Positions 1 through 64,000 of a stretch of DNA of 64,000 nt are shown piece by piece; position 1 is the stretch's first letter; every line of letters begins with the position of its first letter. The stretch is from Utricularia gibba (Eukaryota > Streptophyta > Magnoliopsida > Lamiales > Lentibulariaceae): positions 3,100,001 through 3,164,000 of the forward strand of contig NEEC01000002.1 in the NCBI GenBank assembly GCA_002189035.1, read 5' to 3'. The notes under the pieces are model-generated. The model saw only the letters and a program-made list of their open reading frames with translations. It was not told the DNA's origin and did no database searches. The position numbers and the translations under genes were made by a program.

Positions 1-1239
1 TGTAACCATCCGAAATGGAAACGGGTATAGGTTCAAGCAAAATAGCAAGACTATCAAACATGATTTCATCAGCACAAAAATGAGTAATAGGTATGATATC
101 TAGTATTCAATCCCTATTATTCAAAAAATTTAATGCAATATATAATTCGATATGTGTACCTACAAAATTCTTGAAGATATAATAAGTTTGTTCACTAGTG
201 TCTGTCTTTATGCAAGTTCTCATTAGCTTCAACATCTCTTGTTGTATAATCTTCCAGGAGTTGTCCTTTTGAAAGTCAATTCCATTGATTGACTGTTCAC
301 TAACATGTTAACCATGAAATTCAAAAGCATTAACCTTAGTCATGTTAATTGTTTGTATCTGCTGTTGACCCGTTATATGAATATCCATTCAATTTGTAAG
401 AAGTTTCTCAAGTGTCATTCTTGTTTACAATAAGTGCAATATCTCTCCTTTGGGTTTTTTTATTTCAAGTGAAATAACCGAAAATGATGTTGGTTGACTA
501 ATTATGACATGACTAACATGATGTTAATGTGTCAAATAGAACTCTCTTGTACCATATTTTTAACTCCTAGTTTTAGTCGTCACTTCACTATTATTGATGG
601 AATAGAAAATCGGTACATACCATGTGGAGGTGAACGAGGGCAGCTTGTACCCTCCCACGAGGCTACAAAAAAGTATCACAAATCGAGAATTTGAGCGAGA
701 CACAAAAAAGTAGCACAAATCAGCTAGAGGAACAGAACATCAAATCGGTTGCCATGGGACCACCCCGATTAAGGGTACAAATCGGATCTTGATGCCTGAT
801 GGTTGGACGCATGCGTATAGAAGTCGGGACATGGCAGTATTAGGTGATATCCATTTTGCAGAATCTGAAAAGAAGCTTATTAGTAGGAAACCATAACAGG
901 AGAGGGTTATTTGTCAATAGGACCAAATATGTGTAGACATACCTATTAGGTATAGAAAGTTGTTGACACTCACAATAGTTGATCGATCGAGCTTCTTTTA
1001 TATATATGAGAACATTGGAAGTACATAGCATGGGGTATTTGACACAATCCCCTCTTTTCATCACTTAGTAAAACCATTTCTATGATGGCCCCTTCTAGTT
1101 GCATGGTTTTTTCATTTCAATGGTTTCCACGTAAAAATTCCTTGGCTCCCTTTTCTACTTTACCCATTAACCGAAAACAAGATCAAAACTTGTATATCGC
1201 ATAATAACTCGAACCAATATTGAGAATTCATATCGATCC
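1..1239. other. no gene recognised
   Basis: AT-rich DNA with only short chance reading frames. No conserved domain, RNA gene or clear repeat boundary was seen. The right part may belong to the decayed copia element whose gag remnant starts next to it on the minus strand. Confidence 0.5.
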
Positions 1240-1960
1240 ACTACATGGGTTTCAATCCACAATAGTTATCATCAGAGCATAGGCTTGATCCAAATATGGT
1301 TCCAGCTTCATGGAAATGATGTGATTAATAGTAGTAGCAACTTGTTCATTCAATCTATTCAGGAATTGCACAAATTTTGTTTGTTGTGATACTTGTCTCT
1401 TTGCACATTAAACATTGATTTATAGGCATTAGTCCATTCAAATCTATTCATAGATTTTTCATATGAGAGTAATACTCACATACTAATATTTGCCATTGTG
1501 AAATGTGGTACAATTCATGTTGAATGTGGAAAACTACTGCTAAAATCAGCTGCCCCAATTGTTTCTCTTTGATTTCCAAAAGCTCGTTTGTAGTTCCTAT
1601 CAAATAAAAATTGTTTACTGATTCCTATGATATAGAGTTCATATGTTAGCATTTGATCATCACATCTACTCTATTCCAAGCATTGTAGGTTAAATATGAA
1701 GTCAGTGACTGTGGAAGATGACCATTTACAAACACCAGTTTATTTTGAACTTGTAGGGCCATGGTCATGCTTTAACGCGAAGGTAAGAAGTTCTTGTTGG
1801 TCAAAGAAGAAGTCACCAAAGTGAGGCTCAAATTTTCAAACTCATGAACATACAATGGATCTGAAGCATCTAGCCCTTGATGTTGAAGGATCTTTAATAA
1901 TTTTTCCAGATCTAAGATATCACCACGAGTTTATGTCAAAATTTCCAAAGAATTAGTCAT
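1240..1960 (-). pseudogene. Ty1/copia gag remnant
   Basis: The minus-strand translation, reading down from an ATG at 1959, resembles the N-terminal gag polyprotein of plant Ty1/copia elements. Pieces that match the family pattern are DPLYVHEFENLSLTLV, then SMTMALQVQNKLVFVNGHLPQ shortened here to its core ALQVQNKLVFVNG, then a tryptophan-centred NAWNR, and further on HELYHISQ with a following NGLMPINQC segment. In the family, gag forms the virus-like particle around the element RNA. Stop codons interrupt the frame at several places and the frame shifts, so it is dead. A primer-binding-site-like sequence lies directly upstream at about 1974-1987, which supports the orientation. The downstream pol is not recognisable. 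Confidence 0.6.
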
Positions 1961-1967
1961 TGTGTTT

Positions 1968-2300
1968 GGTTCATGCTCATTGTACCATGAACAAGTGAAC
2001 TAGTGAGGAAGAAGGACGTTATAGATGAAGAAATCAACAAACCCTACTCTGAAGACCAAGAATGGGAAGGATGAGCATAAAAACTCTTTTTGATTTCTCA
2101 CTCCAAAATAATTACATTGTCCAATTTATATTTTGTATAAAAGGGCAATTTGGTAAACTAATACAATAAAAGAATTGTATAAAGAAAAACTCAAAGTCAT
2201 CATGTATTCTGCAATTTCCTGCAACTCTATTGTCTTGATAATATGAGATAGCAAGAGATTTTATATGTACAAGTTTAGAAGGGCCCATTGAGTTTAATTA
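1968..2300 (-). repeat. degenerate PBS and probable LTR of the copia remnant
   Basis: On the minus strand 1974-1987 reads TGGTACAATGAGCA, close to the TGGTATCAGAGC initiator-methionine-tRNA primer site used by plant copia elements. It sits just upstream of the gag remnant, as expected. AT-rich sequence further upstream, to roughly 2300, would be the end of the 5' LTR. The outer LTR edge is not visible and no second LTR was found, so the end coordinate is a guess. Confidence 0.4.
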
Positions 2301-3257
2301 AAGATATAATATGGAAATAAACTCTTGGACAAGATTTATTAGGAAAATAAAGGAGATGAGGTTGACACCTAAAGAAAAAGAAAAGAATGCACATAATTAA
2401 GAGCTTTACACTTAGAAATGAGAGTATACTAAAAAAAAATGATTTTTTATGACTTTGCTCGGTGGAAAATGGTCTCTTGAATATTAATATCGTGAATGTA
2501 TCATAGATGGTATGATCATGAGCTTGTGAATGAGATAGATAAGACTACGATAAAGATCATGGTAACAATGTCAAGCATGAGTGCTTACTAGCACGAGGCC
2601 AATCATGTATCATGTGAACGGGTATGGACACATCAAGATGAACTCATTTGGTGAATATGCTAGGATATAAATAGGGGAGGAGCTCATGGATGGATGGGTA
2701 AGGCTACAACAATGACAGTGGCGATAAAGACAATCATGGATCGGTGGGTGTAGGCTAATGGTGTGTACTATTTGGAAGGGCACGAACACATGAAAGAGAG
2801 GACAAGATCTAATATGAGAGTTGGCGAGAATGATGGAGAAAGAAAAGATGTTATAGGGTTTGGGAGGAAATTTATGTAGAGGGAGTTTTATATAGATGTG
2901 TATAATATACTAGTTGAGAGGTAAACTATTACATTAGGATTGACTTCATACTTTTTCTATATAGGTGACGAGAATGACATGGTGGTTGATGTGGTTGAGG
3001 TGGGTCTAAGGTGAGAATAGAGATTGAGATGAGGTGTAGTGCAATGTGCATTAGGATGTGGTTATCTTCATTTTACTTGCATTTCTACTAATTATAGTGG
3101 ACTAGAATTGCTTTTTGTTGCGGTTTGAACCTCGCAATCATTTTTAACAAAATTTTTCTTAATGCTTGAAAATTACAAGCAGGATGTTGGTGATGGGAGG
3201 ATCTAGAATGAGGTCTTGTTAAAAGCCAACATTAGTTCAAAAGCAAATTTCTAGAGG
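2301..3257. other. no gene recognised
   Basis: No coding region, RNA gene or complete repeat is supported here. The text is moderately purine-rich on the plus strand with short broken frames, possibly very old retroelement sequence leading into the gypsy fragment that follows. Confidence 0.4.
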
Positions 3258-3612
3258 CCATAGAATCAATTACTAGGGTGCTATATAGGATGACATCAAT
3301 CAAAATGAAGTAGTTTAAGTTATAATTAAATGATCTTATGGAGAAGGAATTTATTAGACCGAGCGTTCCATCTTGAAAAGCACATATGCTGTTCATCTAG
3401 AATGAGCAACACAATGCAATTATGTATGGATTATCGAAAGTTAAATAAGATGATATTAAAGAATCGCTACCTCTTACCATGTATAGAAGAATTGTTCTTC
3501 CAACTACAAGAATTGTTTGTGTCCTCTAAGATAAAATTGGGATCATGACTAAATATAGTTATCGATGAATAAGATTTCATGAATTTTATTGATGAGATAT
3601 TTATGTACATCT
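3258..3612 (+). pseudogene. Ty3/gypsy reverse transcriptase fragment
   Basis: The plus-strand translation carries the classic gypsy RT entry: a tract like ITRVLYRMTSIKMK, then LNDLMEKEFIRPSVPS, then MDYRKLNKMILKNRYLLP with EELFFQLQ and SKIKL. These match the family order YRMAP..ELK, GFIRPS, CIDYRxLN, NKYPLPRIDDLFDQL, SKIDLRSGY. At about 3577-3612 a piece reading MNFIDEIFMYI stands where the catalytic FxDDIL motif would be, so the DNA between is deleted. Stops at several codons and frame changes show it is inactive. RT copies element RNA into DNA. No LTR or other pol domain is visible nearby. Confidence 0.65.
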
Positions 3613-4714
3613 AGAATGACACACATACTTATTCTACTCCATGAGGGTGTGTATACACTTTACATGGATGTTCAAGTATAAGACTATGATGTCTAACTAA
3701 CATGCAAGAGTGGGATACATGCTTTACATGAATGCTCAAGTATAGGACTATGATATGTTAGTTGTTTATCATGTAGATTTATTCATATCTTAGGGATTTT
3801 AAATATGAAAAAAATATAAAAAGGATGTTATTCATATTTTATGTTAGATAAAGTATCATACATGGAGATTATTCTTTTTTATCTCATGAACCATTGTTAT
3901 GAAGTTATTCAAAACCATTATTAAGCTCTTTAAAACTTCTTAGGCATATTATGAATTCTATAGACTTGTCAAATTCTATTAAGATGTTTATTCAGTATTA
4001 AATACTACTGAGATATCGTGTATCAAACATTATTATATTTTTTCATAAGTCTTTATTCTCAATCATATTTTCTTTGTGGGATCTTGCCCTCCATTGTATA
4101 CCCAAACGTTCCTTTGTGGGTAACTTCAGCACTGCATATGAGTATTCCATTCATAAACATTATCTTTTCAAGCATTGCATCACCTTGGTTCTTGGTTTTG
4201 TGGAACCCGACACACTGAAACTCTTGCGTGAGGCTTTCTCCTCAGGCGCATCATATCGATAGTGCCACTAAAGCACTTTCTTTTCAATCACCGGTGTGTG
4301 CGGATGCTATTTCATGACGATTTGATTCTGGTCCTCGTTGTTTAGGTGAGTGAATCACCCGTCATGTGTTTTGCTTTCCCCCAAGTGGCGTCTAATTAAA
4401 TTGGATTGCGCAATGAATGATTGATTTCCTCTCAGTTCAATTATTGCAATAACGAGGCAGGGGCCTCGCGACGGGGACTGGTGCCTCCAACTCTGACCTG
4501 AGCCGCTTCTTTAAATCTGGTCTGGTCCGAGTACCCACACCTCATCTCGCCCAACTAAACCAGATGGATGGTCCATATGCTTGAAAATCACTGCGAAAAA
4601 GAGTTCCCAGTTCCCACTAAAATTTTCACACTCTACGCAATTACAACACCTCATCCATGATCTATCTGTCAGTCCCTCCACCGGGGTTTCCGGCCACTAC
4701 CACCGGTTTGGTAT
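3613..4714. other. intergenic, 3' flank of the DELLA gene
   Basis: No gene recognised. A 33-base unit at 3658-3690 recurs with a few changes at 3722-3754, a small local duplication. The part next to 4714 is downstream of the DELLA stop codon and will hold its 3' untranslated region. The GC content rises from about 4200 onward compared with the DNA further left. Confidence 0.5.
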
Positions 4715-6394
4715 TCATGGTCTGGGGGGTATTCTCCAGGCAGACGCCGCGATGAGAGGTTGATTTTGCCACCCTAACATCAAGCACCCGCTGCGCTCAT
4801 CCACGGTGTAGCCATTGCCGCCGGAGCTAGCGAGGATCAACATCGCTTGCTTGTGCACGTTCGAGCCGAGGTGAACGGGCTCGAAACCGGCCGAACCGAA
4901 CCGGTTTCTCCATTGCGCCAAGCTCTCATGCCTCTCCACCCTGTCCTCACCCTCACAGGCAACCACATTGCAGATTTGCTGACCCAAGTACAGCTCGCTC
5001 ATCGCCTTATTCTCCTCGCTGCCGCCGCTGCAGCTTTCGAGAGAATCGAAGAAGGCAGAGTAGTAGTGGAGAGCACTGGTGAAGCGGTCGTAGAAGAATT
5101 CCCCACTGTGACTGGCTTCCTGTTCAACGACGGTGAAGATCTGAGGTTTAGATTCGACAACCAGCTGGAGAACTTTGTCGATAGCGCCTGGACGGGCAAG
5201 CATCTGGTGCAAATCGAAAATAGAATTCACGGCGACTGTTTCCCCTTCTTTGATGTGCAACATGGAAGCATCAAGATCTGCCAGTGAATTCACCACAATT
5301 TTCCTATAATCAAACGCCACACGGAACTCTTTCGCGAAACGAGATAAATTCAATCCAACTTCCTGCAAACTATCTGACTGTTCAGGGGGGCCGACCCCGG
5401 TCAGCCGGAAAGTCGGAGCGCCGTCGGGGACATTGGCGAGAGCATGCAGAAGAGGGGGCCACTGCATGCCTTGGTTTATACTGAAATCAATGACGTGAAC
5501 ATGTTTTTTACCTGCAAAAGCTTCGAGAATAGCTTGATTGGCAGTGAAGTGGGCGAATTTCAGATATGGGCAAGCATCGTAGAAGTGATTCTGCAACTTA
5601 TGGTTGATAGCATAATCCCGCAGATTCGTGGGAGCCTTGTGGATTCTCCTATTTAAAGCTTCTTGGAAACAAAGAGCTACTCTTCTCATAGCCCCAGCTT
5701 GAGAAACACCTAGAACACCGATGGTGTTGACCAAGGCTTCAGCCAATTTCAAATCCTCCTGCTGAACTGCTTCAGCACACGCCATTAAAGTGTGCACCAG
5801 TCTGATTCCGTTTTCCTCCGAATCAACGAGGAGAGGGCGCGGTAGATCAGAACCGCGACCCAAATCTTCCACATACGACGACGATGATAGCCGCGGCGAG
5901 ATTTTGGCTTTCTTCGCTGGCGGCTGATGCGCCTTCTCTACTGACTCGTCTACAGGGTAAATCGCTTTTCCGGGTATAGCGATAAGATCCGACCCGAAAT
6001 CGAGGTTAACCGCCATCCGATCGGAGATATTGGCCCTGCTACTGCTGTTCTCCGCCGCGGGAGACTCGAGAAAAGGAGCTGCAGAGGAATCGAGTTCTGG
6101 CAAGGAGAAAATCCCAGAACGCATAGACTCAAGCCAAGAGAAAATATCCGAGGGATTGTGATGAACAGTATCCGCAGCAAGCTCAGAGAACCCATCCTCC
6201 GGAGTGCTCCACATCGCCATCTCAATCTGCTGTATTTTCTCGGCGACCCTCGCCATTTCCGACGGTTTCACGGTGTATCCCAGAAGGCTGAAAAGCTCAT
6301 CTTCCTTCTCGGCGGAAGCCCACCTAACCTTATCAGAGGAACAATTTCCCCAAGAATTCGAGGAATTCTCGTCGCTCAAGTGCTCCCTCTTCAT
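4715..6394 (-). CDS. DELLA-type GRAS transcriptional regulator with degenerate DELLA motifs
   Basis: Intronless 559-residue protein. DELLA proteins are nuclear repressors of gibberellin responses. GA-bound GID1 receptor grips their N terminus and directs them to SCF-SLY1 for destruction. The GRAS domain (about 196-556) is intact: LVHTLMACAEAV at 199-210, VHVIDF at 299-304, an FYDRF..ALHYYSAFFDSLE region (PFYRE-type), RVERHESLAQWR and a C-terminal SAW segment. A basic KKAK at 161-164 could help nuclear import. The N terminus has the DELLA layout but with changes: DELFS at 32-36 for DELLA, IQQIE at 54-58 for LExLE, TVHHNP at 76-81 for TVHYNP. The length suits a DELLA (about 530-620). The ATG at 6394 begins MKREH, as many family members do, with G at -3. 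By these motifs it is a diverged paralogue of the GAI/RGA/SLR1 group, and GA responsiveness may be weak. Identity as a DELLA-clade GRAS protein is secure; the exact paralogue is not. Confidence 0.93.
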   Translation of the reverse strand: MKREHLSDENSSNSWGNCSSDKVRWASAEKEDELFSLLGYTVKPSEMARVAEKIQQIEMAMWSTPEDGFSELAADTVHHNPSDIFSWLESMRSGIFSLPELDSSAAPFLESPAAENSSSRANISDRMAVNLDFGSDLIAIPGKAIYPVDESVEKAHQPPAKKAKISPRLSSSSYVEDLGRGSDLPRPLLVDSEENGIRLVHTLMACAEAVQQEDLKLAEALVNTIGVLGVSQAGAMRRVALCFQEALNRRIHKAPTNLRDYAINHKLQNHFYDACPYLKFAHFTANQAILEAFAGKKHVHVIDFSINQGMQWPPLLHALANVPDGAPTFRLTGVGPPEQSDSLQEVGLNLSRFAKEFRVAFDYRKIVVNSLADLDASMLHIKEGETVAVNSIFDLHQMLARPGAIDKVLQLVVESKPQIFTVVEQEASHSGEFFYDRFTSALHYYSAFFDSLESCSGGSEENKAMSELYLGQQICNVVACEGEDRVERHESLAQWRNRFGSAGFEPVHLGSNVHKQAMLILASSGGNGYTVDERSGCLMLGWQNQPLIAASAWRIPPRP

Positions 6395-7480
6395 CGCTTA
6401 TCACTGGATGACCACGAAAAAGGAGGAAACAAGCTAACAGATGAATTAGGAAGAAGAAGAATTCACCAACGGGGTGAGCGGCGCTTGGTTTTCCAACCGG
6501 CAGCAGGGAGAAAGATAAAAAAAATGGAAAATGAGTCAGTGCGTGTTATCTGCGTGCGTCGGAGAGAGATGCCATTGGAGAGTGCAATAATGAAGCCAGC
6601 GCAAAATCATCCACACAAATTTAAAACAAATAAATAAATAAATATTAATTTCAGACATGCTACCAGTTTCTTTTTTTATTAAAAAAAAAACTACCCCACA
6701 GGCAAAGAACTGAATCCCGGTATCGGTTCTGATCACTTTGTAATATTTTAAATGATATCTCTTTTTTTTTTCTTCCAAAGAATATTAAAGTTATTGATAA
6801 TATATTATAAATATTTATAATTAAATTTCTAATACACTAATATCAAACAATCTTTTAGAGTCATTATTTTTCACATTATATAATTTTTATTTTTGCCGTG
6901 ATGTTAATAGGCAGGGCACTGGGGCTACTTTTTAGCACACTGTGGGAAAGTGACTTGACAAATCTCTTAATTGGTAACTTTTGGTAAACCATTTTCGCAC
7001 CCTGCTGCTGGCTGCTGCCTTTGAGTGGGTAAATTCCGATGCGCTGTCAAATAATATTTTGCTGACTCGGTGACTTTTTATTCAATTTCTTTCATGAAAA
7101 AATGGAAGCACCGGACCGGATTGCCGGCCGGAGCGGCGACGCGTGGGAACACGTCTGCACAGTCGCGTGGCCGGCAGGGGCTACTTTTTATTAGGCACGT
7201 GGAGGAAGAGTTGCGTCTCACTGTGTAATTAGACTGCGGTCAGTCAGATCTGGTGGAGGGGGAATTGACCAGAGGACCCCTCTCTCCCACGACGTCGGCG
7301 TTGGGCAAGCCGTACGAATGACGGAAAGATAACGCCGTCACTGCTCAGCCTTATCCCCTACCAGTGGAAACTGCTTTTTTTTTCCTTTTTTTTTGTCTAG
7401 GAAATAAACAGACCGGTGGTGTGGGCCCTTGGAGGCGTATGAGTAATTTTTAGATTTAATTTGCAATATACTCATGAAAA
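6395..7480 (-). promoter_or_regulatory. DELLA upstream region with G-box and TCP-like site
   Basis: This stretch upstream of the DELLA ATG is richer in G and C than the DNA beyond 7480. It contains a palindromic G-box CACGTG at 7196-7201, a GTGGGCCC site at 7421-7428 of the kind bound by class I TCP factors, and a 14-base direct repeat GGGGCTACTTTTTA at 6921-6934 and 7177-7190. A TATTTATTTATT-type AT tract at about 6630-6645 on the minus strand could be the TATA region, giving a leader of about 200 bases. Factor binding is inferred from motif shape only. Confidence 0.4.
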
Positions 7481-10400
7481 AAAATTGATTGGTTATATAA
7501 TCTTATTTTAAAAATCATTAAAAAATAATTAAATTTCTCAAAAAATTAATTATTTTTATTATTTATATATTTAGGTTGAGTTATATATTTATATTTATAA
7601 ATATAATTTTTTATTTCATAAAAATATACTTATAAATGCATTTTATATATATAAAATTATTACAAATTTTATAGTATTATATTTTTATTTAATTAATACT
7701 GATATACTTTCAATAATCATAATATTATTTTGAATAAATAATAATTTAACTTTATTTAATGTAATATAATACATTTGAAATAAAATATTTTTAAATTACA
7801 TTTTTATAGCAAGGATACATGCACTTTGAATAGTCCCGACCTGGTATAAGTGAATGCCATGACCAATGAATGGTATATGGCTATGGTAAGGATGCATATA
7901 AAGGTAATAAATGTAGTTTTTATATAAACTATGTTTTAAAAATTATGTAATTATTGTTTATATAATTATAATTATATAAATATTTACATTTTTTAAATAT
8001 GATAATTATTTTTATTGTATAAATATGATATTGTATAATATGTTTAAAAAAGTAGATGATGATAGTGAAAATCGACATCGTACCACATAGGTAAAAAAAG
8101 ACCAAAGTATACTAAACAATGAGACCCAAAATCAAAGATCGATATAAAGCTAGAGAAATGAACTAGAAGAATCAGTTATAAAATTTAAATCAATGCTAAA
8201 GCCTAAATCAGCTAAATGGAACTGAAAGAATAGATCAGCTTATGAATAATGAATTGGCCTAGAGAGACTGGTAAATCGACTACACATCCAGATGAAAACA
8301 AGAAAGAGATAGTATATATAGTTGTTTGTAAACAGCCTAAAATGTTATTGATCTGCACGAGTTTAGAGCATGAGACGGTTATCCATCGGTGAAACCGCAA
8401 ATGAGATTAAACAAATATTGTTAGGCACAAAAAGTAAATGATCCTCTTAGAATCAATCGGCAATGGCTCGTTTACAAGTAGGAGCGCAGTTTATTTTCTT
8501 GCATTTAATGAAAATAAATGAATTGTATCACAAAGTAACACTGATAGAATAGAAAAATATTTGGGCAAGGTAACGCCCACATGAAGATCCTTAGATGGGA
8601 TGGACTAGGAAAACGAATGCATAAGAATCAGTTTCGTACAACTACAACTTCAATAGAAGTACTTTTAGAAATAATTATCGGATAAAACATTTGTTACTTC
8701 TACTCCATATGAACTTGAAAGAATTAAGCGTTTCAATTTTTTTGGAAGTTGTGATACCTATATTCTAATAAAAATTGAAGTATTTCTAAAATTATTTTTG
8801 TAGAGTTGTTTTTTGGAGTCACACCAAACAAATCTTAAGTATGATTCAAGGTGAAAGTTCAAGGTTGGAATTCTCTTACTAAAGGAGATGTTTAAGTGGA
8901 ACAAACTCCACCCATCAAACACTCTACTACACAAAGTGTCAAAGAAGATAGTATCCAATCCATAGAAGAGGACTCGGGTAGAAAATGCCCGCTTATTCTT
9001 GAAAGATGTTTCACCTTAGAAGAACAAGACACGAGAATGCAATCCCCGAGAAGGAAGATGGAACCTGCACCTATCAACTAGCACCTAGGTAGGGGCGGAG
9101 CTTGGGGATAAACCGAACCGAACCGAGCCTTGTCCTGCCCTAAAAAAAATAATATTTCAAAACCCTTATACACATGCAAAATCGACCCTCCTCAAAAACG
9201 CATTCGAACTCCATTACTGCACCTAGGTCGAGGGGACTCCAGAAGACAAGTGATAATTTAGCACTTAGAGAGCATAAGCAAAACGCCATAACCCATGGAG
9301 TGCATCACCTCACCTTGCATAATGATCAAGAAATGAATAGGGTGCATCAAGGCAAGAGTGTCCATATGAGGTGTAGCCAGTGTATGGATAGGACCACAAG
9401 CACTCATAACAACAACAAACATTGAATATCTAGAGAGGGCACTGCTGTTAAACTCAAGCAACGACTATGTCAAGAATGCTTGAATAAAATCCAAGCACTG
9501 CTGTTAAACTCAAGAGCTCGGCACCCTCCTCTAGAGTAAATCCATAAGAACAAAATGCATGAGAAGCCTCAACACACGGTAACTAGATGTGTCAAAATGT
9601 TAGGCGATCAAGCAAACCAACCTTGTAACTACTTTTCAAAAGTATCAGATGGCATGTGCACTGTACTAGGGATTTCGGAGATTTTCGTATTTGTTAGTTG
9701 AATACCTTTTGGCGGATTCGTGAAAGCACTACAATAAAAGTTGGAAGTACTCACATTTCTAGGGGTTCGCTATACAGTTATCGCAAAAAGGAATAAACCT
9801 TTAATACTATACTATTAGAACAAAATAATCTCATATTGAGATTTGAAATTAAAATAATGAAATATCTAAAAAATTATAGATCATTAATAATTGATTAAAT
9901 TTAATTTTTTCTAATGTGATTCATTTTCTTGTATAATTAGGTTTTACGTATAATTGTCCAATACATCGGATATTTAATTTCAAGCACACCAAATATTTCA
10001 CTATAAATATTCATAATTCAATAATTATATATACTTATTTATCGCATGTTTAAAAAGAATAAAATAATATCATATTTTGGTATCATAGAATTCATTAAAC
10101 TACTTTACTATATGAACAGCTGTATGATCAAGTGCATGGAAGCCCGTCACTTACATGGAGACTTGGAAAGCACAAATAAGCAAAATAATCACTTGAATAT
10201 GACCACAACGCCTACTCGGATGAGAAATCACCCTCTAAAAGATAACGTCCAAAGGGAGTTATACTGATAATAAACCTTTTCCTAGAAGCGCAATTATCTA
10301 GATGACATACATCCGAAAATATATAATACATAATTTCTCTCGAGAGCAGATCTCTGATTCAAAGTCTCATTTGCCTCGGAAAAGCACAATCTAAACACCC

Positions 10401-13400
10401 TTTGCAAGGCTCACCCACGACAAATGAAACTAGCGCACCATAGCTCAGTTGTTAGTGAACCCACTTGCTTACTCCAATTATGGAAGGGAAAGAATTTTTA
10501 CTATCTTTTCTTCATTCGGCAATAGCTTGAAAGTAAGTGGTTATAACTTGCACCTAATCAAAGGAAGAAAATTCATTGGAGATCAAATTTTGGGAGAATG
10601 CCTATAAAAGCCCTTAAAAGATGCAATATACGGGTGGAGGGAGATAGGATCTAAGATCTCACCCATCAATCAGAAATTATGCATGAGAAAACACATTTGG
10701 TTGTAGTTTTATATTATTAGATTGTCAAATTATGTGTTTTAGGTACTAGTTTGGATATTTTGATAATTATTAAAACATAATCAATGTTCATTTGTTTTTC
10801 ATTAGTAATATAATCGGGATACAAACAAGACCTTTTACATCAAAAAATTGGAAAGGCGCAGAATAAAGATAGGAGCAAAGATGGAAAAGAAGCAAAAAAA
10901 AAAGAGTAATTTTTTTTCTTTTCAAAAGTGGTGGAGTAGAAAAGCAATAAAAAAAGAAGGTTTAGTGCATCTGCCTTATCCCGCAAGAGGAATAAGATAT
11001 TTTTTGTAAGTGATGTCTGGCATCTTTTAGACATCAGCCACCACATTAGGGTGACCATTCTTTGAACAAGAGAACTTCTAGGGGATGGAGGAAGATGAAA
11101 TAAAGAAAAGGAACACTTTAATCTATCTCAAAATTCTAGCAATGTAACTAAAATGGAATTGAACAGTATGCACATAAAATTAGAACTTAGAGCATGTTCT
11201 GTATATTTTCTTCATTTTACATTTTCATTTATTAAGAACGGGAATGTGACAAATGAGAATAAGTTTATTTATACATTCTATATGGTAGTGTATTTTTAAG
11301 AATGAGAATTTAAATTGTGAGAATGAAAAATGCAAAAATATTTATGTTCTGTTTTTTTTTTTTTTTTACATTCTCATTTTGTAAAATAAGAATACAACAG
11401 AAAAATGAATTGGTTGTTGATTTCTTGTTTAGACTTACCATGGCATTGTGTTGATTTTTAATGTATATGCTTTCATTCAATTACTTTAATATGTTAGATT
11501 TAATAGTTCATTAGGATAAATGAAGGTTGTGTAGTAATTTTAACTCCTTTTTTATATGAGTTTTGGCTTGTTTTGGTATTTTACTATCCTTTTTATAGAA
11601 AAAATCATGATGAGTAAATCAGGCAGATATATTTGAGCAAAACAAATAGAATTCGATAGATCTAATTCTATTTATTCCAAGAAATGTAAAAGTGTGTAGT
11701 AGTTAGGAAAACTTGAGCATGTCAAATATCGAAAATCTAATAAATAACCTTAATATACTTAAGTTGTTTCGGTTTGTGGTATTCTAAAATATGTGAATTA
11801 GAATTTGTTCCACAGTTTTTTTTTTTTTTTTACTTTGATAGATTTATATTATATTATTTTTTTCATAAAATAACTTGTTGGTGGATTTGTGAAAAAAAAA
11901 ATAAGAAAACAAGTAGATGGTAACCCTGAAAGATAACAAAAATCGGTAATGTTCAAACACTAAGGATTTCACTAAAAATTGAAGAAAAAGAACAAATTCA
12001 CATTAGTGTTCTAAGAACTCCGAGGAGCATATTTTGATTTCTATAGAATACTCTTTTACCAAAACGTTGATTCATGTTCTCTTCTTATTCATTATTTATA
12101 TACTCACAAAAAATGTTGATAAGAAGACGGAAATTTTCCCTTTTCCCATCTTTTCTGATTATATCTTCTTAGAGTTGAGATGGAAGGTATGCACTGCCAT
12201 TGCTGGGGTAATGACCCCCAATTCATTTTTAATGGAAACCATCTTTTTTTCGTGTGAATAAAAACCACAATTTCATGTTTTACAAGTTAGAAAAACTCAT
12301 GTTTTTCACTTTTTGCATTACATAATCACAACCCGGCAATAAATTTCATTGTTTGTAGAGAGAAATCATTTGTCAAATTTTTCTAACCGCAATACCTTAT
12401 AATCACATTAAACCTGTAGAGTTGTGAAACTAATGCTTGATCTAGTTGTTGCTAATTTGTTGATGTGGTAACTACACTTTAAATCTGATTATGCAAGATG
12501 ATTTGTCTATTATTGATAAGTAAATTTAAAAAATTGGTAAAAATATAATTTATTGGATTGCAATATTAAAAAAATGATATCTATCTTATATATTTTTATA
12601 GAATATTTAATGAGTTAGCTATCCACTCATATCAGTTTAATCTATCATATACATTGATTGTTCGCACATATGTCTATTTTTAATTCATAATTACACTTTT
12701 TCTAGTAATTGATTACAAAATACTTGAAATGTTTGTCATTCCATCGATGAAAAATAGACTAAAATGGATTGTATGAGATGATCTTTATAACTCATTTGCG
12801 TTTCTTTGATATTTTTTGTATAAAAGTATGTGATTATTTTCAAATTTCCTGTTGATTCTATTAAGTACATAATTTCCAGCATTTTATCCTTCCAAATGAT
12901 TCGAAAAAGATCATGCCTCCTTGCACACATTTGGCATTCATCACATATGGCAAAAGATATCACCTCTCTTTGATTCAAATTCTTTAAAGAAGATGATATG
13001 CTATTAATTGAAGTTAATATTATTATACGCATCTCTTTCACTTAATACTCTAGCTCTTATATATCTCATTCTCATCTTACTATCATAACTCATTATTTAA
13101 ATAAATGATTTATAATAGTGCATTTTGGGAAAATACACTTATTTATTTGTATTATATAAAAAATATACTTATTATTTAACTCACTTCTTTCACCTCAACT
13201 AAAAGGTATTAAATAAAAAAACATGAAATGAGGTATTTATTCAATACTTTTTTAAATTACAATATTTTAATATTGTTTTTTTTTTTGTAGAGGATATTGT
13301 GAAAAATTGCCCCATGTTACGTGATGTAGTATTGTTTTCTATTTTTTTTAATGGTATACATCAATTTTTCAAAACTCCATGTCTTTCAATACGCTCTTGC

Positions 13401-14049
13401 TTTGGTATGCATTCTTTTGGGTTACTGATTTCAAAATCCCGGGGAGTTGATTTAACTAATTGTCTACTTTTTCAAAATGTTGATTTAGAAAGTGAACCTC
13501 CGCTCCCAAATGAATGAATTAGAAATTTGATCATATGTTAGAAAGTGTGTGAGAAAATTAATCATACCTAATATAATTTTTTTAATTTAATGTGTATGAG
13601 AGAATGTACGGATGACCATTTTTCTAAATAACCGTTACACAGACAAGGGTAATACTTACGTAGCACCAATCCATTTACTCTGAGATTGTTCACCTGTTCA
13701 TGCGCAGGTAACACTTCTGCCCTTGTTTGCTAGCAGAAGTGGTTTAATTCCATTGTTTTATCAAGATTGTTCACCTGTTCATTTATGTTCCTTTACGCAG
13801 TAGCATTGTGTGTGGATTCGTTCTTCTAATGGAGTATCAAATTTTTTGATGCAATGCATTGATCAAAGAGAGGAGTGTCACAGAAAACCCAGATCAAAGA
13901 AGACGACCCTACGAAATCTAACCCTGGAAATCCAGGCCCAGTTACAAAAAGCAGTAGCATTTGCATGATCAAACTCCTGGTGGTGATTGCGCTGAAAATC
14001 TTGAGGCCACCTCAGGGGATCATGCCAGTTAGGAATGCTACTATCATTG
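7481..14049. other. long AT-rich intergenic region without recognised genes
   Basis: No protein domain, tRNA or rRNA was recognised. Small structures: a 20-base perfect direct repeat GCACTGCTGTTAAACTCAAG at 9439-9458 and 9495-9514; a tRNA box-A-like TAGCTCAGTTG at about 10441-10452 that could mark a worn tRNA-derived SINE; long T runs near 11350 and 11820. Reading frames are all short and have the composition of chance frames. The end next to 14050 is downstream of the glucanase gene and should hold its 3' untranslated region. Confidence 0.5.
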
Positions 14050-16194
14050 CTATTGACGCAAGGCTGATGCAAGCAATAAAGCAATGAGTATGTTGAGTAT
14101 GCAGAATTGCTCGCTTTGAGATAACAGCAAACGGCTGCTGTTGGATGAGTGTGTGGAGTTGGACGACGGTGCAATGAAGGTTGTATTTCCAGTCGAGCCA
14201 TTGAATCCGCTGCAAAGAAGCAGGAGTAGTGTTAGATCACTCATGGCAGGAAGCCTTATTGCTTTGAACATTGCTCAGTTCATGCTTACCTCCCAGGGAA
14301 GTTACAGGAACCATGACCTGAAATGAAAGGGAAAAAGCTTGTGAAGAAGGAATCATGTGATGAATCAGTTTCAGGAATTTATTGCTGCGGATTCAACAAG
14401 TGCGGAATCGGATCTCTTTATTTGTATGACACTCGTCAGAAACTGAAAACATACCTGGATTAGTTGTGGTGATGGTGGCTACACCGTTGAAGCTACAAGT
14501 TCCATCAGCCATAGCCATTCGATGATAATATGCGTCAAATGCAAAAGATGCATGGGCAACCACGGTATCCGGTTCATAGCATGGTTGTCCCTGCAACAGA
14601 GGAGAGCAATCCACTTTTCCAGGTCCACAGGCCCAATCTAAGGCAGCCTGCAGCATCTTTGGATCAGCTCCATCTCTTGCAACACAATAAGTTTGTCTTG
14701 TAGTATCATTTGCCAGTACAGTCCCGGCCTCCGTCAATTGTAAGGTATAAACCGGCGCCCCATTAGCTTCAAACAGACCCCAGTTCTTCTCGGAAGTCGG
14801 TCCAGGTCGAAGGTCTTCATTGTAAAGCTCATATATAAAAGTATTGATAGCAATGCCGGGATGTTTTGGAGTCCCAGTGCCATTGATAACATGTCTGATG
14901 AGATTGCTGTTGTAGGTGTTGGCATTCTCAAGAGTAGCATCAGGTTCAGATGAATCTCCCTTCGAGGGCCAGCCTGATTCCATCACCACAACGGGGATAT
15001 TCGTGAAGTTGAGATACAGCATTGCAAAATAAGCTGCATCAACTAAAGCATCAAAGACATTGGTATAATGCAGAAGTGTGTTAGGATCCACTGCTTCCTT
15101 GTTTGGAAGAAGAGGGCGGAATAAAGCATAGTCCAACGGAATAGCGCCATTTGCTTGCACATAATCATAATATGGATACACGTTCAGCATAAGGTATGAG
15201 CTCGTAGACTGCAGGAAACTAAGCAAGGGGATCATGACTGGATTCAGAGTGCGGTTAAAGAAAGCTTGCGATGGTGGAAAAGAATCAAGTATCACTGAGG
15301 ATGAATGAGGAGAGGAAACCTTAATCTTGGAGTCAAGATTCGCAGCTTTCAGTGCAGAGTGGATAAAAGTAATGGCAGCAACAAGAACCGGAGCTGCATT
15401 AGGTAGAGTCGTAAGAACCTCCGAACCAACAGCTATAGCAGTAATGTTGGTGGCAGGATAATAAGCAAGAATATTTCTGGCAACCCAGTTAGAAGCAGTG
15501 GTGTTGGACTGCCCAATGCCGAGAAGTTCATCGTTTGGCACGGAGACAACAACACGAATCCCAGTATTAGCAAGGGCTTGCAGCATCCCCCGGTCTGCAT
15601 CATAAAGCCTAACATGGTGAAGTTGTTGAGCCCTCAGAAGCGCTACTACTTGGGTAGGATTGGGCATGTCTGAGAGATCTGTTCCAATGTTCACACCAAG
15701 GAACGCAGCTGGCAACGAAAAAAACATTCATGAATGACCTCATCACAGACAAAACATGATGCTGGATCACTTCCAAAAAGGGAGCTATGCTACACCAACC
15801 AATCAACAACATACATTTCCAACTACGATGCCAACGTGCAATAAAGAAACAGTGAACATGCTTTCTGTGCACCTTGTTATGGTAGAGATTTAACTTCCGC
15901 TGCGCATTTTGCACATTGTTATGGTAAAGAGTTAACTTCAGCTGTGCATTTTGGGAATAAGTACCCAACGAAATAGGATGGTTGGCATCAAAAAAAAAAT
16001 CAAGTGGGTGCAACTGAAGACCTTTCCTTTTTTTTTCAAGGGTTTAGTGCATGATGCACGAGCCCAGCAAAAAAAACGAGATTGAACTTGCAAGCACAAC
16101 TCCAACTCAAATAAACCAACAATTAATGCCTACCTTCCTCAGCAAAACTATAAGGCGAGAGCAGCAAGCACAGAACAAGAAACCAGGGACCCAT
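14050..16194 (-). CDS. GPI-anchored glucan endo-1,3-beta-glucosidase (GH17 with X8 domain)
   Basis: Four exons: 16194-16134, 15708-14455, 14317-14290 and 14209-14050, all with GT-AG introns. They sum to 1503 nt, a 500-residue protein. The enzyme cleaves beta-1,3-glucan (callose) at the cell surface and at plasmodesmata in characterised relatives. Residues 1-19 are a signal peptide (MGPWFLVLCLLLSPYSFA). The GH17 domain runs from about 22 to 345, with the acid/base glutamate in AVGSEVL (E117) and the nucleophile in MESGWPS (E264). The X8/CBM43 domain at about 361-446 has the usual six cysteines (362, 381, 388, 397, 425, 443). A Ser/Thr/Asn-rich linker leads to a hydrophobic tail (about 482-500) that fits GPI attachment. 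The first exon encodes only the signal peptide and is easily missed; the ATG at 16194 gives a continuous frame into the GH17 domain. The 28-base third exon completes the X8 domain. Confidence 0.93.
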
Positions 16195-17600
16195 TCTCCT
16201 CCGTTTCTTCGGCACGCGAGCTCCGAGCTGGGGAAAACCCGAAAGACGAAGAAGAACCCTTGGCTAAAACCCAGAAAACCCCATGGAGGAAAAATGCTCA
16301 TTTATTAAGAAGGCAGAGAGAAAATTGTAGTACGACAGACTGGGTGGCAGCTTTATCATCGCCATGAGTTGTTTCTTGAATCCAGATTTCTCTGTTACCT
16401 TTTCTTGGATTCCATGATTTGGACGGATCAGTTTGGCAGCTATTTTCTTGGACCCACTCTATTTAGAACGAGCCCACCTGCTTCTAAATGCGCCCATTTG
16501 AGAAAAGGCCCATCCATCTGGAACACCGAATTCCGAAACTCTGGAGGCCTCAAGGCATTTAAAATGGTTAGATATATTAAGATTTTGTCACTCACATGCA
16601 GAAGTCAACAGTTTTTCTCTAGAACTGAACTTGGTTCATCCTCTTGGACGTGCTGATCCTATCATACCCTCACTCATCTTCACTATTGCGGCTGCACATC
16701 TATTTTAATATTGTAAATAACTTTCATTCGTATATTCGAAAAACAATAAATCACAAGATCATATTCTATGGAAACACCTACCCAACTTTGTCGGAAGTAG
16801 AAGTTGCTCCACCTCCAAAATATCGATCAAAATCAATTGTTTTAGTTTCAACATTTTCCCTTCTGATCCTTTTGGGATCATTGAAGGGGTCAAATTCCTT
16901 TTCAATACATGATTAACTTTTTTTTAGTATTTAATCAAATTTTTACATCAATATTTTGTGTTTATTTTTTACACATAAATTCACATAAATACGGTTTCCT
17001 TGAAAAAAATGCATTTAATCATATTTTATATTAAAAATTTAAATATAATATAGTCCAATACAATTATATTACAATATTTATATTAACCAATAAGCTAAAA
17101 CATAACCAATTAAGTGTATGTAAAAATTATGCAATAAAACATAGAATAGCTTCATAAGCAATATTATTTGAATTTAAATTTCAAAGTTTTGAAAACACAT
17201 TTATGAAAATATTTGAAATTGAAATTAATTAACTTTTGATCTTCTCTTCAAATGTATATGAGTTAAGTTGTTTGAAAATGATTTTGATGCACTCCATCCA
17301 CTCTCATGAATGGGTGAATTAAATTATCTTTTGTATATTTTTGCAAGAGTCTTTATTTGTTAATATTTTGAAACATAAAAACTTTTATCTTCATTAAATT
17401 CCTTGTACATCTAGTACAAAAACAAAGTTAACAACTATTATAATATTGTAAATAATATGATACATTATAAGATAATTCTTACCTGAATAGCATGCGAACA
17501 TGAAATTGTTTTTTGCTGCCATTTTCCCCAAGTACATGTCAAATCTATCAAACAAACAATATAGTAATACTTGATTTTTTAGAACTTTTGTTTCGAAATA
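16195..17600. other. glucanase 5' flank and intergenic DNA
   Basis: The first 150 bases upstream of the glucanase ATG will contain its leader. There a short upstream frame of six codons, from an ATG at about 16280, lies on the minus strand. Beyond that no gene is recognised, and the DNA becomes very AT-rich up to the Mutator-like remnant. Confidence 0.4.
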
Positions 17601-17639
17601 TCACAGTGGCATTCATTTTTTCTGTATTATATTTCTTGA

Positions 17640-18770
17640 CTCTATAGTTGGTTGATTTATCATCATATTTTCTATGAATATGGAGTAAATAATTGGCACT
17701 TCCATGAGTAATTCTATCTTCGCTTTACTATTGATGAAAATCTTAACATGTCACTCGAAAGCAATCTCAACAAAAGCTTTTGGGAGTAATCTTCGTGCCC
17801 TAACGTAAAACAGTGTTTAATAATTCAGAGATACTTGTAGCATGCATACCACATCTGCAAAAATAAAAATTATAAGGTTAATATAGTAATAATATGAATA
17901 AAATTATTCCATTTTGAGTTACCTTATGCCATTATCATACGATAATGTCCATTGCTTTGGATCGATTTTATGAAGATACTCAAATGGTGTTGCATTTCTA
18001 TTTCTGATTTTTTGCAAGGCAACCTCCCAAAATAAATTAACCAAGTGTTTTGACATGAAATTGGACATGAAATTGGCAAGTAAATGTTGTATAGAAAATA
18101 CGTAATCTCTCATAGATTCATTGAAAGCAAATATATCCTTAATTGCATATAACAATTCTGTAGCATGATCAGTTATTAGACAAATATAACGTCCTTTTAC
18201 GATATGCTTAATCAAAAAGTTAAAAAACCAATAGCATGATTCATAAGATTATTTCTCAATGATAGCAAATGCAAGTGGAATTATAGTGCGATTGCCATCA
18301 AATATGCATGCTATTAGAAGGTGATTTTTATATCCTTCATGTGGATGTGTTCCATCAACAGTAATAATCGGTCGACAATACCGAAAAGTGTGGACACATG
18401 ATCTAAAGCCCAAAATACATAGTGTAGGATTGGTTTGCCATCATGAAAACGAAGATTCTCATATTCGTATCTATAATAAAATAAATATATTAGTAAACAT
18501 ACATCAATACTTGTAAAATAATAAAAATGAATTATTTGGATTAGTTTCCTTAACAGATAACAAATAGGAAGAGAGTTTTGTCAACACTTCATCCGAAGTG
18601 TCATATGTATGCATGATAGCACGCCTAACAGTAGTCTATCCGAGCTTATATGATATCTCACAATGATAAGCTTCATCAATATCATCAATGACATAAAAAA
18701 CGCGTATCATTGGATTCGTTTTAACCTTGCTCATGATGTGAAGAGACACAAATTCGCTAGTAATGATATA
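17640..18770 (-). pseudogene. Mutator-like (MULE) transposase fragment
   Basis: The minus strand carries MULE transposase pieces in the correct order. From right to left these are TNPMIRVFYVIDDI and ISYKLG with TVRRAI (about 18750-18620); YDTSDEVLTKLSSYLLS; YCRPIITVDGTH with GYKNHLLIACIFDGN and IIPLAFAIIE (about 18390-18240); then ICLITDHATELLYAI, IQHLLANF and HLVNLFWEVA (down to 17919). The first aspartate of the DDE catalytic triad lies in the ITVDGTH piece and the next in LITDH. After a GT-AG intron (acceptor before 17854) the frame resumes as CGMHATSISELLNTVLR, matching the family segment that ends in SINSVLK. Stops and frame breaks show decay. The N-terminal part is missing where gypsy copy 1 begins. 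MULE transposases cut and paste DNA elements; no terminal inverted repeats were seen. Confidence 0.72.
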
Positions 18771-18777
18771 ATTTCTA

Positions 18778-18882
18778 GCAGATTTCTGACAGATGTCGAT
18801 CTGTCGTCTGACGTTATCCCTCGGGATCTCATTTGGCAGCCTTTTAGGAACCGATTATATCCGACCGGTTTATCCCCTATCA
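18778..18882 (-). repeat. truncated 3' LTR of gypsy copy 1
   Basis: About 105 bases matching the end of the complete LTR at 28363-28467, including the terminal CCTATCA on the plus strand (LTR start TGATAGGGG in element sense). The remaining roughly 430 bases of this LTR are absent; left of 18778 the sequence is MULE-derived. Confidence 0.88.
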
Positions 18883-18894
18883 TTCAGCCCCTCT
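18883..18894 (-). other. polypurine tract
   Basis: Directly upstream of the 3' LTR in element sense the minus strand reads AGAGGGGCTGAA. It is a purine-rich tract in the position where plus-strand DNA synthesis is primed in LTR elements. The same text lies next to the 3' LTR of copy 2 at 33828-33839. Confidence 0.55.
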
Positions 18895-19103
18895 GATTTG
18901 CCGATATTGGCCCTTTCGGGATAAATCGGGGAATCAGAATCACCACAATGCCGACTTCCAAGGTGCCGCTTTGTTTGCATGTGCCACAAACCGCTTTGTT
19001 CCGATATCTCTGCCACGCGTTGGTTCATAAACACGCCACGTTTTTTCCCGCCCATCCGGGGTACCTGAAACGTCGTGTCGCTTTGTCTCCCGACTTCTTC
19101 CAT

Positions 19104-19111
19104 TATAAATA
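19104..19111 (+). promoter_or_regulatory. TATA box for the antisense gene of copy 1
   Basis: TATAAATA on the plus strand inside CATTATAAATATCCGC, about 280 bases before the ATG of the antisense gene. The same 16 bases occur at the equivalent place in copy 2 (TATA at 34048-34055), although surrounding sequence differs. That suggests a real promoter element reading against the retrotransposon. Confidence 0.5.
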
Positions 19112-19389
19112 TCCGCACCCCTTGTCATTTCTCCCCTTTGCTTTCTTCGTTCACTCACGAGATTCCAGCGCCCTTTGCACTCCGCCGTTCTTGTCGCCGT
19201 GTTATCCGCCGGAGATTACAGATTTCTCAGGTATCCGCTCCTTCTCCGTGTCTTTTTGCATCCCTACGGTAGCTTAACTCTCCTTTAGATCTTCGAGAAC
19301 TTTGATGGGTAGTTACCGCCCTCTTGAGTCTTTTTCCTTTCTGACTTCCGCCTCGTCCTAGGGTTTGGGCTTCTTTCGATTTTTCGAAA

Positions 19390-21642
19390 ATGGGTAGAAG
19401 ATCTAGTGAACTTGACATCCCATCTCTGTGCATTCGGTATTCGATTCCTGATGAATATCAGATTTCTCCTGCTCGGGATGCCGAAATCCCTTGGGGGATT
19501 GGCGAGGCCCCTCTGCCTCCATCCAGTCTTCCGATTCCATTAGCCTATTTCGAGAGCGGTTTACGCTTCCCACTCCATCCTTTAATAGTCCGCTTTCTCT
19601 CCACCTTTGCGATTCCACTTTACTGCCTCGCCCCGAATTCTATATTCTGCTTCACCACCTTCCTTTTCTATTCGGCCGGTATGGACCCGGTTATGACTCT
19701 GGTAGACTTCCTCCATCTCTTCAAGATTGCTGTGCGTAAAGCGAAGTCCCCGATGGATGGACGATCTCATTTTCGATTCCGCCGGTTTGAAGATAACCCC
19801 AACTTTGTCGTTAAAGCCCCCGATACCCATCATGATTGGTGGTCCTCTTTTTTTTGAGTAGCTCCTCCTTCGGGTTTTCGGTGGAACTTCCCAATCGATC
19901 CTTCAACTCCTTTCAGGGTTAAAATCTTCGGTGCGTATCGGTCTTCTTCCGAATCTCGCGAAGTTCTTTACGAGAGGCTCAGCCGAGGCTCAGTTCGGTA
20001 CGAATCTCGTGCCTTGATGTTCTCGGGTGCGTCGCTGAAAAAATCAGGTATTATCAGTCGCTCTCGAGACCCCCACTGGCCCGATATTATTTCTTCCGGT
20101 GGCACCGATTCGAGAAATCTTCATCTTAGCCCATCTCCATCCTTTCCTCTTGTTTCGGCCTCATCCCCGATTCCCCACCTGTTCAAACCGGGGCCCCAAG
20201 AAAAAGAAGAGGGTTAAGGCGATTGCGCATAAACCCTCAAAGAGGCAAAGAGGTAGTTGGGTTTAGCTTCCCCGAGTCTTAGAATCGGCATTATGTCTTA
20301 TTGCTTTTCCTACTTTCGTCTTCAGCTGAAGAGATGGCTCGAAGAAGCTCCCTAGAAGATTCGGTAATGGCGCAGTTCTCCGCCGAGATGCAGAGGATGT
20401 AGGAACCCGAGATGCCTTCCCCTGCACAGGTTTATCTTATTCCTGATGGCCCGCTGCTAAGGGTATTTGGTTCTAACTTTTTAACTTTCTTTCCAGGTCG
20501 ATTCGCCCTCAGCTCACTCAGATGTTGCTGGTCACCTCCCAGAGGGCCAAGTGGTTGAGGTTTTCGGGACTCGGGAACCAACTCCTTCTCCATCTGGAAA
20601 AGGAAAAGAAAGGCTCCCGCCTTCACCGATATCCGATAATGATCTGGCTCCGGACATTGGACGGATCTCGGCTGGGGCTTCTACTTCGGTCCCCCCTATG
20701 GACATAGGGGGGATTTCATCCCTCCGACCCGGGTGAGGGAGGATCCTGCCTTTCCCCCTTCTTCCTTCCCCTTAGGGCTACGAAAAGCCTTAGAAGAGGC
20801 CACTCCCAACCTTGTGGGAATTCAACCGAAGACTGTACTCAAAGGGATTTGGTAGGTATTCCCTCTTCCGTCTTCTTTTCTTCTTTTCTCTCTCAGGTAA
20901 GCAAATATATCTGATTCCTCGCTCGTTGATTTCATCATAGGCTTTGACCTTTGGATGGGGGATGGCCAAAGAGATGGGATCCCATTCTGAGGAGGTTTCT
21001 CGGCTTCAAGCTCAAATCATGGCTCAAGATGCCAAGATAAAGTCGTTAGGGGAAGAAGGGAGCGCATTGAGGTGCATACTCGGGAAGCGTACCCACCGAG
21101 AAGAGGAGTTGCAGACCCTGGTTAATGAAATGGGGAAGGCAATTGATGACGCCAACTCCGAGAAAGAAGGCTTCAAAGTGCAACTCGAGGAGACTGAGGC
21201 GGAGTTGAAACAAACCAAGGATCGCGTATCGGCCCTGGAAGCAGAGCTACACAACCAGGAGGTATCTCGCGGAAGACTTTTGGAGGATTTCGTGAACTCG
21301 GCCTGCTTTTCCGAATTATCGGATGTCTATGCTGGAGACTTAATCGGCCTCCTTCTATATCGCCAAAGACGACAATTCAGTCGGGAGTTTGGGCTTTCAA
21401 TTATGGATCCGCGATTCGACAGGATAAATCCCCTGACAAAGGATGAGAACATGCTAGACGTTATCGCAGATACGTTCCAGGCCCCGGAATTCGGGTTTGG
21501 AGCTGATCGGGAGCGGTTGATGGCGCTGATTCGGGCGAGGGTAGGGCGAGAGAATGATGCCAAATTGAGAGCAAGGATGGAACGTCATATCGGTTCCTCT
21601 ACCAATCCTCCTGTTAATCCCCGATCTCCTCCTGCACCTTAA
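19390..21642 (+). pseudogene. antisense gene of gypsy copy 1 (Transposase_28-like, coiled coil)
   Basis: Plus-strand gene lying between integrase and 3' LTR, opposite to gag-pol. By comparison with copy 2 it has four exons: 19390-20252, 20326-20429, 20497-20855, 20941-21642, with GT...AG limits that mostly match between the copies. Exon 1 opens MGRRSSELDIPSL and has a block like FESGLRFPLHPLI with LAPNSIFCF. This resembles the Pfam 'putative gypsy type transposon' domain (Transposase_28). Exon 4 holds a long coiled coil (EEVSRLQAQIMAQDAKIKSL onward) and a conserved C-terminal part with MDPRFDRINPLTKDENML. The function is unknown. Damage: TGA at 19855-19857 in exon 1, a TAG in exon 2, a frameshift before 20252 and in exon 3, and a TAG at the end of exon 3. 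Antisense ORFs in this position are known for Tat elements; their role is not settled. Confidence 0.7.
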
Positions 21643-22494
21643 TGACTTTTTTGACTTAGTGTATTTTCCCCCTGCTGTGGGGTTGCTTGAATATTTTTGA
21701 TATCCCGGTTCGGGATTTCCCTCTAATTTACACTCTTTTTTGCGCATCACTTTTGCCTTTGATGATATCATATTTCGGGGTAGCCCCCAGTCGGTTTGTT
21801 ATGTCTATTACGTACTTAGACTTGGAAGGTTCGCCTATGCTTTTGTGACCCGGGGGAGGGTGTCTCTTCGCCAACCCTTTGGTTTGGGCTTTTTGATTCC
21901 GGTTTGCCTTAGTATTTCCTCATGTGGGCTGAACCGCCGCTAGGGAAGTAGGTCGGAACCCCTCATGGTTGAGCGACCTCCCCAATCCGAAAGGGCCCTC
22001 TTCTGGCCGAATCCCATTGTTTTGAAAATGGGTGGATTTGCTTTGGGTGCTCCTGTCGTCTCGAGATTTCGACAGTAAGGTCAATACTTAAGGGCTTTTC
22101 AGGGCTTACGCGTGCGGTTTACGGGAACCGGTGCCCGAATTGTACCAGGGCTTATCCTTGCTACTGATGCCTAGGTTGATGGGCCACATATATATATCGG
22201 GGGAGACCCCGAGTTAATTTGCTGTATCCCACGGAGGACGCCGATTTAGAAGATTCGCCTGGGCTTATGTTACTTGGCCAGAGCTTTAGATCTTTGATGG
22301 TTTGCCTGGGCTTACGCGATTCGGCCAGGGCTTGTGTTTTGTTTTCCCATCTCCATTTCGGAGGAATTTATAGGTGCATGACTGTTTGGGGGAAGATAAT
22401 GCCGAATTCTGCAACAGAGATTGATATTGAGTCGGTTAAGCGTAGAACTTACTTAGATGCGATGCATTCCACGACCTTGGGAGTTCCACGCCAT
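21643..22494. other. spacer between antisense gene and pol of copy 1
   Basis: Non-coding stretch between the convergent 3' ends of the antisense gene and the integrase frame. It contains several loose copies of a CAGGGCTTA-like phrase (for example near 22090-22160 and 22260-22335). The same layout and similar text occur in copy 2 at 36570-37348, so it belongs to the element. Confidence 0.6.
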
Positions 22495-24364
22495 CTAATT
22501 GTTCCAGCGATATGCTCCTTTTCCGATTACCCTTGAAATCCGATAAGGGCCTTCCCAGTTGCGGTCTAATTTCCCGACGTATATTTGTGGTTGGATGCTC
22601 CGGAGCACCAAATCTCCCTCGGAGAATTCCCTTGGGGATATCGAGTTGTTGTAACTCTTCTCCGTTCTTCTCTGATAAGCCTCTAGTCGGCTATAGATGC
22701 TTCGTTGCTTCTCTTCCAACAGCTCCAATTCCAGTTTTCGGAGTTCAGTATTCTCTTCTTCGTTATAATGCTCTACCCGGTAGCTCTTCAAGGTCAGTTC
22801 GATAGGGCATATGGCTTCTGAACCGTAAACCAATAAGAATGGGGACTCTTCCGTGGTGGTTCGAGGGTAGTGCGATATGACCACAGTACCTCATCTTAGC
22901 GATCTGCCCACGACCCCCCAAAATCTTCGAGCTTAGTCTTCATACCTAGTCGGAGCGTTCGGTTCGTTACCTCTGTGAGGCCATTGCTCTGCGGGTGATA
23001 TACCGATGTGAAGTTGTGCTTGACCGAATACTTATCCAGGAATGCATCCATTTTTCCTCCGGCGAATTGAGTTCCGTTATCAGTCACTAGTTCTTGAGGG
23101 ATTCCGAACCGGATGAAGATGTTTTTCCACAGAAATCGGATAACGGTCTCCTCTGAGATCTTTGCCACGGCCTCAGCCTCTACCCACTTAGAAAAATACT
23201 CGACACCCACGATGACGAATTTCCTTTGACCCGAGGTGTGGGGTAAAGGCCCCATTATATCCACCCCCCATCGGTCGAAGGGGCAGGAGAGTGGAGAGAG
23301 GTTAGTTTGCTTACTGGTTTTCTCGGTATACTTGCATGGTATTGGCACACTTTGCACTTCTTCACTATATTGGTAATATCCTGCTTCATAGTTGGCCAGT
23401 AGTACCCGGTTCTTAGAACTTTCCGGCATAAGGATCGTATTCCAATATGGCTGCCGCATTCCCCCTCATGTAGATCGGTTATGAGTTCTTGAGAATGCTT
23501 TGCCCCGATGCACCTCAATAAGGGTCCATCTAAGGATTTGCGATAGAGAATTCCATTCACTAACGTATACCTCTTCACTCTAGTCTCTAACTGTCGGGCA
23601 TTCGGCTTATCAGATGAGGTTTTCCCATTTTGTAAATACCGGATGTAGGGCATCGTCCAGTCATCAAGGGGACTCAGTTGTGGAGAGATATCGTTTCCCG
23701 GTTGCTGTGTGATATGATTCACGGCTCGTAGGATCACCGAAGGTTGGTCCCGCAACCGAATTGTCACACTTCCTTCCCTTAACTCGTGAAACCCTGCTGC
23801 GAATCGGGTGAGGCTATCTGCGGACCCATTTTTTTCACGTGCTACGTGCGACAGGGTGAACTCCTTGAAGGTTTTAGCCAAGTCCTTCACCTGGACACGA
23901 TACAGAGCCATGAGGGAGTCATGAGTTTCGTATTCTCCCGAAAACTGCCCTTGCAAAAGTCGCGAATCGGTGTAAACGTCGAGTTCTGCCACTCCCAGCT
24001 CCTTGGCAATTTTCATTCCCTCAATCAGGGCTTCATATTCGGCCACATTGTTGGAGGCAGGGAATAAGAATTTCACCGTAATATAAATATGCTCTCCTTC
24101 TCGGGTCTTAATGTCTATTCCTCCTCCGGCGCCATTGTATGTTGAGCCATCCACATGCATAGCCCATCGGTCGTTGGCTTCCATGAAACGGTCTATAGGC
24201 CTGGTCATTTCGACCACAAAATCAGCAAGAGGTTGGGCCTTGATTGCTGTTCTCGACTTAAACTCAATATCCATTGTACTTAATTCAACTGCCCATTTGG
24301 CAACCCTTCCGGAAATCTCTGGACGAGACAGGATGTTCTTTAGAGGCTGATTGGTGAATACCAC
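22495..24364 (-). pseudogene. gypsy copy 1 RNase H and integrase
   Basis: Three overlapping minus-strand frames. The first (24364-23255) has the end of the RT-linked RNase H, then an extra RNase H-type domain with MHVDGSTYNGAGGG and ALIEGMKIAKELG, VYTDSR. It continues into the integrase zinc finger ending CKVCQYH. After a frameshift near 23280, 23459-22896 carries the integrase core DRWGVDIMGP, TDNGTQF, and NGLTEVTNR, giving the D, D, E catalytic residues. A further frame (22884-22495) has the integrase C-terminal part with GDLVLRSIQP and WEGPYRI. Integrase joins element cDNA to host DNA. The triad is intact but the frame is broken at least twice, so no full enzyme can be made. Confidence 0.88.
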
Positions 24365-24376
24365 AATGTGCGGATC

Positions 24377-25370
24377 TTAGAAATATGACCTCAATTTGGT
24401 GGCTGCCATCTTCAGAGCCAAGATGAATTTCTCTGTCACCATATAGTGGGTTTCGGCCGGTAACAAAACTTTGCTTACATAATACACCGGCAAGTGATTA
24501 TTTTCCGAGATGGTTGTCAAGACTGCGCTGACTGCGACGGGCGATATAGACAGATATAGTCCTAAGGGCTCCCCTACTTTCGGAGCCACAAGAAGCGGGG
24601 GTGATGAGAGGTATTCCTTGAGTTTCTCAAAAGCAATCTGGCAATCCTCGTTCCATTCTAAAGCGCTTCCTTTTCGCAAGACCTTGAAGAAGGATGCCGA
24701 CTTATCGGCTGACCGAGATATGAAACGGCTGAGGGCAGCCAATTTACCCGTGAGGCTCTGGTATTCCTTGATTGTCCTCGGGGGTTGCATTTCGCATATT
24801 GCCTTAATCTTCTCGGAGTCAGCCTCGATTCCTCTCTCCGATACGTAATACCCAAGGAATTTTCCACTTTGCACCCCGAAACAACATTTCAATGGGTTGA
24901 GCTTTAACCCGTATGACCGACATAAAGAGAAACACGAATCCAAATACGCTAAATGTTCTTCTTCATTCATAGATTTTACGATCATATCGCCCACATACAC
25001 CTCCATTGAGGTATCGATTTCAGAAGAGAATATTTTATTTACCAACCTCTGGTAAGTCGCCCAGCATTCTTCAATCCGAAAGGCATTGCCACGTAGCAGT
25101 AAACTCCATCCTTAGTTTTCGGTTGGTCTTTCTCGGCACGAAAATTTGATGATACCCTGAATAGGCATCCATGGTGCTCAGAAATCGGGATCCGGCAATG
25201 GCGTCCACTAGCTTGTCGATCTTTGGCAAAGGATAAGGGTCCCTTTCGCAGCAGGCGTTAAGGTCGGTGAAGTCAATGCACATCCTCCATTTTCCCCCGG
25301 GCTTCGGGACGACGACCAGGTTGGCTACCCATTCGGAGTACTGGATCTCCTTCACATAACCAGCTTCCAA
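24377..25370 (-). pseudogene. gypsy copy 1 reverse transcriptase
   Basis: The minus-strand frame 25370-25071 has KPGGKWRMCIDFTDLNACC, DPYPLPKID and MDAYSGYHQI. After a frameshift, 25045-24377 continues with the palm domain and thumb, including LKLNPLKCCFGV and KFLGYYVSERGI. The catalytic box reads YVGD instead of YVDD: the first catalytic aspartate is glycine. A stop after KLRSYF separates it from the RNase H frame, whose text continues in register at 24364. Copy 2 has aspartate at the mutated position, so the change is specific to this copy. Confidence 0.88.
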
Positions 25371-25430
25371 GAGCTCTCTTGTTTTTTCTTTGATAATTCG
25401 GCACTTTTCCTCTGAGAAATGTCGTTGCTT

Positions 25431-26552
25431 CTACCAAATCAGTTTTGCCCCCAGGTAGGTATCAATGTGATGTTCGGCGACGGATCGATCGATGCCTACA
25501 AAATCCGCAGCAGTCCAGGCAAAAATATCGGTGTTCTTCATCAAAAGTTCAACTAACCTTTTCTCGAATCTAGCGTCTAGATTGGCACCGATGCGGGTGG
25601 CTTTCTGCGCATCTTCTGGTATTAGTTGCACCGACTTGTACCCTATTGGTTCTATTGCTTGTCTAGGGGGTTCCTTTTCTACCATCATTACTCTCGACTT
25701 TTTCGCGCAGGGGTCCCGACAAGAAGATACATAACAGGACCGGGCGGTGGTTTGGTCGATACCCATCGTGCAAATGCCCTTCGATGTTGGGAATTTGATT
25801 TTCAAATGCACAGTGGAGGGTAACATACCGAATTGGTTGATGCCACGTCGCCCGAGGATGATGTTGTACGAGATCTCTGAATCTAGGATTAAGAATTCCA
25901 ACCTTTCGGTTCGGCTCCGCCCTGCCGCTTCGAATGTTACGGGCAGGGTTATTTTCCTGATAGTTTGCATGGCCCGCTGGTCGAATGCGTACAACTCCAT
26001 GCGCACATGGCGAATATTTCCCTCGTTAGATGACGCCAGTAACTCGGCCACTTCCTTCTTCATGATGTTGCACGAGGATCCTTGATCGATAAGAATCCTC
26101 CTTACCTTGGTGCTCCCACATATTCCTGACACCACAAGGGGCTCATCTCTCGCGGCTGGGCCAACCGGGACGTCTCTGCTGGAGAAGCTGATCTCTTCCT
26201 TTTCCCAAGCAGCTTTCTCAGTCGGATCATTTCCGATTTCGAAAACTTCTCCTCTTCTGACTTCATTCAAATATCTCTTCCATTCCTTTCCGAACACATC
26301 CATCTCGGTTCCTCCGGATATCATATGGATTTCCTTAATATAGGGGGGACTACCCTGCATTTGATGGGCACTCCGTGAACTTTCCGATATGTCTTGTCCT
26401 TCTCCAAGATTCGGTTCCCTGTTGGTTCGCGAGTTCGCCATCCCTGGTTTTGGAGGGAATTTCGGATATTGGTTCTCCTCGTTCCCCGTTCGCTCGTTAC
26501 GTCCTCTTTTCCGGTCCGTCATTGATGCGGGGTTCCGCATCGCGTTGTTCAT
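25431..26552 (-). pseudogene. gypsy copy 1 protease region
   Basis: One open minus-strand frame of 373 codons. The retropepsin-type site reads RRILIDQGSSCNIM, where the common DTG/DSG is DQG; copy 2 has the same residues, so this is the family form. The end of the frame carries the connection to RT with DIFAWTAADFVGIDRSVAEH, equivalent to the DFAWS..DMPGI segment of related polyproteins. The enzyme would cut the gag-pol polyprotein. A stop just after LIW breaks the link to RT. Confidence 0.82.
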
Positions 26553-26555
26553 CCC

Positions 26556-27852
26556 TCAACCAGCATGATACTGCTCGATCATCCTCTTCATCAGTCGGCA
26601 GTGGGCAGTATCATGCCCGGTGGTCTTGTGTATTTTGCAATAGGCATCTGTTCTGGTTGGTTCCACCTGATATACTTCACGGCGCTTATTCGGCCTGGGT
26701 CCCCGGTTAAGTTGGGTCTCCTGCTGTGGGACTGGATGAATCTCCACGCGGCTTTTCATCTCGGCCCTGAGGTCGTCGTCCACTCGGATGTACTTCATGA
26801 TTTTCCTTAGCAATTCTCCGAGATTCTTTGGTGGGGACTTCGATAGACTCTGTCCCAATTTCGACGTTCCTAAGGCCCGCTTCATTATTTCCACCCTTTC
26901 TTTCAAATCCAATTGGACATCCTGCGCCAAGCAGTTGAATCGATCGATGAATCTTCGCAAGCTCTCTTTTTGGTGGTCGTACCGAATAGAGTATAGTGAT
27001 GCCTTCGAAGGTGGAGCTTCAATGTTAACAACGTATCGGGTAGTGAAGAGCAGTATTAATTCCCGATAAGATGCCACGCTGCATGGTTCCAACTGTTTAA
27101 ACCAAGTCTTCGCTCCTTTCTGGAGCGAGCAAGCAAACAGCTTACACTTCATGGCCTCTGAATGTCGAACTGTGGACATCCTCATATCGAAGTCGGTTAC
27201 ATGCGATATGGGGTCCCCTTTTCCGTCATACGTGGGTAATCCGTCCGGGACCCTGAATCCTCTCTCGGGCTCTTCTCCGACTAAATCGTCCGAGAAAGAA
27301 TCAAAACGCAGCGTTGTGGTTCCAGCTGCTCCCTCAACTCCACTCTTCAAGGCCAAAGCAATATCGGCCAAAACATCTCCTCTTCCAATGGATACGTTCT
27401 GATCGAAAACGTCCCTGAAGCCTCTATCCTCTCTTCTTCCTACCAACGTCCGCTTGTCGATAAACCTTTTCCTTTCGCGGATCTGGTCTAACTCTCTTTT
27501 CAACTCTTCTTCTCTTTCTTCCAAGATTTTGCTAGTCATGTTCTCCCTATCAGTTCCTGGCTCATAACGACTTGGTTGCGCCTCTTTCTCCGCTGCATTT
27601 CCTCCTCGGTTTCGGATTCAGTCTCCATATCTGGGGGTACTCCGGAATAAGAGGTTGCTTCCTCGTTCGTGGTGCGGTTTCAGGTGTTCTCTCATGGGTG
27701 TTGGAGTTGAGACCTGAAGGTGCCCGGAGGTCGGTAAGGATTTCCGTTAGCAGGGCCTTCAGTTGGTCCCTGCTAGTGATCATAAGGCCGGGGTCTCGAG
27801 CGTCGGCACTTCCGTCATGAGCCGGGTCGGTGGCTGTGCTATTTTCCGCCAT
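26556..27852 (-). pseudogene. gypsy copy 1 gag
   Basis: The N-terminal frame opens at 27852 with MAENSTATDPAHDG and ends at 27562. After a frameshift the main gag frame runs 27539-26556. It has the retrotransposon gag signature CSLQKGAKTWFKQLEP and FTTRY, a conserved ESLRRFIDRFNCLAQDV segment, and a zinc-knuckle-like YCKIHKTTGHDTAHC. Gag packages the element RNA. In copy 2 the N-terminal and main parts are joined in one frame, which shows the break is secondary. Confidence 0.85.
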
Positions 27853-27909
27853 GACTCGTGATTAGCGAGTGGCTCCTGTGGGTTTCTCAAATGGGACTGT
27901 GGAACATAG

Positions 27910-27928
27910 CCCCACGGTGGGCGCCAAA
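27910..27928 (-). other. primer-binding site of gypsy copy 1
   Basis: The minus strand reads TTTGGCGCCCACCGTGGGG immediately after the 5' LTR. This TGGCGCC type of sequence is the usual tRNA-primer site of plant gypsy elements and fixes the LTR edge two bases away. The same sequence follows the 5' LTR in copy 2 (43791-43809). Confidence 0.8.
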
Positions 27929-27930
27929 TA

Positions 27931-28467
27931 TGTTGTGGGTGAAATCGGTGTCCGGTGGGAGGCCGGTTTCAGGTAATAGGCGCGGTCGGGAATGTCGCAC
28001 CTAGTCACGTTCTTCACGGTTGGTGCGATTAGAATAAGGGTGAGCAAGGATTTTTTACGTGGAAACCGCCGGAGAGCGGAAAAACCACGGAGCTGCCGGA
28101 GCTCGCCGGAAAAGAGTTTCACTAGATGGAGGTCGCGAAATGGAGAATACAACTTGAAGAAATCTTTTGTTTTTTTTGAGTCCAACCCGGATTTCATCAT
28201 AATTCCTCCTATTTATAGGAGAGCTCACTCTGACCGAATTCTGGTGTCTGCAAATATCGGTTGCTTTCTGCTCCTGCTATACAATCTCGCTTTTCAGATA
28301 TCGGCCACCTGTCATGCCGTAATTCGGCCGCTTTTCAAACTACGTCATATGGCCATACTTGTCAGATTTCTGACAGATGTCGATCTGTCGTCTGGCGTTA
28401 TCCCCTTGGGATCTCATTTGGCAGCCTTTTAGGAACCGATTATATCCGACCGGTTTATCCCCTATCA
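27931..28467 (-). repeat. complete 5' LTR of gypsy copy 1 with TATA box
   Basis: The LTR is 537 bases with TG...CA ends (plus strand TGTTG...TATCA). A TATAAATA box lies on the minus strand at 28217-28210, suited to drive the genomic RNA toward lower coordinates. It is homologous to the 494-base LTR of copy 2. The right-hand neighbour of the element starts at 28468. Confidence 0.88.
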
Positions 28468-30640
28468 ATATTTTAATCATATGAATTCAAAAAAAACTCT
28501 TAAACTTAATTTAAAACTAATAATAATAAAATTTATTTGGAAAAAAAAATTACATACCAGTGTGTTGTTGAATGACTAAATTCATGAAACTTAGTATTAC
28601 ACAAATATACATATCAATACTTGAAAACATTCGACTTTGATTAAAAATCAAAGACAAACTGTCATCTGTTTGATCAAAACGATGACAATACCTCTAAAAA
28701 TCCATTGTTGGATCTATAGCAACATAATTTTCAATAATACTAATAGAATACTTAGTTGAACATAATTATATAAGTTATAAAATCAATGATAGTAGCATTG
28801 ATATTGTGGTATTCCAAACAACCCAAGTAGAAAATCACGGTGGTCAGTCATAACATATACCATTGTTTCCATAAAACAAGTTACCTCCCCAATACAATTA
28901 GATCTCAATTGGAGAGGAAACTATTGAAATTCTGAGAGTAAGACGGGGAGGAAGAATGATAATATGAGAGATGTATTCCATAATATTCTTCGTTTTTGAA
29001 TTTTGAATTGAAAAAAAGACAAATAAATTTAGTGTTACACCAAAATTTTTTTTAAAATTTTAATACTAAAATCTGAACATGTGAGTGTCACATAAATACA
29101 ATACTCTATTTATGTGAATTTTCGTGCAAAAAATAAATACAAAATGCTAATGTGGAAATTTGTTGTACACTATAAGACAAAGTTGATCATGTTTTGGAAC
29201 TCTCTCTCCAACATACTGCGGAAAACGATATATAACTTCATCTTTTTCACCAACATTGCAAATATGGCTACTTCCCTTTGGGATGTTGAACTTGCAAAGA
29301 GCGGATTTCATGCTCATTTTATGCCATTTCATAATGCATGTTGTGTGATAGTGATATTTGGAGGGAAGAGCATTGAGTTTGATTTCATCTTTATATGGGA
29401 TTAGGAGATATACTGTAAGGTCAGAGGCTTTGTGATGATTGCGTATCTCACATTGATTACGGACAGGGGAGGGAAAGTGCTTAAATATAAGGATCCTATT
29501 AATCTTGCATGAGGCCTTTTCCCTCAAAGAGGAGAACGTGAAAACCGTGAGGGTTTGATGCCCAAAGCGGATAATATCATACGAGGCGAGGGCAGGTCGT
29601 GACATTTACTATACTCCTAAAACATGCAACCATGAATGATGAAAACTACAAATGCATAAATATCAAGATGTAAAAATACTAGCACCACACATTAAATTAG
29701 TTACTCCAACAAGGATCTTAGGAAAAATCAAAGATCCCATTCCATGAAAACTAGTGAGTTACAAAATTAGAGAATACATAAATCACTTCATCCTTTGGCA
29801 AAAGAACTCACTCTTTAGTCATGTAGGCAATACTAGTTTCAAGAGGGATCATATCACCTACTACAATTGGCCACCTATACTCATCCTTGCAAGCTTAAAA
29901 TCTATATTTGAGAAGAGTACTCAGATCTGCATTTGTCGTCCATTCTTGCATAATGAAGCAAAAAGATTGATGCGGCTTGGCTAATACAATAGTTTTTATG
30001 AAATTCTATGATAGAAAAGCAAAAAATGATAGGAATCCCAAATTTAATCCTACTGTGAATCATGCTAAAATGATATTCGCATGACATATTACAATACGAT
30101 CAATAAACATAATGAACCAAGCATCAGCTAGGCATTCCTTGGTTCACTAGATTGATGTGACTATTGGTTACAGAAAATTTCTACTGATTGGTTTTGAGTG
30201 GACAGCCATGAAGAAAACATTCTAAAAATATTAAGGTGACACACTGTAACTGGATGATTAAAAAACTACCATAAGATAAGCGAGATTAAATAGTGGCTGT
30301 TAAATGTCATTTTCTAGTTAATTATTAAATATTATTATGTATTAATCTAGTGTTAAGTCGCTCAATTAGGAATTATATTGATAATTAATTGAAGTTTCTT
30401 ACAAAACAGTTTTCACGAAAAACAACTCCCTGAGATTAACACTCGTACTACATTCTTTTGTGTTTTACGTTTTATAAATATTTAAATTTTTTGTGAGGAA
30501 GGTCCATACAACCATGGCGAGAGATGTAAAAATTATGTAACCACCATCTAACATAGAGATGCATAAAACTGATCATATTGAGAACTTACTAAAAACAAAC
30601 ATTGAGCATGCTGTAGAAGAGTATCATCTCCGAAGGTAAC
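28468..30640. other. intergenic, with LTR-like repeat text near 29430-29602
   Basis: No gene recognised. The segment ending near 29602 (...CCAAAGCGGATAATATCAT... then GGTCGTGACA) resembles, from memory, a common plant LTR terminus, but no partner or element body was found. A frame of about 150 codons antisense to it has no recognisable domain. The rest is AT-rich. Confidence 0.35.
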
Positions 30641-30649
30641 CTTATTTAT

Positions 30650-32452
30650 GTTGATGAACTATGCTTTTCCATGCTAGAAGTGGGCAAATTCTCCCACATC
30701 GTATAATAATTGAGCATAAAGGATGCTATACAGCAACATCATGGTATAGGAGTAATGGGGTGAGGAAGAGTTGAGTGTGAGGGGGGAGGGGGGAGGGGGG
30801 AATCAATTTGTTATTGAGGGGATAGACGTGCTTATATAGTCATTAGGAGTAATTTAAAGATCAATTTATCCAATGAAACATGGTGTTGTGTTGTTTGGTT
30901 ATTTCCATGTTTCATTATTTTGTGTATTTAGAACATTGTGATCAACCCTATACTAAATGCTAAGACATTTCCTAAATTGGGTTTTATGTAGGTAATTCTT
31001 GTTGTTTTATTTATACTTTTATTTATCACCTATGCATTTAAGCAAACAATCATATAGTTTATAGATTCTAAAACCAGTTTGTAAGAGAGAGTTACAAAGT
31101 TTTGGGGTGCACCAATAGGTTGCACCAACCACTGATAACAAAATCTCATGGATGAGGTTCATGGGATGCACAAACTCACTACAATTAATTATTCTCTACG
31201 ATTCATGCATGATTCTCAATGGCTTGTGGCAATACAAGAAGAAATGAGATCATTGTGGAAGAATAATACCAATGAGTTGATTTTTTTACCAACGGAGGAA
31301 GACACTTGACAACAAGTTGATTTTCAAAATGAAACAAAACTCAAATGCAAGTGTGCGATATAAAGCTAGAAACAAAGACCCTCAAGTGATAATAACTCAA
31401 AAAATTCAACAAGATCCAAATTTTATCACAATTCACTAGAAATCCGAATAGAAACGAGCACAAGAATTAATAAGTATGATCAATCCTTCAAAAGTATCAA
31501 ACATGAATAGTCTGGCTACTTAAAAGGAGTTGCTAAACTTAGCTTATGGTTTGGCTCAATAAAATTTCAATCGATGTGTATGTTGACTCAAACCTTATAG
31601 AGGATATAGACACAAAACGGTCTTCTATTGGTGTGATCACCATATTAGATGGAGTTAGAGTTTCATATACATATACACTTAAGACGAGTGTTGAATTATA
31701 CTCTATTAAAGCAAAATATATGATCCTTGTAGAAACTTATAAAGAGGCCTTGTGGTTGGATATGTTTCTCAAAGAACTTAGTTTTCATTTACAAGATCAA
31801 AAGGTGCATGTGTATTGCAATAATCAAAGTGCACTAATGCTAAGTAAACATGCTGTGTATCATTCTAGGACAAAACATATTCACATTCACTATCGTTGGC
31901 TATGAGATTTGCTAAAGGAATGAAGATTTGACTAGGTGAAGGTCACGACTGAGTATAATATTTCTGATTTAATAACCGAAGTTCTGTCCTAATCTAGATA
32001 TATTATGTTATTACGAGGGATAGGATTAATGTTGTAAGGTTAAGCTCAATAACACTTCTAGTCAAAAGGAGTGATTATTGATTAAACATGCTTATTCAAG
32101 TTAGGAGTGGGGTAGTTCCTCCTATATTTTACAACGGGGTTGAGTAAGAGTGCTATGTAGCAACATCTTTGTGTGGGAGAAATAGAGTGAGTAGGGTTCA
32201 GTGTTGGGGAGAGAGGAGGGGAGGAAATTTGATTATTTTTCAAGGGATAATCTTACAGATATGTTGTTGGGCATAGTAATAAATTGATTTAGTGAAATAT
32301 AGTGTTATTTGATTTTGTTGTTTCTTTATTTTAGTGTATTATGTACTCACAACATAGTGATCATCTTCATTCTCAATGTTAGGAGGTTTTCCACATTGGA
32401 TTTTACCTAGGTGATTGTTGTTGTTTCATTTCTACTTTTATTCATCACCTAA
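30650..32452 (+). mobile_element. old internally deleted Ty1/copia element
   Basis: Two diverged LTRs, about 30650-31040 and 32075-32452, bracket a plus-strand copia remnant. Shared blocks include a GCTAT..AGCAACATC segment, a G/A-rich tract, and a final third ending TTATTCATCACC/TTATTTATCACC. Many substitutions and indels separate the LTRs, so the insertion is old. The interior is only about 1 kb and retains two pieces of RT/RNase H, so most of gag-pol is deleted. LTR limits are approximate. Confidence 0.7.
31190..32000 (+). pseudogene. copia RT start and RNase H remnant
   Basis: Near 31215-31300 the translation reads VAIQEEMRSLWKNNTNELIFLP, cut here to its core EEMRSLWKNNTNELIFLP, which matches the AMxEEMxSLxxNxTWELVxLP entry of copia RT. 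After a large deletion, 31546-31905 encodes the copia RNase H: YVDSNLIEDIDTKRSSIG, then the central KAKYMILVETYKEALWL, then VYCNNQSALMLSKH and HSRTKHIHIHYRWL. The family pattern is DADYAGDxDxRRSTTG, AEYMAL..A.KEAIWL, CDSQSAIHLAKN, RTKHIDxRYHF. A stop follows in place of the next residue. All catalytic RT motifs are missing. Confidence 0.8.
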
Positions 32453-33531
32453 GAAGTAGGAATACCATTAAAATGAAAAGCCATACCATTTCTAGAACTT
32501 GGACCCAATCTCTTAGGTGAGTTATAGAGTATATGTTGAGGTACCATTATGTTATGCCAATAATATATCCTCATTATCCACCAGACAAAGGATGATATTG
32601 TGTTTAAAGATTGTCATCACTTTAACCTTTCACATTGCTATAAAAAACATAACATGAAGAAACAAAAATTGTAAAATACTTTTCTATGTGAACATTATAA
32701 TTTTCATAAAATGGTATATGCCCTCAAATATATCACAAAGTGATCTTTTAAATAAATTGAATCCCAATGTCTCTTAAGAATGGATTAGATTTTAGTGAGG
32801 ATGTAGAAATTGAGTCAAATTAAGTAAGTAATTGGCATATGCTAATGTACCTAGTTCAAGCTGAATTCATTCCAGAGACTGATCCGATCGATGATGTGTT
32901 GAATGAAAAACCCATGAAGTGAAACAAATGAACGAATTCAATAGAGGAATTACCAATAATGACAATGTCATGAATCTCTTGAAAGAACAAGTAAAATTCC
33001 ACAAGCCATTTGATAATCTTCTACGAGTTGAAGATGGCAACACATTGTGATATGTCTATTTAATTGGATTATTTTTTTATTCTATTTTTGATCCATTTCT
33101 TTGTCTTTATAAATTTGTTTTTACAGCGAATTAAAATGGTAGTTGCAATATAATGGAAATTTCCAAACTTGATTTTCATATTCTCTTTATAATGCGGTAT
33201 CAAAACAATGATATATGATCCTTGTAGTTGAGTTCTCTGATTTGGAAATACTACTTATACTTGGAGAATGAATGGACTAACAAGACGAGATAATTCTATT
33301 AAAAGATTGATGATTTTATAAGAGAGAATGAAAATTCACTCTATTTCATTGCCAACTCTTATTTTTCGAGTGTAAAATTGGTGGATCGTGTTATAACTTC
33401 TTCTAGTTTCTATGATTGGAGTCAAGGGATTTGTTTTGTATTATAATATAAAGATAATCTTGATGTTATTATCGATGATGCTATGATTTTTGTGATTGAT
33501 TCTAATCATTTTAAATTATGAAAAAAAGCTG
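32453..33531. other. no gene recognised
   Basis: AT-rich DNA between the old copia element and gypsy copy 2. Short broken frames only; no repeat boundary or RNA gene seen. Confidence 0.5.
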
Positions 33532-33827
33532 ATACAAGTTTTTTGAATCCTCTGGCGCTCGTCATAATTCCTTCTATTTATAGGAGATCTGACCGAACCC
33601 TGACATCTGCAAATACCGGCTGCTTTCTGCAACTGCTATACGATCTCGCTTTTCAGATATCGGCCGCCTGTTATGCCATAATTCGGCCGCTTTCCAAACT
33701 GTGTCATATGGCCCTGCCTATCAGATTTCTGACAGATATCGGTCTATCGACTGGCATTATCCCCTCAGAGTCCCCTTTTGGCAGCCTTTTAGGAACCGGT
33801 TACCCTTGACCGATTTACCCCCTACCA
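33532..33827 (-). repeat. truncated 3' LTR of gypsy copy 2
   Basis: Matches 44030-44305 of the complete LTR. It retains an intact TATAAATA on the minus strand (33582-33575), whereas the 5' LTR carries a mutated TACAAATA at the same place. Left of 33532 the sequence is unrelated. It also retains a stretch of about 26 bases, near 33695-33722, that is missing from the 5' LTR. Confidence 0.87.
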
Positions 33828-34047
33828 TTCAGCCCCTCTGATTTGCCGATATTGGCCCTTCCAGGGTAAGTCGGGGAATCAGAATCACTATAATGCCAAC
33901 TTTTGAGATACCGCCTTCCATGCATGAGCCATAAACCGCTTTGTACCGATATCTCCGCCACGCGTCGGTTCGTAAATATGCCACGTTTTTTCCTGCCCAT
34001 CCGGATACCTCAAACGTCGCGTCGCTTCGTCTCCTTAGTCCTTCCAT

Positions 34048-34055
34048 TATAAATA
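34048..34055 (+). promoter_or_regulatory. TATA box for the antisense gene of copy 2
   Basis: TATAAATA on the plus strand in the same CATTATAAATATCCGC context as in copy 1, about 280 bases before the ATG at 34337. Conservation in position and sequence between the two copies supports function as a promoter for the antisense gene. Confidence 0.5.
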
Positions 34056-34336
34056 TCCGCTCCCCTTGTCATCTCTCCTCTTTGCATTCTTCGTTCGCTT
34101 TCGAGATTCTAGCGCTCTCTGAACTCCGCCGTGCTTGCCACCGTGTTATCCGCCGGAGATTACAGATTTTCCAGGTATCCACTCCTTCTCTGTAACTTTT
34201 TGCATCCCTACGGTTGCTTAATTCCCTTTTAGGTCTTTAGGAATTTTTCACGGGTAGCTATCGCCTTTCTGAGTCGTTTACCCTCTCTAACTTCTGCCTT
34301 GTTCTAGGGTTTGGAGCTTCTTTCGATTTTTCGAAA

Positions 34337-36569
34337 ATGGGTAGGAGATCTAGTGAACTTAATATCCCCTCTCTTCGCATTCGGTACTCGATCCCTACTG
34401 AGTATCAACTTTCTCCTACAAGGGATGCCGAAATCCCTTGGGGGATAGGCGAGGACCCCTTGCCTCCATTCAGTCTTCTGGTTCCGCTTGCCTATTTCAA
34501 GAGTGGTTTACGCTTCCCACTCCATTCTTTAATAGTCCGTTTTCTCTACACCTTTGCGATTCCGCTTTATTGCCTCGCCCCGAATTCCATATTCTGCTTC
34601 ACTACCTTCCTCTTCTATTCGGCCGGTATGGATCCGGTTATGACTCTGGTGGATTTCCTCCATCTCTTCAAGGTTGCCGTACGTAAAGCGAAGTCACCGA
34701 TGGATGGTCAATCCCATTTTCAATTCTGCCGATTTGAAGATAACCCCAACTTTGTTGTTAAAGCCCCCATACCCACCATGATTGGTGGTCTTCTTTCGTT
34801 TGAATAGCTCCCCCTTTGGGTTTTCGGTGGAACTTCCCAGTCGATCCCCCAACTCCTTTCAGGATCAAAATCTTTGGTGCGTATCGGTCTTCTTCCGAAT
34901 CTCGTGAAGCCCTTTACGAGAGGCTTAGTCGAGGCTCAGTTCAGTATGAGTCTCGTGCCTTGATGTTCTTGGGTGAGTCGCTGAAAAGATCTGGTATTAT
35001 CGGTCGTTCTCGGGACCCCCATTGGCCCGATATCATTCCTTTCGACGGCACCGATTCGAGAAACCTTCCTCTTAGCCCCTGTCCATCCTTACCTCTTGTT
35101 TCGGCTTCACCCCGATCCCCCACCTGTTCAAACCGGGGCCCCAAGAAAAAGAAGAGGGTTAAAGCAGTTGCGCACAAACCCTCAAAGAGGCAAAGAGGTA
35201 GTCGGGTTCAGCTTTCCCGAGTTTCAGAATCGGCGCTAAGCCTTATTGCTTTTCCTACTTTCGTTTTCAGTTGAAGAGATGGCTCGAAGAAACTCCCTGG
35301 AAGATTCGGTGATGGCACGGTTCTCTACCGAGATGTAGAGGATGCAGGAACCCGAGGAGCCCTCCCTTGCACCAGTCTGTCTCCTATTTAACAGTTACCG
35401 CGAATTCCCAATTATAACCTTTTTTCGGTTTTTCTTTTAGGCTGATATGATTGGAGCTCAGCTGGATGCCGCCGATCCTTCCTTGGGGGAAGATCAAGTA
35501 GTAGAAGTCTCCGAGATCCGGGAGTTGACTCCCCGTCCTTCAGCCTGGAAAGGGAAAGAGAAACTTCCTCCATCACCCGATCTCAGCGATACTCCCATTC
35601 CTGATGCAAGATTCTTTTCGGCTGGTGCTTCAACATCGGCTCCCCCAATCGGGTTATAGAGGGATTCTGCCCTCACAGAAGTAAGGGACAACCCGGTGCT
35701 TCCTCTATCCTCAGTTCCAGCTGAACTAAGGAGAATCCTGGAGGAGCTATGTCTAATACCTCGGATGTTCGGCCGGAAACGGTACTTGAAGGGATCTGGC
35801 AGGTACGTATCCCGTTTCCTTCTCTAAATTCTAAGTAGTCGGTGCTTGACTTGGATTATTCTTTCAGGCTTTGACTCTTGGGTGGGGAATGGTTAGAGAG
35901 ATTGGTTCTCAATCGGAGGCAGTCTCTCGGCTTCAAGCCTAGGTTGTGGCTTAGAATGCCCAGATAAAGTTGTTGGAGGAGGAGGGGAGTTCGCTGAAGA
36001 CCGTTTTAGGGAAACGCACCCGCTAGGAGGATGAATTGCGGAATGTGATCGAGGAAATGGGAAAGGCGGTTGACGATGCTAAATCGGAGAGGGAGGGCTT
36101 CAAAGTCCGATTTGAGGAGGCAGAAGCGGAGTTAGAGCATGCCAGGGGCCGCATTTCAGCACTGGAGGCCGAATTACTTGATCGAATTGCATCTCGGCAG
36201 GGACTTCTGGATGACTTTGTCAACTCTTCCTGTTTTGCCGAACTCTCCGATATCTATGCAGGAGACTTATTCGGCTTACTTCTATACCGTCAGAGACGAT
36301 AGTTCTGTCGGGAATTTGGGCTTTCAATCATGGATCCGCGCTTCGACAGGATAAACCCCTTGACGAAGGATGAGAACATGCTTGATGTTATCGCAGATAC
36401 TTTCCAGGCCTTGGAGTATGGGTTCGAAGCTGATAGGGAGCGGCTGATCGCGCTGATTCGGGCGAGGATAGGGAGAGAGAATGACGCCAAGTTGAGAGCC
36501 AGGATGGAGCGACATACCGGTTCCTCTGCCAATCCTCCCATTAATCCCCCATCTCCTCCTGCACTTTAG
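34337..36569 (+). pseudogene. antisense gene of gypsy copy 2 (Transposase_28-like, coiled coil)
   Basis: Plus-strand counterpart of the gene in copy 1. Exons by comparison: 34337-35197 (with a frame change near 34800), 35271-about 35374, 35441-35802, 35868-36569. Exon 1 opens MGRRSSELNIPSL and keeps LRFPLHSLIV and LAPNSIFCF. Near its end comes a basic PKKKKRVKAVAHKPSKRQR stretch that looks like a nuclear localisation signal. Exon 3 holds QVVEVSEIRELTPRPS and a FFSAGASTSAPP tract also found in copy 1. Exon 4 holds the coiled coil and the MDPRFDRINPLTKDENML block. Damage: frame change after exon 1's domain, TAG in exon 2 at a different codon from copy 1, several stops in exon 4, including one after RRQRR. 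The function is not known. Confidence 0.68.
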
Positions 36570-37348
36570 TGACCTTTTTAACTTGGTGTATTTTCCCCTT
36601 GCTGTGGGGCTTCTTGAACATTTTTGATATCCCGGTTCGGGATCTCCTTCTAATTTACTCCATTTTTTGCGCATCAATTTTGCCTTTGATGATATGTCTA
36701 TTACGTGCCTAGACTTGGGAGGTTCGCCTATGCTTTTGTGATCTGAGGGTGGGCGTCTCTTCGTCAACCCTTTGGTTGGGTTTTTTGATTTTAGTTTTCC
36801 TTGGTATTTCCTTATGCGAGCTGAACCGCTGCTAGGGAAGTAGGTCGGAACCCCTCATGGGTTGAGCGACTTCCCCAATCCGTAAGGGCCCTCTTCTGGC
36901 CACGCCCCATTGTTTTGAACATGGGGGGATTCGCTTCGGGTGCTCTTGCCGCCTCGAGATTTCGACAATAAGGTCAATACGTAAGGGCTTTTCGGGGCTT
37001 ACGCGTGCGTTTCATATAAACCGGTGCTTGAATTGTACCAGGGCTTATTCTTGTTATTGACGCTTGGGTTTTTGGGGATCACACATATATATATCGGGGA
37101 AACCCCGAGTTGATTTGCTGTATCCCGTAGGGGATGCCGATTTTGGAGATTCGCCTAGGCTTATGTTACTTGGCCAAAGCTTGTGATTTAGATCTCTGAG
37201 GGTCTGCCTAGACTTACGTGACTCAGCCAGGGCTTACGGTTTCGTTTACCCATCTCCACTTTGGAGGAATTTATAGGCCCGTTGGTGTTTTGAAGAAGAG
37301 AATACCGAATTTTGCGCAATCCCGTGATGGAGATTGACATTGGGCTAG
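36570..37348. other. spacer between antisense gene and pol of copy 2
   Basis: Non-coding counterpart of the spacer in copy 1, with the same GGGCTTACGCG and CAGGGCTTA-like phrases. It separates two convergent reading directions and may hold the 3' end signals of the antisense gene; no specific signal was identified. Confidence 0.5.
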
Positions 37349-38695
37349 CTAGGTGTAGAATTTTCTTAGGTGTGATGCATTCCATGACCTTGGGAATTCC
37401 ACGCCATCTAATTGTTCCAGACGATACGCTCCTTTCCCGATTACCCTTGAAATCCGATAAGGGCCTTCCCACTTGCGATTTAATTTCCCAACATGTCTCT
37501 GTGGTTGAATGCTTCGAAGCACCAAATCTCCATTAGAGAATTCCCTTGGGGCTACCGACTTGTTATATCTCTTCTTCGTTCTTCTCTGATGAGCCCCTAG
37601 TCGGCTATAGATACTTTGTCGTTTCTCTTCCAACAGCTCCAACTCCAGTTTTTGTAGGTCAGCGTTTTCTTCTTCATTATAATGTTCCACCCGGTAGCTT
37701 TTCAAGGTTAGTTCAATAGGGCATACGGCTTCTGAACCGTAAACCAATAAGAACAGGGATTCTTCCGTGGTGGTCTGAGAGGTGGTGTGATATGACCACA
37801 GCACTTCATCTAAGCGATCTTCCCATGACCCTCCAAAATCTTCAAGCTTAGTCTTCATTCCTAGCCTGAGCGTTCGATTCGTTACCTCTGTGAGACTATT
37901 GCTCTGCGGGTGATACACCGAGGTGAAGTTGTGCTTGACCGTATATTTATTTAGGAATGCCTCCATTCTTCCTCCAGTGAATTGGGTTCCATTATCGGTC
38001 ACTAGTTCTTGAGGGATTCCGAACCGGATGAAGATATTTCTCCACAAAAATCGAATAACGGTTTCCTCTAATATTTTTTCCACGGCTTCAGCCTCCACCC
38101 ATTTGGAGAAATACTCGACTCCCACGATGACAAATTTCCTTTGGCCCGCGGTTTGGGGGAACGGCCCCATAATATCCACTCCCCATCGATCAAACGGGCA
38201 TGAGAGTGGAAGAGAGGTCAGGCTATTTACCGGCTTTTTCGATGTACTCGCATGGTATTGGCATACTTTGCATTTCTTCACCATTTCGGTAATATCCCGC
38301 TCCATAGTTGGCCAATAATACCCGGTTCTCAAAGCTTTCCTGCATAAGGATCGTATACCGACGTGGCTGTCACATTCCCCTTCATGCAGATCGGTTATAA
38401 GTTCTTGAGAATGCTTTGCCCCGATACACCTCAAGAGGGGTCCATCTAAGGATCTACGATAAAGAATTCCATTTACCAGTGTATATCTCTTTGCTCTAAT
38501 CTCTATCTGTCGGGCTTTGGATTTATCAGATGGTGTTTCTCCATTTCGTAGATACTGGACGTAGGGTGATGTCCAATCATCAAGATGACTCAGCTGTGGA
38601 GAGATATCATTTCCTGGTTGCTGGGTAATATAATTCACGGCTCGAAAGGTCACTGAAGGTTGATCCTTGCACAAGTCGTGAATCGGTGTAGACAT
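37349..38695 (-). pseudogene. gypsy copy 2 integrase (long open frame)
   Basis: The open frame of 448 codons covers the end of the extra RNase H spacer and a complete integrase. It has the zinc finger (LHEGECDSHVG ... CKVCQYH), catalytic core with DRWGVDIMGP, TDNGTQF and SLTEVTNR (D, D, E present), and the C-terminal part through GDLVLRSIQP, WEGPYRI and a final WNASHLRKFYT. In copy 1 the same region is split by frameshifts, so this copy shows the true C terminus. It has no start of its own because it derives from a polyprotein, and a 200-base deletion just upstream cuts it off from RNase H. Confidence 0.85.
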
Positions 38696-40046
38696 CGAGC
38701 TCCGCCACTCCTAGTTCCTTGGCAATTTTCATTCCTTCAATCAAGGCTTCATACTCAGCCATATTGTTGGAGGCCGGGAATAAGAATTTCATCATGATAT
38801 AAATGTGTTCCCCGTCCTGGGTTCGGATGTCTATTCCTCCTCCAGCGCCGTTGTACGTCGAGCCATCAACGTGCATGGCCCATCGGTCATTGGCTTCTTC
38901 AAAATGGTCTATAGGCCTGGTCATTCCGACCACAAAATCGGCAAGAGGTTGGGCCTTGATTGCTGTTCTCGATTTAAACTCAATATCCATTGTACTCAAT
39001 TCGACCGCCCATTTGGCAACTTTTCTGGAAATCTCTGGTCGAGATAGGATATTCTTCAGAGGCTGATTGGTGAATACCACGATATGCCGATCTTGGAAAT
39101 ATGACCTCAGTTTTGTGGCCGCCATCTTCAGGGCCAAGATAAATTTTTCTGTCATCGAATACTGGGTTTCAGCCGGTAACAGAACCTTGCTCACATAATA
39201 CACCGGAAGGTGTTTATCTGCCGAGATGGTTGTCAAGACTGCGCTGACTGCAACGGGTGATATAGACAGATACAGTCCTAAGGGCTCTCCTGCTTTCGGA
39301 GCCACAAGAAGCAGGGGTGATGAGAGATACTCCTTGAGTTTTTCAAAGGCAATCTGGCAATCCTCGTTCCATTCTAAAGAATTTCCCTTTCGCAAGACCC
39401 TGAAGAATGATGCTGACTTTTCGGCTGACCGAGATATGAAACGACTGAGAGCAGCCAATTTAACCGTGAGACTCTAGTATTCCTTGATCGTCCTGGTGGT
39501 TGCATTTCGCATATTGCCTTAATCTTCTCAGGGTCAACCTCGATTCCTCTCTCTAATATGTAATGCCCCAGGAATTTTCCACTTCGCACCCCGAAGCAAC
39601 ATTTCAGTGGGTTGAGTTTTAATCCGTATGACCGACACAAAGAGAAACAAGAATCCAAATACGCTAAGTGGTCTTCTTCATTCATAGATTTCACGATTTT
39701 TTTATCGTCTACATATACCTCCATCGAGGTACCGATTTCAAAAGAGAATATTTTATTTACCAACCCTTGATAAGTCACCCCAGCATTCTTTAAACCGAAA
39801 GGCATGGCCACGTAACAGTAAACCCCATCCTTGGTGTAGAAGGTGGTTTTTGGTTGGTCTCTCTCGGCAACAAAAATTTGGTGGTATCCCGAATAGGCAT
39901 CCATGGTGCTCAGGAATCGAGATTTGGCAATGGCGTCTACTAGCTTGTCAATCTTTGGCAAAGGATAGGGGTCCCTTTCGCAGCAGGCGTTGAGGTCGGT
40001 GAAGTCAATGCACATCCTCCATTTTCCCCCGGGCTTCGGGACGATG
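38607..40046 (-). pseudogene. gypsy copy 2 reverse transcriptase and RNase H
   Basis: Frame 40060-39374 holds RT with KWRMCIDFTDLNACC, MDAYSGYHQIF, YVAMPFGLKNAGVTYQ and the catalytic YVDD; an extra lysine-lysine in place of the usual methionine follows (YVDDKKIVKS). A frameshift near 39480 leads to 39458-38607. This carries the thumb, RNase H with LYLSISPVAVSAVL and YYVSKVLLPAET, then the second RNase H with HVDGSTYNGAGGG and VYTDSR. There the frame is destroyed by a 200-base deletion at about 38666. The start of RT is cut off by the nested solo LTR at 40052. Confidence 0.85.
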
Positions 40047-40051
40047 ACTGG

Positions 40052-41199
40052 TGATAACATATATTTTTGAGTGACTCAATGCATGGAATTTACTCATGTT
40101 GTGCTACAAAAATTATGCTTTATTGCCTAGTTTTATATTTTTGCACATAAGTACCATAGTAGTGTCAATTTAGTCTTAGTTGGGACTAAATCGCGATTTA
40201 GTCCCAATCTTCTAATAGTTTTATTTGAGTAATGCAGTGCAGGTCGCAACACAAATCCCAAGGAACCGAATATGCACAGTGTAGTGGTAGAAGATGAGTT
40301 CAAAAGTCTACAAATTGATACAGACAAAATCCAAGGAGGGAAAAAGGGAGATTTTGGACAAAATGAGGGAAAGTTGGAGAGAGAAGGCAGATCTCCTCTT
40401 GGAGACTCACGAACAAGTTTTTGGAGATTTTTCTGGAGAAAGAGGAAGGAGGGGACGACGAACCAGAAGAACACAGCTTCTTTTGAGAAATTATCTTCGT
40501 TCTTCATGTTTACTGTTCCTGTGTGAACGAAGTATTTGTCCTACTTTTGCTTCATATTGCTCGTTGTTATTTAGCATTTGTAGTCAAGATGTTGCTTAAT
40601 ATCTGCTATGAAGATGTTTTACTTTCCATTACCATGAGTAGCTAAGCACTTAGAGGGGGGTGACTTGGGGTGAAGAGGGGAGAAATATGCTAATCCATCC
40701 TTAAACCTAGTAAATCATAAGTCACACTACTTCCTTAGCAAACCAGAATATATCCAGGAGGGGGAGGTAGTGGAACCCAACTAACAACCCTAATTAGAGG
40801 TAGACCAAAGATTAGGGGGAAAAACAAGAATCCGGGTAGACCTAGATCTTGTGAGTTAGTTGTATGATTTTTGATTTATGTGAGCTTGTTTAGTGATAGG
40901 TATACATCCTTTAGGAGTCCCAAGGCATCACTCATTCCATCCCAGAAACTACCAAAGCCCAAAACTTGTTACTTTTCCTTACTGCATTCCATCGTAGTTC
41001 TGTTTTATTCCTAGCTAAGACCAATTTTACCAACATGACACTGATTACATGCATTAACACTCACATAGCAAGCACCTGCTCTTCGTGTTCGACCCTAATC
41101 ACTATGCTCATAATTGTTTTATGCTTGAAGGTGTATTAGGTTATAAATTTATTTGATAGGAAATTTTGCATTTACGACGTGTGAATTTTTCGTTTATCA
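40052..41199. repeat. solo LTR nested in gypsy copy 2
   Basis: A 1148-base insertion with TGATAA...TTATCA ends (6-base inverted termini). It splits the RT domain of copy 2 exactly where copy 1 is continuous. It is flanked by a 5-base target duplication: ACTGG at 40047-40051 and AGTGG at 41200-41204 (one mismatch). Removing the insert and one target copy gives the same length as copy 1 in this region. It has no internal retroelement genes, so it is best read as a solo LTR left by recombination between the LTRs of a further element. The element's orientation is not determined. Confidence 0.85.
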
Positions 41200-41236
41200 A
41201 GTGGGTTGGATACCCACTCGGAATATTGGATCTCCT

Positions 41237-42316
41237 TCACATAACCGGCTTCCAAGAGTTCCCCTGTTTTTTCTTTGATAATAAATGCCGTTGCTTCTGC
41301 CGAACTGGTTTTGCCCCTGGATAGGTATCAATGTGATGCTCGACAACGGATCGATCAATGCCTAAAAAGTCTGCAGCAGTCCAAGCAAAAATATCGGCGT
41401 TCTTCATCAAAAGTTCAACTAACCTCTTCTCAAATTCGGTGTCCAGATTGGCACCAATGCGGGTTGCTTTCTGCGCCTCTTCTGGTACTAGTTGCACCAA
41501 CTTGTACCCTATTGGTTCCATTGCTTGTCTAGAGGGTTCTCGGGGTTCCTTTTCTACCATCATCACTCTCGGCTTTTTTGCGCAGGGGTCTCGGTAGGGA
41601 GATACATAACAGGACCGAGCGGCTGGTTGGTCGATGTCCATCGTGCAACCCCTCGATGTCAGGAATTTAATTTTCAAATGCACAGTGGAGGGTATCATAC
41701 CGAATTGGTTGATGCCGGGTCGCCCAAGGATGATGTTGTATGATACCTCTAAATCTAGGATTAAGAATTCCAACCTCTCGGTTCGGTTCTGCCCTGCCGC
41801 CCCGAATGTTACAGGCAGGGTTATTTTCCCGATAGTCTGCACGGCCCGCTGATCGAAGGCGTATAACTCCATGCGCACGTGGTGGATGTTTCCCTCGTTG
41901 GATGATGCCAGTAACTCGGCTACTTCCTTCTTCATGATGTTGCAGGAGGATCCTTGATCAATAAGAATCCTTCTTACCTTGGTGCTCCCGCATATTCCTG
42001 ATACCACCAAAGGTTCATCTCTTGCGGCTGGGGCGACTGGGACGTCTTTGCCGGAGAAGCTGATCTCTTCTTTTTCCCAAGCAGTTTTCTCAGTCAGACC
42101 ATTTCCGATCTCGAAGACTTCTCCTCTTCTGGCTTCATCCAAATATCTCTTCCGCGCTTTTCCGGATACATCCATTTCGGTCCCTCCGGATATCACATGG
42201 ATTTCCCGAATGTAGGGGGGACTGCCTTGCATTGGGTGTGAATTCCGAGAATTTTCCGGTATGTCTTGTCCTCCTCCGAGATTCGGTTCCCTGTTGGCTT
42301 TCGGGTCTTCCCTCAA
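41237..42316 (-). pseudogene. gypsy copy 2 protease region
   Basis: Open frame with the same protease core as copy 1 (RRILIDQGSSCNIM) and the connection segment DIFAWTAADFLGIDRSVVEH. It ends at the lead-in to RT, shortly before the nested solo LTR. It is close to copy 1 throughout, with scattered replacements. Confidence 0.82.
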
Positions 42317-43733
42317 TGGTTTTGGGGGAACTTTGGATATCGGTTACCTTCATTCCCGGTTCGTTCGTTACGTCCTCTTTTTCGGTCCGTCATCGATGCA
42401 GGGTTTCGTATCGCGTTGCTCATTCCCCCGCCAGCATGATATTGCTCGATCATCCTCTTCATTACTCGGCAGTTGGCAATATCATGCCCGCTGGTCTTGT
42501 GTATTTCGCAGTAGGCATCTGTTCTGGTTGGTTCCACCTGATATATTTCACGGCGCTTGTTCGACCTGGGCCCCCGGTTATGTCGGGTCTCTTGCTGCGG
42601 GCTCGGATGGATCTCCACGCGGCTTTTCATCTCGGCCCTGAGGTCGTCATCAACTCGGATGTACTTTATGATTTTCCTTAGCAATTCTCCGAGATTCTTT
42701 GGCGGGGACTTTGATAGACTCTGTCCCAATTTCAATGTTCCTAAGGCCCGTTTCATTATTTTCACCCTCTCCTTTAAATCCAGCTGGACGTCTTTCGCTT
42801 GGCAGTTAAATCGATCGATGAACCTTTGAATAGAGTATAAACTCTCTTTTCGGTGGTGATACCGAACAGAGTATAATGCTGCCTTTGAAGGTGGAGCTTC
42901 GATGCTGACAGCGTATCGGGTAGTGAAAAGCAGCACTAACTCTCGATAAGATGCCACGCTGCATGGTTCTAACTGTTTGAACCAAGTCTTTGCTCCTTTC
43001 TGGAGCGAGCAAGCGAATAGCTTACACTTCATGGCCTCTGAATGTCGAACCGTGGACATCCTCATATCGAAGTCGGTTACGTGTGATATAGGATCCCCTT
43101 TTCCGTCGTACGTGAGTAATCCGTCTGGGACCCTGAATCCTCTCTCGGGTTCTTCTTCGACTAAATCGTCCGAGAAGGGGTCAAAACGCAGCGTTGTGGT
43201 CCCAGCTACTCCCTCAACCCCACTCTTCAAGGCCAAGGCGATGTCGGCCAGAACATCCCTCTCCCGGTGAATACGTTCTGATCGAAAACGTCCCTGAAGC
43301 CCCTATCCTCTCTTCTTCCCGTCGATCTCTGCTTGTCGATAGTCTTCTCCTCTCGCGGATCTGGTCTAACTCTCTCTTCAGCTCTTCTTCCCTTTCTTTC
43401 AAAATTTTTCCAGCCATGTTTTCCCTATCAGTTCCTGGCTCGTATATGACTTGGTTGCGCCTCTTTCTTCGCAGCATCTCCTCCTCGGTTTCGGATTCAA
43501 TTTTCGTATCCGGGGGGTAATCGGAAATAAGAGGTTGCTTCTCCGTTCGTGGTGCAGTTTCGGGTGTTCCCTCCTGGGCGTTGGAGTTGAGACCTGAAGG
43601 TGCCCGGAGGTCGGCAAGGATTTCCATTAGCAGGGCCTTTCAGCTGCTCCCTGCTGGTGATCATAAGGCAGAGGTCTCGTGCGTCGGCGCTTCCGTCCTG
43701 AGCCGGGTCGGTGGCTGTGCTATTTTCCACCAT
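42313..43733 (-). pseudogene. gypsy copy 2 gag
   Basis: Three overlapping frames: 43733-43497 (N terminus, MVENSTATDPAQDG), 43627-43214 (running through the region that is broken in copy 1, NMAGKILKEREEELK) and 43236-42313 (main gag with CSLQKGAKTWFKQLEP, FTTRY and the zinc-knuckle-like YCEIHKTSGHDIANC). Compared with copy 1 there is a short insertion near 42825-42840 (SIQ) that keeps the frame. Two frameshifts make it inactive. Confidence 0.84.
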
Positions 43734-43790
43734 GATTCGTGATTAACGAGTGGCTCCTATGGGTTTCTCAAGTGGGGCTGTAGAACGTGG

Positions 43791-43809
43791 CCCCACGGTG
43801 GGCGCCAAA
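43791..43809 (-). other. primer-binding site of gypsy copy 2
   Basis: The same minus-strand TTTGGCGCCCACCGTGGGG text as in copy 1, just inside the 5' LTR. It identifies the element's 5' side and strand. Confidence 0.78.
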
Positions 43810-43811
43810 TA

Positions 43812-44305
43812 TGTTACGGGTAAAATCGGTATCTGGTGGGAGGTTGATTTAAGGTGATAGGTGCGGTCGGGGATCTCGCGCTTATTCACGTTATTCACAG
43901 TTAGTTCAATTGAAGTAAAAATGGGCAAAGATTTTTACGTGGAAACCGCCGGAAAGCGGAAAAACCACGGAGCTACCGGAGTTCGCCAGAAAAGGTTTTC
44001 ACTCGATGGAGGTGGTGAAGAAGAGAATACAAGTTTTTTGAATCCTCTGGCGCTCGTCATAATTCCTTCTATTTGTAGGAGGGCTCAATCTGACCGAACC
44101 CTGACATCTGCAAATACGGGTTGCTTTCTGCAACTGCTATACGATCTCGCTTTTCAGATATCGGCCGCTTGTTATGCCGTAATTCGGCCGCTTGTTATGT
44201 CAGATTTCTGACAGATATCGGTCTATCGACTGACATTATCCCCTCAAAGTCCCCTTTTGGCAGCCTTTTAGGAACCGGTTACCCTTGACCGATTTACCCC
44301 TACCA
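43812..44305 (-). repeat. complete 5' LTR of gypsy copy 2
   Basis: 494 bases with TG...CA ends (plus strand TGTTACGGG...CCTACCA). The TATA box of the 3' LTR copy is changed here to TACAAATA (about 44069-44076, minus strand). About 26 bases between the two GGCCGCTT repeats are deleted. The promoter is therefore probably weakened. Confidence 0.87.
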
Positions 44306-45360
44306 ATCTTGAAAGTCATTTTGGAAAATATGGTACACAAATTTCTTTTTATTTCTTTAAAGAACTATTTAAATTAATCTAAGAAAATTAAAATATTTAG
44401 AATATTATTTTAAAGCACAAACTTTTTGAAACTATATTGAGAACTTGTTTTCTACAGCGTCACTCCTGTTATAAAGATGTGAACATAAATAGTTGTATGA
44501 TGTTATTGAAATTTAATCATTTTCTCATTAGGTTGGATAACATTAGAGTGTAACTATAAATTTGATTTGTGATGGAAAATGCCTTTTTTTTTTTGTAAAC
44601 ATATTTCTCAATAATATTAAATGTTGCACCAACATAAAAGGAGCATAAAATTATATATTCTATTTTGCCAAAAAGGTTTTTGAAAATGGAGGAAATGAAG
44701 GGTAGAATTGATTTGTGGACAAAAAAATTCTTTCTTGCACAAAATAAAGAAAAAAGAACATCTAGCAGAAACTCGTTAAAAAAATGTTCGTGATGTTGAT
44801 TTTTCAAACTGGTTTCTTGTAAGTAAATACAAAGGAAAAAATATTTGCAACTTCTTGACAACTATTATCACCAATAAAGTAGAATAGGTTTATCATGTTA
44901 ATAATGCTACAAATTTAAATAATCCTCTATATGGATAGGGATAAGGACTTGTGAACAAAGTTATTAAATTCATTTAATAAGAGATTACCAAGGCTTTGAG
45001 TTTCCAAGGGAATATGATGATACACAAAAGGTTAATTTGGTAGATTTTAAAGAGTTTATGGATAATTCACTCATCCCATATTTGAATTACTTGTTTTTGA
45101 GCCTATTCTATTTCTTAGTTTTGCATTTTTATATGATGAATTGCCCAAATGTATTTCTCATAAGTGATCACCCAATTTTACCTCCACTCTCACCTTGATC
45201 TTTTTTCATAGTCAAGTTCACTAAAAATGATATTCATTTAATCGTTCATGGATTAATCTGCTTTTGGAAGTGAAAGAAAATATCAAGAGCTATACATTTT
45301 AGATTCTACTTTAATTCTAAAATTTTGAGCATTTATAGTCATGTATAGCAAAATTTACAA
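44306..45360. other. no gene recognised
   Basis: AT-rich intergenic DNA. A minus-strand frame of 114 codons (44861-44517) is low-complexity, rich in Phe, Tyr and Lys, and shows no domain; it is most likely chance. Confidence 0.5.
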
Positions 45361-45930
45361 CTTTACAAAAAATTTTTTACAATGGTCAAAATGCAATACA
45401 CAACCACAATGAAGATTTTACATTCTGATAATGGAGAAGAATTTATGAAAAAAAACTCTTTTAGAATGTATATTTTCTCTAGGAGTCATTTCTCAAAATA
45501 CATACTAAATACACCTTAAAAAAATAGAATCATAGAAATAAAATATCTACATCTTTTGAAAACTTCCCAAATTTTATATTTTCAATCTAATTTACCTTGA
45601 GAATTTTGGAATGATTATATTCCAATAGCTACTTACATAGTTAATTGTCTTCATGCAACAACTTTATGTTGGAAAACACCTATTTATATTTTATTGAATT
45701 CTCCAATTTCATATTTCCATATGAAGGTTTTCAGATATTTTTATTTTAATGTTATAACTCAGATACACATACATATTTTCTCTTTGTGCCATTAAATATG
45801 TTTTTCTCAGGTTATCCTCCAAATCAAAATTGTTACAAACAATATGACTTTGAAATCAAGACTACCTTTGTTTCTTGTGATGTTAAGCTTTTTGAGTCTT
45901 ACTTCCCATTTAAGTATGGTTTTCCTCAAT
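45360..45930 (+). pseudogene. Ty1/copia integrase-RT junction remnant
   Basis: The plus-strand translation, with frame changes, matches copia integrase: FTMVKMQYTTTMKILHSDNG with EEFMKKN (the second catalytic aspartate lies in SDNG), FWNDYIPIATYIVNCLHAT, WKTPIYILLN and SYFHMKVFRYFYF. These are counterparts of FWxxAILTATYLINRLPS, GKTPFEIL and HLRVFGCLCF. At about 45800-45925 an unbroken stretch reads GYPPNQNCYKQYDFEIKTT and FVSCDVKLFESYFPF, matching the GYSxxQKGYKxYD...FVSRDVxFxExxFPF part. The intervening stops make it inactive. No LTRs were found. Confidence 0.72.
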
Positions 45931-47059
45931 AATTAAATATACTAGAGCATGTATTACCTTTGATTTTTGATTCAATCACTATCTCCCTACCAACTTTTTT
46001 AATTCTATTATTATTTCTTTATAATCTCTAACTTATATTCCAAATCCTCTTCTCCAACAAGATCCACAAAGATGGATTCTTTTAATTCAACTCTATCACT
46101 TACTCCATCAATCATACAACTTCTCTTTCTATTATATTGGATGGATTTCACACCACTTTTTCTTCGATCAACACACCTAGTACCCCAAGTGTTGTAATGG
46201 CATAAACAACGACCTCAACAAACTACTTCTCCATAGAATTCAAAACGAACGATATAAATTGAAAATCGTATTGTTACTCCTCACAATACTTATTGATTGA
46301 TACCTCATATTTCCAAGTACAACGATATTCATGCCAATGGGTCTAGTGGGTAAGTTTGGTGGTAATGTAACATCGATATGGTTGAGACAATATTGCTTAT
46401 CTAATGCTATATACACAAATTTCAATGATGTTACATAATTTTAGTGCTCAAGATGATTGTAATCTATGTAGGAGTTCAAGATACCATAGAAGGCAATTTA
46501 AAAGAACATTTAGGTACAGTAATAAAATATATCATTGTCACCTTGATATCATAAATAATTCAATAATATAAGTAGAGAATACAATATATTCTCACTGATC
46601 ATAATATATATTCACATACATGGTTTTTTTAACTATTTCCTTAGAGTACACTAATTTATACCCTATATATTGATTATAATTATAGTAGAAGCTATATCCT
46701 TTACATCTTTGACAATATGATAGCAAATTGAAGTAAGTCATGGCATCCACATCTTTAACGATCTGAGGCACTGGAACTTATGGCCTACATGTATTATTCA
46801 ACCCCCAGGGGCATGACGCTGAGTTGGGGTTTCAGAATCGGCGTACAATATTTATATGGATTGTGGAAAAGCAGGGGAGAACGGAGGCGCGTGGTAAGTG
46901 GATTAGCCGAAGTTTGGCCATGTTCCCGCCACAAGCCAATCCAAATTACAATTATGTCCTCGTGGCCCTTCTCCTGGCTTCTTCCCAATGTTAGTTAGCA
47001 CACTCAAATTCGGGTTTTATTTCATGTCAATGAAACCTAATTCTAATGAATACACACCT
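45931..47059. other. intergenic DNA before the iron transporter
   Basis: No gene recognised. The last few hundred bases, from about 46780, are less AT-rich and are the likely proximal promoter of the downstream transporter gene; no TATA box could be assigned with confidence. Confidence 0.4.
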
Positions 47060-47092
47060 GGAGGGAGGGGGTGGGGGTGGGGGTGGGGGTGG
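47060..47092 (+). other. G-rich tract upstream of VIT1 (possible G-quadruplex)
   Basis: The plus strand contains a run of short G blocks, mostly GGGGGT repeated, with at least five blocks of three or more G. It lies about 200 bases before the VIT1 ATG. This pattern can fold into a G-quadruplex in the non-template strand or its RNA. Whether it lies in the leader or in the promoter is unknown. Confidence 0.5.
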
Positions 47093-47293
47093 TGTATGTT
47101 ACTTTCGTGTCAATGCCAAAGAATGATGAGCCTCTTTGTTTGCATTTGGGACCATCCGATTTGGGAATCTTGATGAAAATCTTATTTTTAGCTGTAATTT
47201 TTCTTTTTCTTTTTCATTTTTAACCGGGATAATCGATCAGCTTTTTAAATGGCAAGTATTTAATGCCTGATTCGAATATCCGCATGCTTATCA

Positions 47294-48754
47294 ATGGCGC
47301 CGGAATCTCAGAATTCCCTACTGGACCGTCACGAGGAGAGCCATTTCACGTCCAGCGAAATCGTGCGCGACATAATACTCGGGGTCTCCGATGGCCTCAC
47401 AGTTCCCTTTGCCCTTGCCGCGGGCCTCTCCGGCGCCGATGTCACCTCATCGGTGATTTTAACCGCCGGACTGGCGGAGGTAGCCGCCGGCGCCATCTCT
47501 ATGGGCCTTGGAGGGTTAATATTTTCAGTTTCCTTTCGGATCTCCTTCGAATAAAATCATTCCTCTCTGATTCTGAAATTTCTTGCAGTTATCTCGCCGC
47601 CAAAAGTGAAGCAGATCATTATATGAAGGAATTGAAACGGGAAGAAGATGAGGTTAACGCAGTTCCTGATACTGGTAAGTTTCTTTTCCACATGTCCGCG
47701 TATTAGCGTCTTTTCTGCCGGGCCTACGGAAGCATCTAGGTCGTCTTCAATATGCAACATGTGATGATTTATTGAATTCGACTTCCGATGCGACTTGCAG
47801 AAGCCGCAGAGGTTGCAGAAATTCTCTCAGAGTATGGGATTCAGCCTCACGAATATACTCCAGTGGTGAATGCCCTGAGGAAGAATCCCAAAGCATGGGT
47901 TGATTTCATGATGAAGTAAGCCACCACCTTCTCCGAGCAATATGTTTTTGATGAATCTATTTACACCATAACAAAAACATCTTAGGAAGCTGCTGGTTCA
48001 TCTCCTTTCACCTAGTGGTTCTTTACAATAGTTCTGGTTCATAGATCAGCGCTAAGCTATGGCTCCTGGGGCTAGTTTTTGTATTTCCATGCCGCAGAGT
48101 TGCCCCATGCTCGTGTTCCTGCGTCACAGATTACTGGGATTATGCCTCACCCTGTGATTTCTTTACAACTTCTTTACAATTACTGCGTTACTGGTTGTCG
48201 CATGTGCATCCTGAGTTGCTGTCACATGCTTATGGAACCTAGAAAAAGATAACTAAAATATAAAAATACATCTTATCTGCTTCCCCCACACCCCTTCTTC
48301 ATCCCCTTCCCCTTGTCACGAATCTTTCTTCCTTGAAACCTTTTCTCTTGTATTTTTCTGCATTGAAGAAGCCCCTGAAGAATATGGTAACTGAGGCCCC
48401 TCTTTCTGCTTTGTTTGTATGCTCTGATCAATTGCGTTTCCACGTTTTTACCGCAGATTCGAACTGGGATTGGAGAAGCCGGACCCCAACAGGGCCTTCC
48501 AAAGCGCTGTGACGATAGCGCTGGCTTACATAACTGGAGGGGTTTTTCCCCTGCTCCCCTACATGTTCATCACCAGCAGGATGAAGGCTGTTCTAGCCTC
48601 GGTGGTACTGACCCTCCTTGCCCTCCTAGTTTTCGGCTATGCGAAAGGCCGTTTCACTGGCACCAAGCCATTCAAGAGCGCTGTGCAAACCATGGTGATC
48701 GGAGCACTTGCTTCCGCCGCTGCTTTTGGCATGGCGAAGCTTGTGCAGAAGTGA
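47294..48754 (+). CDS. VIT1: vacuolar iron transporter, VIT1/CCC1 family
   Basis: Four exons: 47294-47514, 47589-47674, 47801-47915, 48457-48754, all with GT-AG introns, summing to 720 nt and 239 residues. The protein moves Fe2+ (and often Mn2+) from cytosol into the vacuole. The N-terminal part has LLDRHEESHF and the family hallmark DIILGVSDGLTVPFALAAGL at 26-45. Membrane helices lie at about 28-48, 54-76, 156-178, 184-203 and 213-235. The cytosolic acidic metal-binding region at 80-150 includes EADHYMKELKREEDEV, AAEVAEIL and KFELGLEKPDP. The length and order match AtVIT1 (about 250). The ATG at 47294 gives the usual short N terminus with a dileucine. Only the last intron is long (541 bases). 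Transporter identity is secure; substrate preference is inferred from the family. Confidence 0.95.
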
Positions 48755-48888
48755 AGAAACCATTTATCGCTCTCCTCCACTCAGGGGCGTGCAGTCCTCG
48801 GTTGGTGTTCAGTTTTTGTTATGTCTTGTGTTCATCAGCGCAATATCTGTTTGCGTCTACTGATCTCTTAGATCCCAAGAAGTTCTTT

Positions 48889-49083
48889 GGCAATCATGGG
48901 GCCGCATTCTCATTCTACAATCATAACAGAGAATGCTAATTCTCTTGGACTCTGTTCATAACTGAGAATGCTTTTGGCATGGCGATAACGGGGCCCCATT
49001 CTCATTGTGATGCCTCTATTGTGACTGGCAATCATGTGGCCCCATTCTCATTGAATGCTGTGCAAACTATGGTGATGCTGTGC
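48889..49083 (+). repeat. imperfect repeats downstream of VIT1, including echoes of its last exon
   Basis: A unit like GGCAATCATGnGGCC followed by CATTCTCATT appears at 48889-48914 and 49028-49053, and its second half also near 48990-49006. In between, 48969-48985 (TGCTTTTGGCATGGCGA) is identical to coding bases 48721-48737. Bases 49057-49076 match 48680-48699 at 19 of 20. The 3' flank thus holds rearranged partial copies of the gene's final exon. Confidence 0.7.
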
Positions 49084-49252
49084 TAAAGGTTCAAGCCTCA
49101 AGTGTTGTGTGTGTGTGTTATTGGTTATTTCAACAGTAGCACTTTCACATCCCAAAATGAATGCAGAACTGGCAAAAAATATCGAGAAGGAACTTGTGTA
49201 GAAGTGTCGTACCCGAGAAACAGCTCCACGGTGCTTGTGGATTCAATGGAAA

Positions 49253-49868
49253 TCAACCCAAAATGCCTGGCTCCATCAGTAAGATATGCTCAGCCTGCGA
49301 ACCCAAAACGCGTGTAGCACAGGGCAGTACAACAATTAATAAGTTGCACGAAGAGCATACATTCTCTCTACAGAAATGCAGTATTTGTATGTCAGGATTC
49401 TGAGAGACAAGAGATCTTCGGCTTGCTGCCTCAGTTAACTGAGTTTCAGCACCATCATCTAGAGGTTCATCTTTGAACTCAATAGCTTCATGATTGGTCG
49501 TTTCCAGAGTTTCTAGAGGCTCATATGTGACTATCGTACCATCTTTGTGTGCAGGCTCACAATCTTCAGTTTTGTCGCTACCATTTCCAGCGAGACGCCA
49601 ACCATGTTCCATGCCGTTCGCATCTCCACCACACAGAAAGAAAGCATCAGCTGCTGGTTCTTTCTCCATTCCCTTCAACTGCTGTCTCAACAGTATCAAT
49701 TCCTTCTGTGACTTTCGCTGGTGCTGTCGTCGGGGCTCTTTCACAGGGTGTTTCTGTGGAAGATTCTGAAGCGGCATTTGTCTCCCTCACAAATGGTTCG
49801 TTCGCAAATTGCCAGCAACCCGTATCTGCTTTTTTCTGAAATCCTGGATTTGAAACATGTTTTACCAC
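49253..49868 (-). other. possible coding remnant, unrecognised
   Basis: Two overlapping minus-strand frames (49868-49647 and 49777-49253) read with protein-like, acidic, Ser/Thr/Glu-rich composition, for example SSTETPCERAPTTAPAKVTE and later PLETLETTNHEAIEFKDEPL. One base shift near 49690 would join them. No domain was recognised. It could be a decayed gene, an alternative 3' exon of the minus-strand POD1 gene 600 bases upstream, or chance. No start context or splice sites single out one model. Confidence 0.25.
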
Positions 49869-50505
49869 ATCACCCTAATGCAAACGGGAAACAACGAAAA
49901 TACCTCCATTAATATTGAGCTGGCGGACAAAGCTGGGACGCTAGGCAAGCAATGGGCAGCAAATTTGAATTCATTCCATACGATAAACATATCATTCAAG
50001 TCAGCATTCGTTGACTCCCGTAACATTTAACCGCGAGAGGAGGCAACGAAACCCCATAATCCAACGATCTCACCTAATCCAAAACAATCGAAGGACGAAA
50101 ACAACAGACGGAGGAATCGACGCGAATGTCTTGGAAACTGACTCGCGGCGCCGCTCAATCGGAAACTAATCATTCCTCGTTCTGATTTAAAAAAATACAA
50201 ACTAAATATGTCAACGTTAGTATTTTTAAAACTTTTTATAACAATCGACATTAAAAAAATAAAATCGAAAATAATATATTTCACACTCCACACATCGCGA
50301 AGCAAACTTAAAACATGCTTGGGAACCGTACACTTCTGCCCGGATAAAACGCATGGTTTTAGAAGGCATTCCAAAATTAGAATGATATGATGATTAAAAC
50401 AGATCCTTTTTCCGAGTGGCGTATCAAAACCAGAGAGGAGAAGAAGAAAAGTTGAAGATGGCGGGCGAGAGCCCTCCAGCAGCGGTGCTAGTCCTAGTCC
50501 TAGTC

Positions 50506-53500
50506 CTAGTCCGTGTGAAGCTTCCGATGCTCGCAGCGCTTGAGGTACCACCTTGCGAATCGACGGAGCCCCATGCCGACCATCACTTTGGAACCAGCGA
50601 GCATCAAGAAGGTGACGAAGAGCATCAACAGAATCCAAAGCGGCCTCCAGGAATGTGGCGTGGAGGGGACATGGGCTGCGTAAACTGGTTGCAGAACTCG
50701 AATCACCTGTTCCAACATAGGATTAACGAACTGAGTTCAGTTGGATAGGGAGGTGAAAATGGATATACAAGACAAACACGCACGCACGCACCACACAGGC
50801 TGGAGCCAGAGGCACGAAGCTAAGGCCTTTCTTTCCATCATCGCCTTGAGAGATCAATGTCTACACAAGAGGAGAGCAAGGAACGAATGCATGCGTAAAA
50901 TGGAGTAGAAGATTGAAATGCTAACCAGAAAAACACTCAATATAGCTGCCTGCCAACCTGTTTACATAGATCCTCCAGGAATTCAGAGAAAGCAATGGGC
51001 TTTATGTCATTGAATTTAGCAATGAACGAGTGTTTTGTAATGTCGATCATCACCTCGCATACATAAACAACTAGGACATTCTGCAAGATCGCAACATAGA
51101 GCTCAAAACAATAGAAAAAAAAGGGCAATCCTGTACAGTTAATTCATGTGGGAACAAAGAGCTGCCACTTACAGAGATAAAGCTTTCAAACCAAGGACCC
51201 TCTGCTTCTAATATATTTTGAGCTAGAACAAAAATGATGAATGCCGTAATGTGGAATCTCTCAACGGAATCTGATTATGAGCAATACAGAGGGCATTAGA
51301 ATTTAAGTAAACATATGAAAAGGCAAAAAAAAAAAAAATTAGAAGTGAAGTAACATTGCCCACCAATGTATACCAAACCCTGGACATTGTCTTTGCTGTA
51401 ACGTTTGAATACATTGCTTTTTATCTCAGCAAAGTTGTTCGACACCAGCATTGCGAACAGAGCATTATTATGAGCAACTATACATGTAGATAACGTAATA
51501 GCCTGAGCTAACAAAATAAACGAATGAATAAGTAAGAAGAGTTAAGGAATAGAACAGACTTTGCCACGGATCATCTTTAGTTGACAACAACGATCTATGG
51601 ATAAAGAAATGAAAGGATATTTGAAGACACAACCACTAAGACTTCGTCTGAAAAATATCTCCACAGCCAAAAGTTAGTGTCCTGAGGCGAGCATTTAGCA
51701 AGTCCATCAGCTGAATTAAAAAGAGCCTTCATTACTTCACCACCAAAACTTTGGCATAATTTATCAAAAATCTGCCAACCAAAGAACAAACGGAGCTGGT
51801 TAAATATAAAATAGTTATACTGAGTCATGAGAATGACGAGTGGTTCATCAATTCTCATACCTCTAAAACATTGTAGACCACATAGAGTTTGATAACTCCT
51901 TGGCCACGAATCATGTGATAAATTAAACTTATATCTGCAACGGAGATAATAGTCAGTGACAAAAAAGATCATGATAATCATGAGAGTAGTCTGTAAATAA
52001 GACCAAAACACCATGCTTAAACTAAAACATGTGAAACAGAAAGACCCGTCATCATACCTGCTTGTTGCAGAAGTGCGACCCCAATAATCATTGCCACAAA
52101 ACAGCCATAATCAGATAGCTCTGCTGAAGAAGGCCTCTGGAACTGCCTGGCACAAAGCACGGTTAACTTACTGTGATACTCATGAGAGCAGCTTACAATG
52201 TTGACAGCACTCATGTACAGTATACATCATCAAGTTGATAATGTTGACAAAAACATCAATTACTTTTAGAATCTGAGTACGTAAACAGGATTTCATTAAA
52301 ATCTCATTATAAAATAACATAACTGCAACATATATAACCTGGTTTTCAGAAGCTTCAAAAAGGTAATGATAATCCTAGTTGGCATGATGGTCAAGAGTGA
52401 CAGGAACGAATCCAAGCAAACAAAGAAGCCAAAATTGATGAGCTGCAAGAAGCATACAAATATTTTCAACGACCAAAAAACAACATGAACTCAGGTCCTC
52501 AATCAACAAAATTGTAGTGAAGAAATGCCTATATCAAATTCAAAAGGATTCAATTCCTGAAAAAAGTAATGAAATAAGGAAAATTCATCAGAAACTTTGA
52601 CATAACCTGAGGACTGAGAGACAAATATCCTCAAAACTAACCAACAGAAAGAAGGTAGCAGCAAAATGGATATACAAAATCAATTTAATCCCGATAGTTT
52701 ATCAGTCAGGCTAACATTTTACCAGTTCACAACGCCAAGGCAAACGAAAAATTGTATCATAAACTCTTTCCCTCTCCTTGTTATTGCCTAAGGCTGTAGT
52801 ACTCCTCAAGGAATTTCCAGCATACATTTCCTCCATGAAGTACTTTATTGGTGAAATATCCACCCCAGGAACATCTGAAAGAGTTTAGCAAGACAATAAG
52901 CAAGAAAACATACGAACATTAATTCTAAATCAGCATCAAGCAATGAGGAAGCGAGAAAGATATGTTCAAATTCATGGTAAGCGTAATGCAAAAGTTATAG
53001 ACAAAAGAATCTGATATGAGAAGCGCAATTAACCATTAAATTCTTCAGCCATTAACTTCTTCCAATCCAAGGATTCCTCTTTCTTCAACGTCCTTAGAGG
53101 CAATTCGACATCTTTGTCTAAACCGATCATCTCTAATGACGTATCTACTTGCGCCTTCGCCTTTTCATCCAATCGACATCTCCCCATCTCCTCAACCGCG
53201 GATTCCCCATTTTCTTCATTCATTCCGAATCCCACATTTCTCTGTCTCAACTCTCCAAACAGTGATACCGTCGCAGCACTTAATGGAAAACCATTCTCCA
53301 TATCTAAATCCGCTGGGATGACTGCAGCATCCATTACCACAGTTTCAGTGCGACTGAGGCTTAAATCAACGCTGCTCACGAAGGCATCCTGAATCACATC
53401 CTCAGAAATCACTGATTTTTCCTGGATCGCCTTCCCCTTTCTCTGTCTCTTCTTCCTTTTTCCCTTAATTGTTCCAAAACTCCCATCGTCGGAATTGGAT

Positions 53501-53601
53501 CGGGACAAGGAGAGGGTTGTGGGGGGGTTCAAAACGTCGTCAAGCTGAGAAAATCGAAGGATGTCGAATGATAGCTTACGGTCACGGGGTCTCAGCCCCA
53601 T
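50506..53601 (-). CDS. TAPT1/POD1 family multi-pass membrane protein
   Basis: Eleven exons: 53601-53034, 52874-52723, 52442-52339, 52146-52058, 51934-51861, 51771-51621, 51531-51364, 51270-51173, 51080-50958, 50860-50792, 50706-50506. They sum to 1797 nt, 598 residues. This is the plant homologue of animal TAPT1 and Arabidopsis POLLEN DEFECTIVE IN GUIDANCE 1, an ER-associated protein needed for pollen-tube guidance and embryo patterning. The N terminus is basic and Ser-rich with a KGKRKKRQRKGK stretch. The Tapt1 core starts near IKYFMEEMYAGNSLRSTT and continues through IFRLPWRCELL, QRPSSAELSDYGCF, IYHMIRGQGVIKLYVVYN, QSFGGEVMKALFNSADGLA, ITLSTCIVAHNNALFAMLVS, FAEIKSNVFKRYSKDN, KHSFIAKFNDIKP and FVPLAPACVV. 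The frame is open to an ATG at 53715, but relatives begin near MGLRPRDRKLSFDIL, so 53601 is preferred. The sixth intron is AT-AC. The intronic stops exclude read-through at that point. Confidence 0.9.
51532..51620 (-). other. AT-AC intron with U12-type signals in the TAPT1/POD1 gene
   Basis: 89-base intron on the minus strand. The 5' end is ATATCCTTT exactly, the U12-type donor consensus. TTCCTTAAC (51549-51541), the exact branch-site consensus, lies 9 bases before the final AC. Splicing ATATCC...TTAC joins VVVSS to IIHSFILLAQ in frame, as in relatives. No GT-AG alternative gives an open frame, because the unspliced text has stops. Confidence 0.88.
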
Positions 53602-53715
53602 CGGCGGTGGCAAATGGTGGCACTTCGGTGTGGGCTCGTGACTTTGGGATGGGCAACGACTATGAGGACCATGACGACACCTTGACCTCAAATATTTATT
53701 GGTTAGGAATTTCAT

Positions 53716-55720
53716 GAAAACACTAAATATTTTAAAATCATTCCATTTTTAATCAAAATAGATAAAAATCGATGTTTTTTTTGTATGAAGCCAATCTATA
53801 CTACATTGGTTTCCTCATAGATAGAGATGCTATAAAAAAGTAACAACTCATGTTACAATTGTATTCAATTAGATTAATATCATTTATTTTGTTAATGAAT
53901 AATATATAAATAAAAGAACATATATAAAATATATATTCAATTATTTAATAAATGAATACAAACGAAATTCATATTTAACTATGTTTGATTGTTTTCAATG
54001 ATATTCGATTGTGACATTAATGTTGTATCATAATTTAGTATTTTTTGTTGGTAGAAGATATATAATATAAAATATATAATCTTAACCAATATTATAAGTA
54101 TATTATAATTATTTATATGATATCTAGGATTTTAGAAATTAATTTGAGTGTTTTTAGTTAAGTTATAGAAGATTTTATCATTTTAATTGACTTAAACATA
54201 TAAATATAATTCATATAATATATAAAATTTAAATATGTAGCTAATTTTTAGTTTTTTAAGATGCTTCATATGTTGTACAATTTTTAGATATATATAATTA
54301 TTCTAACAATAACATATACATTAAAACAATAGATACTGGAGTAACTGAAGATATATATTTTGTTTTTAAAAATTAATATTAAATTTTTCGGCATGAAAAT
54401 ATTAAATAAATAAATATGAATAAAATTTTGATTAAATTAACCTAAATAAATGAATACAAATCAATTTTTCATTCAATAAATGTTCGTATCCATTCGTTTT
54501 ATATAACAGCTCTATTCAAATAAAAGCATGGATTTTCTATTTTCACTATCACCTCACAAATTATAGTTCAAAAATTTGAAAAATATTAGAAAGATTGTAG
54601 ATATTGAAAATTTTATTTTTTAATAAATAAAAGATGAAACGCTTTTCAAATAAAATAAAATACATAATTATCACTACCATCTACCCATTTCATCAAATCT
54701 CTAAATTTTTCAAAATTTTGAAATCAATCAAATAATCATATCATGTATAAATTTATAAACATTAACCAATCCTCCAAATGTTCAACATTATTAACATATA
54801 AATTCTATCAAAAAAAAAAATTCCAAATCTCAAACCAACCCAACAAACATATCATGCATAATTTTAGAGAAAGTAAACAATCCCATGAAATGTTAAACAT
54901 TATTAACATACATACAAATTCGATGAAAAATAAAACATTTCCAAATTTGAAACCAGTCTGACAAGCATATGATATATAAATTTGGAGGGCGAGACCACAA
55001 TCCATTCCATCAAATGTTGAAAATCGTTAAATGCAAATTGGAACAAAAACAATATAGAAGAGAAAAATTTCACTTTCACCACCCCAACAAAAGACGTGTT
55101 TTCTTCTATCCAACTCTTGCATTTTGACGACTATATGTTCTCAGGGCAATCGTGAAGATACTTCAGTTTTCTTCATAACTAAATAATGGTTGCTTCATCA
55201 CAGAAAAATAAAAGGTCTAAAACAAGGAAATTAATATTTAAATAGAATGAAAAAAAGCTGTGCATTTTCGTTAGTAAATCAGATTAAACTCAATTAAATC
55301 GATGCGACTATTAACAAAAAAAAGGGGTTTCTATGTTTTGATTAGGATTAAAACGATGACTTCATAAAACAAATAAACTTTGATATAAACAATAAAGACC
55401 GATTGTGGATTTGATGCAACGTATACATTTTCGAAGAAACCATCATTTTTTTCAGGTAACATGCTCACATAAAAGCACGAAAACATATACATGAATAGGC
55501 AGGCAGGATCAAAATTCGCACAGGAGCAGCAGATGTTACACAAGAATGGCAGCAGCATGAGATCAATGGTTACGCGCACCAAACGAAATAGTTTGCAGGG
55601 CAGGTAGGTCAGGTCAGAGCACTGGGTGCAAGCAAGCAGGCGAAGATAAATAAACAGCAGAAGCAACCAAGCGAGCATCCCACGCCCCAGCCGTCCACTT
55701 GTTGTTTGTCCTCCCTCTAT
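53716..55720. other. AT-rich intergenic DNA with a ~115-base tandem repeat
   Basis: About 2 kb between the 5' side of the TAPT1/POD1 gene and the 3' end of THO2. From about 54600 to 55050 a unit of about 110-118 bases repeats imperfectly: copies begin with CATATCATG or CATATGAT at 54738, 54848 and 54966, and an earlier partial copy precedes them. Each contains a phrase like AATGTTnAACATTATTAACAT or a decayed form. No gene was seen. A minus-strand frame at 55678-55331 lies in the THO2 3' flank and looks like chance. Confidence 0.6.
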
Positions 55721-58700
55721 TTACTTGCGGTGTCTCCTTTTGGCTTCAGCTCTCAGCCTCTTCTCCTCGTCCCACTCTCTGTCATATATGCTACAACCAG
55801 TGGAGTTAAGGCATTCACTTGCACACACACATTAAGCATTTTGCACCGTAACCAGGATTTTTGAAGCACAACAGCACTAATGCATGCAAAAACTGAAGAT
55901 AAATTTCAAATTTCATGAAAGGAAGAAATCAGGTAGAGGAGGATACGGATCACCATCGCGACGGGCCGTTTTGCTGACTGCTTCTTTTGCGTGGGACCTG
56001 AGGCCTGGATCTTCTATGTAACCAGGGCGCTGGACTCCAGCGCCCTTGCGATCGCCCCTATCTCTCAAGTCGTGTGGCTGGGATACGGTAATGGATAGAG
56101 GAGGAGGCGGCGATGCGGCAGGAAGATATTCACCAGGTTCGGATGGCAGATGCTCTCGTTTCAGCTTCCGCCGCTTTAAACTGGAATCCATGTCCTCCTT
56201 GCTAACACTCGGTTTGTCCCGCTCCCTTTCATCCATCTGTGAAAGCAAAATAAGCACAAGTAAATAAATAAACACGAAAACAAGGTAGAAGGTTTTGTAT
56301 GGTGTCTCCAGCTACCTTCATTAAGAAGATGTCACGCTCATCGCGCTTCCTATCACGAAACTCATCTTCTCTTCTCCGTTTGGCCTCGTCTGATAATGCT
56401 GAAATATTCTCCTCTGATTTTCTCCTTTCGCGTTCGTCATGCCTTGGAGAAAGCTTCTGTGAGCTTCTGCTGCTCCCGAATCGTCTGTCACCATCTTCAT
56501 CTCTTCGTCCGGCATTAACCGACTGAGGGATGAGATGGGGAGGAAGAGGAGGGGGTGGAGGGAGCCCCTGTCCATGATATCTGTCGTCTAGATGTGATTT
56601 GCTTCTGTCATCTTTACTTCTATCATCCTTCGGCATCCTGTCAAAACTCCTATCAGTGCCCCTATCCTGTACTCTCTCAACAGGGCGCTCTGTTCCATGG
56701 CCTTCTACTGATCTGTCCCTCAATTTGTCAGAAATCATGTCATCGGGACGTGGCTTCTCACTGCGCTCCAACCGTTCCTTGTTATCCCTGTCATATCTCT
56801 CACCGCTCTTGTCTTTTGATTTATCCACTGGCTTTTCAGCTATCTTGGGGTGATCATCAGAGAATGCTTTATCAGATGGTGTCCCGTGAAGCTTATCTAC
56901 AGCTCGCAAATCATTTGACCTCTCCTTGTCAGATGCCCGGGCCTCAATGCCATCCACATCTCTCGAAATGTTTTCTCCTTTCCGGCGTTTGTTAATATGC
57001 TCAAGCTCTTCGCTAGGGCTCGCCCTCTTTTGAGCTTTGTCACCAGTTTTTGAAGTTGGCATAAGGTTCTCCTGCCTAGGGGAACGGACTGGCCTTGAAA
57101 TCGGCCGTTTGTGCATTTCCGATATATCAGAGCCAACATCTTTTGCGGCATAAACCCTCGAATCAGATGACTTGTCATAAACAGTCTCCTCACTTGCCTC
57201 AGCACCATGATCAGGTCTGAGGGATGAGTGCAAAGATTTAGCAGCAGGAACCCCTGCAGCATTTCCTGGAATCGCAGCATTAGTACAAAGTGTTTAATTA
57301 ATAAATCACAGTCAGCCATTAGATGATGAGTGGATCAGTTTTCTACCACTAGAAGCAGAACTCGGGGGTCTAGCCACAGCCTTTCCGGATTTCTCATCAT
57401 CTTTCCCAGGGTCTTGTCGTTTAGCAGGAGCCCCAACAGGTGCAGACTTCTTAGCCGAAGCCCTTGGCTGTATTAGAGAACTGTGTTACCTACGCTGAAC
57501 ACTGATAAAGACAAACAGTGCAACCCAGGGTCCTAGTGGCTACGACATAAAAAGGAATTGGAGAATGAGAACTTCATAACCAAGTTTCGAAACCGCCATC
57601 CAAGAATTTAAAGGAATATCAAAAGCACAACTTGGCGACCAACCTAGAGTAAGCAGTTAAAAGTCTAAAGAAGAAAAACTACAGCAACTTTATAGAATCA
57701 AGGAACACATAGGCATATATGAATGAACAAATGCTTTAACAATTAAAATTGCAAGCCCTAAACCATACCTCAAGTTCCATAGCTGCTTTGGTAATTATTT
57801 TGTCATCCAGTGGCTTGCTTGTCAACTCATCAAGCTTTTGATTCTCTATTGTGCCCATAGTGCAATAGACGACACCAATTGACGAAGGAATATAGATTAG
57901 AACATAATTTAAAACAGAACGACCTCAAATTTCAAATTTCATGTAGAAGAATTGTTTCCCAACGTGGAACTAAATTTCACCTTCAGTGTTTCTGGATTCT
58001 GTGCCCAGATTTCCAGCCTCTGAATGCAGTCCAATGGGCATGATTCGAGCTCCTGTTTGCTCAACATGTGAAGCGCTTTGCAGAGCAGCAGAATTGCCAT
58101 TTATAGATTTGAGAGTAGGTGCTGGCGCTGGTTTTAAGTCAAGATAACCCATGCCAAATTCTTCATCTGTTAGCCAGGATGCCTACACCGCCAAAGACAG
58201 AAATAAAAACACTTCATCAGCTCAAGTTTTTCAGAGAACCTTGCCTTCTCTATTATTATGATAAAGTCGGAAAATCAATTTCTCAACTCCATTTTGCCCC
58301 TTGAAAAAACAAGCCACTATTTTCATGACAAACCTTTCTAGCAGCAAGGGCAGCAGCTACACCAGTCGCTAGGACTTTGAGATCCTCCCTCTCATCACTT
58401 TTGATCTTTGCAACCTATAAATGATTAAAAAAAAAAATAGTACAATAAGTATGTCAGTGTCAGCACTAAGCGAAATAACATATAAGGGTGCAATACCCTT
58501 TTCTCTACGTTGATGCCACTCTTCCGTGTAACAGGAAACACACTAGCAATCTTTGACAGCATGATAAGAGCATTTCGAATCTCCATTGACTCAGAAGATT
58601 CTAAACATTGAATCAGAATCTTGGTAATCCTTTGATTCCATTTCCAGTGTACCTACATTGCACAAATACTAAGATAGACATCCAAAAATAGGCAAGCACC

Positions 58701-61700
58701 CATTCAGAGCACATACGTCAGTTAATCTGAACACCCTGTCAGACGAAAACAAATAAAATCACTATCCAGATGAGGAACGAGATCCAAACCAGGGTTTGAT
58801 TACTTCCCCAAAATCAAGAGTGTAAACAGGTAAGAGGAGGATGATTAGAAAAACAAGTATATATCCAGAAATGGAAAAGAACCAGGCGTCACCAAACATG
58901 ATATTTAGCTTAAGAAAGAAGGGTCGTTGAATAGTCAGTTATTCTTTTAAGAAAATAATAAAGAACCACAGCAGCAGTTTTCGACTTGCTACCTTGATAA
59001 ATTGACCGTAGGTGACCCGTTGGCTATTGGGATATCTATAATACACAGCAAAACCAGGCATGTTCCCGCACTCCCGCTCATATATTGATTCATCACTCTG
59101 AAAATGGAAGGTCTCTGTGAGTATAAAAATGATTTTGCACAATGGGCAAATGAATAATCAATGGGATCATGATACAAGATGACGTGAAATTCAAAATGCT
59201 GACCTTCCACTGATATGCAGTTTTCAGCGTCTCGAAAAGAAATCTTCCAAGTCGGCCAACTTCATACTCAGTGCTACAGCATATTATCGGTTGCAAGGTT
59301 TTGCATATCAGAACATCGATATGGTTCACAGTGTTGAAGAATGGTGTTCCCAGAGAATGAAGTGTATTCACAAAAAGCGCACAGTAAACAGCATCTGGCA
59401 TGCTAAATGTGCATCGAGGAAATATGCAACGCTGAAGAAACTCCATGTTAATTTTCAATGTGTCTGGGCATGAACTCAACCATGTATCCTTCTCACGAGA
59501 CAACCGGATACGCACAGATTCAACATGTTCTTCATGTTTCTGGAGTTCAGTAGTCAACCTATCAAGAGATTCTTGAATTCTTTCTTTATCCTTTTTCCTT
59601 TTAGCAATTGCAGAACTTGAATTGTCAGAGACTTCTTCAAGAGCTTTAAGTGCAGAGTGGAATTTTGAAAGCTCGGACTCGTAACAATTTCTGGGCACAT
59701 AAAGATCATAAAGCGTAAGACCCCAGAAGGTTGCATATAAATCGGGAGACAAGCTATTCCAGGCTTTTATGGGCAACATTGTCTTGACAGTGTCAAGCAG
59801 ATTAAGCCATCTGCAAAGTACATACAAACAGTTGAGTATTCAGAGAAAGAAATATTATAAATATTTCATAAATATAATGTCCATCAATAGAAAAAAAATA
59901 TATATATAACGGAAGAATGTTACAGAAGAATATTACGTAATAGGTTTGCGAGAAGCGCCGAGATCTAAAACCAGCGAGTTGTACAAATCAACAGGCTCAG
60001 GCTCCTTGTCTACTTCAGAAGGTTGCAAGGCTTCCCTACAGTCGGCTGGCCAGAAAGATGCTTGATTTTGTTGGCGCCTGAAAAGTCTTAAAACTGGCCG
60101 GTATATCAAAAAGACCACCTAGGAAAAATAACATGGACTCACTGAGTATGAAAGTTGTTTGGATCCTATTCTGTAATGAGCATCCCACAACAAGATGGAA
60201 AAAAACAAGGTTCAACATAAAATATGTATAGGATACCTCAGGATCAAGATGATACTGATGTACAAGGTCATCAAGGGTGGGAATAAGCAGAGCATAGCTT
60301 GATACGGGTGTCACTGCACTGCAGAGGAAGTCCACGTACTGAAGAAGGGTTCCATGACATCTGTCGAACTGTTCACTAACCATTTTGATATGAGGTGCAT
60401 CTGCTTTTATCACAACTCTGCAAAAGCACATAGGAAGCCTTAATAAGAAGGGAAACATGGTAAAATCAATGTTAGGTGCGCCTGCTTTTTATAAAAAGAG
60501 AAAATGAATCAAGGAAAACATTGTGCGCAATATGCTTGTACAAAAAGCAATGGCAGTAAGATGGCACAATGTGATGAAATTGTATGAAGCATAACAGAGC
60601 ATACAGAGATCGATGCTGAGAAATCAGAAGTAGTAGTGGAATTGCCAGCTTAGGCTCATCCTTAGGCAGTAAAGAATCTCTAAGCCTGTTGGTCGACTTA
60701 ATCAATGCCTGCAAAATGAATTTGAGTCTCACTACTTGGGTAAACAAGTTAAAACCCAAAAATAAAATCCTGCAATTACTTTGTTATTCCTTGTAATTCC
60801 AAGTGACGTAGCTTGGTAGCGGAGAGTCTCACTTCCAGCCATGGCGTCTAGTTGTTCCTCTGTCATGTTTTCTGTATACTGGACATTAGCCATCTGCTGT
60901 ATCAACTCCTACAAAACATCCACAAAATCACAAAAAAAACTCCATTTAAAAAAATAGAGTCATTGATATAGCATGAATAAAAAAAAAAGTGAAACAACCT
61001 GCAGTAATACAAGCTCAATGCCATTCCCCTTCTTCAATTGATTCACAAGATACTGGAATAAACCCCTTAGCTCCATTGATGGATACTTCTTACATCTGAG
61101 AAAACATGATAGCCAGTATTTGTATGCCGAAAAATTTTCCAAATGTAACACATGATTACAACATCCCATTTTACACACCATGAGCTGGGTTCTCATTTTG
61201 GATTAGCCAGCTTAAAATGGAGATTCTATGAAGACACTAACCCAGTTAACAAAGTAAAAATCTAGAATGGTTAACAAGAAACATAATATACAACACAAAG
61301 TGTCGGAAGAAGAGGAAAGAAACATTAAGACCAATCAAGCACATATGGAGTAATATTCTTTGCACAGCAACAACAAAACTGAAAACATACAAATATACTT
61401 GAAGTGATTAATTACGAATTTTGGAGGAGAAAAATGTTGACATTGATGTATCTCCAAACTAATGCATCCAAGCAAAGCAATAGATACAGTTCAGGTACAG
61501 ACCTAAGCAATCATACACACCTTCAATTCACATGTTAAGTCACCTGTTGAGTTTATGTAGCCTAGCCAGTACTAAGGTGTATCACATCAATATACATATA
61601 AATCTCATACACTTACAAGCCACAATGAAACATCCAAGCTTCTTTTACATGTGTCCCCATCATTCTACATTTAAGACAAAATGGGGCCGCTCAAGAGCCT

Positions 61701-64000
61701 CGACCAGTGAGGACACAGAAAAACATGCTCTGCTTCATAGCACTAAGGTGGAAAACTGTGCAAACCTCACCCTCATATGCTAGGATGTTTCCAGTGGGAA
61801 ACTGAAAGATTGAAACTGATGTTTTGGTGACAAGACGCATACCAACTCGCAACCCATGAAGACAATACAGAGTACCTTGGTCTCAGAAATGAATGCCAAG
61901 AAAATTTTAACAGTCCTTGTCACAACCATCCTTGTCACAACCAAACCCATAATTGAGACGATCAACAACACCCATGCAAACTAGGAATCCAACTTACAAT
62001 TTCAATTTCCAAGGAGAGGGGTGCCAAAGTAGCACTGTCTTTGCAGATAAAAAATCATTCAAACCATCAAAGAGACCACAAGTATCAACAGAATCTCCCC
62101 ACCTCCAACACCACCATAAGTGTCAACAGCTTCTCATTGTTCAAAAATAAAATAAAATGGTCCACAGTCATGAGTCGTATTCCAACAAAACCTCTTTGGC
62201 ATTTCCAAACATGTAGCAGCAACAATCTCATTGGCTGCACAAGTTCATTCAAATCAAAATGTATTCCCACACAATGATCATTTTCCAGTGAAAATACACC
62301 ATCTATTTCATATTGAACTTGAAAAAATCCTCGCATCCATCCTGTGGCAAAATCACGAAGGACGCCACTCCAAATGCCAAAAAAATTCAAAAAAGGCAAA
62401 CCACGAATACATCTTCAATGAGACAGCAGGTTACTCCACCATTAAGAGTAGACTACTTTGGGCTTAGGGTTTAGGGTAATACCAAGAACACCCTCAACTA
62501 ATCTCCCCCAAGGACGGATGGGAATGACAATAGCAGAATCTACTGTCCCTAAATCTGATCTCTTTCAAGTAAGCATTTCCCAACCAAGTTCAGTCCTTAT
62601 TCAAACATCCTCATAGAGTCTCAAGCACTGAGACAGAAAGGGAACTAAAAAAGAACCAATGATTTCCTTTATCTGAAATTAGTCCACATAGAAATCTTCT
62701 TCATCACCACATAAAATCTACCCGGCCAGCACATGGAGGTGAAATAGGACAAATTTCTCAACCAATCAACCATGAAGATCAGCCAGGTCCATCATACAGC
62801 TCCAATAGATGGCTCCATCCGGATAGTCATCAGCAACTTGCTGAGTGGGCAGAGAATCCCATCAAGTTTAAGCATTCTAGAAGAATAATTTTATCGTATT
62901 TAATATTAATTTATTATATACCTAAAATACCAGAGTTCCCCAAGAAAAACTTGTTCAAATATTGACAAAACTACAGTTAACACAACAGCTCCTTAAACCC
63001 ACAATTCTATTTTTGTTCCGTTAATACTGAATAAAATCCAAGTGCAATACAAACCATGCCTCATTAAATATTGGAAACACGTCAACTCACTTATTTACGA
63101 AAAGTAGGCAATATCAGTTTTTACGGTCATCAATTGATAATCTACAGAAATTAGCAACACAGAAATCTATACCACAGAAGATGCATGAGGAAGAAGCAAG
63201 AGTTCCAGCAGCATGATGATCCAGATTAAAAAAAAAAATCAACAAACAAACACATAACACTGCATGACGGTGCATATGAGGGAAAGAGATCCATACAAGT
63301 GACCCCAAAATGAAGCAAGGGACTGGAGCCAATCCGATAAGTTGAGCCCATCATCTTTAAGCTTATCTCGGCCACCTTGGGCTAGACGTTCAATGACAAC
63401 ATACTCCAAGATGTCGTATTCAAGCTGTCAAAATGCCCAAGCAAAAAATTAAGAACTCAAATCAGAGGGAAAGAACATGAATCCTTAAATTTGATCGTCA
63501 ATCAGTGATAGCATCATCATCCACAACATCAGTGTAGTAGCGATGTATAGCAACAAGAAGATTTACTATATTGAATGAATGGTCCAAGTGGAAGTTTTGT
63601 ATAAAATTTAGCCCTGTAGTTGAGTCCTCAAAGGAACAAAACAAACTTCTGGCATTACACTTCATGATATGGTCAGTGAAAAAGCACAAACACCCAGAGC
63701 ACCAATTCCTCACCTGAAAGCATTGCCAACTGGATGTTTCTATACGGGCTAATAATTTACTTCCCAGAAATCGCTACTTAGCCCACTAGTCAATAGTGTA
63801 AAGTAGAAAACAAAATTGGTAATCTCGAACCTGTGTCAAATATTTGAATGCATCGACAACTGGAGCAATCATGTCTCTGTAGGCCTCTATCTGCAGATTA
63901 CATAACCATGTGAGAATTCCAACAGAAGAACAAATGATGAGTAACAGATAAATAACAACATTACCTGATGGACAATCGTACGAAGAACTGTCATTGGATT
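55721..64000 (-). CDS. THO2: THO complex subunit 2 (partial, C-terminal 1191 residues)
   Basis: Eighteen exons visible, running off the window at 64000: 64000-63965, 63890-63831, 63424-63297, 61095-60999, 60908-60780, 60708-60605, 60417-60237, 60118-59937, 59810-59204, 59097-58993, 58652-58497, 58414-58334, 58182-57981, 57845-57769, 57467-57347, 57265-56316, 56236-55947, 55790-55721. They sum to 3576 nt in one frame. THO2 is the scaffold of the THO/TREX complex, which couples transcription to mRNA export and small-RNA pathways in the nucleus. Recognised blocks: TVLRTIVHQ, LEYDILEYVVIERLAQGG, QQMANVQYTEN with DAMAGSETLRYQ, FLIYRPVLRLF, then NSLSPDLYATFWGLTLYDLY, CPDTLKINMEFLQRCIFPRC, SLGTPFFNTVNHIDVLICKT, GFAVYYRYPNSQRV, then WLTDEEFGMGYLDLKP. 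The Tho2 domain is followed by a long charged tail rich in D, R, K, E and S (exon 57265-56316) and ends EEKRLRAEAKRRHRK. The N-terminal third lies outside the window. Confidence 0.95.
55791..55946 (-). other. probable U12-type GT-AG intron, last intron of THO2
   Basis: 156-base intron. The donor GTATCCTCC matches the first seven positions of the U12 consensus. TGCCTTAAC (55813-55805) matches the U12 branch site at eight of nine, about 14 bases before the acceptor AG. The splice joins GDP to IYDREWDEEK in frame. Confidence 0.65.
61096..63296 (-). other. large intron of THO2
   Basis: At 2201 bases it is far longer than the other introns of this gene (mostly 70-410 bases). It carries a short interstitial telomere-like TTAGGGTTTAGGG at 62464-62476 and a 14-base unit repeated twice near 61915-61942. 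A minus-strand frame of 104 codons (62399-62085) shows no recognised domain. The flanking splice sites give an in-frame junction (FWGHL to CKKYPSMEL). The extra length suggests an old insertion whose nature I cannot identify. Confidence 0.7.

What the first reader, a model, noticed from the sequence alone, without database searches (positions are those of the whole stretch)
19104..21642. Antisense, promoter-bearing, intron-containing gene inside a gypsy retrotransposon
Between integrase and 3' LTR, on the strand opposite gag-pol, both gypsy copies keep a gene with the same conserved TATA context, an ATG about 280 bases later, and four exon-like blocks with GT...AG limits at matching places. 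Coding similarity resumes across each presumed intron (for example KRQR to AEEMARR, GIWQ to ALTFGWGM). Introns on this strand would not be spliced from the genomic RNA made from the other strand, so they survive reverse transcription. Antisense ORFs are known in the Tat lineage; a spliced structure with its own promoter is the inference made here.
Basis: partly seen in the sequence, partly recalled or inferred. Interest (0 to 1): 0.75.

Follow-up and report, generated by a model that had tools for sequence, protein, structure and literature searches.

The report
Spliced antisense gene inside plant retrotransposon
A family of plant retrotransposons carries, backwards between its integrase and its end repeat, an accessory protein gene cut up by introns; conservation across dozens of copies says this gene is really spliced and kept by selection, although the two copies in this window are dead, and the introns survive copying because the element's own RNA is made from the opposite strand.

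Summary
Both Ty3/gypsy copies carry, convergent with pol, the same four-exon gene with GT...AG introns (copy 1: 19390-21642; copy 2: 34337-36569), and both are broken by stops and frameshifts. All four exons show codon-position-3 excess and dN/dS of about 0.1-0.4, like gag-pol (0.14-0.20). Introns show no codon pattern and drift at about the exons' silent rate, while GT/AG stay. Relatives at about 35-60% protein identity keep introns 1 and 3 at the same positions with mostly unrelated intron bodies. No spliced retrocopies were found. The gene is convergent with pol at 63 of 72 integrase loci. The protein is the known TRP28 (PF04195) accessory protein of the Retand/Tat lineage. Its antisense ORF is published; an own antisense promoter and nuclear location are known for Grande gene23. 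The multi-intron structure was not found in the literature I could read, and would join the TRP28 and coiled-coil ORFs into one gene of about 678 codons. No RNA data were available. Verdict: real, a new variant of a known kind; molecular function inferred only.

The parts
18779..18883 (-). Remnant of the 3' LTR of copy 1 (gag-pol on - strand); on the + strand it ends ...CCCCTATCA; 97% identical to the 5' LTR end at 28363-28467
   Evidence: blastn
19104..19111 (+). TATAAATA box of the antisense gene, copy 1, about 220 bp inside the LTR edge, 286 bp before the ATG
19231..19361 (+). Probable leader (5' UTR) intron, CAG|GTATC ... CCTAG|GGTTT, copy 1
   Evidence: donor GT in 34 of 37 copies, acceptor AG in 30 of 37
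19390..20252 (+). Exon 1, copy 1: TRP28 domain (PF04195) and, at the end, basic NLS-like stretch; broken by a TGA at 19855 and a frameshift
20253..20325 (+). Intron 1, copy 1 (73 nt, phase 1)
20326..20429 (+). Exon 2, copy 1
20430..20496 (+). Intron 2, copy 1 (67 nt, phase 0)
20497..20855 (+). Exon 3, copy 1: Pro/Ser-rich linker, least constrained
20856..20940 (+). Intron 3, copy 1 (85 nt, phase 0)
20941..21642 (+). Exon 4, copy 1: about 110-residue helix predicted, probably coiled coil, then a conserved C-terminal helical part; open frame to stop 21640-21642
33532..33830 (-). Partial 3' LTR of copy 2 (88% to its 5' LTR near 44027-44308)
34048..34055 (+). TATAAATA box, copy 2
34175..34307 (+). 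Probable leader intron, copy 2
34337..35197 (+). Exon 1, copy 2 (frameshifted)
35198..35270 (+). Intron 1, copy 2
35271..35374 (+). Exon 2, copy 2
35375..35440 (+). Intron 2, copy 2
35441..35802 (+). Exon 3, copy 2
35803..35867 (+). Intron 3, copy 2
35868..36569 (+). Exon 4, copy 2 (in-frame stops)
22495..27539 (-). gag-pol of copy 1 (gag, RT, two RNase H domains, integrase), convergent with the antisense gene

Best explanation
It is an accessory protein gene of a Retand-like (Tat clade) Ty3/gypsy element, lying antisense between integrase and the 3' LTR. The best-supported mechanism is as follows. An internal promoter just inside the 3' LTR drives a transcript running convergently towards pol. 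The pre-mRNA loses three short U-rich introns in the coding part (about 73, 66 and 65-85 nt, phases 1, 0, 0) and probably one leader intron. It is then translated into a nuclear protein of about 678 residues: TRP28 domain, basic NLS-like stretch, Pro/Ser-rich linker, long coiled coil, conserved helical tail. The introns lie on the strand opposite the genomic RNA, so they are not splice-competent in that RNA and are copied intact at each retrotransposition. Shown here: exon-intron anatomy, purifying selection on exons, drift of introns with conserved splice sites and phase, deep conservation of intron positions, fixed convergent placement beside pol. Inferred: transcription, actual splicing, nuclear action as a DNA-binding dimer that regulates the element or guides its integration (about 0.45 for this last role).
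For: Codon-position divergence is 2-3 fold higher at position 3 in exons 1 and 4 and clearly higher in exons 2 and 3 (B-A pairs: E1 .088/.075/.212, E4 .217/.159/.442), but flat in introns 2 and 3. dN/dS in exons is mostly 0.1-0.4, as for gag, PR, RH and INT (0.14-0.20) between the two window copies. The exons were labelled in the spliced frame; 73- and 65-nt introns shift the frame. GT/AG kept where intron interiors diverged. In relatives with about 35-60% amino-acid identity, introns 1 and 3 sit at the same place, with lengths of 62-85 nt and mostly unrelated cores. Introns are T-rich (0.40-0.44 against 0.19-0.31 in exons) and carry more indels (14 against 6 per 100 nt). 63 of 72 integrase loci have exon 4 convergent on the opposite strand, none on the same strand. 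No spliced junctions in the genome. Exon 1 matches PF04195 (over the cut-off in relatives). Grande gene23 is transcribed antisense from its own promoter and its protein is nuclear (PMC7264820).
Against: No RNA evidence was available. Both window copies are pseudogenes and none of the copies examined was found fully intact. In L047 exons 3-4 do not align or show constraint against the other groups. In some copies intron 2 lacks AG. Intron 1 in A-B pairs diverges somewhat less than exon 1 third positions. The promoter call rests on a TATA box in a region that is conserved anyway. PF04195 scores for the two window proteins lie just below the curated cut-off (24.2 and 21.7 against 26.2 bits). Function is untested.
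Confidence: 0.9

Rival explanations
1. Separate unspliced antisense ORFs: a TRP28 ORF and a coiled-coil ORF, each translated on its own; the gaps are non-coding spacers and GT/AG at the edges are coincidence. This is how the published surveys list them.
For: Vicient 2025 lists antisense ORFs separately and mentions no introns. Exon 1 alone carries the TRP28 domain and an NLS-like end, and in several distant relatives intron 1 begins GGTAGTTAG, an immediate stop if retained.
Against: Exon 2 (104 nt) and exon 3 are constrained in the frame that joins them to exon 1 and exon 4. GT/AG, phase and position persist while intron bodies become unrelated. Spacers of steady 62-85 nt are not expected of drifting non-coding DNA.
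Confidence: 0.06
2. The antisense RNA, not the protein, is the working product: it pairs with genomic RNA and yields siRNA or interferes with reverse transcription, as with Ty1 antisense RNA.
For: Convergent antisense transcription could allow dsRNA silencing (review PMC7264820; Ty1 antisense RNA in PMC12786077).
Against: An RNA-only function does not predict codon-position selection at gag-pol strength. It may act in addition.
Confidence: 0.03
3. A nested host gene or a hitch-hiking insertion that happens to lie in these two copies.
For: Introns are typical of host genes, and the origin of TRP28 is unknown.
Against: 63 of 72 integrase loci of the family have it in the same convergent position, and TRP28 antisense ORFs occur in 97% of recent Retand clusters in monocots and eudicots.
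Confidence: 0.01

Closest known systems
TRP28 (Transposase_28, PF04195) antisense ORF of Retand-lineage Ty3/gypsy elements (Vicient 2025, PMC11963269)
   Same: Position between pol and 3' LTR, antisense strand, TRP28 domain, near-universal presence in the lineage, Smc-like antisense ORFs in the same region
   Different: The survey counts ORFs without stops and has no mention of introns or splicing in its main text. Here the TRP28 ORF and the coiled-coil ORF are exons of one gene with three conserved coding introns and probably a leader intron.
Grande gene23 of maize (Gomez-Orte et al. 2013, known to me through PMC7264820)
   Same: Antisense accessory gene in a long 3' internal region, own upstream promoter, nuclear protein
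   Different: Splicing is not mentioned in the review; I could not read the primary paper. No sequence comparison was made.
HBZ of HTLV-1 (antisense accessory gene)
   Same: Antisense gene at the 3' end of a retroelement with a nuclear product; HBZ also has a spliced transcript (from my own knowledge)
   Different: The HTLV antisense promoter is in the 3' LTR and HBZ is a bZIP protein; here the promoter appears internal and the protein is TRP28 plus coiled coil. Analogy only, no homology tested.
Ogre gag-pol intron and EVADE copia intron
   Same: Spliceosomal introns in plant LTR retrotransposons
   Different: Those are sense-strand introns kept by partial splicing of the element's transcript; here the introns are antisense and should not be removable from genomic RNA at all.

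Membership tests
Tat clade of non-chromovirus Ty3/gypsy elements | gag-PR-RT-RH-INT order on one strand, with a second RNase H domain after the RT-linked one (defining feature recalled from memory) | tested here: met
   Retrotrans_gag, RVT_1, RT_RNaseH_2/RT_RNaseH, then RVT_3/RNase_H, Integrase_H2C2, rve; no Pfam hit for the protease ORF
Tat clade of non-chromovirus Ty3/gypsy elements | No chromodomain at the integrase end | tested here: met
   No chromodomain hit; only a weak SH3_Tf2-1 match
Retand lineage | Antisense ORF with TRP28 domain between pol and 3' LTR | tested here: met
   PF04195 E 3.9e-5 and 2.4e-4 in the window copies, slightly under the curated cut-off; the genome search lists 129 matches at E<=0.001, including the window copy, and three distant relatives score 37-44 bits
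Retand lineage | RT places the element with Retand references in a tree | not tested
[quoted passage not shown] not required) | tested here: not met
   None found in this region at score 40
Spliceosomal intron-containing gene | GT...AG ends, conserved phase, exon constraint against intron drift, position kept in distant relatives | tested here: met
Spliceosomal intron-containing gene | Spliced transcript observed | not testable with these tools
   No RNA data
Antisense gene with its own promoter (as Grande gene23) | Promoter upstream of the gene and antisense transcript | tested here: inconclusive
   TATAAATA at a fixed distance in nearly all copies, in a region of 65-85% identity; no transcription data

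The most novel reading that the evidence does not exclude
A whole plant retrotransposon lineage carries a multi-intron, spliceosome-dependent nuclear gene on the strand opposite its genome. The orientation itself preserves the introns. The introns mean the gene entered the element as DNA (a host gene or DNA transposon gene) and not from a spliced mRNA or an RNA virus, and published TRP28 and Smc-like antisense ORFs are exons of one protein.
Probability: 0.5. Interest if true: 0.72.

Novelty: new variant of a known kind. Interest (0 to 1): 0.62.

Why it matters
Surveys search these elements for uninterrupted ORFs and so report fragments; an exon model turns them into one complete protein and makes its function testable. 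A December 2025 review still says plant LTR elements generally lack introns apart from Ogre and EVADE. Antisense placement is a natural solution to keeping introns through reverse transcription. Conserved introns also bear on the open question of where TRP28 came from: they favour capture of a piece of nuclear DNA over mRNA transduction or an RNA virus, unless the introns were gained later.

Tried and rejected
Spliced retrocopies: two exon-junction patterns with 3 mismatches gave no match in the assembly; neutral for splicing, but it fits intact passage of introns. TRP28 families at 24-30% identity (L049-L078): codon periodicity after exon 1 was too weak to place introns in family 2, so I make no claim for them. 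AlphaFold of exon 1 from a single sequence was unusable (pLDDT 41); exon 4 gave only a long helix with confidence, so no fold search was run. Tandem repeats: none in the region. Poly(A) hexamers: none of seven forms found in the first 1 kb after the stop of copy 1. Sense-strand coding as the source of constraint: no overlapping - strand ORF of 100 aa or more except 105 aa at 21454-21771. Primary papers on Grande gene23 and on extra ORFs in Tat elements are not held.

Full report
Setting. The window comes from a plant genome (DELLA-type and beta-1,3-glucanase-like genes lie in the window, named by eye from the sequences). Two Ty3/gypsy copies lie on the - strand. Copy 1 has gag-pol at about 22.5-27.5 kb and copy 2 at about 37.3-43.6 kb. 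Pfam finds gag, RT, the RT-linked RNase H, a second RNase H (RVT_3/RNase_H), the integrase zinc finger and the integrase core, and no chromodomain. This is the domain set of the Tat clade as I know it. Remnants of the 3' LTRs end at about 18883 and 33830.

Anatomy. On the + strand, between integrase and 3' LTR, both copies have TATAAATA (19104; 34048), an ATG 286-289 bases later, and four exons with three GT...AG introns. Exon 1 holds the TRP28 domain PF04195. In copies with an open exon 1 it ends in a basic stretch, PKKKKRVKAVAHKPSKRQR, directly before the intron 1 donor. Exon 3 is a Pro/Ser-rich linker. Exon 4 is predicted as a helix of about 110 residues, probably coiled coil (pLDDT above 90 over most of it), plus a low-confidence helical tail. 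In L026, another genomic copy, the four exons splice into a frame of about 678 codons with one stop, with phases 1, 0, 0. Both window copies are dead: copy 1 has a TGA at 19855 and frame errors in exons 1 and 3, and copy 2 has frame errors or stops in each exon.

A genome search listed 71 matching pieces. I fetched 40 places, oriented and aligned them, and used 36 copies in three groups: A (window copy 1 type), B (window copy 2 type and relatives) and D (diverged). Divergence by codon position in the spliced frame, A against B: exon 1 .088/.075/.212, exon 2 .115/.126/.228, exon 3 .359/.328/.606, exon 4 .217/.159/.442. Introns 2 and 3 were flat (.444/.428/.525.533/.512/.535). Against D: exon 1 .282/.199/.520, intron 1 .451/.437/.399. 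Pairwise dN/dS is mostly 0.1-0.3 in exons 1, 2 and 4, and 0.2-0.4 in exon 3. L047 is an exception in exons 3-4, where it does not align meaningfully. Gag, PR, RH and INT between the two window copies give 0.14-0.20, so the antisense gene is under the same order of constraint as the element's own enzymes. Introns also carry more T (0.40-0.44 against 0.19-0.31) and more indels (14 against 6 distinct indels per 100 nt) than exons.

Splice sites. Donor GT is present in 34, 32 and 34 of 37 copies, and acceptor AG in 34, 29 and 32 of 37. In groups A and D, where introns 2 and 3 have diverged from L026 (interior dinucleotide identity 0.25 and 0.21), GT stays in 9/10 and 9/10 and AG in 7/10 and 9/10. 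In twelve more distant loci (L079-L090, about 30-70% protein identity), where the boundaries could be read, introns 1 and 3 lie at the same place, with a few decayed sites (L085 donor 1, L088 and L079 acceptor 1, L090 acceptor 3). Intron 3 cores of distant groups align no better than shuffled sequence (z near 0 to 1.9 in most pairs) although lengths stay at 62-85 nt. Intron 1 cores keep some similarity between nearer groups. This combination (position, phase, length class and end dinucleotides conserved, body not) is the signature of spliceosomal introns and not of spacers.

A leader intron. Between TATA and ATG there is a donor CAG|GTATC (GT in 34 of 37) and an acceptor CTAG|GGTTT (AG in 30 of 37), at 19231-19361 and 34175-34307. 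Similar donors are visible upstream of the ATG in L079, L083 and L088. In group D the acceptor is displaced, so I call this probable, not shown.

Placement. At 63 of 72 integrase loci the nearest exon 4 match lies within 7 kb on the opposite strand, always convergent, and never on the same strand. The lists are of the best-scored candidates only. Two exon-junction patterns found no spliced copy in 100 Mb. The gene therefore travels with its introns inside the element.

Promoter. A TATAAATA-like box is present at the same place in almost all copies and in L083 and L088. Since the region is 65-85% conserved in general, the box alone is not strong evidence. For Grande gene23, an own upstream promoter, ubiquitous antisense transcription and a nuclear protein are reported (PMC7264820).

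Exchange of the 3' half. Between the two window copies, the promoter to exon 2 and the 3' UTR are 82-89% identical, but intron 2, exon 3 and intron 3 only 44-56% and the first part of exon 4 70%. Silent divergence is .27-.29 in exons 1-2.76 in exon 3 and .53 in exon 4, against .31-.40 in gag-pol. Raised silent change points to a different genealogy, so the 3' half was probably exchanged by recombination, with an edge near exon 2/intron 2. L011 and L014 are further mosaics.

Known and new. Antisense TRP28 ORFs are a hallmark of the Retand lineage (97% of recent clusters; PMC11963269), and Neumann et al. 2019 list the domain in 23% of Retand elements (PMC6317226). Vicient 2025 has no occurrence of 'intron' or 'splicing' in its main text, and Vicient and Casacuberta 2020 call for a look at antisense and spliced transcripts. 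A 2025 review names only Ogre and EVADE as notable plant LTR elements with introns. So the gene is known as an ORF; the spliced structure is, as far as I could read, not described. The primary papers on Grande, on Retand of Silene and on Tat extra ORFs could not be read and could hold a mention.

Mechanism, with marks. Shown: exon-intron structure under selection, convergent placement, persistence of introns. Follows from established knowledge: GT-AG introns on the complement are not recognised in the genomic RNA, so they pass through reverse transcription. Inferred: Pol II transcription from the internal TATA, splicing in the nucleus, a nuclear DNA-binding and probably dimeric protein that regulates the element or guides its cDNA. 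I put about 0.9 on the spliced, protein-coding antisense gene and about 0.45 on a nuclear DNA-binding regulatory role.

Noticed in passing
20430-21250 against 35375-36180: The 3' half of the antisense gene differs far more between the two copies than the rest of the element, including at silent sites; exons 3-4 look exchanged between subfamilies by recombination near intron 2.
   Followed up: partly
   Followed up: yes
31546-31905: A + strand ORF that looks like a Ty1/copia RNase H fragment lies between the two gypsy copies (recognised by eye).
   Followed up: no
18779 and 33532: Both 3' LTRs are cut short on their outer side, with unrelated sequence joined on.
   Followed up: no
L049-L078: The genome holds many other TRP28 families at 24-30% identity to exon 1 (129 matches listed in all), some with very similar copies (over 90%); their exon structure was not resolved.
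   Followed up: partly
20253-20264 and homologues in L079-L089: The first bases of intron 1 (GTAGTTAGGTT) are more conserved than the rest; in several distant families retaining the intron would stop translation at once, giving a TRP28-only protein.
   Followed up: no
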